The position numbers and the translations under genes were made by a program. This document shows, in pieces, positions 1-64,000 of a DNA stretch of 64,000 bases. Positions within the stretch are counted from its first letter, which is position 1, and each line of letters starts with the position of its first letter. This DNA is from Halomonas sp. YLGW01 (lineage in GTDB: Bacteria > Pseudomonadota > Gammaproteobacteria > Pseudomonadales > Halomonadaceae), in contig NZ_CP062005.1 in the NCBI RefSeq assembly GCF_014840935.1, positions 3,348,001 through 3,412,000 on the forward strand. Direction: 5' to 3'. The notes under the pieces are model-generated. The model searched no databases and had not been told where the DNA came from. It saw nothing but the letters and a program-made list of their open reading frames with translations.

Positions 1-176
1 GCGATGGCCGGCAGCGGGTCCATGAAGAAGGTGACCGGCACCAGCAGGGCCGTCGCCATGGTGGCAGTCAGCCCCGGAATGGCCCCCATGAAGAGGCCAA
101 ACAGGGAGGCCGCGACGATCACGAACAACACGTGCCAGTCGAATACCATCGAGGCGGCTTGCAGGAGTTCCGTCAT
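1..176 (-). CDS. tctA: TTT-family transporter large membrane subunit TctA, N-terminal part (cut by window start)
   Basis: Only the first ~58 codons are present; the gene runs off the left edge. The translation begins MTELLQAASMVF and contains GAIPGLTATMATALLVPVT, the N-terminal Pro/Gly-rich signature of TctA, which recurs in the second TctA of this window (4957-6486). TctA is the ~12-helix inner-membrane translocation subunit of tripartite tricarboxylate transporters and works with TctB and periplasmic TctC. Its start overlaps the tctB stop in an ATGA, so the two are translationally coupled in a tctC-tctB-tctA operon. The substrate cannot be read from the sequence. Confidence 0.9.
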   Translation of the reverse strand, partial: MTELLQAASMVFDWHVLFVIVAASLFGLFMGAIPGLTATMATALLVPVTFFMDPLPAI

Positions 177-646
177 GAGTAGAGCACCTGTTCGAGGAGT
201 CCGGGTTCGAGGGGCACATGCAGCAGTTGAGCGAACAGCCCCCAGATGGCCGCCGTGGCCAGCGCCGCGATCAGGGCCGACCGCACCCCGCCACGGCGGT
301 AGTAGACTTGAAACAGCAACCAGAGAATCCCGAAGGCCACCAGCGGAAAGCCCAGCACCGGTACCAGCAGGATGTAGGCCACCGCACTCGCCACCACGGC
401 GGTGAGCCCCTTAAGGAAGGGGCGCAATGCCACCTTGCCCGTCCAGCGACACCACGGCTGTCGCTGCCGTATGCCCTTGATGACCAGCAGACTGCCCATC
501 AGCAGCAACAGACCGCCCACCACCTTGGGAAAGGTGCCGGCGCCGTAGACCTGGCGCGGCAAGGGGCTCAGATCCGCCGCCGCCACGATGAGGGCAGCCC
601 CCAGGGCTGCCGCCATCGCACCCGACACCGCATCACTGGTGCGCAT
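173..646 (-). CDS. tctB: TTT-family transporter small membrane subunit TctB
   Basis: 157 aa and very hydrophobic, with about four predicted membrane segments (roughly residues 8-26, 38-58, 76-113 as a pair, 125-145), the size and layout of TctB. Family role: the small membrane subunit that partners TctA in tricarboxylate or other organic-acid uptake. The start ATG at 646 has GGGAG 9 nt upstream. It lies 69 bp downstream of tctC and overlaps tctA by 4 bp. TctB proteins diverge quickly, so the call rests on size, hydrophobicity and operon position. Confidence 0.88.
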   Translation of the reverse strand: MRTSDAVSGAMAAALGAALIVAAADLSPLPRQVYGAGTFPKVVGGLLLLMGSLLVIKGIRQRQPWCRWTGKVALRPFLKGLTAVVASAVAYILLVPVLGFPLVAFGILWLLFQVYYRRGGVRSALIAALATAAIWGLFAQLLHVPLEPGLLEQVLYS

Positions 647-715
647 GATGAAGATCTCCCGGGCGTTGCAACGCCCCAGTCAAGGCGCCGCTGGCGCGGC
701 GCGTCACCGGACGCT

Positions 716-1681
716 TCACTGAGCCAGGCCCAGCTTGTCGATGATGGATTCGTTGTTGGCGTCCTGCTCGGCCATGAATGCCTCGAACCCCGCCGGGCCT
801 TCCCACACGGCACCGAAACCACGGCCCTCCATGAACGCCTGGAAGTCCTCGGAGTTCCACACCGCCTCGGTGGCGCTCAACAGCCGACTGGAGACTTCTT
901 CGGGCAGTCCTTCGGGACCGACCAGGCCGCGCCAGGAACCATGGGACCAGTCATCACCGGTCACTTCCTTGGCGGCGGGAATATCCGGGAAGGCCTCCTC
1001 GCGCTCGCTGGCCAGCACCGCCAGGGTGCGCACCCGATCCGATTCGCGCATGGACTCGGTTTCTGGCAGCGACGAGAACACGATGTCCACCCCGCCGGCC
1101 GCCAGTTCCTGAAGGCCAGGCGCCGCCCCTTCGGTGGGCACCAGGTTGACCGTGTTGGGATCGATTCCCTGCTGATCCAAGAAGCCGGCGAAGGAAAGGT
1201 GGTAGGCCGCGCCAGGCGCCGACCCCGAAACCGTGTATTCGTTCGGAGAATCGGCGATATCGCCAAGGGCGTCATCCAGCGTCTGCCAGGGCGAGTCCGC
1301 ATTGACGGTAAAGGCGGCGTAGTCGAGATTGAGCAAGGCGATCGGCGTGAAGTCCTCATAGGACAGGTCTGCGGTGCCGATATGCTGGTAGGTGGCGATC
1401 TCCGCGGTGCCGAGTCCCAGGGTATAGCCGTCCGGACGCGCCATCTTCATCGCCATATGCCCCACCACCCCGGAGCCCCCGGTGCGGTTGACCACGTTCA
1501 CGGGCTGGCCCAGCTCTTCCTGAAGCCCCGAGGCGAACTGTCTGCCGACAGCATCCGTGCCGCCCCCAGCTGACCACGGCACGATCAGCGTGATGGGCTT
1601 GGAGGGGTAATCGTCGCCGAGAGCCACTGTCGAGGTGACTGCCAGCAGGGAGGCACAGAAAAGGCGTGGAAGCGTTCGCAT
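716..1681 (-). CDS. tctC: TTT-family periplasmic substrate-binding protein (TctC/Bug family)
   Basis: 321 aa. A Sec signal peptide (about residues 1-22, ending near VALGDD) precedes YPSKPITLIVPWSAGGGTDAVGRQ, the typical Bug/TctC start in which the IVPW-aGGGtD loop contacts the ligand carboxylate. Periplasmic receptor that hands an organic acid to TctAB. First gene of the tctCBA operon, with a long AT-rich leader upstream. Family members bind many carboxylates (citrate, sugar acids, aromatic acids). The neighbouring genes suggest a sugar acid, but that is an inference. Confidence 0.92.
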   Translation of the reverse strand: MRTLPRLFCASLLAVTSTVALGDDYPSKPITLIVPWSAGGGTDAVGRQFASGLQEELGQPVNVVNRTGGSGVVGHMAMKMARPDGYTLGLGTAEIATYQHIGTADLSYEDFTPIALLNLDYAAFTVNADSPWQTLDDALGDIADSPNEYTVSGSAPGAAYHLSFAGFLDQQGIDPNTVNLVPTEGAAPGLQELAAGGVDIVFSSLPETESMRESDRVRTLAVLASEREEAFPDIPAAKEVTGDDWSHGSWRGLVGPEGLPEEVSSRLLSATEAVWNSEDFQAFMEGRGFGAVWEGPAGFEAFMAEQDANNESIIDKLGLAQ

Positions 1682-2152
1682 GGATTATCTCTCTTGTCGT
1701 CGAGCTTCGGGAAGACACCACATGAAAGGATGGAAGGAGTGCTCTCGTGTGGCGTAAACAACGCCTGCAAGATTGCCCACGCCGATAAAAAAGACAAGTT
1801 TTTACATATTATACTTTGTGTTTACCCGCGCCTCACCTCGTCGGAAAGGCGCATGTATAGGCGAAGCTGCAGATGATGGAGGAGGCCTTTATATTATTGT
1901 TTTTAAAGGATAATTAATCAGATCAACAAATCATATCCTGGCAAACTAAGACTATCGTCTAAGACCTTGAGTGTCTTATCCCACTTACCCCATCCTGTTA
2001 TTTGTCATTATTTGTTTGAACTGGACGAACCGCTGGGCTAGGGTAATTCGGGTGAGTGTTCCGGACTGCTCATTGGTCGCTGCAGTCCGCCATACACCCT
2101 CTGCTAGACCTCACCCGACCTGTTAAAGCCTGATTATCCGCAGGAGCACTTC
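1682..2152. promoter_or_regulatory. Divergent intergenic region between tctC and the SDR-aldehyde dehydrogenase operon
   Basis: About 470 bp without a convincing gene, markedly AT-richer than its flanks (especially 1790-1830 and 1885-1935). It must carry the promoters for tctCBA (leftward) and the SDR/aldehyde dehydrogenase pair (rightward). An octamer TTATTTGT occurs twice near 1998-2016. I found no strong palindrome or clear sigma-70 pair. A 60-codon ORF at 1694-1876 has no recognisable motif and is probably not a gene. Confidence 0.5.
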
Positions 2153-2929
2153 ATGTTCGCCGATCTCAACGACAAGACCGTTCTCATCACCGGCTCCACC
2201 AAGGGCATCGGTCGTGCCGCCGCGGTGGCTTTCGCCCGCCAGGGTGCCATCGTCGGCATCAACAGCAGCAAGAAGGACGAAGCCGCCCAGGAGCTGATCG
2301 CCCAGCTGGAATCCGAAGGGGCGCGCTTTGCCTACTATGAGCGTGACCTGACCAAAAGCGGTGAGTGCGAGGCACTGATCAACGCCTTCGTTGACGAATT
2401 CAGCAGCCTCGACGTGCTGGTCAACAATGCCGGCGGGCTCGGCGTGCGCAAGGGCCTCGAGTCCCTCGAGGACGAAGACTTCGAGCGGGTGATGGACCTG
2501 AACCTGCGCTCCGTGATCATGACGACTCGCTTCGCCATGCCTCACCTGAAGACCTCCGCCGCCAAGCGCGGCGAGACCGCCTGTGTCATCAGCACCGGCT
2601 CCATCGCCGGGCGTGAAGGCGGCGGTCTTGGCGCCTCTCTATATGGCGGTTCCAAGGCCATGCTGCACAACCTGCACCGCAACTGGGTCAAGGAATTCAC
2701 GCAGGACGGCATTCGTTTCAATATCGTCGCGCCCGGCACCATCGATACCGCCTTCCACGCCGACAAGAGCGACGAGGTGAAGGCCAAGATCGCCTCCACG
2801 ATCGCCATGGGGCGCCTGGGAACCTCCGAGGAGGTAGCGCCCTCCTTCCTGTTCCTGGCCTCCCACGCCGCCAGCGGCTACATCACCGGCCAGGTGATCG
2901 ACGTCAATGGCGGGCAGATGTGCCCCTGA
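2153..2929 (+). CDS. Short-chain dehydrogenase/reductase (classical SDR)
   Basis: 258 aa. NAD(P)-binding motif TGSTKGIG (13-20), NNAG (91-94), catalytic Ser around 148-150 (STGS), and Tyr164/Lys168 in YGGSK: a complete classical SDR active site. The C-terminus (FLASHAASGYITGQVIDVNGG) is typical. The start ATG has AGGAG 7 nt upstream. It is followed after 145 bp by an aldehyde dehydrogenase, and the two probably oxidise successive intermediates of one pathway, perhaps a sugar acid given the TTT neighbours. The exact substrate cannot be read from sequence; similarity to 3-oxoacyl-ACP reductases is only fold-level. Confidence 0.88.
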   Translation: MFADLNDKTVLITGSTKGIGRAAAVAFARQGAIVGINSSKKDEAAQELIAQLESEGARFAYYERDLTKSGECEALINAFVDEFSSLDVLVNNAGGLGVRKGLESLEDEDFERVMDLNLRSVIMTTRFAMPHLKTSAAKRGETACVISTGSIAGREGGGLGASLYGGSKAMLHNLHRNWVKEFTQDGIRFNIVAPGTIDTAFHADKSDEVKAKIASTIAMGRLGTSEEVAPSFLFLASHAASGYITGQVIDVNGGQMCP

Positions 2930-3074
2930 TGCCCGGCCGGCAGGCGAGAGCCTGAAGCCTCCGCACCGACCCTCATTCCCCAACGACAGCAACGCGGCCG
3001 GATCCTCCTCTGGCCGCGGCAGGCCCCTCTTGCCTTCAAACACCTTGTCGCCACCACTTCTCGAGGAGATTTCC

Positions 3075-4646
3075 ATGACACTGAAAGGCCACCATCTCAT
3101 CGGCTACCAGACCCTAGCCGGCCCGACCGGTATCGAGGCCGTCAATCCTGCCTCCGGCGAGGCGCTCGCCCCCGCGTACGCGATGGCCGGTCAGGCGGAA
3201 GTCGACCAGGCCTGCCAGCTGGCCGAGGACGCCTTCCTGACCTATCGCCAGTTGCCGCTTGCCGATCGCGCCGCCTTCCTCGAGGCCATGGCGGACAGCA
3301 TCGATGCCCTCGGCGAGACCCTGACCGAGCGCGCCATGCTGGAGACCGGCCTGCCCAGGGCGCGTCTCGAGGGCGAGCGTGGCCGCACCTGCGGTCAGCT
3401 CCGGCTCTTCGCCGGGGTCCTGCGAAGCGGCGACTACCTGGATATCCGCACCGAGCCCGCGCTGCCCGATCGCCAGCCCATGCCGCGGCCCGCGCTGGCC
3501 CAGCAGCAGATTCCGCTGGGACCGGTGGCCGTCTTCGGCGCCAGCAACTTTCCGCTGGCCTTCTCGGTGGCCGGCGGTGATACGGCGGCCGCCCTGGCCG
3601 CCGGCTGTCCGGTGATCGTCAAGGCTCACTCGGCCCACCCCGGCACCTCGGAGCTGGTCGGACGCGCCGTTCAGGAGGCCGCCCAGGCCTCGGGGATGCC
3701 GGAAGGCGTGTTCTCGCTGCTCTACGGCAGCGGCAACGAGCTCGGGCAGGCGCTGGTCAAGGACGCGCGCATCCAGGCGGTCGGTTTCACCGGCTCGCGC
3801 AATGGCGGCACCGCCCTGCTGCGCACCGCCCAGCAGCGGCCTCAGCCGATTCCGGTCTTCGCCGAGATGAGCAGCATCAACCCGGTTCTGCTGCTTCCCC
3901 AGCATCTCGAGGCCAACGCCGAAGGCCTGGCCGAGGCGTTCGCCGGCTCCCTGGTGATGGGCGCCGGGCAGTTCTGCACCAATCCGGGCCTCGTCCTGGC
4001 ACTGAGCGGAGCGGCGCTGGAACGCTTCGTCGATCGGGCGGGCCAGGCCATCAGCGAGGCCGAGGCTCAGCTGATGCTGACACCGGGCATCCACGCCGCC
4101 TACGAAGAGGGCGTCGCGCGCCTTCAGGGCAGGGACGGGGTAACGCGCGTCGCCATGGGCAAGGAGGCGCCAGACCTCGCCTGCCCCTGCCGGCCGCACC
4201 TCTATCGCACCAGCGCCGAGACCTTTATCGCCGACCCGGTGCTGCATGACGAAGTGTTTGGCGCCTGCGGCCTGATCGTCGAATGCAGCTCCGTCGAGCA
4301 GATGCAGACCGTGCTGACCGCCCTGGAAGGCCAGCTGACCGCCACCGTGCACCTCGAGGAGGCCGATCACGAACTGGCAAGCCGCCTGCTGCCGTTGCTC
4401 GAGCGTCGCGCCGGTCGCATTCTGTTTAACGGCTGGCCCACCGGCGTCGAGGTCTGCCATAGCATGGTTCACGGCGGCCCCTGGCCCTCCACCTCCGACA
4501 GCCGCACTACCTCCGTGGGCAGCGCCGCGATCCAGCGCTTCCTGCGGCCGGTCTGCTATCAGAACCTGCCACAGGAGATTGCCCCGGATAGCCTGAAGGA
4601 GAGCAACCCCCTCGGGCTGCCACGCCAGGTGGACGGCAAGCGCTAA
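3075..4646 (+). CDS. Aldehyde dehydrogenase, 2,5-dioxovalerate (alpha-ketoglutarate semialdehyde) dehydrogenase type
   Basis: 523 aa. The ATG at 3075 was chosen because GAGGAG lies just upstream; the frame stays open further 5' but without a ribosome site. Key residues: Asn158 in FGASNFP, Lys183, catalytic Glu264 in FAEMSSINP and nucleophile Cys301 in GAGQFCTNPG. The FGASNFPLAFSVAGGDTA block and the length near 525 aa match KGSADH enzymes, which oxidise 2,5-dioxopentanoate to 2-oxoglutarate with NAD(P)+ at the end of non-phosphorylating pentonate, aldarate or hydroxyproline routes. Operon partner of the upstream SDR. Subfamily assignment is from memory of these motifs. Confidence 0.88.
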   Translation: MTLKGHHLIGYQTLAGPTGIEAVNPASGEALAPAYAMAGQAEVDQACQLAEDAFLTYRQLPLADRAAFLEAMADSIDALGETLTERAMLETGLPRARLEGERGRTCGQLRLFAGVLRSGDYLDIRTEPALPDRQPMPRPALAQQQIPLGPVAVFGASNFPLAFSVAGGDTAAALAAGCPVIVKAHSAHPGTSELVGRAVQEAAQASGMPEGVFSLLYGSGNELGQALVKDARIQAVGFTGSRNGGTALLRTAQQRPQPIPVFAEMSSINPVLLLPQHLEANAEGLAEAFAGSLVMGAGQFCTNPGLVLALSGAALERFVDRAGQAISEAEAQLMLTPGIHAAYEEGVARLQGRDGVTRVAMGKEAPDLACPCRPHLYRTSAETFIADPVLHDEVFGACGLIVECSSVEQMQTVLTALEGQLTATVHLEEADHELASRLLPLLERRAGRILFNGWPTGVEVCHSMVHGGPWPSTSDSRTTSVGSAAIQRFLRPVCYQNLPQEIAPDSLKESNPLGLPRQVDGKR

Positions 4647-4681
4647 TCGCGGGTCCTGACGGCAGCAACTGAAAGACCAAG

Positions 4682-4714
4682 AAGAAGGCCCTCGCCAATG
4701 GCGAGGGCCTTCTT
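4682..4714 (+). terminator. Rho-independent terminator of the SDR-aldehyde dehydrogenase operon
   Basis: Perfect 15-bp stem (4682-4696 with 4700-4714) around an AAT loop. The arm reads AAGAAGGCCCTCGCC, so the 3' side ends in CTTCTT followed by GTGG. It lies 36 bp after the aldehyde dehydrogenase stop. Confidence 0.85.
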
Positions 4715-4885
4715 GTGGTGCGTCCCCCATCCACCATGCCCCGCCTTGACTCCCCCCCCAGGACTCGCCTTGTCCTGCCGTTCGTCGCTGGGAAGTCACC
4801 GATGGATCAGGCAAGCAGCGACGCCGCCCGCACCAGCAGACGCTTCAAGCCCCGCACCGGGGCTCATGCCGCAGCGACAAAAAAA

Positions 4886-4921
4886 CGCCTGACGACGTGG
4901 CCGCTGGCCAGTCATCAGGCG
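4886..4921 (-). terminator. Rho-independent terminator of the second TTT operon
   Basis: On the minus strand, an 11-bp stem CGCCTGATGAC/GTCGTCAGGCG (one U-G wobble) encloses an inner GGCC stem and is followed by a run of seven T (A-run 4879-4885 on the plus strand). It lies 36 bp downstream of the tctA stop at 4957. Confidence 0.85.
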
Positions 4922-4956
4922 AAAAAGGCGCTGACGATGTGAGTGAGCGTCTCGGG

Positions 4957-6486
4957 TCAGCCCGAGTTCTCGCCCCCCTTGAGTTGCACCGGCTTACGGA
5001 TCGCCAGGAAGTAGACGAAGATCCCGGTCAGCACGATGAAGAACAGGCTGTCGGGCTGGGTCACGAAGACCGTGAGGTCACCGTTGGACAGCGTCAGGGC
5101 GCGACGCAGGTACTCCTCCAGCCCCGGGCCGAGAATGAACCCGAGCAGCAGGGTCACGACCGGATAGCCGTGCTTCCTCAGGTAGAAGGCCAGTATCCCC
5201 ATGACCAGAGTCATCATCATCTGGAAGGTCGAGTAGGTCGCCACGTAACTGCCCACGACCGCCAGCATCGCGATCGAGCCAAACAGCACGTCGCGGCGAA
5301 TCCTGACGATGCGGATGAAGTAGGGACCGAGCAGGTACATGGTCAGCGGCACCAGGATCAGCGCGCTGAAGATCAGCGCCGCCAGCATGGGCGCGATCAG
5401 GCCGGCCTGGGATTCCATCAGCTGGGGCCCCGGCTGGATGCCGTTGATCACCAGCACGCCCAGCACGATGGCGGTGATCGGATCGCCGGGAATACCGAAG
5501 GTCAGCATGGGCACCAGGGCGCCGCCGCAGACCGCGTTATTGGCACTTTCCGCCGCCGCGATCCCCTGGGGATTGCCCTTGCCGAAGCTATCCGGCTCGC
5601 GCGAGGTCCGCACCGCTTCCACGTAGGCCAGGAAGCCGCCCATGGAGCCCCCGGCGCCGGGCAGGGTGCCGACCAGATAACCGATGGTGGACGACTTCAG
5701 GTAGCAGGCCGCCCCGATGCGACGGATCGCCGAACGCGATGGGATGAAGTCGCGGCGACGGATCTTCGCCACCCCCTTCAGCTGTTCGCGGATGCGCTTG
5801 GCCTTGTCGTTCTCGGCCAGCTGGGTCAACAGCTCACTGATGGCGAAGGTGCCGATGATCACCGGCATCAGGTCGATCCCCGCTGCCAGGTCACCCATGC
5901 CGAAGCTGAACCTGGCCACCGGCACCATGGCGTCGAGCCCCACCGTGGCCAGCATCAGGCCGAGACAGGCGGCGATGGCCGCGCGGCGGACGTTGCCCCG
6001 CTGGGCGATGACGATCACGATCAGCGCGAACAGGATCAGCGCAGCCTTACCGGTGGTCTGCACCAGCAGCGACAGATCGGCGATCAAGGGCGCCAGCAGT
6101 ACCAGCAGCACCGCGCCGAACACCCCGCCGATCATCGAGGCGAAAGAGGCGTGGCCCAACGCCAGGGGCCCCTCGCCCCGCTGCTGCATCGGGTAGCCCT
6201 CCACCGCCGTCATCATCGACGAGGGGGCACCGGGAATATTGATGGTGGTGGCGGTGATGCTGCCACCGCACATGCCGGCCATGTAGATGCTGGCACAGGC
6301 CATCAGCGCCGTGGTCACATCCAGGCTGTAGGTCAGCGGCAACAACAGCGCCAGCGCCAGGGTGGCGGTCAGGCCGGGAATGGCCGAGAAGATGGTGCCG
6401 ATCAGAAAGCCGGCCACCACATAGAACAGTATCGTGGGATTGAGCAGCAGGCCGAAGCTCGCCACCACCTGTGTCAGGAAGTCCAT
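4957..6486 (-). CDS. tctA: TTT-family transporter large membrane subunit TctA (second copy)
   Basis: 509 aa polytopic membrane protein with the TctA hallmarks: FSAIPGLTATLALALLLPLTY near residue 35-54, ASIYMAGMCGGSITATTINIPG near 65-87, and the symmetric repeat PGAGGSMGGFLAYVEA in the middle. About 12 membrane helices in two repeats form the transport path. Last gene of the operon RraA-like/tctC/tctB/tctA, with a strong terminator downstream. Distinct from the tctA at the window's left edge, so the genome holds at least two such transporters side by side. Confidence 0.95.
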   Translation of the reverse strand: MDFLTQVVASFGLLLNPTILFYVVAGFLIGTIFSAIPGLTATLALALLLPLTYSLDVTTALMACASIYMAGMCGGSITATTINIPGAPSSMMTAVEGYPMQQRGEGPLALGHASFASMIGGVFGAVLLVLLAPLIADLSLLVQTTGKAALILFALIVIVIAQRGNVRRAAIAACLGLMLATVGLDAMVPVARFSFGMGDLAAGIDLMPVIIGTFAISELLTQLAENDKAKRIREQLKGVAKIRRRDFIPSRSAIRRIGAACYLKSSTIGYLVGTLPGAGGSMGGFLAYVEAVRTSREPDSFGKGNPQGIAAAESANNAVCGGALVPMLTFGIPGDPITAIVLGVLVINGIQPGPQLMESQAGLIAPMLAALIFSALILVPLTMYLLGPYFIRIVRIRRDVLFGSIAMLAVVGSYVATYSTFQMMMTLVMGILAFYLRKHGYPVVTLLLGFILGPGLEEYLRRALTLSNGDLTVFVTQPDSLFFIVLTGIFVYFLAIRKPVQLKGGENSG

Positions 6487-6548
6487 GGGTCACCCCCGGA
6501 GTGTCGCCCGGCAAAGATCACCGAGTGGGTTGCATCAGTCGTCATGGC

Positions 6549-7082
6549 TCACCCCCACAGCGTCGGTAGACGGACATTGAAGATCTGGTTGAACAGCACG
6601 AAGCCCACCGCGGTGATGGCCAGCGCGATCGCGGCCTTGCTCAGCCATTTGTCGAGCCCCGAAAACAGCAGCATCACTCCCAGAACATAGACCAGGGTGG
6701 ACAGCACATAGCCCAGCCACTGGAACACCAGCACGTAGCCCAGGGTCGCCAGCATCAGGGTCAGCTCCGGCGAGAGACGACGGCCAGAGGCGGAGCCCTC
6801 CTGCCTATCGGCGTCGACGGATGCCTCGGCCTGGTTCTGAGCCTCGGCACCGCGCACCGAGGACCACCACTGCAGGCCGCACAGCACCGTGGCCAGCACA
6901 CCGATCAGCAGCGGAAAGAAGGACGGGGTCAACTTGCCCGCCTCGAGGGGTGGCCCCATCGCCAGGCCGCCAACCAAGTAGCCCAGCGCCAGCAGCGCCA
7001 GTACGCCATGGAACCGGGCCGCGCCAGAACCAGAGCCAAAGCCAAGCGCACGCGCCAGCAGGGAAGAAGATGAACGAGACAT
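6549..7082 (-). CDS. tctB: TTT-family transporter small membrane subunit TctB (second copy)
   Basis: 177 aa from ATG 7082, which has GAGAGAGG upstream; the frame is open 47 codons further 5' without a good ribosome site. Four hydrophobic segments, with a polar acidic loop rich in Ala/Glu/Asp between the second and third. The motif GPPLEAGKLTPSFFPLLIGVLA resembles the TctB pattern PGPGFFP. It lies between tctC and tctA of the second TTT operon, where it acts as the small membrane subunit. Confidence 0.88.
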   Translation of the reverse strand: MSRSSSSLLARALGFGSGSGAARFHGVLALLALGYLVGGLAMGPPLEAGKLTPSFFPLLIGVLATVLCGLQWWSSVRGAEAQNQAEASVDADRQEGSASGRRLSPELTLMLATLGYVLVFQWLGYVLSTLVYVLGVMLLFSGLDKWLSKAAIALAITAVGFVLFNQIFNVRLPTLWG

Positions 7083-7263
7083 GCGAAACCTCTCTCGGCC
7101 CCCCGAATACCGGAGACCGACAACACAGTGATCTGGGAGGAGTGGATCGTCGCAGGGCATCAGTGGTGTCGGGCAGAAGCGTCTTCGCGCGTCGGACGCC
7201 CTGCCCGATTGATCCCTTGCCATCGGCGAGCGACCCCGCCGATGGCCCTGAAGCGCACCAGGC

Positions 7264-8271
7264 CTACAGGTTCAGCTCATCCATCGCGGCAAAGGTCCGC
7301 TCCTGATAGCCGTCGATCCACGCGTTGACTTCCTCGCTGCCGAGCCAGCCAGGCGTGACACCGATATTGGTGACCCACTGCTGGAACTCGTCGCTCTGGT
7401 AGGCCTCGTGGTAGGTCGACTCCAGGGCCTCGATGGCGTCTTCCGGGGTATTGGCCGGCGCCGCCAGCACGATGAAGCTGCCGGTCTCGAGTTCCACCCC
7501 GAAATCCGAGATCGGCGGGACATCGGGATAGGCGAGATTCTGCGTGCCGGAGAGCTCGACCACGCCGAAGGCATCACCGGAGGACAGGATCCCCGAGAAG
7601 TCACCCAGGCTCGAGATGGCGGCGTCGATCTCGCCGGACAGCAGTGCCTCGGCCTCGGCGGTGGACGACCCCGGGTAGGAAATGACGTTGAAGGTCACCC
7701 CGGTCGCCGCCTCCAACCGGCGCACGGCCAGGTACGGGCCCGACCCCTGGGGCGCCACGCCGATCCGCACCGACCCCGGATCGGCCTTGGCCGCCTCGAT
7801 CAGCTCCTCGTAGGACGAATAGCCGGACTGCTTGGACACCACGATGGCGTCGGCCTCCTGGGTGACACGAGCGAACGGCTCGAGCTTGTCCAGCGAGTAG
7901 CCCGGCACCATGTTGCCCCGCGGCAGGGTGACGACGCTGTCGTAGGTCAGCACGCCGATGGTGTGACCATCGGGACGCGCCTTGGCCAGCTGCATCAGTC
8001 CGGTGGCGGTCACCGCGCCGCCGATGTTCTCGACATAGATCGAGGTGGGCAGCTCCTGCTCCGCCAGATTGCTGATCTTGCGCGAGATGGCATCGGCACC
8101 GCCGCCGGCGGGCCAGGGCACGATCATGCGAACGTCACGCTGGGGGAAGTCGGCCTGGGCAACGGGCACGGCGACCACCGCGGCCAGAACCGCACCGGCC
8201 AGGGTCGCGCCAGCCGCTGCCTTGACGAAGCGCTGACGTGAGGAGGCGTTGAGAGGGGTGAGAGCAAACAT
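7264..8271 (-). CDS. tctC: TTT-family periplasmic substrate-binding protein (TctC/Bug family, second copy)
   Basis: 335 aa. Long signal peptide with an N-terminal RQRFVKAAAG stretch and hydrophobic core, cleaved near VAQADFPQ. The mature start DVRMIVPWPAGGGADAISRK is the Bug/TctC ligand loop. It is the receptor for the second TTT importer and is transcribed after the RraA-like gene (56 bp gap). It differs clearly from the first TctC, so the two systems probably take up different acids. Confidence 0.92.
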   Translation of the reverse strand: MFALTPLNASSRQRFVKAAAGATLAGAVLAAVVAVPVAQADFPQRDVRMIVPWPAGGGADAISRKISNLAEQELPTSIYVENIGGAVTATGLMQLAKARPDGHTIGVLTYDSVVTLPRGNMVPGYSLDKLEPFARVTQEADAIVVSKQSGYSSYEELIEAAKADPGSVRIGVAPQGSGPYLAVRRLEAATGVTFNVISYPGSSTAEAEALLSGEIDAAISSLGDFSGILSSGDAFGVVELSGTQNLAYPDVPPISDFGVELETGSFIVLAAPANTPEDAIEALESTYHEAYQSDEFQQWVTNIGVTPGWLGSEEVNAWIDGYQERTFAAMDELNL

Positions 8272-8327
8272 GGCGGCTCCTTACTTTATTGATTGTGATT
8301 GTGTGGTGGTATCGAGGCGACGCTCTT

Positions 8328-9074
8328 TCAGCCGCGAGCCTCCTGGCGACGCAGGTAGGCCTGGTATTCTTCCTGGGCCTCCTCGTTGGGCGGATACAGA
8401 CCGATGACCGCCGCACCAGCGTTGACCTTTTCCAGCACATAGGCCTCGAAGGCCTCCATGCCGGCCGCCTCCTCGGCCACCTCATCCGCCAATGCCAGCG
8501 GCACCACGATGACGCCATCGCCGTCCCCCACCAGGACATCCCCCGGGTAGACTGGCACGCCGCCGCATCCGATGGGCTGCTGGATATCCACCGCATGATG
8601 CTTGGTCAGGTTGGTCGGTGCGCTGGGCTTGGTGCAGAACACCGGCATCGACATGGTCTCGGCGTGCTCGGAGTCACGCACGCCCGCGTCGGAGACAAAG
8701 CCCGCGCACTCGCGAACTTGAAGCCGCGTCAGCAAGATGCTGCCCGCACTGGCGGCGCTGGCATCCTGTCGGCAGTCCGAGACCAGGACGCGGCCCGGCG
8801 GCACGCTCTCCACCGCGAGACGCTGAGGGTGTTCGGGGTCGCGAAAGGCCGCGACCACGTCCAGATCTTCTCGGGCCGGGATATAGCGAAGGGTGTACGC
8901 CTGCCCCACCATCTTGACCTGGCTGCTGTTCATGCGACCGACATTCTGGATATAGGTGTTCTTCAGGCCGCGCTTGTGAAGCAGGGTATGCAGTGATGCA
9001 GTCGAGGCCCGCTTCAGGCGTCCGCGGGTAAGCTCGGACAATTCATCGTGTGGATAGTTGTTGATTACGCTCAT
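8328..9074 (-). CDS. RraA/HMG-aldolase fold protein
   Basis: 248 aa from ATG 9074 (GGCGGAG upstream). Contains the family pattern FVSDAGVRDSEH, with the Arg-Asp pair that binds substrate and metal in 4-hydroxy-4-methyl-2-oxoglutarate/oxaloacetate aldolases, and VYPGDVLVGDGDGVIVVP near the C-terminus. The fold includes the RNase E inhibitor RraA, class II pyruvate aldolases and decarboxylases. As the first gene of a TTT operon, opposite a KDG kinase operon, a catabolic role on a 2-keto acid is more likely than RNase E control (inference). The exact reaction is unknown. Confidence 0.82.
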   Translation of the reverse strand: MSVINNYPHDELSELTRGRLKRASTASLHTLLHKRGLKNTYIQNVGRMNSSQVKMVGQAYTLRYIPAREDLDVVAAFRDPEHPQRLAVESVPPGRVLVSDCRQDASAASAGSILLTRLQVRECAGFVSDAGVRDSEHAETMSMPVFCTKPSAPTNLTKHHAVDIQQPIGCGGVPVYPGDVLVGDGDGVIVVPLALADEVAEEAAGMEAFEAYVLEKVNAGAAVIGLYPPNEEAQEEYQAYLRRQEARG

Positions 9075-9448
9075 GACTCCGCCCAGTAACTGTCTGAATG
9101 ACGAGCTCACTATAGGAAGCGCCTTGTGCGGATTCAAACAACTTTTTACAAATATTGGACTAATGTCGAAAGGCTCATCTCGAGACGACTGAAACGAACA
9201 TTCTGACAAACTTACATTAATTGATATTTATCAATACTTTGACTAAAAATCACGCAAATAATACTGCCGCCAGATCAGCCTCTTAGACATAGGTATAACA
9301 AGTAAATATTTGTCTTTCTGCTGTACTATCGGCCAACGCGAGTGTTCGGCCAGACAAGTGCAATACCTCGGTGCTCCATCCGCGAGAAGCCGGAAAGGCT
9401 GGCCGACCTGCCGCACGCGCATCCTTTTCCCGAGCCCAAGGAGTCCTC
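9075..9448. promoter_or_regulatory. Divergent promoter region with a 7-2-7 palindrome at 9220-9235
   Basis: AT-rich gap between the leftward RraA-TTT operon and the rightward KDG kinase operon. ATTGATA (9220-9226) and TATCAAT (9229-9235) form a perfect inverted repeat with a 2-bp spacer, a shape fitting a dimeric repressor such as a GntR-family protein. Just downstream, TTGACT (9239-9244) could be a rightward -35 box with a weak -10 near 9260. No regulator gene lies nearby, so the binding protein is unknown. Confidence 0.5.
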
Positions 9449-10432
9449 ATGCCACTGCCCAGTCGTTCCCCCGAGATCCTCGCCTTCGGCGAGGCCATGG
9501 CCCTGTTCGTGGCCGACACTGCCGGCCAGCTGGAAACGGTCGAGGACTTCCAGCGGCGCATCGCCGGCGCCGATAACAACGTGGCCATCGGCCTGGCTCG
9601 TCTGGGGTTTCACGTCGGCTGGCTGAGCCGCGTCGGCGATGATGCCTTCGGGCGCTATATCCGGCATACCCTGGAAGCCGAAGGACTGGACTGTCGCCAC
9701 CTGACAAGCGACCCTGACCACCCGACCGGCCTGATGTTCAAGGAGCGCGCCGCGGACGGGGCCGACCCTCGCGTGGAGTACTTCCGCCGTGGCAGTGCCG
9801 CCAGCCAGCTTGCCCCGGATGATGCCGAGGGGGTGGACTTCAGTGCCTTGCGCCACCTGCATGCCACCGGGATTCCCCCGGCGCTGTCCCCCAGCAGTCG
9901 CGAACTGTCCTGGCACCTCCTCGACCGAGCCCGCGACGCCGGCGCCAGCATCTCGTTCGATCCCAATCTGCGCCCGTCGCTGTGGTCGAGCGACACCGAG
10001 ATGCGCGACACCCTCAACGCGATGGCCAGCCGAGCCGACTGGGTGCTGCCGGGCCTCGCGGAGGGTCGGCGCCTGACCGGAAAGGACAGCCCCCATGATA
10101 TCGCCGACTTCTATCTCGAGCGCGGTGCCACCGCGGTGATCATCAAGTTGGGGCCCGAGGGAAGCTACTACCGAGGGCATCTCGGCGGCCAGGAGGCGAG
10201 CTTCACCATCCCCGGCATCCCCGTGACGACCGTGGTAGACACGGTCGGTGCGGGAGATGGCTTCGCGGTAGGCGTGGTCAGCGCCCTGCTCGACGGACGT
10301 TCTCCCCAGGAGGCGCTGCAGCGCGGCAACCTGATTGGCGCCCTGGCGGTCCAGGTCGTTGGCGATATGGAGGGTCTCCCCACACGCAAGCGTCTCACCC
10401 AACACGAAGCCAGCCTTTCCTCGCCGGCATGA
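9449..10432 (+). CDS. kdgK: PfkB-family sugar kinase, probable 2-dehydro-3-deoxygluconate kinase
   Basis: 327 aa from ATG 9449 (AAGGAG upstream). PfkB signatures: GADNNVAIGLARLG (about 40-53), DPNLRP (171-176) as in KDG kinases, and DTVGAGDGFAVG with the catalytic base Asp270. KdgK phosphorylates 2-keto-3-deoxygluconate to KDPG, the Entner-Doudoroff intermediate. It is 10 bp ahead of a 2-ketoacid reductase and opposite a TTT operon, consistent with sugar-acid catabolism. KDPG is also the known ligand of HexR, which is encoded at 43164-44051. Other PfkB substrates cannot be excluded. Confidence 0.82.
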   Translation: MPLPSRSPEILAFGEAMALFVADTAGQLETVEDFQRRIAGADNNVAIGLARLGFHVGWLSRVGDDAFGRYIRHTLEAEGLDCRHLTSDPDHPTGLMFKERAADGADPRVEYFRRGSAASQLAPDDAEGVDFSALRHLHATGIPPALSPSSRELSWHLLDRARDAGASISFDPNLRPSLWSSDTEMRDTLNAMASRADWVLPGLAEGRRLTGKDSPHDIADFYLERGATAVIIKLGPEGSYYRGHLGGQEASFTIPGIPVTTVVDTVGAGDGFAVGVVSALLDGRSPQEALQRGNLIGALAVQVVGDMEGLPTRKRLTQHEASLSSPA

Positions 10433-10442
10433 TGGAGACTCC

Positions 10443-11435
10443 ATGACTCAGCCCATGACTCAGCGCATCCTGGCCTATGGCCGCCTCAACGACGACCAGC
10501 TCGCAAAGCTGCGTCGCGACTTCCATGTCGACTACTTCGCGCATCTCGACTCGCCCGACGAGCCGGCCTTTCGCGCCGCCCTGCGCGAGGCCCATGGCCT
10601 AGTCGGCGCCAGCCTGAAGATCACCCCGGCGCTGCTCGACGAGGCCCCTCAGCTGAGAGCCATCGCCAGCATCTCGGTGGGCTACGACAACTATCCGGTC
10701 GACGAACTGACCCGGCGCGGCATTCTGCTGTGCAATACCCCGGACGTTCTCACCGAGACCACCGCCGATACGGGCTTCCTGCTGATCCTGGCCGCGGCCA
10801 GACGCGCGGTGGAGCTCGCCGAGTTCATCAGGCAAGGCGACTGGCGCTCGAGCATCGGCGAGGCGCATTTCGGCAGCGACGTTCACGGCAAGACGCTGGG
10901 GATGATCGGTTTCGGCCGCATCGGGGCTGCTGTCGCTCGCCGTGGCGCCCTGGGTTTCGGTATGCGAGTCCTGTACTCCAACGCCTCGCCCAAGCCCGCC
11001 CTCGAGAACGAGCTGGGCGCGACGCGCTGCGAACTCGATGAACTGCTCAGCCAGGCCGACGTCATCTGTGTCACGGTTCCACTCACCCCTGCGACCGAGA
11101 AGCTGATCGGCCGCCGCGAGTTCGGTCTGATGAAGCCGTCGGCGGTTTTCGTCAATATCGCCCGCGGCAAGGTGGTCAACGAGACCGCCATGATCCAGGC
11201 GCTAAAGAGCCGCCAGATCCAGGCGGCCGGCCTCGATGTCTTCGAGCAGGAACCGCTGCCGTCGGAATCTCCGTTGCCTTTCATGACCAACGTGGTCGCC
11301 CTCCCCCATATCGGCTCGGCGACTCATGAGACGCGCACGGCCATGGCTCAGCGGGCCCTGGACAATATTCGCCTGGCCCTCGAGGGTGAGCGTCCCATCG
11401 ACCTGGTCAATGACGAAGCCTGGAGCCCCGCATGA
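10443..11435 (+). CDS. D-2-hydroxyacid dehydrogenase, GhrB/2-ketogluconate reductase-like
   Basis: 330 aa. Rossmann motif GMIGFGRIG (153-161) and the catalytic triad Arg241 (NIARGKVV), Glu270 (FEQEP) and His289 (LPHIGSAT) are all present. These NAD(P)H enzymes reduce glyoxylate, hydroxypyruvate or 2-keto-gluconate/gulonate. The KDG kinase neighbour and the kduD remnant next door favour a keto-sugar-acid substrate. The start ATG 10443 follows GGAGAC; Met5 is an alternative. Its 3' end overlaps the next reading frame in an ATGA. Confidence 0.87.
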   Translation: MTQPMTQRILAYGRLNDDQLAKLRRDFHVDYFAHLDSPDEPAFRAALREAHGLVGASLKITPALLDEAPQLRAIASISVGYDNYPVDELTRRGILLCNTPDVLTETTADTGFLLILAAARRAVELAEFIRQGDWRSSIGEAHFGSDVHGKTLGMIGFGRIGAAVARRGALGFGMRVLYSNASPKPALENELGATRCELDELLSQADVICVTVPLTPATEKLIGRREFGLMKPSAVFVNIARGKVVNETAMIQALKSRQIQAAGLDVFEQEPLPSESPLPFMTNVVALPHIGSATHETRTAMAQRALDNIRLALEGERPIDLVNDEAWSPA

Positions 11436-11638
11436 CCGACCCGCTGTCCGCTCGTCGAGACCGACTGACGAACTTTGAACTGCACGGCCGAATCGCCATG
11501 ATCACCGGCTGCAACAAGGGCCTGGGCCAGGGGTTGGCCGTGGCGCTGGCCGGTGCCGCGGTATTCCTGTGCTCGGACGCCGCCAGCTACGTTAATGGTC
11601 ACGCCCTGGCGGTCGATGGTGGAAGGCTGGCTCGCTAG
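11432..11638 (+). pseudogene. Internally deleted kduD-type SDR (2-deoxy-D-gluconate 3-dehydrogenase remnant)
   Basis: 68 codons. The first ~40 match a KduD N-terminus ([20 protein letters not shown], like the E. coli FSLEGKVAVVTGCDTGLGQG) and the last ~28 match its C-terminus ([20 protein letters not shown]), joined in frame at LAGA. About 180 residues are missing, including NNAG, catalytic Ser and YxxxK, so it cannot be a working dehydrogenase. Start and stop are intact and it overlaps the previous gene by ATGA, so it is probably still translated. KduD belongs to the same hexuronate/KDG pathway as its two neighbours. Confidence 0.85.
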
Positions 11639-11738
11639 GCCCAGCACTCCCGGTGATGCCGATAAAATGGGGAGTGGCCGGAGCTGCCGGCACAAAGGCG
11701 TCTGGACGGGGCGCGGCCTGTGGGGGGACAAACACGAA

Positions 11739-11767
11739 AAGGGCCTACGGCATTGCCGTAGGCCCTT
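11739..11767 (-). terminator. Rho-independent terminator of tRNA-Arg
   Basis: 13-bp perfect stem AAGGGCCTACGGC/GCCGTAGGCCCTT with a 3-nt loop; on the minus strand it is followed by TTCGTGTTTG. It starts 9 bp after the tRNA CCA end. Because the stem is symmetric it may also stop rightward reading from the kdgK operon. Confidence 0.82.
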
Positions 11768-11775
11768 GAAATTCT

Positions 11776-11852
11776 TGGCGCGCCCAGAAGGATTCGAACC
11801 TTCGACCCCTGCCTTCGGAGGGCAGTACTCTATCCAGCTGAGCTATGGGCGC
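11776..11852 (-). tRNA. tRNA-Arg (anticodon CCG)
   Basis: 77 nt with an encoded CCA end. Acceptor stem GCGCCCA/TGGGCGC, discriminator G, anticodon stem CTGCC/GGCAG around loop CTCCGAA (anticodon CCG, reads CGG), T-arm GGTTCGAATCC. It is the only tRNA in the window and sits at the border between the catabolic island and the core region. Confidence 0.97.
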
Positions 11853-12048
11853 GCGACTGTCTGAGACAGTGCCCGATCGGGCGGCCACAATCCTACCCGC
11901 CTGCCGGACGGCTGTCCAGCCTGACGGCGTTGACCATCCGCCGTCGCGGTTTTTGCCGCCAGAGCCGTTGTCGGTATACTGAAATTCAGGCGCCGATGCG
12001 GGCGTTGAGCCGAGTCCCGATGACGAGACCGTGAGTGAGGTGGTGAGA

Positions 12049-12825
12049 GTGAAAGTCAGCAATCTGATCCTGGGCAGCCTGACCGCCCTGAGCCTGGCAT
12101 TGGCCAGCGCCGCGTCCGCCCAAAGCGACATGTCCCACGACGCCATCGCCGAGCGGCTCGCGCCGGTGGGCGAGCTATGCAGGGCCGGCGAAGACTGCGG
12201 CACCGCGGCCATGGCCTCCTCCAGCGGTGGCGCCAGCCAGAGCAGCGGCGCCTCCGGCGAGGAGATCTACGGTCAGGTCTGCATGGCCTGCCACGACACC
12301 GGTGCCGCCGGCGCGCCCATGAAGGGCGACGCCGAGGCCTGGGCCCCGCGCCTGGAGAAGGGCCTCGAGACGCTCTACAGCCATGCCATCAACGGCTTCA
12401 ACGCCATGCCGGCCAAGGGTGGCAACCCGGCCCTGTCAGACGATGAGGTCAAGCGCTCCGTGCAACACCTGGTCGAGCCCGTCTTCGACGGAGAACTACC
12501 GGCCATCGGGGGCAGCGAGACAGCCAGTGCCGGTGGCGAGGGCGGCGAGACGAGTGGCGAGGCCGCCATGGCCACCGCCAGCGATATCGATGGCGGTGCC
12601 ATCTACGGCCAGGTGTGCATGGCCTGCCACGACACCGGTGCCGCCGGCGCGCCGATGAAGGGCGACGCCGAGGCCTGGACGACACGCCTGGAGAAGGGCA
12701 CCGAGACGCTCTACGACCATGCCATCAACGGCTTCAACGCCATGCCGGCCAAGGGCGGCAACCCGGCGCTGTCCGACGACGAGGTCAAGGCCGCCGTCGA
12801 TCACCTGATCGCCACCGCCCAGTAG
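12049..12825 (+). CDS. Diheme cytochrome c (c5-like, two tandem domains)
   Basis: 258 aa from GTG 12049, which has GAGGT 8 nt upstream; the frame also opens at GTG 12031. A signal peptide (cleaved near AASA-Q25) directs it to the periplasm. Two heme c sites CMACH (78-82 and 190-194), each followed by NAMPAKGG with the probable axial Met (120 and 232). The two ~70-residue domains are nearly identical, also in DNA, pointing to a recent internal duplication; a Gly/Ser/Ala/Glu linker joins them. Cys44/Cys50 form a conserved pair of the c5 family. Likely a mobile electron carrier of the respiratory chain. Confidence 0.9.
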   Translation: MKVSNLILGSLTALSLALASAASAQSDMSHDAIAERLAPVGELCRAGEDCGTAAMASSSGGASQSSGASGEEIYGQVCMACHDTGAAGAPMKGDAEAWAPRLEKGLETLYSHAINGFNAMPAKGGNPALSDDEVKRSVQHLVEPVFDGELPAIGGSETASAGGEGGETSGEAAMATASDIDGGAIYGQVCMACHDTGAAGAPMKGDAEAWTTRLEKGTETLYDHAINGFNAMPAKGGNPALSDDEVKAAVDHLIATAQ

Positions 12826-12902
12826 AACCTTCCCCAGGCGGCGACCGCGCCGGCCTGACCACGGCGAAGATAGGACGCACGAGACCACCGCAGCACCCAC
12901 GA

Positions 12903-12931
12903 AAGAAGGGGCGCCCAAGGCGCCCCTTCTT
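12903..12931. terminator. Bidirectional terminator between cytochrome c and rep
   Basis: Perfect 13-bp stem AAGAAGGGGCGCC/GGCGCCCCTTCTT with CAA loop. The T-rich 3' arm (TTCTTCG) serves the cytochrome gene and TTCTTTCG on the other strand serves rep, which ends at 13050. Confidence 0.8.
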
Positions 12932-13049
12932 CGTGTTGCCTGAGTGGCAGGGCCGGTCGCCTGCCTCCCTCGGCACTCGCGCCCCACCAGCGCCCTCAGC
13001 CCATCGCGAGGCCTCGACCCCAAGAGCCCTACAGCCCAGCAAGGAGCCC

Positions 13050-15119
13050 TCAGCCCAAAAGCGAGCGCAGGCCGGCGATGGCGTCCTTGCCCCGGGCCTG
13101 CTTCTTCTCCGGGTCTTCCTTGTCGGCGCGGCCCTCCCAGTCGAGATCGTCCGGCGGCAACTCGTCGAGGAAGCGGCTCGGGGTGCAGTCGAGCAGTTCG
13201 CCATAGGCCTTGCGCTGGCGCGCCAGGGTCAGCGTCAGGGTGCGCCGGGCGCGAGTGATGCCCACGTAGGCGAGCCGGCGCTCCTCCTCGACGGTGCCGG
13301 CCTCGACGGCGTTGCGGTGGGGCAACAGATCCTCCTCCAGGCCCATCAGGTAGACATGGGGGAACTCCAGGCCCTTGGAGGCGTGCATGGTCAGAAGCTG
13401 CACCCGGTCGGAATCGTCCTCCTCGGCCTGCTGCTCGAGGATGTCGCGCAGCACCAGTCGCGAGATGGCGGCCTCGACGCCGTCGGTCTCGGTGGCCAGG
13501 CTGTCGTCGTCTGCGCCGTCGTCCGCGGCCTGCTCCATCGACTTCTCGAGCTGGTCGATCAGGGTCCAGACGTTGGCCATGCGCCGCTCGGCGACGGTGG
13601 GCGCGCTGGCGTTCTGGTGCAGCCAGGCCTCGTAGTCCATCTCACGCAGCATCTCGCGGATCGCGGCGATGGCATCGCCTGAGTCCATGCGTCGGCGCAC
13701 GCCGTCGATGAAGTGGGTGAAGCGGCCCAGCCGCTCGACGGCCCGGGCCGGCAGTACCTGCTCGAGGCCCATCTCGTGACAGGCGGCGAACAGCGAGAGG
13801 CTGCGCCCGGTGGCCTGATCATTGGCATAGTTGGCGAGCTTCTCGAGCGTCCCGGGACCGATCTCCCGGCGCGGCACGTTGACGATGCGCAGGAAGGCGT
13901 TGTCGTCGGCCGGGTTGATCAGCAGGCGCAGGTAGGCCATGGCGTCCTTGATCTCGTTGCGGGAGAAGAAGGAGGTGCCGCCGGAGAGCTTGTAGGGAAT
14001 CTGGTAGTGCTGCAGCTTGAGCTCCAGCAGCCGCGCCTGGAAGTTGCCGCGATAGAGCACCGCGAAGTCGCGCCACTCGGCACGCTCCTTGATGCGGCGG
14101 GTGAGGATCTCGCTGGCCACCCGATCCGCCTCGGCCTCCTCGTGGCGGCTGACCACCACCCGGATCGCATCCCCAGGGCCGAGCTCCGACCACAGCGCCT
14201 TCTCGTAGACGTGGGGATTGTTGGCGATCAGGGTATTGGCGGCGCGCAGAATGGTGCCGGTGGAGCGGTAATTCTGCTCGAGCTTGATGACGTTGAGGCG
14301 CGGGAAGTCCTCGCCGAGGGTCACCAGGTTCTCGGGGCGGGCGCCTCGCCAGGCGTAGATCGACTGGTCGTCGTCGCCGACCACGGTGAAGGTGGCGCGC
14401 TCGGCCATCAAGAGCTTGACCAGCAGGTACTGGGAGACGTTGGTGTCCTGGTACTCGTCCACCAGCATGTAGTGGATCTTGCGCCGCCAGCGCGCCAGCG
14501 CCTCCGGGTCATCGCGCAGCAGCACCACCGGCAGCAGGATCAGGTCGTCGAAATCCACCGCGTTGTAGGCCTTGAGATGGCGGTTGTAGGCCTCGTAGAC
14601 CCGGGCGGCGAACTGCTCGTCGTCATCGGCGGCATGGGACAGGGCGTCGCCCGGCAGCACCAGGTCGTTCTTCCAGGTCGAGATCTGGCCCTGCACCCGG
14701 TTGATCTGATCGGCGTCGATCTGGGCGTCCTTCTGCATCAGGTCGCGCAGCAGCGCCTTGGCATCCTCCGGGTCGAACAGCGAGAAGCCCGGCTTGTAGC
14801 CCAGGGTCTTGAGCTCGGAGCGGATGATATTGAGGCCCAGGGTGTGGAAGGTCGAGACGGTCAGGCCATGACCCTCGCGACCCTTGAGCAGCTGCCCGAC
14901 CCGCTCCTTCATCTCCCGGGCGGCCTTGTTGGTGAAGGTCACCGCGGCGATCTTGCGCGCGCTCATGCCGCATTCCTGGACCAGGTAGGCGATCTTTGAG
15001 GTGATCACGCTGGTCTTGCCCGAGCCGGCACCGGCCAGCACCAGGCAGGGGCCGTCGATGAAGCGCACCGCCTCCTGCTGGCGCGGGTTCAACTTGGCGA
15101 GGCGTTGGCGGATCGACAT
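13050..15119 (-). CDS. rep: ATP-dependent DNA helicase Rep
   Basis: 689 aa superfamily 1A helicase. Walker A LAGAGSGKTS near residue 30, VTFTNKAAREM (Ia), DEYQDTN (Walker B), GDDDQSIYAWRGA (III), EQNYRST (IV), TMHASKGLEFPHVYL (V) and YVGITRARRTL (VI). The N-terminus LNPRQQEAV and a length near 670-690 fit Rep better than UvrD, and a true UvrD is encoded at 40847. Rep is a 3'-5' helicase that clears proteins ahead of the replication fork. It is 3 bp upstream of trmL on the same strand, although trmL is transcribed first. Confidence 0.93.
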   Translation of the reverse strand: MSIRQRLAKLNPRQQEAVRFIDGPCLVLAGAGSGKTSVITSKIAYLVQECGMSARKIAAVTFTNKAAREMKERVGQLLKGREGHGLTVSTFHTLGLNIIRSELKTLGYKPGFSLFDPEDAKALLRDLMQKDAQIDADQINRVQGQISTWKNDLVLPGDALSHAADDDEQFAARVYEAYNRHLKAYNAVDFDDLILLPVVLLRDDPEALARWRRKIHYMLVDEYQDTNVSQYLLVKLLMAERATFTVVGDDDQSIYAWRGARPENLVTLGEDFPRLNVIKLEQNYRSTGTILRAANTLIANNPHVYEKALWSELGPGDAIRVVVSRHEEAEADRVASEILTRRIKERAEWRDFAVLYRGNFQARLLELKLQHYQIPYKLSGGTSFFSRNEIKDAMAYLRLLINPADDNAFLRIVNVPRREIGPGTLEKLANYANDQATGRSLSLFAACHEMGLEQVLPARAVERLGRFTHFIDGVRRRMDSGDAIAAIREMLREMDYEAWLHQNASAPTVAERRMANVWTLIDQLEKSMEQAADDGADDDSLATETDGVEAAISRLVLRDILEQQAEEDDSDRVQLLTMHASKGLEFPHVYLMGLEEDLLPHRNAVEAGTVEEERRLAYVGITRARRTLTLTLARQRKAYGELLDCTPSRFLDELPPDDLDWEGRADKEDPEKKQARGKDAIAGLRSLLG

Positions 15120-15122
15120 GGC

Positions 15123-15653
15123 TTACTCCTGATCGGCAGGCGGCGCGGCGGTAGGCTCGACTTCTGCTCCTGGAAGGCCGGCCCCCGGAAGGCCGGCCCC
15201 GACAAAGTCCAGCTGGCGCCAGGCCTCGAAGACCAGTACCGCCCCGGCGTTGGACAGGTTGAGACTGCGGCTCTCGGCCAGCATGGGGATGCGCAGGCGC
15301 TGCTCGGGGGGCAGAGCATCGAGCATCGCCTGGGGCAGGCCGCGAGTCTCGGGACCCAGCACCAGGGCATCGCCTTCCCGGTAGGCGGGCTCGTGGTAGC
15401 CGGTGCGCCCGCGAGTCGAGACGGCGAACACCCGGGCCGGGCGGGCATCGGCCAGGTAGGCCTCCCAGCTCGCATGCACCCGGACCCGAGCCCACTCATG
15501 GTAGTCGAGCCCGGCGCGGCGCAGGCGCTTGTCGTCGAGCACGAAGCCGAGCGGTTCGATCAGATGCAACCGAAAGCCGGTGTTGGCGCACAGCCGGATC
15601 AGGTTGCCGGTGTTGGGCGGGATCTCGGGTTCGAAGAGCACCACATCGAGCAT
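15123..15653 (-). CDS. trmL: tRNA (cytidine/uridine-34-2'-O)-methyltransferase TrmL
   Basis: 176 aa SPOUT methyltransferase. ATG 15653 begins [22 protein letters not shown], the family start; the frame is open 10 codons upstream. The knot motifs are [11 protein letters not shown] and [17 protein letters not shown]. TrmL methylates the wobble ribose of tRNA-Leu isoacceptors. The C-terminus has an extra 20-residue tail with a tandem [12 protein letters not shown], encoded by a direct repeat at about 15170-15202, absent from typical ~155-aa members. Operon with rep (3 bp gap). Confidence 0.93.
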
Positions 15654-15688
15654 GCGAATATCCTGATCAAGGAGAGGCCACAACGCAG

Positions 15689-15712
15689 TCGGGCCCCAGC
15701 TGGGGCCCGACG
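15689..15712 (-). terminator. Palindromic hairpin downstream of the YfaZ-like gene
   Basis: GTCGGGCCCCAGCTGGGGCCCGAC is a perfect 24-nt palindrome, 22 bp after the YfaZ-like stop. There is no clear T-run, so termination is likely but not certain; it also lies upstream of trmL. Confidence 0.6.
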
Positions 15713-15734
15713 CGGCAGACGGGGCGAGACCGTC

Positions 15735-16289
15735 TTAGAAGTTCAGCCGCACGCCGATGTTGGCGCCACTGTCCAGGGTGGTGGTGCCGTCGCTGCCGTC
15801 GAACTCGCCGCGCAGGCGGCGGTAGCCGACATAGCCATCGACGCTCGGGGTGAAGGAGTAGCGCGCCCGCAGGCCGTACTCGGTGCTGCGATCCAGGTCC
15901 TGGGTCGCCGTCACGCCCGGCGTATAGAAGGCATAGCCGCCCACCGAGAGCAGCGGGATACGCGGCAGGAAGGCGTAGCCGTAGCCGCCCAGCCCCAAGC
16001 CGCCGCCGTCGCCGATGGCGGTATCGAACTGGGTCCAGCGGGCGCCGAGGCCCATGTCGTAGGCCCGGTTGCGCTGGGTGCCGAGCAGCTGCACATGGCC
16101 GACCTCGACGTCGAACTCGTCGTCGCTTTCCAGGAAACCACCGCCCAGGGCGATGCCCGGTGCCACCTGCCCCGCCGCCTCGAACTGCACGGCGTCGTCG
16201 TTGAGGTTCAGGTCCAGGTTGCCCGCCTGGCAGGTCAGGCTGGCGGCGAGGAGGGCGGCGCCGCCGAGGGCGCTGATGTTGAACTTCAT
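15735..16289 (-). CDS. YfaZ-family outer membrane beta-barrel protein
   Basis: 184 aa from ATG 16289 (AAGGAAAG upstream). A signal peptide ends near LTCQA-GN22. The mature part alternates hydrophobic and polar residues and is Gly-rich (GDGGGLGLGGYGYAFLPR), ending in Phe as outer-membrane barrels do. Spacing and motifs such as YDMGLGARWTQFD and YGLRARYSFTPSVDGYVGYR match YfaZ precursors, whose function is unknown. It stands alone between trmL and pyrE. Confidence 0.75.
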   Translation of the reverse strand: MKFNISALGGAALLAASLTCQAGNLDLNLNDDAVQFEAAGQVAPGIALGGGFLESDDEFDVEVGHVQLLGTQRNRAYDMGLGARWTQFDTAIGDGGGLGLGGYGYAFLPRIPLLSVGGYAFYTPGVTATQDLDRSTEYGLRARYSFTPSVDGYVGYRRLRGEFDGSDGTTTLDSGANIGVRLNF

Positions 16290-16323
16290 GAAGCTTTCCT
16301 TGTGATGTGTATCGTGAGAGTCA

Positions 16324-17031
16324 TCAAACACCCGCGCCATCGGCGGACACGCCATAGCGGGCGCGATAGTCGCGGATGGCCTGGGCATGGCCCTGCATGG
16401 CCTTTGAGGCGTAGGCTTCCAGGTAGGCCAGTACCATGTCCAGGGTGACGATGCTGACTACCGGCATGCCGTAGCGCGCCTCGACGTCCTGGATGGCGCT
16501 GCGCCGCTCGGCGCCGTCCTCGACGCTGCCGCACTCCTGGCGATCCAGGGCGATCACCACCCCGGCGGCCTGGGCGCCCGCGTCGTCGATCAGCGTCATC
16601 ACTTCGCGGATCGCGGTGCCGGCGGTGATCACGTCATCGATGATCAGCACCCGGCCCTCGAGCGCGGCGCCGACGATATTGCCGCCCTCGCCATGGGTCT
16701 TGGCTTCCTTGCGGTTGAAGGAAAACGGCAGATCACGCTGATGGTGATCGGCGAGCGCCACGGCGGTGCTGGCCGCCAGCGGGATGCCCTTGTAGGCGGG
16801 ACCGAACAGCACGTCGATCTCAAGGCCGCTGTCGGAGATGGCCTGAGCGTAGAAGCGTCCCAGCCGGGCCAGCGCCGAGCCGCTCTTGAAGAGGCCAGCA
16901 TTGAAGAAGTAGGGACTGACGCGGCCGGACTTGAGGGTGAACTCACCGAACTTGAGCACCCCCTGTTCGATGGCGAACTCGATGAACTCGCGCTGATAGT
17001 CCTGCATGCTAACCGTCCCGCTCGCTGCCAT
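16324..17031 (-). CDS. pyrE: Orotate phosphoribosyltransferase
   Basis: 235 aa. Start ATG 17031 is chosen because AGGAG lies 8 nt upstream; the family-typical start [13 protein letters not shown] corresponds to ATG 17007, which has only a weak site. The PRPP loop is [16 protein letters not shown], with the dimer-loop Lys in [13 protein letters not shown]. It converts orotate and PRPP to OMP in pyrimidine synthesis. Divergent from the crc-type gene with a 94-bp gap, the same pairing as in Pseudomonas. The C-terminus is ~15 residues longer than in E. coli. Confidence 0.95.
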
Positions 17032-17125
17032 CCTCGAATCTCCTGACTGCCCTGACCCCACGGCCATTTACCCAAACGTCGAAACGTCGGGTATCATACA
17101 CGCGCGACGGAAAAGGGACCACGTA

Positions 17126-17893
17126 ATGAAAATCGCCACCATCAACGTCAACGGCATCCGCGAAGCGGTCGAGCGAGGCTTTCTCGACTGGCTGGCCGGT
17201 CAGGATGCCGATGTCGTCTGCGTCCAGAACCTCAAGGCCAAGAGCTTCGAGCTGGACGACAGCATCCTGTACCCGGAAGGTTACGAAGGCTACTTCCTCG
17301 ACGCCGAGGAAGACGGTTTCTCCGGCGTGGGACTTTATTGCCGCAAGATTCCCAAGGCCATCATGTACGGGCTGGGCTTCCCCCAGTGCGACAACGAGGG
17401 CCGCTTCCTGCAGGCCGACTACGACCGTTTCAGCATCGCCAGTTTCCTGATGCCGGACGGCAGCGACCCGACCGCCAAGCAGGACTTCATGAGCCAGTAT
17501 CAGGATTATCTCGGCAAGATGGCGCGCAAGCGCCGCGAGTACATCATCTGCGGCACCTGGCACGTGGCTCACAAGACCATCGACCTGGCCAACTGGGCCG
17601 ACAACCAGACCACCCCGGGCTTCAAGCCCGAGGAGCGGGCCTGGATGGATCAGGTGTTCGGGCCGATCGGTTTCATCGACACCTTCCGCGAGGTCAACCG
17701 CGACGCCGGCGAATACACCTGGTGGCCGGCGCTGGACCAGCATCAGCCGCGCTCCCGCCAGGAAGGCTGGCGTCTCGACTACCAGCTGGTCGGGCCGAAC
17801 TTCCGCCGCCACGTGGTGGACGCCTGGATCGACCGTGACGCGACCTTCTCGGAGTATGCGCCGCTGATCGTCGAATACGACCTGGAGATCTGA
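17126..17893 (+). CDS. crc: Crc-type protein (exonuclease III fold without the nuclease active site)
   Basis: 255 aa, exonuclease III/AP-endonuclease fold. Asn7 (INVNG) is kept, but ExoIII catalytic positions are replaced: QETK becomes QNLK (Asn35), GDMN becomes GTWH (Thr144, His146) and SDH becomes SEY (Glu243, Tyr244). The stretch CGTWHVAHKTIDLANW strongly resembles Pseudomonas Crc (CGSLYVAHQKMDVKNW). Crc helps Hfq repress translation of catabolic mRNAs in carbon catabolite repression. The pyrE-crc-rph order matches Pseudomonas. Automatic annotation as exodeoxyribonuclease III would mislead; DNA cleavage is unlikely. Confidence 0.88.
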   Translation: MKIATINVNGIREAVERGFLDWLAGQDADVVCVQNLKAKSFELDDSILYPEGYEGYFLDAEEDGFSGVGLYCRKIPKAIMYGLGFPQCDNEGRFLQADYDRFSIASFLMPDGSDPTAKQDFMSQYQDYLGKMARKRREYIICGTWHVAHKTIDLANWADNQTTPGFKPEERAWMDQVFGPIGFIDTFREVNRDAGEYTWWPALDQHQPRSRQEGWRLDYQLVGPNFRRHVVDAWIDRDATFSEYAPLIVEYDLEI

Positions 17894-17983
17894 GCGCCCC
17901 CTGTTCCCTTAGTGCGCCCTTAGTACGCCCTTCGCACGCCCGTCGCCCGCGCCTGTCACCCCGGGCGCTCACGACCTCCCCCT

Positions 17984-18006
17984 GACGCCGGCCCCGAGCC
18001 GGCGTC
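17984..18006 (+). terminator. Possible terminator after the crc-type gene
   Basis: 9-bp stem GACGCCGGC/GCCGGCGTC with a 5-nt loop, followed by TTGCGTTCT. It lies between the convergent crc-type and rph genes. Just before it (17909-17952) are four imperfect tandem 11-mers of the type TTAGTGCGCCC with no evident role. Confidence 0.55.
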
Positions 18007-18041
18007 TTGCGTTCTGGGGCATGCCTTGGTCAAGAAAAGCG

Positions 18042-18779
18042 CTACTGGCGAATGCCCAGTGCCTCGCGCTGATGGTCGAACAGCGAGGTCCCCGCGCCCT
18101 CGGCCAGATCGAGCATGGCGTTGAGCTCGGCCCGGGAGAAGGCACCCGCCTCGGCGGTGCCCTGGACCTCGATCAGCCCGCCCTGCTCGGTCATCACCAC
18201 GTTCATGTCGGTGTCGGCGCGGCTGTCCTCCGGGTAGTCGAGATCGACCACCGGCTGACCCTTGAAGAGCCCCACCGAGACCGAACTGACCAGCTGCTTG
18301 AAGGGGTCCTTCTTCAACTTCTTCTCGCGCTGCAGGTAGCGGATGGCGTCGACCAGTGCCACGCAGCCGCCGGTGATCGAGGCGGTGCGGGTGCCGCCAT
18401 CGGCCTGGATCACGTCGCAGTCGACGGTGATGGTGAACTCGCCGAGCTGCTTGAGATCGACCGCGGCGCGCAGCGAGCGGCCGATCAGGCGCTGGATCTC
18501 CAGGGTGCGGCCGCCCTGCTTGCCGCGGCTCGCCTCGCGACCGCTGCGGGAATGAGTGGCCCGCGGCAGCATGCCGTACTCGGCGGTCACCCAGCCCTGG
18601 TTCTTGCCGCGCAGCCAGCGCGGCACACCGGCCTCGACGCTTGCGTTGCACAGCACCTTGGTGTCGCCGAACTCCACCAGCACCGAGCCTTCGGCGTGGC
18701 GGGTGTAGTCGCGGGTCAGGCGGATATCGCGGGGCTGATCGGGCTGGCGGCCGCTGGGGCGCAGGGGTGCGGTGGACAT
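18042..18779 (-). CDS. rph: Ribonuclease PH
   Basis: 245 aa, full length. Starts with [28 protein letters not shown] and carries the phosphate-binding and active-site blocks ([56 protein letters not shown]). Phosphorolytic 3'-5' exoribonuclease that trims tRNA 3' ends. Divergent from yicC with a 134-bp gap, as in Pseudomonas. Confidence 0.96.
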
Positions 18780-18913
18780 GGCATCTCTCGTTGCGTGAAT
18801 CTGAACAGAGGCCGGCGAGGGCCGGCGCGTGGCGCCATTCTACACGCTCCCCCGGGGGAATCGGTTACACTGTGAGCGCATCTTTCCCCTCAGGAATACC
18901 GCCAGGAGCCGAC

Positions 18914-19774
18914 ATGGTGCACAGCATGACCGCCTTCGCCCGGGCCAGCCGGGAAGCCGACTGGGGCAGCCTCGAGCTCGAGTTGCGCTCGGTCAACCAG
19001 CGCTATCTCGACCTGCATTTCCGCCTGCCCGAGACCCTGCGCGGCCTGGAGCCCGGCTACCGCGACGCCCTGCGCCAGCGGCTGAACCGTGGCAAGGTGG
19101 AGTGCACCCTGCGCTTCGTGCCGGCCAGCGGCGAGGCCCTGAGCGTCAATGCCAAGCGCCTGACCGGCCTGGCCAATGCCCTCACCGAGGTGCGCCGCAC
19201 GCTCCCCGAGGCCGCCATGCCCGATGCCCTGGCGCTGCTCGACCATCCTGGCGTGCTTAAGGCCGACGGCCCGGATATCGACGTCGTGACCGAGAGCGCC
19301 CAGGCACTCTTCACCGAGGCGCTTGAGGCCCTCGTCGAGGCCCGCGCCCGGGAGGGTGCCGAGCTCGCCGCGCTGATCAGAAGCCGGCTCGCCGCCGTGC
19401 GCGAGCAGGTCGGTGAGGTGCAGGCCCTGCTGCCCGAGATCCTCAAGCGCCAGCGAGCCCAGCTGCTCGAACGCCTGGAGACGGTACGCGCCGAGCTCGA
19501 TCCCCAGCGCCTGGAGGCCGAACTGACCCTGATGGCCCAGAAGGCCGATGTCGACGAGGAGCTCGATCGCCTGACGACCCACGTTGGCGAAGTCGAGCGC
19601 CAGCTTACACTGACGGGCCCGGTGGGCCGGCGCCTGGACTTCCTGATGCAGGAGCTCAACCGGGAGGCCAACACCCTGTCGTCGAAATCGGTGGTCGCCG
19701 AGACCACTCGCAGCGCCGTGGAGCTCAAGGTGCTGATCGAGCAGATGCGCGAACAGATCCAGAACATCGAATAG
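18914..19774 (+). CDS. yicC: YicC-family endoribonuclease
   Basis: 286 aa from ATG 18914 (CAGGAG upstream); the frame is open far upstream into rph but without homology. It begins MVHSMTAFARA, with LELRSVNQRYLDLHFRLP in the YicC N-terminal domain, and ends with the DUF1732 block DEELDRLTTHVGEV ... GRRLDFLMQELNREANTLSSK. E. coli YicC is an endoribonuclease acting on RyhB sRNA. A strong terminator follows. Confidence 0.93.
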   Translation: MVHSMTAFARASREADWGSLELELRSVNQRYLDLHFRLPETLRGLEPGYRDALRQRLNRGKVECTLRFVPASGEALSVNAKRLTGLANALTEVRRTLPEAAMPDALALLDHPGVLKADGPDIDVVTESAQALFTEALEALVEARAREGAELAALIRSRLAAVREQVGEVQALLPEILKRQRAQLLERLETVRAELDPQRLEAELTLMAQKADVDEELDRLTTHVGEVERQLTLTGPVGRRLDFLMQELNREANTLSSKSVVAETTRSAVELKVLIEQMREQIQNIE

Positions 19775-19836
19775 GCCTGCCGCCTGTCGGCCGATCAGAC
19801 AGCCTCTCGCGACGTCGTCCCTCGAGCACAACCAAC

Positions 19837-19861
19837 AACGCCGGGCCCATGGCCCGGCGTT
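19837..19861 (+). terminator. Rho-independent terminator of yicC
   Basis: 11-bp perfect stem AACGCCGGGCC/GGCCCGGCGTT with CAT loop, then ACTCGTTTAAG. It lies 62 bp after the yicC stop, before the convergent MFS gene. Confidence 0.75.
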
Positions 19862-19949
19862 ACTCGTTTAAGAGGGGACGTTCAGAAAAGCTCGCTCAGG
19901 AAGACTCGTTCTTGGGAGCTCGTGCAGGAAGGCATGACGGCCTGGCCGT

Positions 19950-21155
19950 TTAGCCCTGCCCCGCACGGCGCCTCATCCCTACAAGACTCACGAGCGACGT
20001 TCCCGCCAGCAGCGCGACGCCGCCGGCGAAGGCCATACCGGCGGGTGCCAGGCCGAAGGCACGGACCGCCAGCCCGATGCCCACCACCGGAATCGACAGG
20101 GCAATATAGGCCACGATGAAGAAGGTCGCGGCGACCCCGCCGCGCTGGTCGGCGGGACTCGCCTGCACGACGGCCCCCAGGCCCGCGCGAAAGGCCATGC
20201 CCTGACCGATGCCCGCGACGAGCGCCCCGAGCAGGAAGAACGGAAGCGAGGCAAGCCCGATACCGACGCCCACCAGCGAGGCGCCCAGGATCACCCCGGC
20301 ACACCCCAGCGGCAGCCGCCAGGGCGCCGGGAAGCGCTCCTGCAGGAGCTGGCCGAGGGTCGAGGCGAAGAACACCGAGCCGGCGGCAAGCCCCGCCAGC
20401 GCCAGGTTGTCATGGCCGAGCACGCCGATCATGAAGGCCGGAGCCGTGGCGGTGAAGAAGCCCAGCAGGGCGAAGCCCGCGAAACCGGCGATTGCCGCGG
20501 GCAGGAAGATGGCGCGAACCGCTTCCGGCACCTGCAGTCGCTGCAGGGTGAGCCGCGGTCGCACCGGACGGGTCACGGTCTCCGGCGCCTTGAGGATTGC
20601 CAACGCCGCCAGGGCGGCCAGCGCCAGATGCATCCCATAGGCCAGGCGCAGCGGCCAGGGCAGGTACTCGACCAGGAGGCCGGCGATGATCGGCCCCAGC
20701 CCCAGGCCGCCCATATTGACCGCGGTGGCGAGGAAGGCCGCCCGCCGCGACCAGGCCGCCGGCGCCAGCTCCATCACGGCCACCGTGGCGGTGGCCGTGA
20801 AGATGCCGGCGGACACTCCCGAGACGAAGCGGCCGACCAGCAGGCTTGAAAGGCCGTCGCTGGACAGGAAGATCACATCGCTGAGCGCCGCCGCCAGAAG
20901 CCCCGCCCCCAGCATCGGGCGCCGCCCGAGCTGATCCGACCAGCGCCCGGTCGCCACCAGGGCCCCCATCACCCCCAGCGCATAGACGGCGAAGATCACC
21001 GTTATGGTCAGCTGCGAAAAATCGAAGCGCGCCTGATAGACCGGGTACATGGGGGTGGGCAGGGTCGTGCCCAGCATGGTGATCAGAAACGCAAGCGCCA
21101 CCCCCAGGAAGGGCAGTGCCGATTCCTTGGTGCGGCGATCGCCGGCAGTGGTCAT
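19950..21155 (-). CDS. MFS transporter (drug/solute efflux type)
   Basis: 401 aa from ATG 21155, which has AAGGAGAG upstream (the open frame starts 11 codons earlier). Twelve hydrophobic segments; the loop 2-3 motif GRWSDQLGRRPML is the MFS motif A, and SAGIFTATATVAVMELAP resembles the antiporter region. Predicted inner-membrane exporter of unknown substrate. Second gene of a two-MFS operon, 48 bp after its partner. Confidence 0.85.
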   Translation of the reverse strand: MTTAGDRRTKESALPFLGVALAFLITMLGTTLPTPMYPVYQARFDFSQLTITVIFAVYALGVMGALVATGRWSDQLGRRPMLGAGLLAAALSDVIFLSSDGLSSLLVGRFVSGVSAGIFTATATVAVMELAPAAWSRRAAFLATAVNMGGLGLGPIIAGLLVEYLPWPLRLAYGMHLALAALAALAILKAPETVTRPVRPRLTLQRLQVPEAVRAIFLPAAIAGFAGFALLGFFTATAPAFMIGVLGHDNLALAGLAAGSVFFASTLGQLLQERFPAPWRLPLGCAGVILGASLVGVGIGLASLPFFLLGALVAGIGQGMAFRAGLGAVVQASPADQRGGVAATFFIVAYIALSIPVVGIGLAVRAFGLAPAGMAFAGGVALLAGTSLVSLVGMRRRAGQG

Positions 21156-21203
21156 GGTCTCTCCTTGCGCGAATGTGGAGCGGGGCATCAGACCCGCGCC
21201 GAA

Positions 21204-22391
21204 TCAGGCCACCACCTGGGTCGCCCGCTCCCGGGCCAGGGCAAACAGGAAGATCATAAGGCCGCCCAGCGCCATGACCATGCCCACCAGACCGGTGGCC
21301 GACCAGCCGAGGCCGACCGTCACCGCCAGGCCGCCGAGCCAGGCACCGAGGCCATTGGCGATGTTGAAGGCGGCGTGATTGAGGGTCGCGGCCATGGTCT
21401 GGGCATCACCGGCCACATCCATCAGCCGGGTCTGCAGCGGCGGCACCAAGGCACCACAGGTGCCCACTAGGCCGACGAACAGCATCCCGCTCCAGATCTG
21501 ATCGGCGGCAAGGAAGAAACCCAGCTGACAGAATGCCGCCCAGACCAGGGCCCCGCCGATGGCCAGGCGCTGGTTGGCGTCGGCGAGCCGGCCACCGACC
21601 AGATTGCCGATCACCGAGCCGACCCCGAAGGTCGCCAGCACCAGCGGCCCCAGGGCCTCGGGCATGCCGGCCTGATGGGTCAGGGTCGGCATGGCATAAC
21701 TGAACACGCTGAACATGCCGGCAAAGCCGACGCAGGCCACGGCCAGGGTATAGAGCACCCGCGGCTTGGTGATCGCCGAGAGCTCCGAGCGCAGGGAAGC
21801 GCCGTCATTGGGCGGCTGCACCGGCACCCACAACCGCACCAGCAGCGCGGTGGCGAGCCCCAGCGCCCCTACCAGCACGAAGGCCGCCTTCCACCCCAGC
21901 AGGCCGCCGACCCAGGTGGCCAGCGGCGCCCCGGCGAGGATCGCCAGGGTCAGACCCACCAGCACCCGGCCAACGGCGCGGCCGCGCTCGTGGGGCTCGG
22001 CGACGTTGGCGGCCACCAGCGCCGCCACCCCCAGATAGACCCCGTGGGGCAGGCCGGCAAAGAAGCGCAGGGCGACGAAACCATAGAAGGAAGGCGCCAG
22101 CAGGGTTAGCAGGTTACTGGCGGCGAACAGCACCATCAGGCCGATCAGCAATCGCCGCCGAGGAATCTTTGCGCCGATCGCCGAGATCAGCGGCGCACCG
22201 ACCACCACCCCCAGGGCATAGGCGCTGATCGCCAGGCCCACGTCCTGAACCGCGATGCCGTAGTCGTCGGCGATGCGCTGCATCAAGCCCATGATCACGA
22301 ATTCGGTGGTGCCGATGGCGAACCCGCCCAGCGCCAGGGCCTTCTCGGCCAGGCGGGGGTTCGAAGATGGACGGGTCGAGTCCGTTGGCAT
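21204..22391 (-). CDS. MFS transporter, AraJ/YdhP-like (DHA1 family)
   Basis: 395 aa from ATG 22391 (GGGAG upstream). The N-terminus LALGGFAIGTTEFVIMGLMQRIADDYGI and ISAYALGVVVGAPLISAIGAKIPRRRLL match the AraJ/PbuE-like DHA1 exporters of the MFS. Twelve membrane segments. It is the first gene of the operon with the MFS gene at 19950 and is divergent from gmk. Substrate unknown; members export arabinose, purines or drugs. Confidence 0.87.
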   Translation of the reverse strand: MPTDSTRPSSNPRLAEKALALGGFAIGTTEFVIMGLMQRIADDYGIAVQDVGLAISAYALGVVVGAPLISAIGAKIPRRRLLIGLMVLFAASNLLTLLAPSFYGFVALRFFAGLPHGVYLGVAALVAANVAEPHERGRAVGRVLVGLTLAILAGAPLATWVGGLLGWKAAFVLVGALGLATALLVRLWVPVQPPNDGASLRSELSAITKPRVLYTLAVACVGFAGMFSVFSYAMPTLTHQAGMPEALGPLVLATFGVGSVIGNLVGGRLADANQRLAIGGALVWAAFCQLGFFLAADQIWSGMLFVGLVGTCGALVPPLQTRLMDVAGDAQTMAATLNHAAFNIANGLGAWLGGLAVTVGLGWSATGLVGMVMALGGLMIFLFALARERATQVVA

Positions 22392-22443
22392 GTCACGCTC
22401 CCTGAGACAATGGTGACGCAACCGTCAGGCGGCGCGAAATTAG

Positions 22444-23187
<744 letters not shown>

Positions 23188-23280
23188 ACTGCTCGGTCCC
23201 CAAGCGTGCCCGTCGACGGCCCCTCGACGGGGCTGGCGAACGCATCATCTTTCCCATCCCTCGAACTCAGGTACCTGATC

Positions 23281-23532
23281 ATGGCGCGAGTCACCGTCGA
23301 AGATTGTCTGGAACACGTCGAAAACCGCTTCAAGCTGGTGATGATCTCCACCCAGCGTGCGCGTCAGCTGGCCCGCGGCTCCCGCGACGCCCTGCTGCCC
23401 TGGGAAAACGACAAGCCCACGGTCATGGCGCTGCGCGAGATCGCCGCCCAGAAGATCGACGAGAACGTGCTCAACGAGCCGATCGAGGCGCCGGTGCGTC
23501 CCCGCCGCGAGCCCGAAATGGGCGAGGAATGA
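23281..23532 (+). CDS. rpoZ: RNA polymerase omega subunit
   Basis: 83 aa beginning [20 protein letters not shown], with the invariant [11 protein letters not shown] and [10 protein letters not shown] blocks. Omega helps assemble the beta-prime subunit and forms one ppGpp site of RNA polymerase, which fits its position before spoT. A GC-rich hairpin lies just upstream (23209-23231). Confidence 0.97.
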
Positions 23533-23596
23533 CGCAACCGCGCTGAATTCTGGTATCGTCAATCTTTCCTTTGCGTTCCGGGTATAGGCGTGCTGC

Positions 23597-25735
23597 ATGT
23601 TCACCATCGATGACCTGGCCGACCGCCTCGGCGGCTATCTTCCCTCGGAGGAAATCCGCCAGGTCAAGCGCGCCTTCTACTATGCCGAGCAGGCCCATGA
23701 CGGCCAGCGTCGCCGCTCCGGCGAGCCCTATGTGACCCACCCGCTGGCGGTCGCCAATATCCTCGCCAACATGCACATGGACCATCAGGCCCTGATGGCC
23801 GCCATGCTGCATGACGTCATCGAGGATACCGGCGTCTCGAAGAAGGCCCTCGCCCAGCAGTTCGGCGAGCCGGTGGCGGAACTGGTCGATGGCGTCTCGA
23901 AGCTGACCCAGATCGCCTTCGAGGACAAGGCCGTCGCCCAGGCCGAGAACTTCCAGAAGATGGTGCTGGCGATGTCCCGGGATATCCGGGTGATCATCGT
24001 CAAGCTCGCCGACCGCCTGCACAACATGCGCACCCTGGGCGCGCTGCGCCCGGAAAAGAAGCGCCGCATCGCCCGCGAGACCCTCGAGATCTACGCCCGC
24101 ATCGCCGGACGCTTGGGCATCAACACCATCCGCGTCGAGCTCGAGGACCTGTCCTTCCAGGCCCTGCACCCGATGCGCGCCGAACGCATCAAGCGCGCCG
24201 TGGGCAAGGCCCGCGGCAACCGCCGCACCACCATCCGTCAGGTCCAGTCGAGCCTGCAGAAATGCCTCGACGACGACGGCCTGCCGGGCACGGTGGTCGG
24301 GCGCCAGAAGCACCTCCTGTCGATCTATCGCAAGATGCGCGACCAGCGCAAGCCGTTCGCCGAGATCATGGACGTGTTCGGCTTTCGCATCATCACCGAC
24401 GACGTCGATAGCTGCTATCGCATCCTCGGCGCGGTGCACAACCTCTACAAGCCGGTGCCGGGACGCTTCAAGGACTATATCGCCATCCCCAAGGCCAACG
24501 GCTACCAGAGCCTGCACACCACCCTGTTCGGCTCCGGCGGCATGCCCATCGAGGTGCAGATCCGTACCCGCGAGATGGAGGCCATGGCCAACAACGGCAT
24601 CGCCGCCCACTGGCTCTACAAGGCCGGCCAGACCGAGCGGCCGATCGCCGCCGGCAGCCACGCCCGGGCTCGGGAATGGGTACGCGGCCTGCTCGAGATG
24701 CAGCGCCAGGCGGGCAATTCACTGGAGTTCATCGAGCACGTCAAGAACGACCTGTTCCCCGACGACATCTACGTGTTCACGCCCAAGGGCGACATCATGG
24801 AGCTGCCCCAGGGCGCCACGGTGATCGATTTCGCCTACAGCGTGCACACCGATATCGGCAACAGCTGCATCGCCTGTCGCATCGATCGTCAGCTGGCGCC
24901 TCTGTCGAGCCGCCTGGAAAGCGGCCAGACCCTCGAGATCATCACCGCCCCGGGCGCCCGGCCCAACACCGCCTGGCTCTCGTTCGTGATGACCGCCAAG
25001 GCGCGTTCGGCGATCCGCCATGCGCTCAAGCACCAGCAGCACACCGAATCCGTGCAGCTGGGGCATCGCCTGCTCAACAAGGCGCTGGCCGATTACGAGC
25101 TGAGCCTCGAGGAACTGCCCAAGGGCGCCCTGCCGGCCCTGCTCAAGGAGCTGTCGCTCAAGCGCAGCGACGAGCTGCTGGAATCGATCGGCCTGGGCAA
25201 TCGCCTGGCGCATGCCATCGCCCGGCGACTGGCCGACCACCTGCCCGAGGACCAGGCGATCGTCGATGACGTTCAGCCCGGCAAGGCCGAGCGCGCGATC
25301 GTGATCAGCGGCGCCGACAACATGGTGATCCAGTTCGCCCGCTGCTGCCACCCGCTGCCCGGCGACCCGGTCATCGGCCATCTCTCGGTGGGCAAGGGGA
25401 TCGTGGTGCACCGCACCGAGTGCCGCAACCTGGTGGAGCTGAAGAACGACCCGGACAAGCTGTTCACCCTGTCCTGGTCCGAGCACATCCAGGACGACTT
25501 CCCGGTGGCACTGCGCCTCCACATGGAGAGCCGCCGCGGCCTGGTCGCCGAGCTGGCCAGCCTGGTCACCGATGCCGACGCCAACATCGAGCGCATCGGC
25601 ATCGAGGAGCGCGACGCCCGGCTGTCGATCGTCAACCTGACCCTGTCGGTGCACGATCGCGTCCACCTGGCACGCATCATGAAGCGAATTCGCAACCTGC
25701 CCCACGTCGCCAAGATCACCCGCGTTCGCAACTGA
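23597..25735 (+). CDS. spoT: Bifunctional (p)ppGpp synthetase/hydrolase SpoT
   Basis: 712 aa. HD hydrolase domain with LHDVIEDT (His72-Asp73, Glu76-Asp77), synthetase domain with RKPFAEIMDVFGFRI and KANGYQSLHTT, TGS domain (DIYVFTPKGDIMELPQGATVIDFAYSVHTDIG), and a C-terminal ACT domain (FPVALRLHMESRRGLVAELAS). The intact hydrolase motifs identify SpoT rather than RelA. Controls the stringent alarmone under carbon, phosphate or fatty-acid stress. Part of gmk-rpoZ-spoT-ridA. Confidence 0.96.
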   Translation: MFTIDDLADRLGGYLPSEEIRQVKRAFYYAEQAHDGQRRRSGEPYVTHPLAVANILANMHMDHQALMAAMLHDVIEDTGVSKKALAQQFGEPVAELVDGVSKLTQIAFEDKAVAQAENFQKMVLAMSRDIRVIIVKLADRLHNMRTLGALRPEKKRRIARETLEIYARIAGRLGINTIRVELEDLSFQALHPMRAERIKRAVGKARGNRRTTIRQVQSSLQKCLDDDGLPGTVVGRQKHLLSIYRKMRDQRKPFAEIMDVFGFRIITDDVDSCYRILGAVHNLYKPVPGRFKDYIAIPKANGYQSLHTTLFGSGGMPIEVQIRTREMEAMANNGIAAHWLYKAGQTERPIAAGSHARAREWVRGLLEMQRQAGNSLEFIEHVKNDLFPDDIYVFTPKGDIMELPQGATVIDFAYSVHTDIGNSCIACRIDRQLAPLSSRLESGQTLEIITAPGARPNTAWLSFVMTAKARSAIRHALKHQQHTESVQLGHRLLNKALADYELSLEELPKGALPALLKELSLKRSDELLESIGLGNRLAHAIARRLADHLPEDQAIVDDVQPGKAERAIVISGADNMVIQFARCCHPLPGDPVIGHLSVGKGIVVHRTECRNLVELKNDPDKLFTLSWSEHIQDDFPVALRLHMESRRGLVAELASLVTDADANIERIGIEERDARLSIVNLTLSVHDRVHLARIMKRIRNLPHVAKITRVRN

Positions 25736-25748
25736 GGCCTTTTCCTTC

Positions 25749-25775
25749 CTCTGCCCGAGACCCTCGGGCAGAGGG
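25749..25775 (+). terminator. Hairpin after spoT
   Basis: 12-bp perfect stem CCTCTGCCCGAG/CTCGGGCAGAGG around ACC, starting 14 bp after the spoT stop. The tail is GTTCCGTCG, so it may terminate only partially or stabilise the mRNA 3' end before ridA. Confidence 0.65.
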
Positions 25776-25819
25776 TTCCGTCGTGTATTTCCCGCTACAA
25801 TCACAACAGGAGCATTGCC

Positions 25820-26209
25820 ATGAGCAACAAAGCCGTCATCAACACCGAGAAAGCCCCCGCCGCCATCGGCCCCTATTCCCAGGCCATCAAGGCCGGGAAC
25901 ACCGTCTACATCTCCGGCCAGATCCCGCTGGACCCGGCCACCATGGAGCTGGTCTCGGACGACTTCGAGGCTCAGGCTCGCCAGGTCTTCAAGAACCTGT
26001 CCGCGGTCTGCGAAGAAGCCGCCGGCTCGCTGCAGGACATCGTCAAGATCAACCTCTACCTGGTCGATCTCGACAACTTCGCGATCGTGAACCGGGTGAT
26101 GGAAGAGTTCTTCGAAACTCCCTACCCGGCCCGCGCCGCCGTCGGTATCAAGGCGCTGCCCAAGGGCAGCCAGTTCGAAGCCGAGGCGGTGATGGTCATC
26201 GGCGACTGA
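25820..26209 (+). CDS. ridA: 2-iminobutanoate/2-iminopropanoate deaminase RidA
   Basis: 129 aa YjgF/RidA trimer subunit. Contains [29 protein letters not shown] and the active-site Arg in [15 protein letters not shown]. Hydrolyses reactive enamine/imine products of PLP dehydratases. Ribosome site CAGGAG upstream. Its position after spoT is the same as in Pseudomonas; thpR follows after 4 bp. Confidence 0.96.
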
Positions 26210-26213
26210 CCCC

Positions 26214-26741
26214 ATGGCCAACGGCCGTCGCCTGTTCCTCGCGCTGTGGCCCGACCCGGCCGTGCGCGAGGCCCTGGCGCGCACGGCCGGCCAGGCGCAC
26301 CTTGCCTGTCACGGGCGGCCCGTTGCCCCCGAACACCTGCACCTGACCCTGGCCTTCCTGGGTCGGGTGCACGACGCGCGCCTGGCCTCCCTGGTGGCGC
26401 TCACCGAGGCCTTCCCCTGCCCGGCAGAGGCCTTCAGCCTCGACCGCTTCGGCTACTTTCCCCGCGGCGGCGTCCTCTGGCTCGGCAGCCAGGCCCCGAC
26501 ACCCAGGCTCACCACCCTGCATCACCGCCTCTGGCAGGCCTTAGCCTGCGAGGGACTCTCCCCTCCCGAGCGCACCTTCCTACCCCACGTCACCCTGCTG
26601 CGCCATGCCGTGCCCCCCGCTCCGGGCGCCCTGCCCGGTATCGCCCTCAACTGGCACTATACTCAGCTGAGACTCATCGAATCGGTGATCACGGAGGAGG
26701 GGCCACGCTACGAAGGCCTGGCGACGTCGGCCTCCGCTTAG
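26214..26741 (+). CDS. thpR: RNA 2',3'-cyclic phosphodiesterase ThpR
   Basis: 175 aa 2H phosphoesterase with the two HxT motifs, HLTL (His43, Thr45) and HVTL (His125, Thr127). Opens 2',3'-cyclic phosphates, also known as LigT 2'-5' RNA ligase. It starts 4 bp after ridA, so the two are cotranscribed. Confidence 0.93.
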   Translation: MANGRRLFLALWPDPAVREALARTAGQAHLACHGRPVAPEHLHLTLAFLGRVHDARLASLVALTEAFPCPAEAFSLDRFGYFPRGGVLWLGSQAPTPRLTTLHHRLWQALACEGLSPPERTFLPHVTLLRHAVPPAPGALPGIALNWHYTQLRLIESVITEEGPRYEGLATSASA

Positions 26742-26760
26742 CGAGATTCCGGAGGCAGCC

Positions 26761-27300
26761 ATGCAACCAGTCACGCATAGGGTAACTCGGCGGTGGCGAA
26801 GCGCGCTGGTCGCCGGCCTGATCGGTTGGGGGATGAGTGGGGGAGGTGCCTGGGCACTGGAACCCGGCCTGGAAGCCGGCATCAGCAATGAGGAGCATCC
26901 GACGCTGGCGCTTGGCCTGCATCACGGCTTCATGGCGCCACCCTGGCTGCCGCGGGCCTTCCAGCCCTGGTCGCTACAGCTGGCCGGTCGCTTGCTGCTG
27001 CTGCCCGGGCGTAATCGCGAGGCGTCGAATGCGGCGCTGATCCTGGCACCGGCCCTGCGCTACACCTTCGCCGGCGGCACCTTCGTCGAGGGCGGCATCG
27101 GCGCCGCGCTGTTCCTCGACGCCCACCTGCGCGACCGCGAGCTGGGCACCGCCGGTCAGTTCGAGGATCGGCTGGCGATGGGCTGGCCACTGGCCGACGG
27201 CACCCTGCAGCTGGCCCTGGCGCACTACTCCAATGCCAGCCTCAAGCCGCCCAATGACGGCCTCGAGGTCCTCTCGCTGGGCTATCGCTGGCGGCTGTAA
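26761..27300 (+). CDS. pagL: Lipid A 3-O-deacylase PagL-like
   Basis: 179 aa with an N-terminal signal (residues ~1-32, cut near AWA-LE) and a small beta-barrel. The PagL active-site block AHYSNASLKPPNDGLE places His155, Ser157 and Glu169 at the same spacing (+2, +14) as the Pseudomonas PagL His126-Ser128-Glu140 triad. The last strand ends YRWRL. PagL removes the 3-position acyl chain of lipid A in the outer membrane and alters surface properties. 19 bp after thpR, so possibly the last gene of the spoT-side cluster. Confidence 0.85.
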   Translation: MQPVTHRVTRRWRSALVAGLIGWGMSGGGAWALEPGLEAGISNEEHPTLALGLHHGFMAPPWLPRAFQPWSLQLAGRLLLLPGRNREASNAALILAPALRYTFAGGTFVEGGIGAALFLDAHLRDRELGTAGQFEDRLAMGWPLADGTLQLALAHYSNASLKPPNDGLEVLSLGYRWRL

Positions 27301-27324
27301 CTACGAACCGGCCCGCCGGCAGGC

Positions 27325-28200
27325 TCAGCGCGTCGTCACGGGCAGGAAACCGCCGGCCTCCAGCACCTGAGCATAGCCCTCGCGATAGCTCGGATAGTGG
27401 AAGACATAACCGGAGGCGAGCAGGCGGGCGTTGCTGCAGCGCTTGCTGGCCCGACGGCGCAGCGGCGACTGGATGACCTGAGTGGACTCGACCTTGAGCT
27501 TGGCGGCGAGCCAGGTCATCACCTCGTGCAGCGGCGCCGGCTCGCAGTCGGTGGCCAGATACAGCGGCTCCACCGGCGCCTCATCCAGCACGCGCTGAAT
27601 CAGGTGTGCGAGCACCCCGGCACAGTCGTCCCGATGGATACGGTTGGAGTACATGGGAGGGTTGGCGGCGGCGATACGCCCCTCGCCGGCCTGACGGATC
27701 AGCCGATCACGACCCGGGCCGTAGATGCCCGAGAAGCGCACCACGGTGCCCGGCAAGGCATCATCGATCAGCGCCTGCTCGGCCTCCTGCATCAGTTGGC
27801 CGGAGAAGCCGCTGGGCTCGATGGGACTGTCCTCGTCGACCTCCTCGCCCTCGCGCTGCGCGTAGACGCTGGTGGAGGACACGAAGAAGACATGGCGCGG
27901 CGGGGTCGACCGACCGGCAAACTCATCAAGCACCGCCTTGAGGCCGGCCGGATAGGCGGCGCGGTAGGCGTCTTCCTCGAAGCGGTCGGCGCTCAGCACA
28001 TAGACCAGAATATCGGCATCGGGCAGTTCACTCGCCGCGCCTTCGCCATGAATGTCTAGGGACAGCGGCTCGATACCGCTGCCCTCGAGTTGCTGGGCCT
28101 GGCGGCGAACGCCCACTACCCGCTGGCCCGCCTCGATCAGACGCTTGCCCAGGGTCGTGCCGATGTCACCACAGCCGATAATCAGTGTCGTCTTCTTCAC
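27325..28200 (-). CDS. NAD(P)-dependent epimerase/dehydratase-family protein (YeeZ-like)
   Basis: 291 aa from GTG 28200, preceded by AGGGAAAAG; the frame remains open to 28281, but that would overlap the oxyR start. Rossmann motif LIIGCGDIGTTLGKRL near the N-terminus, VSSTSVYAQREGEEVDEDSP in the Ser/Tyr position and RFSGIYGPGRDRLI. Extended SDR of the YeeZ kind, function not established. Divergent from oxyR (79 bp), convergent with pagL. Confidence 0.82.
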   Translation of the reverse strand: MKKTTLIIGCGDIGTTLGKRLIEAGQRVVGVRRQAQQLEGSGIEPLSLDIHGEGAASELPDADILVYVLSADRFEEDAYRAAYPAGLKAVLDEFAGRSTPPRHVFFVSSTSVYAQREGEEVDEDSPIEPSGFSGQLMQEAEQALIDDALPGTVVRFSGIYGPGRDRLIRQAGEGRIAAANPPMYSNRIHRDDCAGVLAHLIQRVLDEAPVEPLYLATDCEPAPLHEVMTWLAAKLKVESTQVIQSPLRRRASKRCSNARLLASGYVFHYPSYREGYAQVLEAGGFLPVTTR

Positions 28201-28279
28201 CTTTTCCCTGCCCCTTGATAAAAAGTAGCTATCAGAACCATCCTGTTCATTTACTGCGAGAGCGCCGCCAGGCATCACC

Positions 28280-29200
28280 ATGACTCTAACAGAACTCCGC
28301 TACATCGTAACCTTGGCCCAGGAGCGTCATTTCGGTCGCGCCGCCGAGCGCTGCTTCGTCTCTCAGCCGACCCTGTCGGTGGCGGTCAAGAAGCTCGAGG
28401 AGGAGCTCGGGGTAGCCTTGTTCGAGCGCTCCAAGTCCACGGTACAGGTCACGCCCCTAGGCGAGCAGATCGTCGAGCAGGCCCAGCGGGTGCTCGAGCA
28501 GTCGAGCGTGATCCGCGAGCTGGCCAATGCCGGCAAGGACCAGCTGGCGAGCCCCCTGCGCATCGGCGCCATCTACACCATCGGCCCCTACCTGTTCCCC
28601 TACCTGATCCCGGAACTGACCCGCACCGCACCACAGATGTCGCTCTACATCGAGGAAGGCTTCACCGCCGACCTGCGGCGCAAGCTGAGAAGCGGCGAAC
28701 TCGATGCGATCATCGTCGCGCTGCCCTTCACCGAGACCGACGTGCTGACCAAGCCAGTCTACGATGAGGAATTCGAGGTGCTGCTGCCCGCCGATCACCC
28801 CTGGACCGCCCGGGAGGCCATCGCCAAGGAGGACCTGCTCAAGGAGCGGCTGCTGCTGCTAGGCGAGGGCCACTGCTTCCGGGATCAGATCCTCGAGGCC
28901 TGCCCGGCGATCAGCGCCAAGCTCAACAGCCCCAACAATACCCTGACCGCCGAAGGGGGGTCGCTTGAGACCATCCGCCACATGGTGGCCTCCAAGCTCG
29001 GCATCACGGTGCTGCCCCATTCGGCGATCGGCACCGGCCACTACGAGGCCGGCGTGCTCACGGCCCGGCCCTTCGCCAGCGACGTGCCTTCGCGCACCGT
29101 GGCGATCGCCTGGCGCGCCAGCTTCCCACGGCCCAAGGCCATCGACACCCTCACCGAGGCCATCCGGCGCTGCCGGACCCGCCAGCTCGAGGCCACATGA
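28280..29200 (+). CDS. oxyR: Hydrogen peroxide-sensing regulator OxyR
   Basis: 306 aa LysR-type regulator. The HTH is in the first ~60 residues (RHFGRAAERCFVSQPTLSVAVKKLEEELG). The redox pair Cys199 and Cys208 in GEGHCFRDQILEAC falls at exactly the E. coli numbering. Oxidation to a disulfide turns on catalase and peroxidase genes. Overlaps recG by an ATGA, the same oxyR-recG order as in Pseudomonas. Confidence 0.96.
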   Translation: MTLTELRYIVTLAQERHFGRAAERCFVSQPTLSVAVKKLEEELGVALFERSKSTVQVTPLGEQIVEQAQRVLEQSSVIRELANAGKDQLASPLRIGAIYTIGPYLFPYLIPELTRTAPQMSLYIEEGFTADLRRKLRSGELDAIIVALPFTETDVLTKPVYDEEFEVLLPADHPWTAREAIAKEDLLKERLLLLGEGHCFRDQILEACPAISAKLNSPNNTLTAEGGSLETIRHMVASKLGITVLPHSAIGTGHYEAGVLTARPFASDVPSRTVAIAWRASFPRPKAIDTLTEAIRRCRTRQLEAT

Positions 29201-31278
29201 GCGACCTGACTCAGGACGTCAGTGCCCTCAAGGGGGTCGGCGAGGCCCTCGCCGGCAAGCTTGGCCGGCTCGGGGTGGCGAGCATCGCCGACCTGCTCTT
29301 TCATCTGCCGCTGCGCTACCAGGACCGCACTCGGGTGACCCCCATCGGCACCCTACGCGCCGGCCACGAGGCGGTGGTGCAGGGCGAGGTGGCGGCCTGC
29401 GACGTGATCAAGGGCCGCCGGCGCAGCCTGCTGGTACGCCTCACCGATGGCTCCGGCATCCTGAGCCTGCGCTTCTTCCACTTCTCGCCGACCCAGCAGC
29501 AGCAGTTCCAGCCCGGCACCCGGGTGCACGCCTTCGGGGAGGCCCGCGCCGGTGCCACCGGGCTCGAGATCTATCACCCGGAATATCGCCTGCTCAAGGC
29601 CGGTGAGGCGGTGGTCGACGAGCACCTGACGCCGCTCTACCCCGCCACCGAGGGCCTCAACCAGGCGCGGCTGCGCGGCCTGATCGATCAGGCCATGCGA
29701 CTGCTAGACGAGGCCCCGGCGGCCCTGCCGGACTGGATTCCCGCCGGCCTTCGCGAGCGCTTCCGACTGCCCGAGCTGCACGCCGCGCTGAATTATCTGC
29801 ACCACCCGCCTCCGGAGGCCGACCTGGAGCAGTTGAAGGCGGGCACCCACGCGACTCAGCGCCGCCTGGCGCTCGAGGAGCTGCTGGCTCATCAGCTCAG
29901 CCTGCGCCTGGTGCGCCAGCGCATTCAGGCCGATGGCGCCCCGCCGCTGCCCTCCGGCCGCGGCCTGCAGGCGCGCTTCGTCTCGAAGCTGCCGTTTTCG
30001 CTGACCGGCGCCCAGCGTCGGGTGCTCGACGAGATCGGCCTGGACCTCGAACGCCCGCAGCCGATGCTGCGCCTGGTGCAGGGCGACGTGGGCTCGGGCA
30101 AGACGGTAGTGGCGGCGATGGCGGCGCTCACCGCCATCGCCGGCGGCTGTCAGGTGGCCATGATGGCGCCCACCGAGCTGCTCGCCGAACAGCACTACCG
30201 CACCTTTCGCGACTGGCTCGAACCGCTCGGCATCGAGGTGGCCTGGCTCGCCGGCAAGCTCAAGGGCAAGGCGCGGCTCGATACCAAGGCGGCGCTGGCC
30301 GACGGCCGCGTGCAGCTGGTGGTAGGCACCCACGCGCTCTTCCAGGCCGACGTGCACTTCCAGTGCCTGGGGCTCGCCATCATCGACGAGCAGCACCGCT
30401 TCGGCGTCCACCAGCGCCTGGCGCTGCGCGAGAAGGGCGAGGCCGCCGGCCTGACGCCCCACCAGCTGGTGATGACCGCCACCCCGATCCCCCGCACCCT
30501 GGCGATGAGCGCCTATGCGGACCTGGACGTCTCGGTGATCGACGAGCTGCCGCCGGGACGCACTCCCGTGCAGACCGTGGCGGTGCCCGACGAGCGCCGT
30601 CCCGAGGTGGTCGCGCGCATCGAGCGGGCCTGCGCCGAGGGCCGCCAGGCCTACTGGGTCTGCACCCTGATCGAGGAATCCGAGGCCCTGCAGTGCCAGG
30701 CCGCCGAGGCCACCCACGAGAGCCTCACCGAGGCGCTGCCGGGACTCGCCATCGGGCTGGTGCACGGGCGCATGAAGGCCGGTGAGAAGGCCGAGGTGAT
30801 GGCGGCCTTCAAGGCCGGCGAACTGGATCTGCTGATCGCCACCACCGTGATCGAGGTCGGTGTCGACGTGCCCAACGCCAGCCTGATGATCATCGAGAAC
30901 CCGGAGCGGCTGGGCCTCTCGCAGCTCCATCAGCTGCGCGGCCGGGTCGGGCGTGGCGCCACCGAGAGCTTCTGCGTGCTGCTCTACCACCCGCCGCTGT
31001 CGGCGCACTCCCGGGAGCGCCTGGGGGTCATGCGCGAGACCTCGGACGGCTTTCGCATCGCCGAGAAGGACCTGGAGCTGCGCGGCCCCGGCGAGGTATT
31101 GGGCACCCGCCAGACGGGGCTCGCGGCGATGAAGATCGCCGACCTGGAGCGCGACCGGGACCTGCTAGAGCGGGTCGGCCCGCTGGCCCGGGCACTGCTC
31201 GCGGAATCACCGGCATCCAGCGCCCCCTTGATCCGGCGCTGGCTCGGCGAGGAAGCCGGCCGCTACGGCCAGGTCTGA
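29197..31278 (+). CDS. recG: ATP-dependent DNA helicase RecG
   Basis: 693 aa. N-terminal wedge/OB domain (LKGVGEALAGKLGRLGV, RYQDRTRVTPIG), Walker A GDVGSGKTVVA, DEQH box IIDEQHRFGV, and C-terminal motifs GVDVPNASLMIIENPERLGLSQLHQLRGRVGRG. Remodels stalled forks and Holliday junctions. Translationally coupled to oxyR. Confidence 0.97.
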   Translation: MSDLTQDVSALKGVGEALAGKLGRLGVASIADLLFHLPLRYQDRTRVTPIGTLRAGHEAVVQGEVAACDVIKGRRRSLLVRLTDGSGILSLRFFHFSPTQQQQFQPGTRVHAFGEARAGATGLEIYHPEYRLLKAGEAVVDEHLTPLYPATEGLNQARLRGLIDQAMRLLDEAPAALPDWIPAGLRERFRLPELHAALNYLHHPPPEADLEQLKAGTHATQRRLALEELLAHQLSLRLVRQRIQADGAPPLPSGRGLQARFVSKLPFSLTGAQRRVLDEIGLDLERPQPMLRLVQGDVGSGKTVVAAMAALTAIAGGCQVAMMAPTELLAEQHYRTFRDWLEPLGIEVAWLAGKLKGKARLDTKAALADGRVQLVVGTHALFQADVHFQCLGLAIIDEQHRFGVHQRLALREKGEAAGLTPHQLVMTATPIPRTLAMSAYADLDVSVIDELPPGRTPVQTVAVPDERRPEVVARIERACAEGRQAYWVCTLIEESEALQCQAAEATHESLTEALPGLAIGLVHGRMKAGEKAEVMAAFKAGELDLLIATTVIEVGVDVPNASLMIIENPERLGLSQLHQLRGRVGRGATESFCVLLYHPPLSAHSRERLGVMRETSDGFRIAEKDLELRGPGEVLGTRQTGLAAMKIADLERDRDLLERVGPLARALLAESPASSAPLIRRWLGEEAGRYGQV

Positions 31279-31388
31279 TACGGACAGAGCTGATCGAAGA
31301 AGACCGATAAGGGGGAGGACCGCTTGAAAAGCCCCCCGTTAAAGCGAGGGCCGATGGAGAGAAAGAAGGGAAAGAAAGAAGCGAGCCG

Positions 31389-31745
31389 TCACAGCCGACC
31401 GAGCAGCCGCTGCAGCCTGGTCAGATCACCGCTGTCGCCGACCAGGCGCAGCGAGCCGGCCATCAGCCCCTCGCGGAAGGCACGTTGAGTGGGCTTGCGC
31501 AGTATCCTGACGGCCGTGGCCGCATCCTCGAAGCGTAGCTCGAGATCGAGATCCACCGGCAGGCCGGGCCCGGTGGTGATGCTGGCGGGGCTCATCCGGT
31601 AATGGCGGGCGATGGCGAGATCCTCGGTGCCGATCCCCCAGTCCAGGTGGCCAAGCTCGGCCAGGGCCTCGCGGAAGGGCGCCTTGCGACGCCGGGCGCG
31701 CTTGAGCATCACGCTCAATAGCCAGAGCATCAGTCGAAGCGTCAT
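31389..31745 (-). CDS. Small conserved hypothetical protein, possibly SCP2-like
   Basis: 118 aa from ATG 31745, with GAGAG at a good distance (Met two codons earlier is possible). Very basic N-terminus (MLKRARRRKAPFREALAEL), then a part with ITTGPGLPVDLDLELRFED and KPTQRAFREGLMAGSLRLVGDSG that recalls the sterol-carrier/SCP2-like lipid-binding domain. No signal peptide. It is downstream of hup on the same strand, separated by a hairpin. I do not know its function. Confidence 0.6.
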   Translation of the reverse strand: MTLRLMLWLLSVMLKRARRRKAPFREALAELGHLDWGIGTEDLAIARHYRMSPASITTGPGLPVDLDLELRFEDAATAVRILRKPTQRAFREGLMAGSLRLVGDSGDLTRLQRLLGRL

Positions 31746-31768
31746 GGGCATCTCTCGGGAAGGGACAT

Positions 31769-31801
31769 CGCCCCACCGGTCGCGGCGCGACCGGTGGGGC
31801 G
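31769..31801 (-). terminator. Strong hairpin downstream of the HU gene
   Basis: 15-bp perfect stem CGCCCCACCGGTCGC/GCGACCGGTGGGGCG with GGC loop, 24 bp after the HU stop and directly before the small hypothetical gene. The tail ATGTCCC lacks a T-run, so it could be an attenuating or mRNA-stabilising hairpin. Confidence 0.65.
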
Positions 31802-31825
31802 CATCACGTCGGCGCGGGGCCGCGC

Positions 31826-32101
31826 CTACTTGGTGACAGCGTCTTTCAGGGCCTTGCCGGGCTTGAAGGCCACGGTCTTGCTGGCGGGGATGGTCAGCGC
31901 CTGACCGGTCTGGGGGTTCTTGCCGGTGCGGGCGGCGCGCTCGCGAACGGTAAAGGAGCCGAAGCCGATCAGGGACACGTCCTGGCCCTTGGCGACACTG
32001 CCGGTGATCTCGTCGAGAATGACGTTGAGTACCTGGCTGGCCTTGTCCTTGGACAGGTCGGCACGCTCGGCGATGGCCGAGGCGAGTTCTGGTTTGCGCA
32101 T
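31826..32101 (-). CDS. HU-family DNA-binding protein
   Basis: 91 aa histone-like protein. Begins MRKPELASAIAERADLSKDKA and carries the DNA-arm signature GFGSFTVRERAARTGKNPQTG followed by IPASKTVAFKPGKALKDAV. Acts as a dimer that bends DNA. Located between recG and the rubredoxin reductase as in Pseudomonas (HupN position). Confidence 0.94.
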   Translation of the reverse strand: MRKPELASAIAERADLSKDKASQVLNVILDEITGSVAKGQDVSLIGFGSFTVRERAARTGKNPQTGQALTIPASKTVAFKPGKALKDAVTK

Positions 32102-32253
32102 GTAGCCCTCCTGGTGGTGCGGTTCAAGGCGGCATCCGCCGCCCCACGTTGTGATGAGGCCGGTTTCTGGTGGAATCGGAGATGGACGAGACCCAGCCGG
32201 TGATTGGCCAAGATGCCGAGGGGATCGAGATCACCGCGACACCATCAACCACC

Positions 32254-33414
32254 CTAGATTAGCAACGCCGGGGCGGCTCGTGCCAGTTCGACTTTCCGAC
32301 GCACGCAGGCACCTGTCAACGCAAATCCCACCAGGCGTCCCTCGTCATCCTCCGCCAGGGCGCTCCAGTCACGCTCCTCGCCCTCGATGCGCCAGCGGGC
32401 CGGCGCCTGGCGCGGCGGCAGCGCCACCACCGGCAACAGCGGGGTCTTGACCAGCACCGGCCAAGGGCCGTAAGCCACCGGCGTCGGGGTGCCTGTAAGG
32501 GTGGCCGCCAGAGCCTTGGCACCGGCCTGCAGGGGCTGCACGTACATGGCATTGACGCCATCGACACAGGCCACGTCCCCCAGCGCATGGATGCCCGGCG
32601 CCGAGGTGGCCAGGTAACGATCGGTGTGGATGCCCTCGGGCCCCACAGCCAGGCCCGCGGCCTCGGCGAGTGCCGTGCGTGGCGAAAGGCCGGTGGCCAC
32701 CAGCACCAGGTCCGCCTCGAGCCCCCGGCCATCGTCGAGGGCCAGCGCCACCCCATCGCCGTCCTCGCCCAGCGCCGCCAGGGTGCGACCACTCTCCAGG
32801 GCGATGCCGGCCTCCCGGAAGGCCGCTCCCAACGCCGCACCCAGGGGCTCGGGCAGCAGCCGCGCCAGCGGCGTCGGCTCCGGGGCGATCAGGGTCACGC
32901 CATGACCGCCGGCGACCAGGTCATTGGCATACTCGCAGCCCACCAGGCCGCTGCCGATGATCGCCACCCGCGCCGGGCGGCCGAGCCCCTCGAGGGCCGA
33001 GTGAAAGGTGCGATAGTCGTCGAGGTCGTTGATGGTGAAGACCCGGCCGGCCAGCGTCGAGGGGATCGCGAAGGGCATCGCCGGTGCCGCCCCGGTGGCC
33101 AGCACCAGCTCGCCATAGGGCAGCGTCTCGGCACCGATCGCCAGGGTACGCGCCTCGGGGTCGAGGCCGGTGACCCGGGTATGGGTGCGCACCACGGCAC
33201 CGAGGCCCTCGGCCAGCGCCAGCGCCGAGCGGCTGGCCAGCCGCTCCGGCGGCAGGCCCTTGGCGAAGCCGGTGGAGAGCAGCGGCTTGGAATAGTCGTC
33301 GCCGCTGTCGGCGGTGATCAGGGTAATCGATCGCGCGGCATCTCGGGCGCGTACCTGCCGGGCCAGCTGGATGCCGGCCATGCCGGTGCCGAGGATGGTC
33401 AAGGGTGCGGTCAT
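32254..33414 (-). CDS. FAD/NAD-dependent rubredoxin reductase-like oxidoreductase
   Basis: 386 aa. FAD motif LTILGTGMAGIQLARQ at the N-terminus, NAD motif VAIIGSGLVGCEYANDL in the middle, FAD-closing block HALGDVACVDGVNAMYVQPLQ. Start ATG 33414 fits family alignments; ATG 33438 has a somewhat better ribosome site. It matches the Pseudomonas rubredoxin-NAD reductase gene by position (between HU and ubiC), but the rubredoxin genes that sit there in Pseudomonas are absent from this window, so its electron acceptor is unclear. Confidence 0.85.
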   Translation of the reverse strand: MTAPLTILGTGMAGIQLARQVRARDAARSITLITADSGDDYSKPLLSTGFAKGLPPERLASRSALALAEGLGAVVRTHTRVTGLDPEARTLAIGAETLPYGELVLATGAAPAMPFAIPSTLAGRVFTINDLDDYRTFHSALEGLGRPARVAIIGSGLVGCEYANDLVAGGHGVTLIAPEPTPLARLLPEPLGAALGAAFREAGIALESGRTLAALGEDGDGVALALDDGRGLEADLVLVATGLSPRTALAEAAGLAVGPEGIHTDRYLATSAPGIHALGDVACVDGVNAMYVQPLQAGAKALAATLTGTPTPVAYGPWPVLVKTPLLPVVALPPRQAPARWRIEGEERDWSALAEDDEGRLVGFALTGACVRRKVELARAAPALLI

Positions 33415-33488
33415 GGGGAGTCCGACGGCCAATAACATGAAGGCCTCATGGTACACTATGCGCCCCGAACTTGGCCTGGAGGCGCCCG

Positions 33489-34043
33489 GTGCGCGATCAC
33501 CCGACATCTCCCCGACGCATCGCCCACTGGCGGCGCTGGCATCCCGCCTCCGCGACCCGGCCGGCGATGAGCCCCGCCTGGTGGGGCTGGGTCGCCAGCC
33601 GCGACTCCCTGACCGCGCGGCTGATCGCCGCCGCGGATGGCCGGCCCTTCCGGGTGCACCTGATCGACCAGCGCATCGGCCGTCCCGGACGCGACGAGGC
33701 GCAGGCACTGGGCCTCGCGCCGCGCCGGCATGCCTGGCTGCGAGAGGTGGCGCTGTGCGTCGAGGAGCGGCCCTGGGTGCTGGCCCGCTCGGTGGCACCC
33801 CTCGAGAGCCTCCACGGCCAGCGCCTGGACCGGCTCGGCGAGCGCTCCCTGGGCCACTGGCTGTTCCGCCAGCCGGACCTCGAACGCGGCCCCATCGAGA
33901 TCAGCCGCGACGCGGCGGCCTTCCACCCGGGACGCGGCCCCTGGGGGCGCCGCTCGGTGCTGCGCTACGGGCGCTTCGCGGTGCTGGTGCAGGAGTTCTT
34001 CCTCGATACCATGGCCGCCGATCAGGGCCTGCCGCCCCGCTAG
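33489..34043 (+). CDS. ubiC: Chorismate pyruvate-lyase
   Basis: 184 aa from GTG 33489, which has GGAGG 7 nt upstream (a TTG at 33471 is less likely). Motifs: [10 protein letters not shown] with the active-site Arg, and LVQEFFLD with the Glu that binds 4-hydroxybenzoate. Makes 4-hydroxybenzoate from chorismate, the first step of ubiquinone synthesis. Followed after 61 bp by ubiA. UbiC diverges strongly, so the call leans partly on synteny. Confidence 0.9.
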
Positions 34044-34104
34044 CCGGGCCGGCAGGCGAGGACCGCCCCATGACCGAACCTGGAGAGCCCACTTGGAGAC
34101 CAAG

Positions 34105-34989
34105 ATGGATCACGCCGAGCGCCCCCGCGGCCTGGCCCGCCTGCCCGACTTCCTGGCGCTGATGCGCCTCGATCGCCCGATAGGCACCTGGCTATTGATG
34201 TGGCCGACCCTGTGGGCCCTGTGGCTCGCCGCCGAGGGTCCGCCCGAACGCGGGCTGCTGCTGATCTTCGTTGCCGGGGTCTACCTGATGCGCGCCGCGG
34301 GCTGCGTGGTCAACGACTACGCCGACCGTCACCTGGATGGCCACGTCAAGCGCACCAAGGCGCGCCCGCTGGCCACCGGGCGCATCACCGAACGCGAAGC
34401 CAAGACGCTGTTCGCGACCCTGGTCGTGGCCGCCTTCGTGCTGGTGTGCTTCACCAACGGCCTGACGGTGCTGCTGTCGGTGGCCGCCGTGGCCCTGGCT
34501 GCCGTCTACCCCTTCATGAAGCGCTACACCCACCTGCCCCAGGTGGTGCTAGGGGCCGCCTTCTCGATGGCCATCCCGATGGCCTTCTCGGCGGTGACCG
34601 GCGCAGTGCCCCTCGAGGCCTGGCTGCTGTTCGCGGCCAACCTGGCCTGGACGGTGGCCTACGACACCGAATATGCCATGGTCGACCGGGACGACGATCT
34701 GAAGATCGGCATCAAGTCCACGGCGGTGCTGTTCGGCCGCGCCGACCGGGTCATGATCGGGCTGCTGCAGCTCTTAACTCTGGCGCTGCTGGGCCTGGTC
34801 GGGGCCCGCCTGGGCCTCGGTGGCTTCTTCTGGCTGGGACTGGGTGCCATGGCGGCGATCTTCGTCTACCAGCACAGCCTGATCAGAGGCCGCGACCGGA
34901 TGCCCTGCTTCCAGGCCTTCCTCAACAATCACTGGGCGGGGCTGGTCCTCTTCGCGGGCCTGGCGCTGTCGCTATGGCCATCGCCCTGA
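34105..34989 (+). CDS. ubiA: 4-hydroxybenzoate octaprenyltransferase
   Basis: 294 aa from ATG 34105 (TTGGAGA upstream). Nine membrane helices expected. First Asp-rich motif [23 protein letters not shown] and second [21 protein letters not shown] bind Mg-prenyl diphosphate. Prenylates 4-hydroxybenzoate in ubiquinone synthesis, using the UbiC product. Confidence 0.96.
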
Positions 34990-35086
34990 GCCGACTCTAT
35001 CGCTTCTGACGCTGGATAACCGGCGCGTGCCCGCCATGACGGGACGTGGCGGCACGCCCTGGGTCAGCGACCTTGGTATGAGCCCC

Positions 35087-35137
35087 CTGTCATGGCAATG
35101 TCATGTTAGCGTGGTGCAATCGTCATCATCTTGTCAT
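35087..35137 (+). promoter_or_regulatory. Two Pho boxes upstream of phoB
   Basis: TGTCAT-type half-sites recur with an exact 11-bp period: CTGTCAT 35087, ATGTCAT 35098, (none at 35109), TCGTCAT 35120 and TTGTCAT 35131. Each pair has the 7-4-7 layout of PhoB operators. They end 21 bp before the phoB ATG, indicating autoregulation of phoBR under phosphate starvation. Confidence 0.82.
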
Positions 35138-35158
35138 TGTCCTTGCGAGGCCAGCCAG

Positions 35159-35848
35159 ATGAGCACCAAGACCGTCCTGATCGTCGATGACGAAGCCGCC
35201 ATTCGCGAGATGATCGCCATTGCCCTGGAGATGGCCGACTACCGGGTCCTCGAGGCCGACAATGCCCAGACCGCCCATGCCATGGTGGTCGACCATCAGC
35301 CCGACCTGCTGGTCCTCGACTGGATGATGCCCGGCACCAGCGGCATCGAGCTGGCCAGGCGCCTGAAGCGCGACGAGGCCACCGCCGAACTGCCAATCAT
35401 CCTGCTCACCGCCAAGGGCGAGGAGGACAACAAGATCCAGGGCCTCGAGGCCGGGGCGGATGACTACATCACCAAGCCCTTCTCGCCCCGGGAGCTGGTG
35501 GCCAGGCTCAAGGCGGTGCTGCGCCGCGCCACCCCCAGGGGCGTCGAGCAGGTCGTCGAGATCGAAGGGCTGATGCTCGACCCCGCCAGCCACCGGGTCA
35601 GCACCCATGGCGCCCCGCTGGAGATCGGTCCCACCGAGTATCGCCTGCTGCAGTTCTTCATGACCCACCCGGAGCGCGCCTACACCCGCAGCCAGCTGCT
35701 GGATCAAGTGTGGGGCGGCAACGTCTATGTCGAGGAGCGCACCGTGGACGTGCATATCCGGCGCCTGCGCAAGGCGCTGGGCGAGGCCCATCAGCACCTG
35801 ATCCAGACCGTGCGCGGCACGGGCTATCGCTTCTCCGCCAAGGGCTGA
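35159..35848 (+). CDS. phoB: Phosphate regulon response regulator PhoB
   Basis: 229 aa. Receiver domain with acidic pocket Asp10/Asp11, phospho-acceptor Asp54 (LVLDWMMPG) and Lys in YITKPFSP; C-terminal winged helix (GPTEYRLLQFFMTHPERAYTRSQLLD, VDVHIRRLRKAL). Activates phosphate-starvation genes by binding Pho boxes, two of which lie just upstream. Seven bp before phoR. Confidence 0.97.
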   Translation: MSTKTVLIVDDEAAIREMIAIALEMADYRVLEADNAQTAHAMVVDHQPDLLVLDWMMPGTSGIELARRLKRDEATAELPIILLTAKGEEDNKIQGLEAGADDYITKPFSPRELVARLKAVLRRATPRGVEQVVEIEGLMLDPASHRVSTHGAPLEIGPTEYRLLQFFMTHPERAYTRSQLLDQVWGGNVYVEERTVDVHIRRLRKALGEAHQHLIQTVRGTGYRFSAKG

Positions 35849-35855
35849 CCCCACG

Positions 35856-37160
35856 ATGGACCTCTGGTTTCTGGAACTCCGACGCCTGGCCTGGCTGTGC
35901 ATCGTCCTGACCCTGTCGGGCCTGGTCTTCGGCGCCCCCGGCGTCGGCCTGGCGCTAGGACTCGGGATCTATCTGACCCTCCACCTGCGCCAGCTGCACG
36001 CCCTGCACCGCTGGCTGACCCGAATGCCCCAGAGCGAGCCGCCATCGGCAAGCGGCATCTGGGGCGCGATCTTCGATCGCCTGCACACCCACCAGAAGGC
36101 CCAGGCCAAGACTCAACAGCGCCTGCGCAACACCCTGCAGCGCATCCAGGATTCCTCGGAGGCCATGAGCGACAGCGTGGTAATGCTCGATCGCCGCGGC
36201 GACCTGGAGTGGTGGAACAGCTCGGCCGAGGCGATGCTGGGGCTGAGGCCCCCTCAGGACCGGGGCCAGCACATCACCAACCTGATCCGCGACCCGCGCT
36301 TCGTGGACTACTTCGATCGGCGGGCCTACCGGGAGCCGCTGACGCTGACCTCACCCATCGACGATCGCCGCGTCCTGCAGTTCCAGCTGACCCTCTATGG
36401 CGATGACGAACGCCTGCTGATGGCTCGCGATATCACTCGCCTGCACCGCCTGGAACAGATGCGCCGCGACTTCGTGGCCAACGTCTCCCACGAGCTGCGC
36501 ACCCCGCTGACGGTGCTGAGCGGCTACCTGGAGACCTATGCCGATCATGCCGAGCTGATGCCGCCGCGCCTGGCCAGGAGCCTTGGCCAGATGCAGGACC
36601 AGACCGCCCGGATGCAGAACCTAGTCGATGATCTCCTGATGCTGTCACGGCTGGAGATCGATCAGCCCAACCCGCACCGGGAGCGGGTTTCCCTGCCCCC
36701 GCTGCTGGACACGATTCGCCGGGACGCGCTGGCGCTGTCAGACGGGCGCCATCGGGTCAGCATCGCCGTCGAGTCGGATCGCGCCCTGCTGGGGGATCCC
36801 AAGGAGCTACGCAGCGCCATCTCCAACCTGACCTTCAACGCCGTGCGCTACAGCGGCGAGGGCTGCCAGATCGTGCTGCGCTGGCGCGACCACCCGGCCG
36901 GCGCGGCCCTGGAGGTCGAGGACGACGGCGAGGGCATCGATCCCGTGCATATTCCGCGTCTCACCGAGCGGTTCTACCGGGTCGACAAGGGCCGCAGCAC
37001 CGAAACCGGCGGCACCGGCCTGGGCCTCGCCATCGTCAAGCACGTGCTGCTGCGCCACGATGCCCGTCTGGAGATTGCCTCCTACCCCGGCCAAGGGGCC
37101 CTGTTCCGCTGCGTCTTCCCCACCCAGCGCCTGACCGAGGATCAGGCCGCACTGGCCTGA
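35856..37160 (+). CDS. phoR: Phosphate regulon sensor kinase PhoR
   Basis: 434 aa. Two N-terminal membrane helices (about 12-25 and 28-44), PAS domain (about 95-195), HisKA with His212 in NVSHELRTPLTV, and HATPase with SNLTFNAVRYSGEG and GGTGLGLAIVKHV. No large periplasmic sensor, as usual for PhoR, which senses Pi through the Pst transporter and PhoU. Operon with phoB. Confidence 0.96.
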   Translation: MDLWFLELRRLAWLCIVLTLSGLVFGAPGVGLALGLGIYLTLHLRQLHALHRWLTRMPQSEPPSASGIWGAIFDRLHTHQKAQAKTQQRLRNTLQRIQDSSEAMSDSVVMLDRRGDLEWWNSSAEAMLGLRPPQDRGQHITNLIRDPRFVDYFDRRAYREPLTLTSPIDDRRVLQFQLTLYGDDERLLMARDITRLHRLEQMRRDFVANVSHELRTPLTVLSGYLETYADHAELMPPRLARSLGQMQDQTARMQNLVDDLLMLSRLEIDQPNPHRERVSLPPLLDTIRRDALALSDGRHRVSIAVESDRALLGDPKELRSAISNLTFNAVRYSGEGCQIVLRWRDHPAGAALEVEDDGEGIDPVHIPRLTERFYRVDKGRSTETGGTGLGLAIVKHVLLRHDARLEIASYPGQGALFRCVFPTQRLTEDQAALA

Positions 37161-37273
37161 CGCGCGCCCGAGGCCCTGGCACCTTCCGCCCTGGAAGGTG
37201 TCTCGTGGCAGAGCGTTCGTTGAGACGCACTTTCCAATAGGCACCTCCTGAAACGTACTGGCTTGAAACGAAA

Positions 37274-37301
37274 AGGCCCCCGCCACTGGTGGCGGGGGCC
37301 T
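37274..37301 (-). terminator. Rho-independent terminator of cysZ (also usable by phoBR)
   Basis: 12-13-bp stem AGGCCCCCGCCAC/GTGGCGGGGGCCT; on the minus strand the tail is TTTCGTTTC. It lies 31 bp after the cysZ stop and between two convergent operons. Confidence 0.82.
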
Positions 37302-37332
37302 GCCTGTTGGCATCGACGTGCCCGAAACGGGC

Positions 37333-38079
37333 TCAGCGGCGTGGCGCCAGCGCCTCGCCGGCGGGGCCCTGATCGCGATAGTGGCGCTCCCACATCAGCA
37401 CCGAGCCGGCCACCGCGCCGGGCAGCAGGAAGAGATTCGCCAGCGGGATCCAGGTCAGCAGGGTGACCCAGCCACCGAAGGTCAGGGTCGGCCACCAGCG
37501 GCGGCGCAGTCGGCGACGCATCTCGGCGAAGCTGACGGCGTTGTTGTCCATCGGGTAGTCCAGATAGGTAATGGCCATCACCCAGGCCGAGAAGGCGAGC
37601 CACAGCGGCGGCGCCAGCAGGTTGACCACCGGCACCCAGCCCAGCACGAACAGGAGCGCCATGCGCGGCAGAATATAACCGAGCTTGACCAGTTCCCTGC
37701 CCAAGGCGTCGAGGCCGGCGCGCATAAGACCACGCTCGTCCTGGGGGGCACGACCGGTCTGCTGCGCTTCGACCTTGGCTGCCAGAAAGCCATAGAAGGG
37801 GGCGGCGATCAGGTGCGTGACCAGGGTGAAGCTGAAGAACACCATCAGCACCAGGGTCACCACGAACAGCGGCCAGATCAGCCACTCGAGCCAGCCGAGC
37901 CAGCCCGGTACCAGCGCCATCCAGCCGTCCAGCCAGCCGCCGAAATGACCGAGCACATAGTGAAGCCCGGCGGCATAGACCACCAGATTGACCAGCATCG
38001 GCAGGAACACATAGCGTCTCAGGCCCGGGCTAAACACCAGCCGGGTCCCGCGGGTCAGCGCCGTCAAGGCGTTGAGCAT
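37333..38079 (-). CDS. cysZ: Sulfate transporter CysZ
   Basis: 248 aa EI24/CysZ-family membrane protein. Begins LTALTRGTRLVFSPGLRRYVFLPMLVN, then hydrophobic hairpins, LVTHLIAAPFYGFLAAKVE and the C-terminal ITYLDYPMDNNAVSFAEMRRRL, all typical of CysZ. Sulfate uptake for cysteine synthesis. Convergent with phoR, same strand as phoU. Confidence 0.93.
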   Translation of the reverse strand: MLNALTALTRGTRLVFSPGLRRYVFLPMLVNLVVYAAGLHYVLGHFGGWLDGWMALVPGWLGWLEWLIWPLFVVTLVLMVFFSFTLVTHLIAAPFYGFLAAKVEAQQTGRAPQDERGLMRAGLDALGRELVKLGYILPRMALLFVLGWVPVVNLLAPPLWLAFSAWVMAITYLDYPMDNNAVSFAEMRRRLRRRWWPTLTFGGWVTLLTWIPLANLFLLPGAVAGSVLMWERHYRDQGPAGEALAPRR

Positions 38080-38132
38080 CGTCTCGTCTCTCCCTTTCTT
38101 TCACATCTGCATCTTGCCGCCCCATGCGGAAA

Positions 38133-38167
38133 CGACGGCGCCGCCGCAGAGGGCGGCGGCGCCGTCG
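38133..38167 (-). terminator. Rho-independent terminator of phoU
   Basis: 15-bp stem CGACGGCGCCGCCGC/GCGGCGGCGCCGTCG with 5-nt loop, 18 bp after the phoU stop; minus-strand tail TTTCCG. Confidence 0.78.
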
Positions 38168-38185
38168 GGACGGGTCCAGTGAGGC

Positions 38186-38914
38186 TCAGCGCTTGCGCGT
38201 GAGGGCATCCTCATCGAGCTTGTCCGGATCGACGTGGCGGATATCCAGGCCCTTGACCAGGTAGATCACGTACTCGGCCAGGTTGTTGGCATGATCGCCG
38301 ATCCGCTCCAGGGCCCTAAGCACCCACATCACGCTGAGCACCGAGGTGATGGAGCGGGGATCTTCCATCATGAAGGTCATCAGCGAGCGCATGGCGGTGG
38401 CGTACTCGCTGTCGACACCCTCGTCCTCGTGGACGACCTTGAGGGCCAGGGCGGTGTCGAAGCGGGCGAAGCTGGTCAGCGAGTCGCGCATCATGTTACG
38501 CACCCGCTCGCTCAGGTGGCGCACCTCGACGAAGCCCTTGTTGCCGTGATTGGCCTCGAGCAGCGCCAGGGCGTTGCGGGCGATCTTGGTGGCCTCGTCG
38601 CCGATGCGCTCGAGATCGGACACAGCACGGGTCACCGCCAGCACCAGGCGCAGGTCCGAGGCCGCCGGCTGACGCCGCGCCAGCACCCGGGTGCACTCCT
38701 CATCGATCTTGACCTGCATGTCGTTGACGGCCTCATCCTGCCGGGAGACCTGCTCGGCCAGCGCCGAGTCGCCCTCGAGCAGGGCCGTGACGGCATCTTG
38801 CACCTGCTTCTCGACCAGGCCGCCCATGGCCATCAGGTGGTTCTTCAGGTCCTCGAGCTCATGATTGAACTGGCGGGAAATATGCTGGCTGTGGCTATCG
38901 CTGGTGATATCCAT
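38186..38914 (-). CDS. phoU: Phosphate signalling protein PhoU
   Basis: 242 aa from ATG 38914 (AAGGAG upstream). Two homologous three-helix bundles, each with the metal-binding E-x-x-x-D pattern: DLERIGDEATKIARNA and ALERIGDHANNLAEYV. Couples PstSCAB transport to PhoR and restrains the Pho response. The pst genes are not in this window, so here phoU is transcribed alone. Confidence 0.96.
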   Translation of the reverse strand: MDITSDSHSQHISRQFNHELEDLKNHLMAMGGLVEKQVQDAVTALLEGDSALAEQVSRQDEAVNDMQVKIDEECTRVLARRQPAASDLRLVLAVTRAVSDLERIGDEATKIARNALALLEANHGNKGFVEVRHLSERVRNMMRDSLTSFARFDTALALKVVHEDEGVDSEYATAMRSLMTFMMEDPRSITSVLSVMWVLRALERIGDHANNLAEYVIYLVKGLDIRHVDPDKLDEDALTRKR

Positions 38915-39047
38915 GGGAACACTCCTTGAGGACGCACGGCCTGACCTGCGCCCGGTTCGTATGCTTGGGTCCGCGCGAGCCGCGGTGCGTGACGCCCGGT
39001 CAGCGACCGACAGACCGGGGCGTGACAGCGTGCCCTGAGATGATGAC

Positions 39048-39069
39048 GCAGTCAGATTGCAGTCAGATG
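39048..39069 (-). promoter_or_regulatory. 11-bp tandem repeat upstream of phoU, possible PhoB site
   Basis: GCAGTCAGATT and GCAGTCAGATG follow each other with an 11-bp period. Read on the minus strand, towards phoU, this gives CTGACTG-CAAT-CTGACTG, the 7-4-7 layout of a Pho box but with only about four of seven consensus bases per half-site. It lies 134 bp upstream of phoU. Confidence 0.4.
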
Positions 39070-39200
39070 ACGCCCGGCCCCCGGGTGGTGACACCTGGAG
39101 CCGACGGTTAAGATGGCGCCATCGGCCCCTCTGCGTGGACCACCGCTTGCCTTCATGTTACTACACCTTCAACAACAACAAGCTCACCGGAAACGCCGCC

Positions 39201-39608
39201 ATGACCGATCTCGATGATGCGCCCACCCCCCAGGGCCAGCTGACTCTCAAGCTGCTGGCCACGCGCCAGGACACCAACCTCTACGGCGATATCCCCGGCG
39301 GCTGGCTGGTCGGGCACATGGATCAGGCCGCGGAGCTCGCCGCGGGCCGCATCGCCCACGGTCGCACCGCCACCGTCGCGATCGAGGCGATGGACTTCCT
39401 GTGCCCGGTGCGCGTGGGGTCGGTGGTCAATGTCTTCACCGCCGTGCGTGAGATCGGCCGCAGCTCGATCAAGATCGACGTCGAGGTCTGGATCCGGCCC
39501 CCCCACGAGCGCAGCCCCGATGAACTCCACAAGGTCACCGAGGCCCGCTTCGTGATGGTGGCGATGGACGACAACGGCCGCATCCGCGCCGTGCCCGAGG
39601 CCCGCTGA
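39201..39608 (+). CDS. Acyl-CoA thioesterase, YciA-like hotdog protein
   Basis: 135 aa single hotdog domain. Contains GDIPGGWLVGHMDQAAELAAGR, where the Asp after GHM is the catalytic residue of YciA-type enzymes, and FLCPVRVGSVVNVFTAV. Hydrolyses acyl-CoA esters. ATG 39201 begins MTDLDDAPTPQGQLTLK. Its stop codon directly abuts the stop of the convergent TRAP-binding gene (39608/39609). Confidence 0.88.
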   Translation: MTDLDDAPTPQGQLTLKLLATRQDTNLYGDIPGGWLVGHMDQAAELAAGRIAHGRTATVAIEAMDFLCPVRVGSVVNVFTAVREIGRSSIKIDVEVWIRPPHERSPDELHKVTEARFVMVAMDDNGRIRAVPEAR

Positions 39609-40709
39609 TCAACCGCTGACCATCTCCCGATTCTTCAGGTAGGCGAACTCGCCGATGTCGTTGAAGGGCCGCACCAGCGCCTGGAAGGCGCGGTAGGACT
39701 CGAGGATCCGGCGGGAATCCTCATCGGCCTCAGTCTGCTTCGCGAGCACCGCCCGGGACGAGTCGTAAAGCGCCTGCATCACGTCATCGGGGAACTGGCG
39801 CAGCTGGACGCCATGCTCCTCGACCAGGGTCTTCAGGGCCTCGGCATTGCGCAGGGTGAACTCGTCGATCATGGCCTGGTTGGCGGAGCGTGCCGCTTCC
39901 TGCACCACCACCTTGAGATCGTCCGGCAGCGCCCGCCAGGCATCCAGGTTGATGGTGCCCTCGAGGATCGCGCTGGGCTCGTTCCAGGCCGAGGTGTAGT
40001 AGTAGTCGGCGACCTGATGCAGGCCGAAGGCCAGGTCGTTGTAGGGCCCCACCCAGTCCGCGGCGTCCAGTACTCCGGTCTGCATCGAGGTGAAGATCTC
40101 GCCACCCGGCAGGTTCAGGGTGGTCACGCCGATGCCGTTCATGGCCTCGCCGGCGAGCCCCGGCAGGCGCAGCTTGAGCCCCTGCATGTCCGCAAGCGAG
40201 TTCACCTCGCGCTTGAACCAGCCGCCCATCTGTGTGCCGGTGTTGCCGACCGCGAAGGGCTTCAGGTTGTGCTTCTCGTAGAGCGCGTCCCACAGCGCCT
40301 GCCCCTCACCCTGATACAGCCAGGCATTGGTCTCCTGGGTGGTCATGCCGAAGGGCACGGCGGTGAACATCTGCGCTGCCGGCACCTTGCCGCGCCAGTA
40401 GTAGGAGGCCGAGTGCCCCATCTGGGCGGTGCCCGACGAGACCGCATCGAAGACCTCCAGGGCCGGCACCAGCTCGCCGGCGCCATAGACCTCGACGCGC
40501 AGGCGCCCGCCAGACAGCTCGTTGATGCGCCTGGCGAGGTCGTTGGCGCCGGTGCCTAGCGCCGGGAAGTTCTTCGGCCAGGAGGTGACCATCTTCCAGG
40601 TGATGGGCTCATCGGCGCGGGCGGTGGATACGAAGGGCGCCGCGGCGAGGCCGGCGGCGCCGGCGCCCAGGGCGGTGAGGAAGTGACGGCGATGCAGGGG
40701 ACGTGACAT
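39609..40709 (-). CDS. TRAP transporter substrate-binding protein (DctP/TakP-like), orphan
   Basis: 366 aa. Twin-arginine signal RRHFLTALGAGAAGLAAAPF, cut near TARA-DE, then WKMVTSWPKNFPALGTGA as in 2-oxoacid-binding TakP proteins, and VGPYNDLAFGLHQVADYYYTSAW in the ligand pocket region. Periplasmic receptor for 2-oxoacids or similar carboxylates (family knowledge). No DctQ or DctM membrane genes lie next to it, so its membrane partner must be encoded elsewhere. Confidence 0.9.
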   Translation of the reverse strand: MSRPLHRRHFLTALGAGAAGLAAAPFVSTARADEPITWKMVTSWPKNFPALGTGANDLARRINELSGGRLRVEVYGAGELVPALEVFDAVSSGTAQMGHSASYYWRGKVPAAQMFTAVPFGMTTQETNAWLYQGEGQALWDALYEKHNLKPFAVGNTGTQMGGWFKREVNSLADMQGLKLRLPGLAGEAMNGIGVTTLNLPGGEIFTSMQTGVLDAADWVGPYNDLAFGLHQVADYYYTSAWNEPSAILEGTINLDAWRALPDDLKVVVQEAARSANQAMIDEFTLRNAEALKTLVEEHGVQLRQFPDDVMQALYDSSRAVLAKQTEADEDSRRILESYRAFQALVRPFNDIGEFAYLKNREMVSG

Positions 40710-40846
40710 GAAGGGGCGGGCTCCGGTTGGCGGATTATCGGTATGGTGTGGCTTGTGTCCGCCCTAAAGTATGCTTGAGGCCCGTTTTGCCGGGCAAGTC
40801 CGCCTCGTGCCGTTTCGCCCCGGCGGCGGCGCCCAGGAGGGCCCGC

Positions 40847-43042
40847 CTAGAGCGGAGTCAGCTTGGCGAAGCCCAGTACCAGCCACTTGTCACCCTCGCC
40901 CTCGAAGCTGACCTGAACCCGGGCGCGCTCGCCCGAGCCCTCGGCGTTGAGGATCACCCCCTCGCCGAACACCGGATGGCTGACCCGCTGCCCAAGCGCA
41001 AGCGACGGCAGGTCGTCGCCGCCGTCCACCGACGATTGGCGTGGGCCGTGACCGGCGGTGACCGGCCGCGAGATCTGGCCGCGCAGCCGCACCTCTTCGA
41101 GATACTCCGCCGGGATCTCGCGCAGGAAGCGCGAGGGCCGCTGGAAGGTCTCCTTGCCATGCAGGCGACGCAGCTCGGCGTGAGTCAGGTAGAGCTTGGT
41201 CATCGCCCGCGTCAGGCCCACGTAGCAAAGCCGGCGCTCCTCCTCGAGGCGACCGGGTTCCTCCATCGACATCTTGTGCGGAAACAGACCCTCCTCGACG
41301 CCGGCGATGAACACCACCGGGAACTCGAGGCCCTTGGCCGAATGCAGGGTCATCAGCTGCACGCAGTCCTCGAAGTCGTCGGCCTCGTGATCGCCGGCAT
41401 TGAGCGCCGCCTCGGCCAGGAAGGGTTCCATGGCGGCGGCGCCCTCGCCGATCGCCTGGTCGTTCAGGGCATCGCCCTGGGTGAAGGCTCGGGCGGCGTT
41501 GACCAGCTCGTCGAGGTTCTCGACCCGGGCCTGGCCCTTCTCGCCTTTCTCACTGCGGTGATGCTCCACGAGCCCGGATTGCTGAGTGACGTGGGTGATG
41601 ATCTCGTGCAGCGCCATGCCGGCGGTGTCGTTGTCGAAGCGCTCGATCAGCTCCGCGAAGGCCCGTACCGCATTGCCGGCACGGCCCTTGAGGGTGGCAT
41701 CGGCGAGGCAGTCGTGCAGGGCCTGCCACAGCGAGACGTCGGTGACTCGCGCCCGCTCACGCAGGATCTCCACGGTGCGAGTGCCGATGCCCCGAGCCGG
41801 CACGTTGATCACCCGCTCGAGCGACGCGTCGTCCTCCCGGTTCAAGAGCAGGCGCAGGTAGGCCAGGGCATTCTTGATCTCCAGGCGCTCGTAGAAGCGC
41901 TGACCGCCGTAGATGCGATACGGCATGCCCTGGCGGATCAGGGTCTCCTCGAGCACCCGGGACTGGGCGTTGGAGCGATAGAGGATGGCGATCTCGCGCC
42001 GCGCGGTGCCCTGCTTCACCTGAGAGGCAATGGTGTCGACGATGTAGCGCGCCTCGTCCAGGTCGTTGAAGCCCGCGTACAGCGAGATCGGCTCGCCGCG
42101 CTCGCCGTCGGTCCACAGCTCCTTGCCCATGCGCCCGGTGTTCTGGCTGATCAGGGCGTTGGCGGCCTCGAGGATGGCGCTGGTCGAACGGTAGTTCTGC
42201 TCCAGGCGCACCGTCCTGGTGGCCGTGAACTCGTCCTCGAAGCGGCGGATGTTCTCGACCCGGGCGCCGCGCCAGCCATAGATCGACTGATCGTCGTCGC
42301 CGACCACCGTGATCCCGGCCTGCTCGCCGGTGAGCAGCTTCAGCCAGGCGTACTGCAGGGTGTTGGTGTCCTGGAACTCGTCGACCAGCACATGGGCGAA
42401 GCGCTCCCGATAGTGGGCCAGCAGCGCCGGATTGTCGCGCAGGAGCTCGAGGCTTCTCAGCAGCAGCTCGCCGAAGTCGACCAGGCCACCGCGCTCGCAG
42501 GTCAGCTGATAGCGCTCGTAGAGCTCGACCATCTGGCCCAGGTAGGCATCGCCCTGAGTCTTTACCTGGTGGGGGCGCAGGCCCTCCTCCTTGCAGCCGG
42601 AGATGAAGTACTGCACCTGACGCGGCGGGAAGCGCTCGTCGTCGATGTGGTGGTCCTTGAGCAGGCGCTTGACCAGGCGCAGCTGGTCGTCGCTGTCGAG
42701 GATCTGGAAGTGCTGGGGCAGGCGGGCATCCTGCCAGTGGGTACGCAGCAGGCGATGGGCGATGGAGTGGAAGGTGCCCACCCAGACATTGCGCAGCGAC
42801 TGGCCGAGCAGCGCCTCGAGGCGGGTGCGCATCTCCCGGGCCGCCTTGTTGGTGAAGGTCACGGCGAGGATGGCATAGGGTGACAGACCCTCGGTGCGCA
42901 TCAGCCAGGCGATGCGATGCACCAGCACCCGGGTCTTGCCGGAGCCGGCGCCCGCCAGCACCAGCATATTGCCCTGGGGGGCGCTGACGGCCTCACGCTG
43001 GGCCGCGTTGAGGTGATCGAGAATCGCCGTGACGTCATCCAT
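40847..43042 (-). CDS. uvrD: DNA helicase II (UvrD)
   Basis: 731 aa superfamily 1A helicase. LAGAGSGKTRVLVHRIAWL, DEFQDTNTLQYAWLKLL, GDDDQSIYGWRGA, TLHSAKGLEFPVVFIAG, YVGLTRAMTKLYLTHAE, and the C-terminal Tudor-like tail LALGQRVSHPVFGEGVILNAEG that binds RNA polymerase in UvrD/PcrA. Acts in nucleotide-excision and mismatch repair. It is a separate gene from rep at 13050. Confidence 0.96.
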   Translation of the reverse strand: MDDVTAILDHLNAAQREAVSAPQGNMLVLAGAGSGKTRVLVHRIAWLMRTEGLSPYAILAVTFTNKAAREMRTRLEALLGQSLRNVWVGTFHSIAHRLLRTHWQDARLPQHFQILDSDDQLRLVKRLLKDHHIDDERFPPRQVQYFISGCKEEGLRPHQVKTQGDAYLGQMVELYERYQLTCERGGLVDFGELLLRSLELLRDNPALLAHYRERFAHVLVDEFQDTNTLQYAWLKLLTGEQAGITVVGDDDQSIYGWRGARVENIRRFEDEFTATRTVRLEQNYRSTSAILEAANALISQNTGRMGKELWTDGERGEPISLYAGFNDLDEARYIVDTIASQVKQGTARREIAILYRSNAQSRVLEETLIRQGMPYRIYGGQRFYERLEIKNALAYLRLLLNREDDASLERVINVPARGIGTRTVEILRERARVTDVSLWQALHDCLADATLKGRAGNAVRAFAELIERFDNDTAGMALHEIITHVTQQSGLVEHHRSEKGEKGQARVENLDELVNAARAFTQGDALNDQAIGEGAAAMEPFLAEAALNAGDHEADDFEDCVQLMTLHSAKGLEFPVVFIAGVEEGLFPHKMSMEEPGRLEEERRLCYVGLTRAMTKLYLTHAELRRLHGKETFQRPSRFLREIPAEYLEEVRLRGQISRPVTAGHGPRQSSVDGGDDLPSLALGQRVSHPVFGEGVILNAEGSGERARVQVSFEGEGDKWLVLGFAKLTPL

Positions 43043-43104
43043 AGCGGGGCACTTCGGGGTCGAAAAATGGACGCCTAGCGTAGCATATCCGGCCCTCGGG
43101 GCGG

Positions 43105-43153
43105 GCCGTCTGCCGGCTTCCGCGGGTGGGCCTCCGCCTGGCCGGCAGGCGGC
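43105..43153 (-). terminator. Possible terminator hairpin after hexR
   Basis: GCCGTCTGCCGGC (43105-43117) pairs with GCCGGCAGGCGGC (43141-43153) with one mismatch and a 23-nt GC-rich loop, 11 bp after the hexR stop. No T-run is visible. Confidence 0.4.
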
Positions 43154-43163
43154 GCCTCACAGG

Positions 43164-44051
43164 CTAGAGCGATGGGTCGTCTTCGCCTTCGGACTCGGCG
43201 TCTTCCTCGGGGTAACGCAGCGGGTTGAGGCTCTTCTTGACCGCCTTGAGCTGCTCGGCGAGCTTGGGGCCGCGGGTCTTGGCGACACCGACCGCCAGCA
43301 CGTCGATCAGCACCAGATGGGCGATCCGCGAGCTCATCGGCGTATAGATCTCGGTGTCTTCATGCACGTCGATGTAGAGCGGCAGGCTGACCTCGTCGGC
43401 GAGGGGCGAGTGGCTGGGACAGAGGCCGATCACCGTGGCGCCGACCTCGCGGGCTCGCCGCACGCTATCCACCAGCGCCCGGGTACGCCCGGTCTGGGAG
43501 ATCGCCACCACCACATCGCCCTTCTTGAGGGTCGCCGCGGACATGTTCTGCATGTGCGGGTCGGTGTAGGCGGCGGTGGAGATCTGCAGGCGGAAGAACT
43601 TGTGCTGGGCATCGGCGGCCACCGCACCGGAGGCACCGAAGCCGTAGAACTCGACCCGGTTGGCCATGGCCAGCGCATTGATCGCCTGGTTCAGCGCCTC
43701 GTTGTCCAGCCGGTCGCGTACCGACAGCAGGGTGCCGACGGTGGAATCGAAGATGCTGTGGGAAAACTCGGCAACGGTATCGCTGTCGTTCATCGAGAAC
43801 TGGGCGAACTGACTGCCCGAGGCCAGCATCTGTGCCAGCTTGAGCTTGAAATCCTGGAAGCCGTTGCAGCCCAGCGCCCGGCAGAAGCGCACCACCGTGG
43901 GCTCGCTGACCTTGGCCTCGGTGGCCAGATCGACGATGCGCATGTGGATGACTTCATCCGGATTGCGCAGCACGAAGCGCGCCACCTTCTGTTCGGAGCG
44001 GCGAAAGTGCTCCATGCGATTTCTCAATTCATCGAACAGGGCACGGCTCAC
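43164..44051 (-). CDS. hexR: RpiR-family regulator HexR
   Basis: 295 aa from GTG 44051 (AAGGAG upstream). N-terminal RpiR helix-turn-helix with KVARFVLRNPDEVIHMRIVDLA and VSEPTVVRFCRALGCNGFQDFK; C-terminal SIS sugar-phosphate domain with FYGFGASGAVAADAQHKFFRL and AISQTGRTRALVDSVR. HexR represses Entner-Doudoroff and glucose genes and is released by KDPG, the product of the KDG kinase at 9449. The acidic tail (EEDAESEGEDD) is typical of halotolerant bacteria. Confidence 0.92.
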   Translation of the reverse strand: MSRALFDELRNRMEHFRRSEQKVARFVLRNPDEVIHMRIVDLATEAKVSEPTVVRFCRALGCNGFQDFKLKLAQMLASGSQFAQFSMNDSDTVAEFSHSIFDSTVGTLLSVRDRLDNEALNQAINALAMANRVEFYGFGASGAVAADAQHKFFRLQISTAAYTDPHMQNMSAATLKKGDVVVAISQTGRTRALVDSVRRAREVGATVIGLCPSHSPLADEVSLPLYIDVHEDTEIYTPMSSRIAHLVLIDVLAVGVAKTRGPKLAEQLKAVKKSLNPLRYPEEDAESEGEDDPSL

Positions 44052-44316
44052 GGGCAGGCTCCTTGGCAGGGGATGTGGATAAGGGGCGGCGCAAACCGGG
44101 GTGTGGATAATTAGAGCATGCTGGCCCGCACACCGGGTCATGGCTGGTCACAGTATGCCCCAGCCGGGGGGGACGATGTCACGTTCCCGCTCCGCGTTGC
44201 TTGAGCGTTGAACGTCATCATCCTGTCAAGTGGGTTATAGTAAACAAGGAGGTGCCGGTCGTTAGGCAGCACTCAAGGGCGGCCGGCGCAGTCATCGCCC
44301 GTCAGGAGAGTCGATC

Positions 44317-44529
44317 ATGCGCAATGTCGAACAGGTGTCCTCCGTCAAAAGCGAACTCCTCGATATTTTCATGAGCATGGAAGTGGTCGAGCATCAGCAG
44401 CGCCGCAAGTCCGCTGCACTACGCAACCTGCGTGCCCGTCGCGGCATCGAGTTGCACAACGAATTCAAGCGGCTGGAGCAGGATCTCGCCGACCTGGATG
44501 CCGACCTCGACGATGATCTGATTCAGTAG
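44317..44529 (+). CDS. Small acidic-tailed hypothetical protein
   Basis: 70 aa with a good ribosome site (CAGGAG) before ATG 44317. No signal peptide or membrane helix. Residues 28-55 form a charged, probably helical stretch (QQRRKSAALRNLRARRGIE), and the end is almost all Asp/Leu (DLADLDADLDDDLIQ). A similar basic-then-acidic layout occurs in small uncharacterised gammaproteobacterial proteins of the PA3496 type, but I am not sure of this link. Monocistronic, with a hairpin downstream. Function unknown. Confidence 0.65.
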   Translation: MRNVEQVSSVKSELLDIFMSMEVVEHQQRRKSAALRNLRARRGIELHNEFKRLEQDLADLDADLDDDLIQ

Positions 44530-44558
44530 ACTCACTCCGCCACGTTCCCCCAAACGCC

Positions 44559-44650
44559 GCGAGCCCCGGCAGGACCGGGGCTCGCAGGGCAATGCCAGGA
44601 TCTGGCAGGGCTTGGTAAAGTCTGGCAGGACCGGCATCCGATGCCGGTCC
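44559..44650. terminator. Two hairpins between the small gene and the symporter
   Basis: Hairpin 1: GCGAGCCCCGG/CCGGGGCTCGC (44559-44585, 5-nt loop), 30 bp after the small gene. Hairpin 2: GGACCGGCAT/ATGCCGGTCC (44628-44650, CCG loop), 29 bp after the symporter stop on the other strand. Both are likely terminators of the convergent genes, although neither has a strong T-run. Confidence 0.6.
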
Positions 44651-44678
44651 AGGGTGGCGTCACCCTCAGAAGTCACTC

Positions 44679-46019
44679 TCAAAGACTGGTGACAAACACC
44701 GCCAGCACGCCGATCGGCGCGACATAGCGCGTGATCAGGTTCCACAGGCTGAAGTCGTAGATATCCATCCCCAGCTCCTTGCGCACGCCTTCCTTGTCCA
44801 AGCCCCAGGCCACGAACAGGATGACGCCCAGGCCGGTCAGCGGCAGCAGGAACTTGCTGGTCAGCTTGTCGAGCAGGTCGAAGATGTTCAGGCCGAAGAA
44901 CAGCACCTCGCTCCAGACGTTGAACGACAGCAGCGCGGCGATGCCCAGCGCCCAGGTCGCGATACCCGCCACCAGGGTCGCGCCGACCCGCGACAGCGGC
45001 GTGCGCTCCTCGACAAACTCCACCACCGGCTCCAGCAGCGAGATCGCCGACGTCAGGGCGGCGAAGGTCAGCAGCAGGAAGAACATCAGCCCCAGCAGCA
45101 TCCCGCCGGTCATGTTGCCGAAGGCGAGCGGCAGGGTGACGAAGATCAGCCCCGGCCCGGAGTTCAGGTCCAGGTTGTTGGCGAAGACGATCGGGAAGAT
45201 CGCCAGGCCAGCGCCCAGGGCGATGACGGTGTCCATGATCACCACGGTGCGGGCGGTCTTGAGCAGGTTGACCTCCTCACCCAGATACGAGCCATAGGCC
45301 ATCATGATGCCCATGCCCAGCGACAGGGTGAAGAAGGCATGGCCCAGCGCCGCCAGCACCACTTCCCCGGAGAGCTTGCTCCAGTCGGGGTTGAACAGAT
45401 AGCTGACTGCCTGGCCGAAGTAACCGGTGGTCATGCCATAGCCCACCAGCACCACCAGCAGCACGCCGAGCGCCGGCATCAGGGTGCGTACCGCGCCCTC
45501 GAGCCCCTTGGTCACGCCACGGGCGACGATGCCGATGACCAGCAGCATGAAGACGGAGTGCCACAGCAGCAATTGCCCCGGGCTCGCCAGCATGCCGGTG
45601 AAGAGTCCACCGACGGCGTCGGCGTCCTGGCCGGTGAAGGCACCGGTGACCGAGCTCAGGGTATAGGACAGCGACCAGCCGCCGATCACGCTATAGAAGG
45701 ACAGGATCAGGAAGGCGCCCAGCACACCGCTGATCCCCACCATCACCCAGCCCTTGCTGCGTCCCGCGTTCTTGGCCAGCTCAGCCATCGAGTTGATCGG
45801 GTTCTCCTGGCCACGCCGCCCGATCAGCCATTCGGCGACCAGAATGGGTAGCCCGATCAGGGCGATGCACAGCAGGTACACCAGCACGAAGGCGGCGCCG
45901 CCGCTTTCGCCCACCATGTAGGGAAATTTCCAGATATTGCCAAGGCCGACCGCGGACCCGGTGGCCGCGAGGATAAAGGTCAGCTTGGATGACCAATGTG
46001 CGTGGGATAGTTTGGACAT
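44679..46019 (-). CDS. Sodium-dependent transporter, neurotransmitter:sodium symporter (SNF) family
   Basis: 446 aa. N-terminal signature WSSKLTFILAATGSAVGLGNIWKFPY carries the unwound helix 1 that binds sodium and substrate in LeuT-like carriers. Eleven or twelve membrane segments; helix 6 region FFTLSLGMGIMMAYGSYL. Such bacterial transporters take up amino acids or related solutes with Na+, fitting a salt-adapted host. Monocistronic. Confidence 0.93.
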   Translation of the reverse strand: MSKLSHAHWSSKLTFILAATGSAVGLGNIWKFPYMVGESGGAAFVLVYLLCIALIGLPILVAEWLIGRRGQENPINSMAELAKNAGRSKGWVMVGISGVLGAFLILSFYSVIGGWSLSYTLSSVTGAFTGQDADAVGGLFTGMLASPGQLLLWHSVFMLLVIGIVARGVTKGLEGAVRTLMPALGVLLVVLVGYGMTTGYFGQAVSYLFNPDWSKLSGEVVLAALGHAFFTLSLGMGIMMAYGSYLGEEVNLLKTARTVVIMDTVIALGAGLAIFPIVFANNLDLNSGPGLIFVTLPLAFGNMTGGMLLGLMFFLLLTFAALTSAISLLEPVVEFVEERTPLSRVGATLVAGIATWALGIAALLSFNVWSEVLFFGLNIFDLLDKLTSKFLLPLTGLGVILFVAWGLDKEGVRKELGMDIYDFSLWNLITRYVAPIGVLAVFVTSL

Positions 46020-46372
46020 GATTCACCTTGAGGTTGCGTGTCATCATCGATCGGTCGGATGCGATGACGGCTTGTGCTTGTTATTGCCACGTCCGCGGCA
46101 TCATGGATCACACGATGCCAATCAAGGGCATGACAGGATCCGGGCAGGATCGCCGCCGCTAGCCGCCGCGCCTCGTTCCCTGGTCGGGGCACGAGACGCG
46201 GCTCACATGCCGTGATATTGCGAAGATCCGTGCGGGTTTCACACAAAACCCCACAATATCGAATGGTGAACGGCATGCGGGCCATAAAACTATCCGATCA
46301 TGATCGTGATAGCCAGAACGGATTGCCCCTTAAGGAGACCCTTAAGGGAGGACAGGGCCTCGCCGGAAGGCA
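46020..46372. promoter_or_regulatory. Intergenic region upstream of the sodium symporter
   Basis: 353 bp without a convincing gene. GATATTG (46214-46220) and CAATATC (46254-46260) are complementary and bracket an inner hairpin GGGTTT-cacac-AAAACCC (46235-46251), giving a composite stem-loop that may end the DUF72 transcript or control the symporter mRNA. Nothing else is evident. Confidence 0.4.
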
Positions 46373-47263
46373 CTAGAAGAGACGCGTCTGACGCTCGCCG
46401 GGAAAGGCCGCCAGAGAAGGGAGAGCCAGCCGGTCGGCGAGGCGCGCGTGGCAGGCCCTCGCCAGGGCGGGCGCCTGGCGATTATCGGGCGTATGCACAA
46501 AGAGAAAAGGGGTTTTCCCCTGTTTTATCCACAGGCAGAGCCGCTCGACCCAGGGCGTAAAGCGGGCCTGATTGATGGCGTCATCGAAGTGGCCGATGAA
46601 GCGCACCACCGGTCGCTGTGCCGTGGAGATCACGTGTAACGGGCGTTTGGGCTTTTCGCCCTGAGCCTTGGCCAACCGCGAGTCCTCTCTTGGCGGCGTA
46701 GCAAACAGGGCGCGCACGTCAAGCATCACCCGATCTATCCCGTGAGTTATCAACAATCGGTTCAAGGCCGCTTCGGCGCTCCCCTTGTGGAAAAACTCGG
46801 GGTGGCGGACCTCGACACTGGCCGGAATCCCGGCAGGCCAGCGCGCCAGCAATGCCTCGAGTCTCGGCAGCTCGTCCACGCCGAAATCCCGGGGCAGCTG
46901 AATCATCACCGGCCCGAGGCGATCATGCAGTGGCGTCAGAGCGGCGAGGAAGTCCTCGACCTCGGCCTCGACGCCAGCCAGGCGCCGCTCATGGGTCAGC
47001 CCACCTGGCAGCTTGAAGCAGAAGCGGAAGCCCGGCGGGGCCTGGCGCGCCCAAGCGGCCACGGTATCGGGACGCGGGGTGCCGCTATAGAAGGTGGTGT
47101 TGCCCTCCACCGTGGAGAACACCCGAGCATAATCCGGCAGGCGTTCGCCCTGGCCGCCATGCGGCGGATAGAGGCCACCTCGCCAGTCCTCGTTGGCCCA
47201 CATGGCGAGCCCCAGGTGAAGGTCTTCCGCGCGGGCGGTGGGTGGGAGGCAGGAATCGGTCAC
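46373..47263 (-). CDS. DUF72 (YecE-like) protein
   Basis: 296 aa TIM-barrel-like DUF72 protein. Motifs: LGLAMWANEDWRGGLYPP at the N-terminus, FSTVEGNTTFYSGTPRPDTV, FCFKLPGGLTHERRL and VMIQLPRDFGVDELPRLEALL, and VEVRHPEFF. YecE-type proteins are common and conserved, but their reaction is unknown. Downstream of the LysR gene on the same strand (93 bp gap). Confidence 0.9.
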   Translation of the reverse strand: MTDSCLPPTARAEDLHLGLAMWANEDWRGGLYPPHGGQGERLPDYARVFSTVEGNTTFYSGTPRPDTVAAWARQAPPGFRFCFKLPGGLTHERRLAGVEAEVEDFLAALTPLHDRLGPVMIQLPRDFGVDELPRLEALLARWPAGIPASVEVRHPEFFHKGSAEAALNRLLITHGIDRVMLDVRALFATPPREDSRLAKAQGEKPKRPLHVISTAQRPVVRFIGHFDDAINQARFTPWVERLCLWIKQGKTPFLFVHTPDNRQAPALARACHARLADRLALPSLAAFPGERQTRLF

Positions 47264-47356
47264 CGGTCCAGATCTCTCGTCGATGCCAAGCTGAATGAAG
47301 GGAGCGGATTATCCCTGTCTCCCCAGCCAGTGACCAGTGCAGAACAGCGCGGACGC

Positions 47357-48250
47357 TCAGGCGCTCCCGGCACAGGCCAGGACATGCGACACGAAGTGAC
47401 GCACCTTGGCGAGTTCCCCCAAGGGTTCGGGATAGACCAGGTAATAGGCGTCGGGCCCCTGTAGCACATGAGGCCACGCACAGCCTAGCCGCCCTGCGGC
47501 GAGTTCATCCTCGACGAGAAAACGCGGCATCAGCGCCAGGCCACCCCCTGCGATCACGGTTCGCAGCAACATCTGGAAGGTCTCGAAGCGCGTGCCGTGA
47601 TAGCTGCGATGGGTGGTGATGCCCTGCTCGGCAAACCAGCGGTGCCAGGCGTCAGGGCGGGTGGAGAGATGCAACAGGCGAGCCTCGATCAGGTCCGTGG
47701 CCGAGGCCAGCCGCAGCCGATCGAGATAGTCAGGTGCCCCGACGGCGACCACCTCCTCGTCAAACAGCTTGTGACACTCCAGATTGGGCCAGCGGCCATG
47801 GCCGTGAAAGAAGGCCACATCGATGTCTTCCTGCTCGAGATCGAAGGCCTGCACCCGGTCGGTGACATTCAGGCTGATGCTCGGATACGCCTCGAAGAAG
47901 GCCGGCAGGTGAGCGGTCAGCCAGGCGGTGCCGAAGGTCGGCAGGGTCGCCACCCGCAACACCTCGCTATGCCCGCTGTAGGTCATGATGGTGTTCGCCG
48001 ACATCTCGATCTGCGCCAGTATCTTGCGTACCTCGGTGAGGTACAGAGAGCCCTCGGGCGTCAGCACCAGCGTGCGCCGCACGCGGCGGAACAACTTGTG
48101 CTGAAGATAGTGTTCCAGCTGCGCGACCTGCTTGCTGATCGCACTCTGAGTCAGGCTCAGTTCCTCGGCCGCCCGGGTGAAGCTCATGTGGCGGGCCGCC
48201 GCCTCGAAGCATTGCATGGTGGTGGTCGAGGGCAGATGGCGGGCCGTCAT
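47357..48250 (-). CDS. LysR-family regulator (GcvA-like), divergent from hglS
   Basis: 297 aa from ATG 48250 (an open frame of 13 more codons exists upstream). Helix-turn-helix in SFTRAAEELSLTQSAISKQVAQLEHYLQ, effector domain with VATLPTFGTAWLTAHLPAFFEAYPSISLNV typical of the GcvA/AmpR subgroup. It faces the hglS gene over 375 bp, so it is the likely regulator of 2-oxoadipate metabolism (inference from the divergent layout). Confidence 0.85.
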   Translation of the reverse strand: MTARHLPSTTTMQCFEAAARHMSFTRAAEELSLTQSAISKQVAQLEHYLQHKLFRRVRRTLVLTPEGSLYLTEVRKILAQIEMSANTIMTYSGHSEVLRVATLPTFGTAWLTAHLPAFFEAYPSISLNVTDRVQAFDLEQEDIDVAFFHGHGRWPNLECHKLFDEEVVAVGAPDYLDRLRLASATDLIEARLLHLSTRPDAWHRWFAEQGITTHRSYHGTRFETFQMLLRTVIAGGGLALMPRFLVEDELAAGRLGCAWPHVLQGPDAYYLVYPEPLGELAKVRHFVSHVLACAGSA

Positions 48251-48625
48251 GGCGATGCGGTTCCTGAACAAAAGGCTCATTCTAGCCAATCATGGGACCT
48301 GGTGCCTGATGTCTAGTGCCTGATATCTGGTGCTGGCAAGTCATTCATTACAGGCATGACAGGCTCCCTGCTCCGCCCAAGCGATCCCATGAAAACCGCC
48401 TGACATCGCCCCTGATGACGCTCACGGTGCCGCCATGGCATGACTCGATGGAATGAATAGCGCGCTTTTTTTCGTTTGCCGTTTCGCCGGGTGACTGCTT
48501 TGATCAGGTCATTCCTTGATCACGCTCAGCCGCCAGCGACGCGAGCGATTTTCCACGTCCGTGCGCTCCTGACGCAGAGCCAGGAGCGATGCGGCTGGCC
48601 CCAAGACACTCAGGAGGCATGCCCC
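48251..48625. promoter_or_regulatory. Divergent region between the LysR gene and hglS
   Basis: 375 bp without a gene. Near the LysR start a 14-bp unit is tandemly repeated: GTGCCTGATGTCTA (48302-48315) and GTGCCTGATATCTG (48316-48329). LysR proteins often bind repeated T-N11-A type sites, so this may be an operator, but the match is not specific. Confidence 0.4.
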
Positions 48626-49999
48626 ATGAATACGCCAGCTCTCGTTTCATCCGATGAGATTCGCGATCGCTTCTCGACGGCCATGTCGGCCATGTACCAG
48701 GCCGAGGTGCCCCAGTACGAGACCCTGCTCGAGCTGGTGGCGCAGGTGAATCGCGAGACTCTCGAGCGCAACACGGTGCTCGCTGAGCGACTTGCGGCCC
48801 ATGACGGGCTTGATCGCCTCGGCGTCGAGCGCCACGGCGCCATTCGGGTCGGCACCCCGGCGGAGCTTGCCATGCTGCGCCGGCTGTTCGCGGTGATGGG
48901 CATGCACCCGGTCGGATACTACGATCTCTCCCAGGCCGGAGTGCCGGTGCATTCCACCGCCTTTCGCCCCGTCGATGAAGCGGCGCTTTCCCGCAACCCC
49001 TTCCGGGTCTTCACCTCGCTGCTGCGCCTGGAACTGATCGAGAGCCCGGCACTTCGTGAGCGTGCCGCGGCGATACTCGCCGAGCGCGACATCTTCACCG
49101 CCAACGCTCGGGAGCTGATCGCGCTCAGCGAATCCCAGGGCGGTCTCAGCGACGCCCAGGCGGACCGCTTCGTCACCGAGGCGCTGGAGACCTTCCGCTG
49201 GCACCGAGACGCCACCGTGGATCTCCCCACCTACGAGGCGCTGCACGCCGAGCACCGGCTGATCGCCGACGTGGTCTGCTTCCGCGGCCCGCACATAAAT
49301 CACCTGACCCCGCGCACCCTGGACATCGACGAGGTCCAGAAACGCATGTCGGCGGCCGGCATGACCCCCAAGGAGGTCATCGAGGGGCCGCCCCGTCGCG
49401 ACTGCCCAATCCTGCTGCGCCAGACCAGCTTCAAGGCGCTGGAGGAGCCGACACGCTTTCAGGGCGAGCGCCAGGGCACCCACACGGCCCGCTTCGGCGA
49501 GATCGAGCAGCGGGGTGTGGCACTGACCGGCAAGGGGCGAGCACTCTATGATCGCCTGCTCGATGCCTCACGGGACAATACTCAGGGACTCTCCCACGAG
49601 GCGCACCAGCAAGCACTGGCCAAGGCCTTCGCCGATTTCCCCGATGACGAGGCCGAGCTGCGCCGCCGGGGCCTGGCTTTCTTCGAGTACCGGCTCACCG
49701 ACGCCGGACGTGCGGCCGATGCCGGCATGGAGACGGACCTGGAGGCGCTGATCGAACAGGGGCTGGTCGAGGCGCGGCCGATCACCTATGAGGACTTCCT
49801 GCCGGTCAGCGCGGCGGGCATCTTTCAGTCTAACCTCGGTGGGACACAGAACGACGCCTATGCCGGCCATGCCAACCGCGAGGCCTTCGAGTCGGCGCTG
49901 GGGGCCGCCGTTACCGATGAACTCGCGCTCTACGCCGAGCGCGAGGCCGCCTCGAAGGCCAGGGTCTTCAAGACCCTGGCCCGCACCAACACAGACTGA
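48626..49999 (+). CDS. hglS: 2-oxoadipate dioxygenase/decarboxylase (HglS, DUF1338/VOC superfamily)
   Basis: 457 aa from ATG 48626 (CAGGAGG upstream). His70 (VERHGAIR), His226 (GPHINHLTPR) and Glu294 (GEIEQRG) fall at the same positions as the metal ligands I recall for Pseudomonas putida HglS. The Fe(II) enzyme converts 2-oxoadipate to D-2-hydroxyglutarate in D-lysine catabolism. Other D-lysine pathway genes are not in the window. The LysR gene is divergent. Older annotations call it YdcJ or VOC-family protein. Confidence 0.87.
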   Translation: MNTPALVSSDEIRDRFSTAMSAMYQAEVPQYETLLELVAQVNRETLERNTVLAERLAAHDGLDRLGVERHGAIRVGTPAELAMLRRLFAVMGMHPVGYYDLSQAGVPVHSTAFRPVDEAALSRNPFRVFTSLLRLELIESPALRERAAAILAERDIFTANARELIALSESQGGLSDAQADRFVTEALETFRWHRDATVDLPTYEALHAEHRLIADVVCFRGPHINHLTPRTLDIDEVQKRMSAAGMTPKEVIEGPPRRDCPILLRQTSFKALEEPTRFQGERQGTHTARFGEIEQRGVALTGKGRALYDRLLDASRDNTQGLSHEAHQQALAKAFADFPDDEAELRRRGLAFFEYRLTDAGRAADAGMETDLEALIEQGLVEARPITYEDFLPVSAAGIFQSNLGGTQNDAYAGHANREAFESALGAAVTDELALYAEREAASKARVFKTLARTNTD

Positions 50000-50195
50000 G
50001 GAAGGGAGAGGGAAAGAGGAAGGTGGGATGGCACAGGAGGTTCACCCCACCGGGTGTGGGATGAGAATAAAGTTTCATCCTTACCTGTTGGGTACCGGGA
50101 TATAGAATCACCTGTGGACGTAACCACGAAGTCAACAGAAGGTAATTTCCATGACGCATCGAATCATCAGAGAATAAACAGCTACACATCTAGAG

Positions 50196-52763
50196 TTAGG
50201 GCGGAAGGATGCCAGGCAATTTCAGTAATGCATCAAGTGGCATGGGCTTGGAAAAATAGAATCCTTGCAGCAGGTCACAGTTGCGACGCTCCAAGTCTTG
50301 TTGCTGTGCAACCGTCTCGATGCCTTCAGCGACCACGACTAGATCCAGGTGGTGCGCCATAGTAATGACGCCTTGCACGATGGCGGCATTGCGTGGACTT
50401 TCCAAGACGTCCTGAATAAAAGTGCGATCCAGTTTAACCTTGTGAATCGGCAAGTCGCGAAGATAACTGAGACTAGAAAAACCGGTCCCGAAATCATCGA
50501 GTGCGATGGTGATTCCAATTGCACGCAGCTCTTCGATCACGCCTATGGCCTGTGAGCCCCCGTCCATCAGGATGCTTTCAGTGATCTCCAGCTCGAGTAG
50601 CTCTGCAGGTAAGCCAGTCTCTTCCAGGGTGGTAACGACCTCTCTTAAGAAGCCGTCGCGATGGAACTGCAGCGATGAGATATTGACTGCGATCGGATAG
50701 GTTCGCTCCCCCCTGTGCAATCGATCCGCCAGTTGTTGGCAGGCTTGTCGAAGCACCCAGTGCCCCAAGGCAATGATCTGGCCCGTTTGTTCGGCAAGCG
50801 GAATGAACACCCCGGGGGAGATCATCCCGCGCTGGGGGTGATGCCAACGTAGTAAGACTTCAGTATTGCGAATCCTTCCACTACTGGCGTCGACCACTGG
50901 TTGGTAGTAGAGCTCAAGCTGATTGTGCCGCAAGGCTTGTTGCAATTCATGCCGAAGTAGCAGCTGATCTCGCGTCGTCTTCTCTACGCGTGGTGTGTAC
51001 CACTGCCAGGTATGACGTCCCTGGCGTTTGGCTTCAACCATGGCCAGGTCGGCCCGCTGAAGCAGTTGATGGGGTGAGTGGACGGTGTTGTCGTCGTAGG
51101 CGACCCCTAGGCTTGCGCTGATGTACAGCACATTCTCGTCGAACTCGAAAGGTGCATCAAACAGTTGGAGCACCTGCTCCGCGATATTGATGATCGTTTG
51201 GTCGTCTTGTAGCTCCGGCATCAGCAGGACGAACTCATCACCCGTGATGCGAGCCAGGGTGTGATCTGGGCCGAGCAACTGACGAAGCCGGCTCGCCACC
51301 GCAACCAATAGCCGGTTGCCGACAACGTGGCCCAAGGCTTCATTGATCCCCCGTAGCCCATCCAGGTCGAGATACATCAGCGTCAATAACCCTTGGCGCT
51401 GCTCCTGATGGTCGTGGAACGCCTTGGTGAGATGGCCCTCTAGAGCATTTCGATTGGGTAAACCAGTGAGCTGATCGTGAGTGGCCTGATAGGCAATTTG
51501 AGCCTCTTGCTGGCGTTGTTGCGTGATGTCTTCTTGGGTGCCGATGAAGTGGGTGCACTGTCCATCGGCATCCATGACAGGACTGATGCGCAGACGATTC
51601 CAGAAAGGCGTTCCATCCTGGTGATAATTGAGCAACGTGATCTGCACACCTTCACGGGCCTCGATTGCCGTGCGAATCTTCGTGACGGCATCAGGATCCG
51701 TTTCTTCGCCCTGCAGAAAGCGACAATTTAAGCCAAGAACCTGATCTTGGGAGTAGCCAGTGATACGGCAGAAGGCCTCATTGACGTAGACCAGTGGCAT
51801 GCCGGACTGGCGCGCATCGGCCATGACGACCCCGACGGGAGTGGCCTCGATACCACGTTCCAGAAGCTTCAGTTCCGCTTCCTGACGCTTGCGCATGGTG
51901 ATGTCATGACAAATGGCATATACACCGACAACACCTGCATCCGTGGTCACAGGGAAGCTGGTCACTGTCAGCTGTCGGGTGCGCCCACCGGCGTGGCGAC
52001 CAAGCATTTCTTGTTGCTGCGCTTCGCCATTTAAAGCCGCTTCGAAGGTAGCCTTTGCTTTTACATGGCAGCTGGGATCGAGCAAGTCCAAGAAATGGCG
52101 ACCGACTAACGTGTCCTCGGCATAGCCGGTGAGGCTCTCCAGTGCCCGGTTAGCCTGCTGTAAGCGGCCATCCAGGCTGAACTTATAGACCCCATCCGGA
52201 TGATTGGTGAACAATGACGTATGCCACGCCGTCAGGCTATTTAATTCCTGAGTGTCCTGGTCTCGAATGATGGCTAGAGCCGCCAGTGATGCGGCTTTTT
52301 TCAGGGTGTTTTGGCTAGCAGGAGACGGCTCTGCCGGGTGACGGTAATAGGTAGCGAAAGTGCCCAGCAGCTGCCCTTCGCGTGTCAGGATGGGCATCGA
52401 CCAGCAAGCGCGTAGGCCCTCTAACCGGGCGGCGGCACGGAAGGCTTCCCAGTAGGTATCCGTCATAATATCTTCGGATATGACCATCTGGCGTAAGAAG
52501 GCCGCCGTTCCGCAGGTGCCAACGCCATCACCGATCTCGAGGCCTTGCATGGCCTTAAAGTAACGTGACGAGAACTGGGAGCCGGCAATCATGCTTAACG
52601 TCTTGCGTTTTGGCTCATAGTGCATGATGGACACTAGCGCGTCCGAGAGCAGGTGGCCTGCCCAATATGTGATCGCCTCGAGTACCTCCTCGAGTGGCGC
52701 CTCGTGCGCAATCATGTCATGAATTTTCTGCTGGTCTTCCAGTAGAGAAATATCGTGAGCCAT
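50196..52763 (-). CDS. GAF-PAS-LOV-GGDEF-EAL protein, putative blue-light-regulated c-di-GMP enzyme
   Basis: 855 aa, soluble. Domains: GAF (about 15-170), PAS (180-290), LOV (302-415), GGDEF (425-585), EAL (600-850). The LOV core GLNCRFLQGEETDP has photoactive Cys347, and the flavin-binding Asn379, Asn389 and Gln410 are all present, as in Bacillus YtvA. The cyclase site reads TGDEF (507-511) without an RxxD I-site, and the phosphodiesterase site reads EVLLRW (Glu635) with DDFGTGFSS and KLDRTFI intact, so net c-di-GMP hydrolysis is more likely. No photobiology genes are adjacent. AT-richer than the flanking core genes. Confidence 0.93.
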   Translation of the reverse strand: MAHDISLLEDQQKIHDMIAHEAPLEEVLEAITYWAGHLLSDALVSIMHYEPKRKTLSMIAGSQFSSRYFKAMQGLEIGDGVGTCGTAAFLRQMVISEDIMTDTYWEAFRAAARLEGLRACWSMPILTREGQLLGTFATYYRHPAEPSPASQNTLKKAASLAALAIIRDQDTQELNSLTAWHTSLFTNHPDGVYKFSLDGRLQQANRALESLTGYAEDTLVGRHFLDLLDPSCHVKAKATFEAALNGEAQQQEMLGRHAGGRTRQLTVTSFPVTTDAGVVGVYAICHDITMRKRQEAELKLLERGIEATPVGVVMADARQSGMPLVYVNEAFCRITGYSQDQVLGLNCRFLQGEETDPDAVTKIRTAIEAREGVQITLLNYHQDGTPFWNRLRISPVMDADGQCTHFIGTQEDITQQRQQEAQIAYQATHDQLTGLPNRNALEGHLTKAFHDHQEQRQGLLTLMYLDLDGLRGINEALGHVVGNRLLVAVASRLRQLLGPDHTLARITGDEFVLLMPELQDDQTIINIAEQVLQLFDAPFEFDENVLYISASLGVAYDDNTVHSPHQLLQRADLAMVEAKRQGRHTWQWYTPRVEKTTRDQLLLRHELQQALRHNQLELYYQPVVDASSGRIRNTEVLLRWHHPQRGMISPGVFIPLAEQTGQIIALGHWVLRQACQQLADRLHRGERTYPIAVNISSLQFHRDGFLREVVTTLEETGLPAELLELEITESILMDGGSQAIGVIEELRAIGITIALDDFGTGFSSLSYLRDLPIHKVKLDRTFIQDVLESPRNAAIVQGVITMAHHLDLVVVAEGIETVAQQQDLERRNCDLLQGFYFSKPMPLDALLKLPGILPP

Positions 52764-52852
52764 AGAGTGATGCCTAGCTTACCTACCTAAACGTGGGCAA
52801 GCTCTTTAAGGAAGGGCGACACCGAGCATCGTCATATCGCAAGACGAAAGTA

Positions 52853-53872
52853 TTAGGTGATGTCGTGGCGGCGTGCTTTCTTTTGCTCGTACATGGCCGC
52901 ATCGCACAACGATAGTAGCATCGCTGCGTCATGCTGTTCCGGTTTGGCGGTGATCGTTCCCACACTCGCGCCAGAGTAGTCGATGATGTCGTCGCAGATG
53001 TGAAACTGCCCGGCTGTGAGCTCTTCCAGATACTGCCGGAAGGCTTGTTCGCTGGTGTCTGTGTGGCTTTCCCGTACGACCACAAACTCATCGCCGCCAT
53101 AGCGTGCGATCAGATCATCCTTGCGGCAGTGTCGGGTCAGCTGCTGGGCCAATTCGATCAAAAATCGGTCACCGGCGTCATGGCCATGACGGTCGTTGAT
53201 GGCCTTGAAGCCATCCAGGTCAATAAAGGCGACATATAAATGTTGCCCATTGAGCGCCGCGTGCTGAAGGCGCGCCTCCAGTCCCTGTACCAAGGCTCGA
53301 CGATTGGCAATCCCGGTCAACGGATCGGTATTGGCGTGGTGCGCCAGGATGCGGTTTTCAGTGGTCACTAGCTGAAGCAGCCGCTCACTCTCAAGGTAAC
53401 GTGAGATCAGCTGAGTAAACAGCGACATATAGTGAATCACCTCAGGCGACAGCGTGACCTGTTCGTCACTGGCGGCACACAAGGTGCCATACAAAGTGCT
53501 GTCGAGGAGGTAAACCGGTTCACTGAGATAGGTGCATAGCCCGAGCTCACGGGCAGCCATAGAGTCTCCCCAGTGCGTTGCCACGTCTTGGCTGTAGCGG
53601 CGACCTTCCAGGATGGCGCGGCGGCATAGTGTGTCACACCACGGCACTGAGAGACCCTCCGGGATAATCAGGTTACCGATATTGCGGGCATACACCACCG
53701 TTTGTACCTGCCTCTCTTCGTCGATCAGAGTGAAGTAGGTCGAGCTTAGCCCTGTGATGTCCGCTAACAAGTCGAGCAGGGGATAGATCAGCGCTTCCAG
53801 TTTTTCGCTTGGCGCTGGCGTGCCTGCCAGGCAATCCAGCAAAGCGGTGGTTTTAGCGTCAGCTTGGGGCAT
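52853..53872 (-). CDS. GAF-like sensor with GGDEF diguanylate cyclase domain
   Basis: 339 aa from ATG 53872 (an upstream Met at 53911 lacks a ribosome site). Residues ~25-165 form a GAF-like sensor with several Cys (C79, C83, C113, C132). The GGDEF domain has NTDPLTGIANRRA, FIDLDGFKAINDRHGHDAGD, I-site RKDD (250-253) and an intact YGGDEF (259-263), so it should make c-di-GMP with product inhibition. It lies 89 bp upstream of the LOV gene on the same strand. Cytoplasmic. Lower GC than the core genes. Confidence 0.92.
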   Translation of the reverse strand: MPQADAKTTALLDCLAGTPAPSEKLEALIYPLLDLLADITGLSSTYFTLIDEERQVQTVVYARNIGNLIIPEGLSVPWCDTLCRRAILEGRRYSQDVATHWGDSMAARELGLCTYLSEPVYLLDSTLYGTLCAASDEQVTLSPEVIHYMSLFTQLISRYLESERLLQLVTTENRILAHHANTDPLTGIANRRALVQGLEARLQHAALNGQHLYVAFIDLDGFKAINDRHGHDAGDRFLIELAQQLTRHCRKDDLIARYGGDEFVVVRESHTDTSEQAFRQYLEELTAGQFHICDDIIDYSGASVGTITAKPEQHDAAMLLSLCDAAMYEQKKARRHDIT

Positions 53873-54025
53873 GGGAAGATTCCATTGCTTCCTCCAGGAA
53901 AAACCGACCATAGCATAATGGACTGCTTGTCAATAAAACGTATGTTTCATACTTTATATTCAGATGTAGGGTCCCGGATAAAAAATCTATAGCCAGATCA
54001 CACTTGGCAGCTATTTCAATGCATT

Positions 54026-55768
54026 CTACATCTTCAGAACCTTCACCCCGTAGGTAGAGGGACTGACTATGTCTTCGAGCTTACCGATCTGTGCGAAATC
54101 ACTTTGGGTGATTACGCTGCTGATGTTGGTGTCGGGAAAACGCAAGTTTTTGATGATATGCACCTGGGTCGGCATGCCCTTTCGGTCAATGTCCATTACC
54201 CAAGCGAGAAAGCCTCCCGAGAACTTGGCCAGGCTGCCGATTGGGTAGAGCCCATAGGTTTGGATGTACTCCACTAACACCGTCTTATCATAGGCAGCGC
54301 TCGCCCCATGGACCATGCGGTAGGCGTCTAGCGGCGAGCGAGGCGGCGCACCGTTTCGCACATTGCGTAGTTTATTGACCACTTTGATGACAGAGACCAG
54401 GCGAACCAGGGCTGAGAGCTGCCTACCGTGCTTGCCCGCAGGGTAGCCAGAACCGTCCAAACGCTCGTTGGCCTGTTCGATCACGGCGCGACAGATGGGA
54501 CTGGGGGACCAGTCAAGCCCCTGCAACTTATGGCACAACACGGCCACGTGACCCTTGAGGATTTCCTTCTGCCCAGGGTTCATGTTGACCTTGAGTGACG
54601 GGATTTTCGGGCCGACCAGCAGCGGCTTGCCAAGGGTATGCATCAGGGCTCCCAGCACGGCTTCACGCACCCTGGGGTCGTATGGGTCACGCGCTAGCAG
54701 CATGTCGGCCAGCTGGCCTGCTACCTGCACTGCGTGGCGGACCCAATCCGGTTCGTCGCGCAAAGAGGAGAGGGCGTAGAGAAAGGCCTTACGGTCCTGC
54801 TCCACCAGGTGGCGCAGAGTGTCGACGCAATCGTAGAAGAGCTGCTCGGGGAACAGATCACGGGTTTTGATGTACATCAGCCCCACCTGAAGCTGGTGGG
54901 CAAGGTCCATCACACCGCGTTCCATGGGCGATTGGCGGGCGCGCTTCGCTCGCGCCTGGGTTTCACGCTGCCGGATCTTCTTCTCCTTGTTTCCGGGGAT
55001 GAAGAGCGGGGAGTGGTGGTCCAGTTTGTTGTTGCTCCCTGTACGATAGGCCGCTTCTTTTTCCGACTCGGCCACATAGCGGAACAAGGTCTCTGACTGA
55101 AGCGTGTTCAGGTTGATGAACTGAATACCGGCCGCGGCATAGCCGTGATTGCCGAAGGGACGAATGTGACGAACCTTACCCTCGGCGAAGAACCGTTCTC
55201 CATTGGGAAACTCGATGGTGATACCGGGGATATGCTGATCAACGTTGATCGCCACACTTTCGGCCAAGTCTATATCCACCATGCACCCTCCCACCGACAG
55301 GTTGCGTAGCCGTGCCGGCATATTGAGCTCGTGAAGGTAGACTTCGATGCTGACCCTTGCATGCATCCCAAGGAGAAAAGGGATGCGGATTGCCCCTCGT
55401 TGCTCGGGCACGAATACCGACTCCGGGAGCTGGCAATCTAGGTGATAAAGCGAACTGTCGATCTTGAGCAGCTTGGTGGGGACATTGCTGAGGCTGTAGG
55501 TTTCGCGCTCCATGATCTGGTTGCTCTTGATAGCTTCCAGATCGAAGTTGATTCCGCCATTGGTCAGATATTGCTCGATGTCAGAACCAGCGTATGCCAC
55601 TTCCAGTACCAGCTGCCCGCTACTCAGATCGAGATGGTGCACCTCTGCCCTCAACGGATAGGCCATGTCCTTCGCATATACTGACACCTCATGGGTGTGT
55701 TGCAGCAGTGAGTGAATCACTGCTGCCGAAGGGTTGGAGGACTGAGCCGGAATAGCCAAATTAATCAC
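54026..55768 (-). CDS. PilZ protein fused to a degenerate HD-GYP-like domain
   Basis: 580 aa. N-terminal YcgR-like part (1-115), PilZ domain (120-240) with an intact c-di-GMP motif Arg124-x3-Arg128 and Asn156-x-Ser158-x2-Gly161, a basic linker (260-285), then an HD-GYP-like helical domain (290-530). The HD pair is lost (MHTLGK, Thr378) and HHExxDGxGYP reads ANERLDGSGYP, so phosphodiesterase activity is doubtful while c-di-GMP binding is likely. The start is GTG 55768; a TTG at 55759 has a better ribosome site (AGGTGA). Probably a c-di-GMP effector or scaffold; partner unknown. Confidence 0.88.
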   Translation of the reverse strand: MINLAIPAQSSNPSAAVIHSLLQHTHEVSVYAKDMAYPLRAEVHHLDLSSGQLVLEVAYAGSDIEQYLTNGGINFDLEAIKSNQIMERETYSLSNVPTKLLKIDSSLYHLDCQLPESVFVPEQRGAIRIPFLLGMHARVSIEVYLHELNMPARLRNLSVGGCMVDIDLAESVAINVDQHIPGITIEFPNGERFFAEGKVRHIRPFGNHGYAAAGIQFINLNTLQSETLFRYVAESEKEAAYRTGSNNKLDHHSPLFIPGNKEKKIRQRETQARAKRARQSPMERGVMDLAHQLQVGLMYIKTRDLFPEQLFYDCVDTLRHLVEQDRKAFLYALSSLRDEPDWVRHAVQVAGQLADMLLARDPYDPRVREAVLGALMHTLGKPLLVGPKIPSLKVNMNPGQKEILKGHVAVLCHKLQGLDWSPSPICRAVIEQANERLDGSGYPAGKHGRQLSALVRLVSVIKVVNKLRNVRNGAPPRSPLDAYRMVHGASAAYDKTVLVEYIQTYGLYPIGSLAKFSGGFLAWVMDIDRKGMPTQVHIIKNLRFPDTNISSVITQSDFAQIGKLEDIVSPSTYGVKVLKM

Positions 55769-55928
55769 CTGAGAATGAAAAAAACTTTCACTTATATAAG
55801 TTGCTTAAATTTATAGGCTTTTTATCACTTTGAATGTGATCAATTTGCCTAATACCGTTTGTCGGTGAGTGAGTAGGGGCTAGCTTGCTTGTTACAAGTG
55901 ACTCATTTTTTTGCATGCTAGCGGCCGC
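55769..55928 (-). promoter_or_regulatory. AT-rich leader of the PilZ gene
   Basis: 160 bp, the most AT-rich stretch of the c-di-GMP island, presumably holding the promoter of the PilZ gene. A short inverted repeat ATCAC-N7-GTGAT (55826-55842) is present. No confident -35/-10 pair can be named. Confidence 0.4.
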
Positions 55929-57896
55929 TCAGGCCGGCTGCCACTGCACGCGGTTGCGTCCCGCTTGCTTGGCGGCATATAGCCCCAGATCGGCGCGTTT
56001 GATCGCGGGTTTTAGCGAAGCCTCTCTAGCAATAACCAATGTGACACCCAGCGAGGCGGTGTAGCCTAGCATGCTGTCGTCCTTCGTATCCTGACCAACC
56101 TTGGCAGGGGTGGTGGCGACTGCCTTGCGCAGCCTCTCGGCAACCCAAAAGGCCTGCTCCCGATCAGTGTCAGGAAGCAGGATCGCGAACTCCTCGCCTC
56201 CCATGCGGCACAGTACATCGCCGTCACGTAGCATGCCGCGAGCCAAATCGGCGAAGGCTTGCAGTACCCTGTCACCCACGTCGTGGCCGTGAGTATCGTT
56301 GATGTGCTTGAAGTGGTCCAAGTCGATGGCAATCAACGATAAGGGGGCACCGCTACGCTTGGCGCGAGCGATCTCCATGGCTGCCTGGTTTTCCAGATGC
56401 CGTCGGTTGCCTAAACCGGTGAGCGGATCGGTCATGGCCTGCTTCGCCAGGGTCGCTTCCAGTCGTTTGCGTTCGGTCAGGTCGAAGACCGTGGCACGGG
56501 TGTACTTGAAGCCACGGGGGGTGATCGAGGCCGTGGCTTGAATGGCGACCGGTAAGGTGGTGCCGTCGCGGGTGACCAGCTCGCACTCCGCCGTACCTTC
56601 TTGCTGTGGCCCGAGGACCCCCTGAAAGGCGGCCCCAAAGGCCTCACGAGTGGCCGATGTCACGAAGTCCCGATAATACCGCTGGCCGATCACTTCGTCG
56701 GCGCGATAGCCCAGCCAGTCGAGTTCGGTGTGGTTCATCTTGACGATACGACCGTCGACATCCAGCGAATGATAGCCGCAGGGCGCACGTTCATAGAGGT
56801 CCCGCACCTCATTGGCGTACCGCTGAGCTTGCCGTTTTAGTATTTGCTGACGGTGACTGCTTACGGCCCAGGACACGCCTAGGAGAAGGGCAAGGACATA
56901 GAGCAAGAGCATCAGCCGCAAGGCGAGACTCTCCGTCACCAGGGCGACAATGCTTTGCTTGGGTAACAGCAGTCCCAGGTGCCAGGGGTGAGAGGACGGC
57001 AGACTCGCCACATTTTCCACCAGGCTCCGGTAATTCTGGGTTCGCATATCGAGAGTCTGCGACAGCAAGAGACGATCACTCAGGCTCGCGGGGCCCGGTT
57101 CCTCTTGGGAGAGAGACTCCCAGATATTTGGGAGGTGGGATGCAGCGGGGCGCCCGAATGGAATGACACTACTAGGTCCGGGAAGCAGCGAACGGCCGCT
57201 GGCATCGACCAGGATCAGCTGAGCGGCCTGGTCGCGGGCGATATCCTGATGGAGGGCGGCGGTCAGGTACTGCCAATCCAGGCTGAACAATAGGACGCCC
57301 TTCTTCTCCCCGCGGGTATCGAAGACGGGGGTGGCGATATCAATAACAGGAGCGAGGCCATCAGCGGTGTTTTCGTAGCTGATTTCATGGCCAGGAGGCG
57401 AGATATAGAGATCGCGAGAGTGCAGTTGCATGGCCGCCTGAAAATAGACGGCATCGGCGTGTGACATGCCCCGTGCGACCGGGGGGAGTGGCGACCCATG
57501 GTGGATACGAAAGAGCTCTTCTCCCTGTGAGTCCAGCAACACCATTTTGGTGTAGTGGGGGGCATGGATCAGCTGCGTTCGAAACTGCGCCGCGAGCTGG
57601 CGAGCTTCCCATGCGGGCGCCGGCGTGGGGTTCCCGCCGCGGGAGTCGCCCAGGTAGGAGAGGTAGCGTCTGAGCAGGGGTTGCTGCGCGATGGCCAGGA
57701 TGTCGTTGAAACTCTCGTTCATCCCTCGGCGCAGAGTGGCCTGGCCCGCCTCCAGCATCGCCTCCGCGCTGGCCTTCTCCCCGTCGAAGCGGGCATCAAG
57801 ATAGGCCTGGGAGAGCGGAAACAAGAGAGCAGTCAACAAGAGGCTCGGCACCACGACTGCCAAGACGAGTCGACTGCATAAGGTTTTTAGCGCCAT
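55929..57896 (-). CDS. Membrane diguanylate cyclase, Cache-PAS-GGDEF
   Basis: 655 aa from ATG 57896 (GGGAG upstream). Membrane helix (about 8-30), a ~290-residue periplasmic double-Cache-like sensor (32-320, with YFQAAMQLHSRDLYISPPG and IDIATPVFDTRG), second helix (325-346), PAS (365-475), and GGDEF with I-site RDGD (557-560) and intact GGEEF (566-570). Predicted to turn an extracellular small-molecule signal into c-di-GMP. Downstream of the truncated EAL gene on the same strand, which may once have been its operon partner. Confidence 0.93.
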   Translation of the reverse strand: MALKTLCSRLVLAVVVPSLLLTALLFPLSQAYLDARFDGEKASAEAMLEAGQATLRRGMNESFNDILAIAQQPLLRRYLSYLGDSRGGNPTPAPAWEARQLAAQFRTQLIHAPHYTKMVLLDSQGEELFRIHHGSPLPPVARGMSHADAVYFQAAMQLHSRDLYISPPGHEISYENTADGLAPVIDIATPVFDTRGEKKGVLLFSLDWQYLTAALHQDIARDQAAQLILVDASGRSLLPGPSSVIPFGRPAASHLPNIWESLSQEEPGPASLSDRLLLSQTLDMRTQNYRSLVENVASLPSSHPWHLGLLLPKQSIVALVTESLALRLMLLLYVLALLLGVSWAVSSHRQQILKRQAQRYANEVRDLYERAPCGYHSLDVDGRIVKMNHTELDWLGYRADEVIGQRYYRDFVTSATREAFGAAFQGVLGPQQEGTAECELVTRDGTTLPVAIQATASITPRGFKYTRATVFDLTERKRLEATLAKQAMTDPLTGLGNRRHLENQAAMEIARAKRSGAPLSLIAIDLDHFKHINDTHGHDVGDRVLQAFADLARGMLRDGDVLCRMGGEEFAILLPDTDREQAFWVAERLRKAVATTPAKVGQDTKDDSMLGYTASLGVTLVIAREASLKPAIKRADLGLYAAKQAGRNRVQWQPA

Positions 57897-58005
57897 CCAT
57901 GAGGCTCCCAAAGCGCGACACCAAGACCACCGCGTCGCTACGCGGTGCTGAATGCTTAGCATAGTAATGCGCTTTGATGGAAATTACTCTAACGGGAATG
58001 CATCG

Positions 58006-58350
58006 TTAGCCAAATGGTGGGCTACTGCTGCTTTCTTGTTCGATGACAAAGCAGTTTGGTAGCTGGTGAAATGCCTCGAGGGGCATGGGAGCGGCGAAGA
58101 GGTAGCCTTGATAGATCGCGCAGCCCAGATCCGCCAGCACCGCGAGCTGAGCCGGTGTCTCTACCCCTTCGGCAACCACCGCCAGCCCCATACTGTCGGC
58201 GAGGGCGATAATGATGACGGCGATCGGGTGCGCCTGCATCTCGCGGTTCAGGTCACGTACGAAGGCGATATTGATCTTAAGGATATCCAGTGGCAGGGAC
58301 TGCAGGTACCTCAGCGAGGAGTAGCCGGTCCCGAAGTCGTCCAGCGCAAC
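58006..58350 (-). pseudogene. Decapitated EAL-domain gene (3' fragment)
   Basis: About 114 codons encode the last third of an EAL domain: VALDDFGTGYSSLRYLQSLP, VVAEGVETPAQL and the closing QGYLFAAPMPLEAF. Everything upstream, including the EAL motif and most metal ligands, is gone: the frame enters the IS30 element and no 5' part is found beyond it. The usual K-I-D motif reads KIN. It cannot be an active phosphodiesterase. The original gene preceded the Cache-GGDEF cyclase by ~110 bp. Confidence 0.88.
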
Positions 58351-59402
58351 GCTATTGAAGGGTGCTCGGTCCACCGACGGATTTCTTGAGCACCTCGGCG
58401 CAAACTTCCAGCGGTGCGCTCCACCCCAGTGTCTTGTGCGGCCGCGTGTTCAGTGAGTCGGCGATCTCGTCGAGTTCTTCCTGACTGTAGACGGAGAGAT
58501 CCGTGCCCTTTGGCAGGTACTGCCGCAACAGCCCGTTGGTGTTACCGTTGGAACCCCGCTGCCATGGGCTATGCGGGTCAGCAAAGTAGGTCGCCGTACC
58601 GGTCTTTTGGGTGATCTCGGCATGCTTCACCATCTCTCTGCCTTGGTCGTAGGTCATGGAGAGTCGCAAGGCTCGCGGCACCTCATTGAGCTTATCGCTG
58701 AAGCCAACGGCCGCCGCCGTGGCCGTGGTGCCATCCACTTTCGCCAGAATCACAAAACGCGTAGTGCGCTCCACCAGCGTACCGACGGCAGAGCGATTGT
58801 TGGCGCCCATGATGAGATCGTCCTCCCAGTGCGGTCTTCGATCTCAGACGGCCGTATATGGATGCTGACCAGTTCGGGAATCTGCTGGCGTCGATCCTTA
58901 CCACGACTGCGTGGCCGGCACTTGCCGTTGCCCTGCCGCAAACAGGCGATGAGCTCCTTCTTGAGACTGCCACGGGGCATCATTAGAGCGCGTTGTAGAT
59001 GGCCTCATGCGAGACCTGTCGACGTGAATCGTTGGGAGTCATGCGCTTCAGTGTGCGGGCTACCTGTTCCGGTGACCAGTACTTGCGCAACAGGTAGACC
59101 ACTACCTCGAAGAGATCACCGTCAGGGTACAGCTTGGGACGCTGACGTGGCCGATGTCGCGTCAAACGAGCCCGATATCCTGCCAGGCCGGCATCCTAGC
59201 CCTTGATGGGATCGACCACGTGGCGCGCGATTTCTCTCGACACGGTGCTCGGTGCACGGCCCAGATGAATGGCGATGGACCGGATCGAATGAGTCGCTCG
59301 CATCATCATAATGGCAGCTCGGTCTTCGGCGGTGAGATGGCGGTAGCAATGGGGCATGGCAACACCGTACCTGATGGTTCATGTGTTGCGCCTGGTCATT
59401 GA
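58341..59402 (-). mobile_element. Decayed IS30-family insertion sequence
   Basis: About 1.06 kb, the size of IS30 elements. The right end carries GTTGCGCCTGGTCATTGA (59385-59402), whose complement TCAATGACCAGGCGCAAC resembles the IS30 terminal repeat. At the left end only an inner core CCAGCGCAAC (58341-58350) matches, exactly where the EAL reading frame resumes, so this end seems trimmed or recombined. The transposase is broken. The insertion, with an adjacent deletion, explains the truncated EAL gene. Boundaries are approximate. Confidence 0.75.
58352..59357 (-). pseudogene. IS30-family transposase, broken by a stop and frameshifts
   Basis: Starts at ATG 59357 (MPHCYRHLTAEDRAAIMMMR, the IS30 helix-turn-helix start) and continues in three frames. 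A TAG at 59196-59198 replaces a usual Tyr before DAGLAGYRAR; a frameshift lies near 58981-58984 (NAL/MPRGSLKKE); a small deletion near 58825-58830 shifts the frame between IEDR and WEDDLIMG. The C-terminal part keeps TYDQGREMVKH and FADPHSPWQRGSN, but the catalytic Glu of the normal NENTNG motif is Gly (NGNTNG). The element is therefore immobile on its own. Confidence 0.88.
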
Positions 59403-59451
59403 GACCGCCCTTTATTTTCCTCCCACACTAGAGGCAAGCAGGCCGATGGCG

Positions 59452-61287
<1,836 letters not shown>

Positions 61288-61412
61288 GCCCTTCTCCTCT
61301 CGATTCTTGCCGACGGCCGGACCGTCATGTCGAGCCGTCGTGGCGCCCCGGCCGGGCGCTGATCAGCGTCGCACGCCCGGGGCGGATAGTGTCACTGTTG
61401 TCTGAGACGCCG

Positions 61413-62783
61413 TCAGTCCTTGACGACCTTGCTCGGGCGCGGCCAGTCGGCCTTGCTGATCTGGCGTGCCCGGGATACCGCCAGGGCGTTGTCGCCCACG
61501 TCCTTGCTGATGGTCGAGCCGGCCCCGATGGTGGCGCCCGTGCCGATGCTGACCGGCGCCACCAAAGCGGTGTTGGAGCCGATGAAGGCGCCATCGCCGA
61601 TCTCGGTGCGATGCTTGTTGACGCCGTCGTAGTTGCAGGTGATGGTCCCGGCGCCGACGTTCACACCCTCGCCCAGGTGAGCATCACCGACATAGCTCAG
61701 GTGATTGATCTTGCTGCCCTCGCCAACCCGGGCGTTCTTGGTCTCGACGAAGTTGCCGACCTTGGCCTTGATGGCCAGCTGGGTACCGGGGCGCAGCCGC
61801 GCGAAGGGACCGACCCGATTGTGCCCCGCGGCCACCGCCTGATCGAGCACGCTGTGGGCCTCGACCACCGTCTCGGCACCGAGGTGGCTGTCGCGGATCA
61901 CGCAGTAGGGCCCGATGCGAACCCCCTCGCCGAGGGTCACCTCGCCCTCGAAGACGCAGCCGATATCGATCTCGACGTCATGGCCGCAGGTCAGGGTGCC
62001 GCGCACGTCGAGCCGTGCCGGGTCGGCCAGGGCCACGCCCTCGGTCATCAGCCGCTCGGCGATGCCCTGCTGGTAGGCCCGCTCCAGGCGGGCCAGCTGC
62101 AGGCGATTGTTGACCCCTTCGACCTCCACCGGCGCGGCCGGCTGGGCGGTGACGATGCCCACGCCCTCGGCGGCGGCCATGGCGATCACGTCTGTCAGGT
62201 AGTACTCGCCCTGCTGGTTGTCGGCGGACAGCCGCGGCAGCCAGCGCTTCAGCTGCGCCGCGGTCATGGCCATGATGCCGGTGTTGCACTCCTTGACCGC
62301 GCGTTCGCGCTCGGAGGCGTCCTTGTGCTCGACGATGGCCACCGCCCGGTCCTGATCGTCGCGCAGGATACGGCCATAACCCGACGGGTCATCAAGGGTC
62401 ACGGTGAGCAATCCCATGTGCTCCTCGTCGACCCGTTCGAGCAGGGCCGAGAGGGTCTCGCGGCGAATCAGCGGTACGTCCCCGTAGAGGACCAGCACCT
62501 TGTCGTGGCCGAGCTGGTCGAGGGTCTGGGCCACGGCGTGGCCGGTGCCGAGCTGCTCCTCCTGCACCGCGAAATGCACGCCGGTATCGCCAAGCGCCTG
62601 GCGCATGGCATCACCGCCATGGCCGATCACCACATGCAGCTTGTCGGCGCCCAGCCCCGCCGCGGTATCGATCACATGACGCACCATCGGCTTACCGGCG
62701 AGGGTATGCAGGACCTTGGGCTTGCGGGAACGCATCCGCGTACCCTGGCCGGCGGCGAGAATCACCACGTCGAGTGTCATCAT
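61413..62783 (-). CDS. glmU: Bifunctional GlcNAc-1-P uridylyltransferase/GlcN-1-P acetyltransferase
   Basis: 456 aa. Pyrophosphorylase N-terminus VVILAAGQGTRMRSRKPKVLHTLAGKPM, linker, then a left-handed beta-helix acetyltransferase (hexapeptide repeats 250-420; YVGDAHLGEGVNVGAGTITCNYDG). Produces UDP-GlcNAc. Its start overlaps the apbE stop (ATGATG); the second ATG at 62780 has the better spacing to AGGAG. Confidence 0.97.
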   Translation of the reverse strand: MMTLDVVILAAGQGTRMRSRKPKVLHTLAGKPMVRHVIDTAAGLGADKLHVVIGHGGDAMRQALGDTGVHFAVQEEQLGTGHAVAQTLDQLGHDKVLVLYGDVPLIRRETLSALLERVDEEHMGLLTVTLDDPSGYGRILRDDQDRAVAIVEHKDASERERAVKECNTGIMAMTAAQLKRWLPRLSADNQQGEYYLTDVIAMAAAEGVGIVTAQPAAPVEVEGVNNRLQLARLERAYQQGIAERLMTEGVALADPARLDVRGTLTCGHDVEIDIGCVFEGEVTLGEGVRIGPYCVIRDSHLGAETVVEAHSVLDQAVAAGHNRVGPFARLRPGTQLAIKAKVGNFVETKNARVGEGSKINHLSYVGDAHLGEGVNVGAGTITCNYDGVNKHRTEIGDGAFIGSNTALVAPVSIGTGATIGAGSTISKDVGDNALAVSRARQISKADWPRPSKVVKD

Positions 62784-63877
62784 GTCTCCTCGTTGTCTGA
62801 CGCCGGGGCCTGGCCCGGTCGATTGATGCCTAACTTGTCGAGAGCGCCTTCGCCGACCCGCTCGGCGAAGGCCGGGCTGACCCGACTGCGCCAGCCCTCG
62901 CCGTCGCGCTCCAGAGTCAGCACCGCGAGTCCTTCACGGCGGGCGGTGTCGAGCGCTGCTCGGGGCCCCAGCACGCTGAGCGCGGTGGCCCAGGCATCAG
63001 CCTCGGCCGCGGTATCATCGAGCACCGTCACCGAGGCCAGTGCATGTTCGACCGGGCGCCCGGTGCGGGGGTCGATGGTATGGGAATAGCGTTTCCCATC
63101 CTCTTCAAAGTAGTTGCGATAGTCGCCGGAGGTGGCGAGGGCGAGATCGGTCAGGGCCAGCACGTACTGCGCCACCTGGCGATGCTCGTCGGGCACCTCG
63201 ACGCCGACCCGCCAGGGCATGGCCTCGCCGTTCCGATAGCCGCGCAGCACGAGCTCGCCACCGATATCGACCAGGAAATGCTCGACACCCTGGGCCTCGA
63301 GATAGGCGCCGACCCGATCGACGCCGTAGCCCTTGGCCACCGCCGAGAGATCCACATAGACATCGCCGAGGCGCCGAGCACGGCCGGTTTCGGTATCGAG
63401 CTCGACCTTGTCGGGGCCGATCTGGGCGAGGCGCTCCTCGAGCAGATTCTCGGGCGGCACCGTCTCGGGGCGTGCCTCGGGGCCGAAGCTCCACAGGTTC
63501 ACGAGTCCCCCTACGGTGATGTCGAAGGCGCCATCGCTCGCTCGCGAGACTCGCCGGCTGATCTCGAGCACCTGCATCAGCTCGGGCGAGAGGCTCTGCC
63601 ACTCGCCGATCGGGGAGTGATTGAAGGCCGAGAGCTCCGAGTCCTCCCTGTAGGTCGACATCGAGGCATCGACCGCCTCGAGTGCCTCCCGAATGCCGGC
63701 CTCGAGGTCCGCGACTTCATCACGGCGCATCGGCTCGGCCAGGATCACCTGGTAGTAGGTGCCGAAGATCTGGCCCTTTAGCGTGATCGGCGCCTCGCGC
63801 AAGGGTTCGCTGCAGCCTCCCAGCATAACCGGAAGCAGCAGCATGAAAAGCGCGAACAGGGAAAGGCGGCGCGTCAT
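62780..63877 (-). CDS. apbE: FAD:protein FMN transferase ApbE (lipoprotein)
   Basis: 365 aa. Lipobox VMLGGC gives a lipid-anchored periplasmic protein. Motifs FGTYYQVIL, DASMSTYREDSELSAFN, DLSAVAKGYGVDRVG, FLVDIGGELVLRG and YSHTIDPRTGRPVEHALASVTVL are those of ApbE, which attaches FMN to Thr/Ser in proteins such as NqrB/NqrC and RnfG. No nqr or rnf gene is in the window. It overlaps glmU, an unusual operon partner. Confidence 0.95.
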   Translation of the reverse strand: MTRRLSLFALFMLLLPVMLGGCSEPLREAPITLKGQIFGTYYQVILAEPMRRDEVADLEAGIREALEAVDASMSTYREDSELSAFNHSPIGEWQSLSPELMQVLEISRRVSRASDGAFDITVGGLVNLWSFGPEARPETVPPENLLEERLAQIGPDKVELDTETGRARRLGDVYVDLSAVAKGYGVDRVGAYLEAQGVEHFLVDIGGELVLRGYRNGEAMPWRVGVEVPDEHRQVAQYVLALTDLALATSGDYRNYFEEDGKRYSHTIDPRTGRPVEHALASVTVLDDTAAEADAWATALSVLGPRAALDTARREGLAVLTLERDGEGWRSRVSPAFAERVGEGALDKLGINRPGQAPASDNEET

Positions 63878-63887
63878 GATCGTGGTC

Positions 63888-64000
63888 CTACCAGAAGAAC
63901 CACACCAGCCACAGCCCGAAGACCACGCGATAGATCACGAAGGGCTGCATGCCGATGCGGTGGATGAAGATCAGGAAGTAATGAATGCACAGATAGGCGC
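63888..64000 (-). CDS. uppP: Undecaprenyl-diphosphatase UppP/BacA, C-terminal end (cut by window end)
   Basis: The last 36 codons plus a TAG stop are visible; the gene begins beyond the right edge. The peptide ends [19 protein letters not shown] followed by [12 protein letters not shown], matching the last membrane helix and conserved GM-PFV-YR motif of UppP (BacA), which dephosphorylates undecaprenyl diphosphate to recycle the cell-wall lipid carrier. 10 bp upstream of apbE on the same strand. Confidence 0.85.

Follow-up and report, generated by a model that had tools for sequence, protein, structure and literature searches.

A gene of Halomonas sp. YLGW01 is predicted to encode a cytoplasmic blue-light receptor, P0001, whose output is the hydrolysis of c-di-GMP. 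We put the probability of this reading at roughly two in three. The gene lies in a 64,000-nucleotide stretch of genomic DNA that was analyzed as a whole (henceforth termed the window), and its product very probably senses blue light through a complete LOV domain predicted to bind flavin. Blue-light control of c-di-GMP, as put forward in the original prediction, is the best forecast that the sequence of P0001 allows: the complete flavin pocket, a linker of constant length, and intact EAL residues all speak for it, and it is from these features that we infer the action of light itself. Proteins joining LOV, GGDEF, and EAL domains are already known; by the figures of a 2014 census, ca. 18% of 1390 bacterial LOV proteins carry GGDEF or GGDEF plus EAL domains (PMC4844311). 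P0001 belongs to a group in which the GGDEF residue that selects the nucleotide shows an unusual replacement. A literature search returned no publication on LOV-based blue-light c-di-GMP control in Halomonas.

A LOV domain with a complete flavin pocket

P0001 is encoded by a single open reading frame with an ATG start on the minus strand of the window (50196..52763). The original prediction had delimited the gene correctly but left its strand unstated; frame 1 of the plus strand contains many stops over the same interval. The 855-amino acid product has the architecture GAF-PAS-LOV-GGDEF-EAL, as delineated with Pfam, and all features described below for this gene lie on the minus strand. At the N-terminal side, a GAF domain (residues 22-165; 52269..52700; Pfam GAF_2, E 1.8e-14), in which Cys120 is invariant across a 69-row alignment of P0001 and its relatives, precedes an ordinary PAS domain (residues 185-293; 51885..52211; Pfam PAS_4). 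The AlphaFold2 model, computed from the same 69-row alignment, has a mean pLDDT of 89.6 and a pTM of 0.44, so that the single domains appear reliable and their mutual arrangement does not. A pseudogene or frame artefact was ruled out by the one open frame and the full-length alignment of relatives.

The third sensor domain (residues 310-415; 51519..51836; Pfam PAS_9) had been read in the original prediction as LOV and not as an ordinary PAS, and comparison with solved structures bears this out. At E <= 0.001, the LOV fragment has matches to 155 distinct sequences in the PDB, a similarity well above what chance would give; the E values of the best 60 range from 1.7e-34 to 1.1e-25. The two top entries are named just "histidine kinase" (best 1.7e-34); they are followed by phototropin LOV (9.2e-34) and by entries labeled "blue-light photoreceptor", "blue-light-activated histidine kinase", or aureochrome, with some others under unspecific labels like "sensory box protein". 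For the neighboring PAS domain of P0001, used as a control, the best PDB match reached E 4.1e-5, ca. 29 orders of magnitude worse, which rules out that an ordinary PAS domain was taken for LOV. The matches to the LOV fragment include 2pr5, 4r38, 3t50, and 3ulf; in a table of PMC8694187 these appear as the LOV domains of YtvA, EL346, Brucella LOV-HK, and an aureochrome, with FMN or riboflavin as the ligand. Two NCBIfam models, YtvA_fam and BluLightHisKinLov, also aligned to the region with 161 and 150 bits, missing cut-offs of 250 and 450 that are set for whole proteins.

The flavin pocket is complete, with each of the four residues named in the original prediction at the position given there: the photoactive Cys347 (TGT codon, 51723..51725), the flavin-contacting Asn379 (51627..51629) and Asn389 (51597..51599), and the signal-relay Gln410 (51534..51536). 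The LOV motif reads GLNCRFLQGEETDP at residues 344-357, with Cys347 inside GLNCRFLQ, and in five of five printed PDB alignments the Cys, both Asn, and the Gln are paired with identical residues. Arg348 and Arg364 are likewise present and are candidates for the FMN-phosphate arginines. Two arginines hold the FMN phosphate in SL2, a LOV-GGDEF-EAL protein of Synechococcus elongatus (PMC8846402).

Proposed coupling of the LOV domain to c-di-GMP hydrolysis

A helical linker (residues 416-426; 51486..51518; helix 414-428 in the model) connects the LOV and GGDEF domains. From Asp412 to the Leu of the DxLT motif the connection spans 21 residues (20 before the Leu), a length that is identical in 105/105 rows of a family sample, which is non-random, includes P0001, and comprises 103 distinct rows over the tree columns. 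This length assigns P0001 to the short-linker class of LOV fusions described in PMC10396304. The LOV-diguanylate cyclase MsLadC (8c05), treated in the same work, also joins LOV to GGDEF via a heptad-type linker; it belongs, however, to a class with 35 linker residues, and LadC makes c-di-GMP, whereas in P0001 the predicted output is EAL and the GGDEF domain is non-canonical.

The EAL phosphodiesterase domain (residues 605-840; 50244..50951; Pfam E 6e-76) shows an EVL variant of its signature motif. E635, R639, N694, E726, E729, D756, D757, K777, E813, and Q833 are all present, i.e., as in SL2, a LOV domain is fused to a GGDEF-EAL unit that retains every EAL catalytic residue tested. Across the family sample, E635 and R639 occur in 105/105 rows, N694, E726, E729, D756, D757, and K777 in all 104 rows with a residue at the position, E813 in 103/103 such rows, and Q833 in 103 of 104. 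With a GGDEF domain that lacks the canonical guanine-binding Asp and the first Gly, a phosphodiesterase is the most likely output predicted for P0001.

By sequence, the nearest solved module to the GGDEF-EAL part is that of PA0575/RmcA from Pseudomonas aeruginosa (5m3c, E 6e-100), a light-linked phosphodiesterase whose module was solved with GTP bound. Foldseek places at the top DosP (E 4.7e-58), which superposes domain by domain only, with an rmsd of 19-27, and PA0575, whose TM-score is 0.81 by target; the LOV-cyclase 8c05 is listed at rank 34. The top rows of VIA-align are tied EAL or GGDEF-EAL chains, PA0575 among them (Z 33.8), and its best 50 rows, all EAL and GGDEF-EAL matches, contain no LOV entry.

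A close functional precedent is SL2, which hydrolyzes c-di-GMP in blue light according to the description in the review PMC8846402. Like SL2, P0001 has a LOV domain with photoactive Cys fused to GGDEF-EAL, with EAL as the predicted output; unlike SL2, it carries a GAF and a PAS domain in addition, and its GGDEF domain is non-canonical, with Asn at the guanine-reading position. Going by the complete pocket, blue light would drive formation of a Cys347-flavin adduct. As in known LOV proteins, Gln410 and the LOV β-sheet would then pass the signal to the 21-residue helical linker, which may re-set the GGDEF-EAL dimer and so speed up cleavage of c-di-GMP by the EAL domain in the light, a direction borrowed from SL2. 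PMC10396304 considers it plausible that in fusions of this kind light acts on EAL. Points against this reading are the weak response of RprR to blue light, the loss of photoactive residues in relatives, and the low conservation of the LOV domain between paralogues, all treated below, as well as a sign of light action that varies between systems: LadC cyclases are described as activated (PMC10396304), and a Mesorhizobium LOV-GGDEF fragment as repressed (PMC9098866). The GGDEF domain of P0001 is predicted to be non-synthesizing and would more likely bind nucleotide and relay the signal, as reported for CC3396. The GAF and PAS domains could, speculatively, tune the level at which light acts; the suggestion in the original prediction that light is integrated with other signals starts from the presence of these two domains and is similarly speculative.

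An altered base reader in the GGDEF domain

The GGDEF domain (residues 427-584; 51012..51485), delimited by Pfam and motif reading, departs from the canonical diguanylate cyclase pattern of G, A, or S as the first motif residue and Asp at PleD position 344. Alignment places Thr507 (51243..51245) at the first Gly, yielding TGDEF, and Asn483 (51315..51317) at the guanine-reading Asp (PleD D344). The motif set counted as active in PMC6456294 has G, A, or S in the first position, and the review PMC7288161 describes binding of the guanine base by D344 and N335, with D344 reported as essential for GGDEF activity. The domain keeps the equivalents of N335, D370, E371, F372, K442, and R446, and inspection by eye found no RxxD inhibitory I-site in it.

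The retained residues, together with a full GGDEF motif in other relatives within the genome (L003), would suit an active GGDEF domain, in which case P0001 would be either bifunctional or a diguanylate cyclase under the control of light. Against this stand the Asn in place of the reportedly essential D344 (PMC7288161), the Thr in place of the first Gly, and the I-site that was not found by eye. In addition, the metal ligand (PleD D327), though kept in P0001, is retained in 56/63 Asn-type proteins of the family and lost in 7/63, so cyclase catalysis is seemingly not what selection holds in this group. We therefore regard an active GGDEF domain as highly improbable and continue to favor P0001 as a light-controlled phosphodiesterase.

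The Asn is a feature of a whole lineage. At position 483, the 105 family rows have Asn in 63, Asp in 41, and Thr in one. In a quick, midpoint-rooted tree computed with a simple model, the residue is Asn in 61 of the 63 rows of one branch (SH-aLRT 100), whose remaining rows are one with Thr and a long-branch row with Asp; the other two Asn483 rows fall outside this branch, close to four Asp rows. Within the Asn rows, the equivalents of N335, E371, F372, K442, and R446 are conserved in 63/63 and that of D370 in 62/63, and the first Gly of GGDEF occurs in 3/63 only. Of the 158 domain columns, 26 are conserved to at least 98% in the 64 Asn/Thr rows, and these 26 include six of the nine residues of the nucleotide site (Fisher p 7e-4, uncorrected for phylogeny). 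In the 41 Asp rows, most of the site is kept to an equal or higher degree (D327 in 41/41), the main difference being R446 (31/41); nucleotide-site conservation is thus not peculiar to the Asn type. Outside the family sample, Asn at this position was found in three of a background of 69 GGDEF domains from named loci, two of the three without a GGDEF motif. Among relatives in other families of the same order, three have Asn (L209, L211, L212), two Ser (L210, L213), and the others Asp, and an Acinetobacter soli plasmid relative (42% identity) combines Asn at the 483 position with Tyr instead of the LOV Cys.

Position 438, which by PleD numbering presumably corresponds to the cross-dimer Arg, is Arg in P0001 and replaced in 13/63 Asn-type rows. 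Since Arg at this cross-dimer position favors guanine, its retention leads us not to class P0001 as Hypr. In Hypr enzymes, replacement of the cross-dimer Arg favors cGAMP, and two Hypr enzymes keep the Arg. P0001 resembles the Hypr enzymes GacA and Bd0367 in being altered at the PleD D344 equivalent. Unlike the Hypr combination of Ser or Thr at this selectivity position with a GGDEF motif, P0001 has Asn483, TGDEF, and an EAL domain.

These observations bear on a further possibility, which would add to a light-controlled phosphodiesterase and not replace it: a GGDEF domain whose base preference has shifted, so that it responds to ATP or to both purines, or produces a different cyclic dinucleotide, and thereby gates the EAL domain. 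D344 sets nucleotide choice, and Ser or Thr at its position marks Hypr enzymes, described as using both ATP and GTP (PMC9140294, PMC6456294). The concentration of Asn (61/63) plus one Thr in one branch, Ser in two relatives of another family, and the kept phosphate-binding residues fit such a shift. Precedents for degenerate GGDEF domains with nucleotide-dependent roles are given in PMC7288161, where that of CC3396 senses GTP and activates the EAL domain and that of YybT has ATPase activity. Conversely, Asn is not among the tested Hypr states in the Hypr literature consulted, and the publications that we consulted on GGDEF and Hypr base choice report no Asn at the D344 position. TGDEF lies outside the active motif set of PMC6456294, Arg438 is kept, and the Asn type does not stand out by conservation alone, since the Asp rows keep most site residues equally well or better. 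For P0001 itself, we consider an altered base preference a long shot. The corresponding proposal for its clade, that the base reader changed from Asp to Asn (with few Thr or Ser) on a kept triphosphate site, so that the domain would serve to sense ATP or both purines and not to make c-di-GMP, we likewise hold to be quite unlikely. If true, P0001 would combine light with nucleotide state to set c-di-GMP breakdown, or could even make a mixed dinucleotide. The Asp-to-Asn change lends itself to asking, in a simple way, whether "degenerate" GGDEF domains can sense other nucleotides.

Relatives, further LOV domains, and gene neighborhood

At the level of the family, 275 genomes were compared, and at least 158 of them, that of P0001 included, have a match to it at E <= 1e-150, a lower bound because at most three candidates were scored per genome. 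All seven genomes of the genus (again with its own) have such a match, and among these seven, copies exceeding 47% identity are confined to the genome of P0001. A wider contig scan retrieved at least 80 loci, the best 39% identical and nearly full length and most aligning to the GGDEF-EAL part only; close records are possibly missing from this set. The nearest named full-length plasmid match, among the matches listed, is from Halomonas sp. THAF12 (57%).

Within the family sample, all four LOV residues are present in 73/105 rows; the Cys is kept in 85 and lost in 20, and the Gln is kept in 78 and lost in 27. On the tree, the Cys/not-Cys distribution needs at least five changes and that of Gln/not-Gln at least nine. 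An eight-row clade (L149, L152-L156, L158, L175) combines Cys-to-Ser and Gln-to-His replacements with Tyr438 and Asn483 in the GGDEF domain. As all of these rows belong to one clade, the combination counts as a single shared history, not as covariation that recurred. According to PMC9098866, signaling is still possible in natural LOV domains that lack the Gln, whereas engineered His replacements did not signal. Since the EAL site is kept in rows that lose the LOV Cys or Gln, light sensing appears dispensable in parts of the family.

This repeated loss is also in line with a LOV domain that binds flavin but serves mainly as a redox or otherwise light-independent input, with light incidental, as has been proposed for the PASd domain of RmcA and for RprR. 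RprR of Ralstonia pseudosolanacearum (Cache, PAS, LOV, GGDEF, EAL) joins several sensory domains with LOV, GGDEF, and EAL as P0001 does; its phenotypes are described as appearing in the dark with little light effect, and blue light had almost no effect on transcription in culture (PMC12802281). The RmcA PASd, which lacks the LOV Cys, is reported to still affect c-di-GMP-linked behavior (PMC8846402). P0001 differs from both in that its LOV domain has the Cys that PASd lacks, and it carries a GAF domain and, by Pfam, no Cache domain, unlike RprR with its periplasmic Cache. Moreover, P0001 and its 75% identical paralogue keep all four photochemical residues, which a pure redox sensor would not need, and we judge a mainly light-independent input to be unlikely. 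Whichever input applies, the family provides a natural series, with LOV intact, Gln-less, or Cys-less on one conserved phosphodiesterase, that permits a direct test of the contribution of the photoactive residues. For P0001, the complete set argues for light as the input.

The genome, a single contig of 3.45 Mb, encodes further LOV domains. A LOV query returned seven places at E <= 1e-6, one of them the second, ordinary PAS of L008, leaving six LOV-like domains including that of P0001, five with the photoactive Cys. All four LOV residues are present in the 75% identical paralogue (L002) and, as read by eye, in L008 (LOV-PAS-GGDEF-EAL) and in a stand-alone 175-amino acid LOV protein. L003 is a long protein that shares the GAF-PAS-LOV-GGDEF-EAL core of P0001; it keeps the Cys and has Ile for Gln. 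L004 has Ser, His, and Met in place of the Cys, the first Asn, and the Gln. P0001 and L002 are 68.9% identical in the LOV domain, 70.6% in PAS, 73.4% in GGDEF, 75.7% in GAF, 80.5% in EAL, and 90.9% in the 11-residue linker; the minimum in the LOV domain argues mildly against strong selection on this domain as a whole. A search with a working control found no BLUF domain in the genome. A rhodopsin search gave no match, and its control genomes gave none either. P0001 is a clearly delimited candidate for putting c-di-GMP signaling under the direct control of blue light, in a genome where five LOV domains bear the Cys and the BLUF search was negative. The original prediction had extended this control to the organism, a step that must allow for the five further LOV-like domains, four of which have the photoactive Cys.

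Upstream of P0001, four features on the minus strand relate to c-di-GMP. The adjoining gene (52853..53911) encodes a predicted diguanylate cyclase of 352 amino acids with an intact RYGGDEF and GGDEF as its only Pfam domain. It is followed by a protein that combines PilZ with a degenerate HD domain (54026..55768), a probable c-di-GMP receptor by Pfam, motifs, and homologues; by a Cache-like-PAS-GGDEF protein (55929..57962), a predicted diguanylate cyclase by Pfam with a dCache match below cut-off; and by a truncated EAL fragment (58006-58374), identified by ORF and Pfam. The position of the predicted cyclase and PilZ genes next to P0001 suggests a local c-di-GMP circuit. A promoter scan of 49900-58700 gave 0 sigma-70-like sites versus 4.3 in shuffles, and we therefore do not claim an operon.

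The flanks scanned measured 1.5 kb in 29 of the other Asn-type genes, reached up to 4 kb in 31, and had other lengths in two. A PilZ-HD homologue (at least 200 bits) was found in the flanks of 17/62, and a PilZ-HD or Cache-PAS-GGDEF homologue at 400 bits or more in those of 24/62; as orientation varies, the association represents linkage and not a fixed operon. The 352-amino acid cyclase as a fixed partner was ruled out, since the 1.5-4 kb flanks of relatives give general GGDEF similarity only, the best match (111 bits) lying within a LOV-protein ORF. Around L002, the four larger surrounding ORFs scanned include no PilZ gene, and the upstream gene encodes PAS-GAF-GGDEF. Homologues of HglS and of a LysR-type regulator, whose genes adjoin P0001, both occur near L152 and L155, and the LysR-type homologue alone near L153 and L154.

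Relatives with altered LOV and GGDEF residues

Among the relatives of the GAF-PAS-LOV-GGDEF-EAL protein, residue changes were found in both the photosensory and the nucleotide-binding parts. In one clade of eight members (L149, L152, L153, L154, L155, L156, L158 and L175), the LOV cysteine is replaced by serine and the glutamine by histidine, alongside GGDEF substitutions of arginine by tyrosine and aspartate by asparagine. As judged from the sequences, an altered nucleotide site in this clade adjoins a LOV domain that lacks the photochemical residues. We also compared residues at the base-reading and cross-dimer positions in relatives from another family, located at 1489 in L210 and 1363 in L213, both on the plus strand. 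These carry serine at the base-reading position and glutamine or leucine at the cross-dimer position, which places them nearer the pattern of Hypr enzymes, the GGDEF enzymes using both ATP and GTP, yet their motif reads VGDEF.

Plasmid-borne and stand-alone LOV proteins

Two plasmids of a single strain, Halomonas sp. THAF12 (L205 and L207), carry the same LOV-GGDEF-EAL gene with 8,318 bp of identical DNA, and a recombinase gene lies close to it; this is perhaps a mobile photoreceptor gene. A further relative, 42% identical to the window protein, is encoded on an Acinetobacter soli plasmid (L206); its LOV cysteine is replaced by tyrosine and its GGDEF base-reading position is asparagine. The window's own genome additionally encodes a stand-alone LOV protein of 175 amino acids (L011, 4550-5077, plus strand) that retains the cysteine, both asparagines and the glutamine.

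Neighboring PilZ-HD gene and EAL fragment

For the PilZ-HD protein encoded at 54026-55768 (minus strand), PilZ and HD motifs were compared with those of 17 homologues. The window copy retains the PilZ motif RxxxR...NxSxxG, as do 16 of the 17 homologues, the remaining one being incomplete, but threonine, asparagine or valine replaces the HD aspartate both in that copy and in every homologue readable at this position (15 of the 17). On these motifs, the protein probably serves as a receptor for c-di-GMP whose HD-GYP-like domain is inactive. At 58006-58374 (minus strand), a 122-amino-acid C-terminal fragment of an EAL domain resembles, by eye, the end of the L006 EAL protein and looks like a remnant gene.
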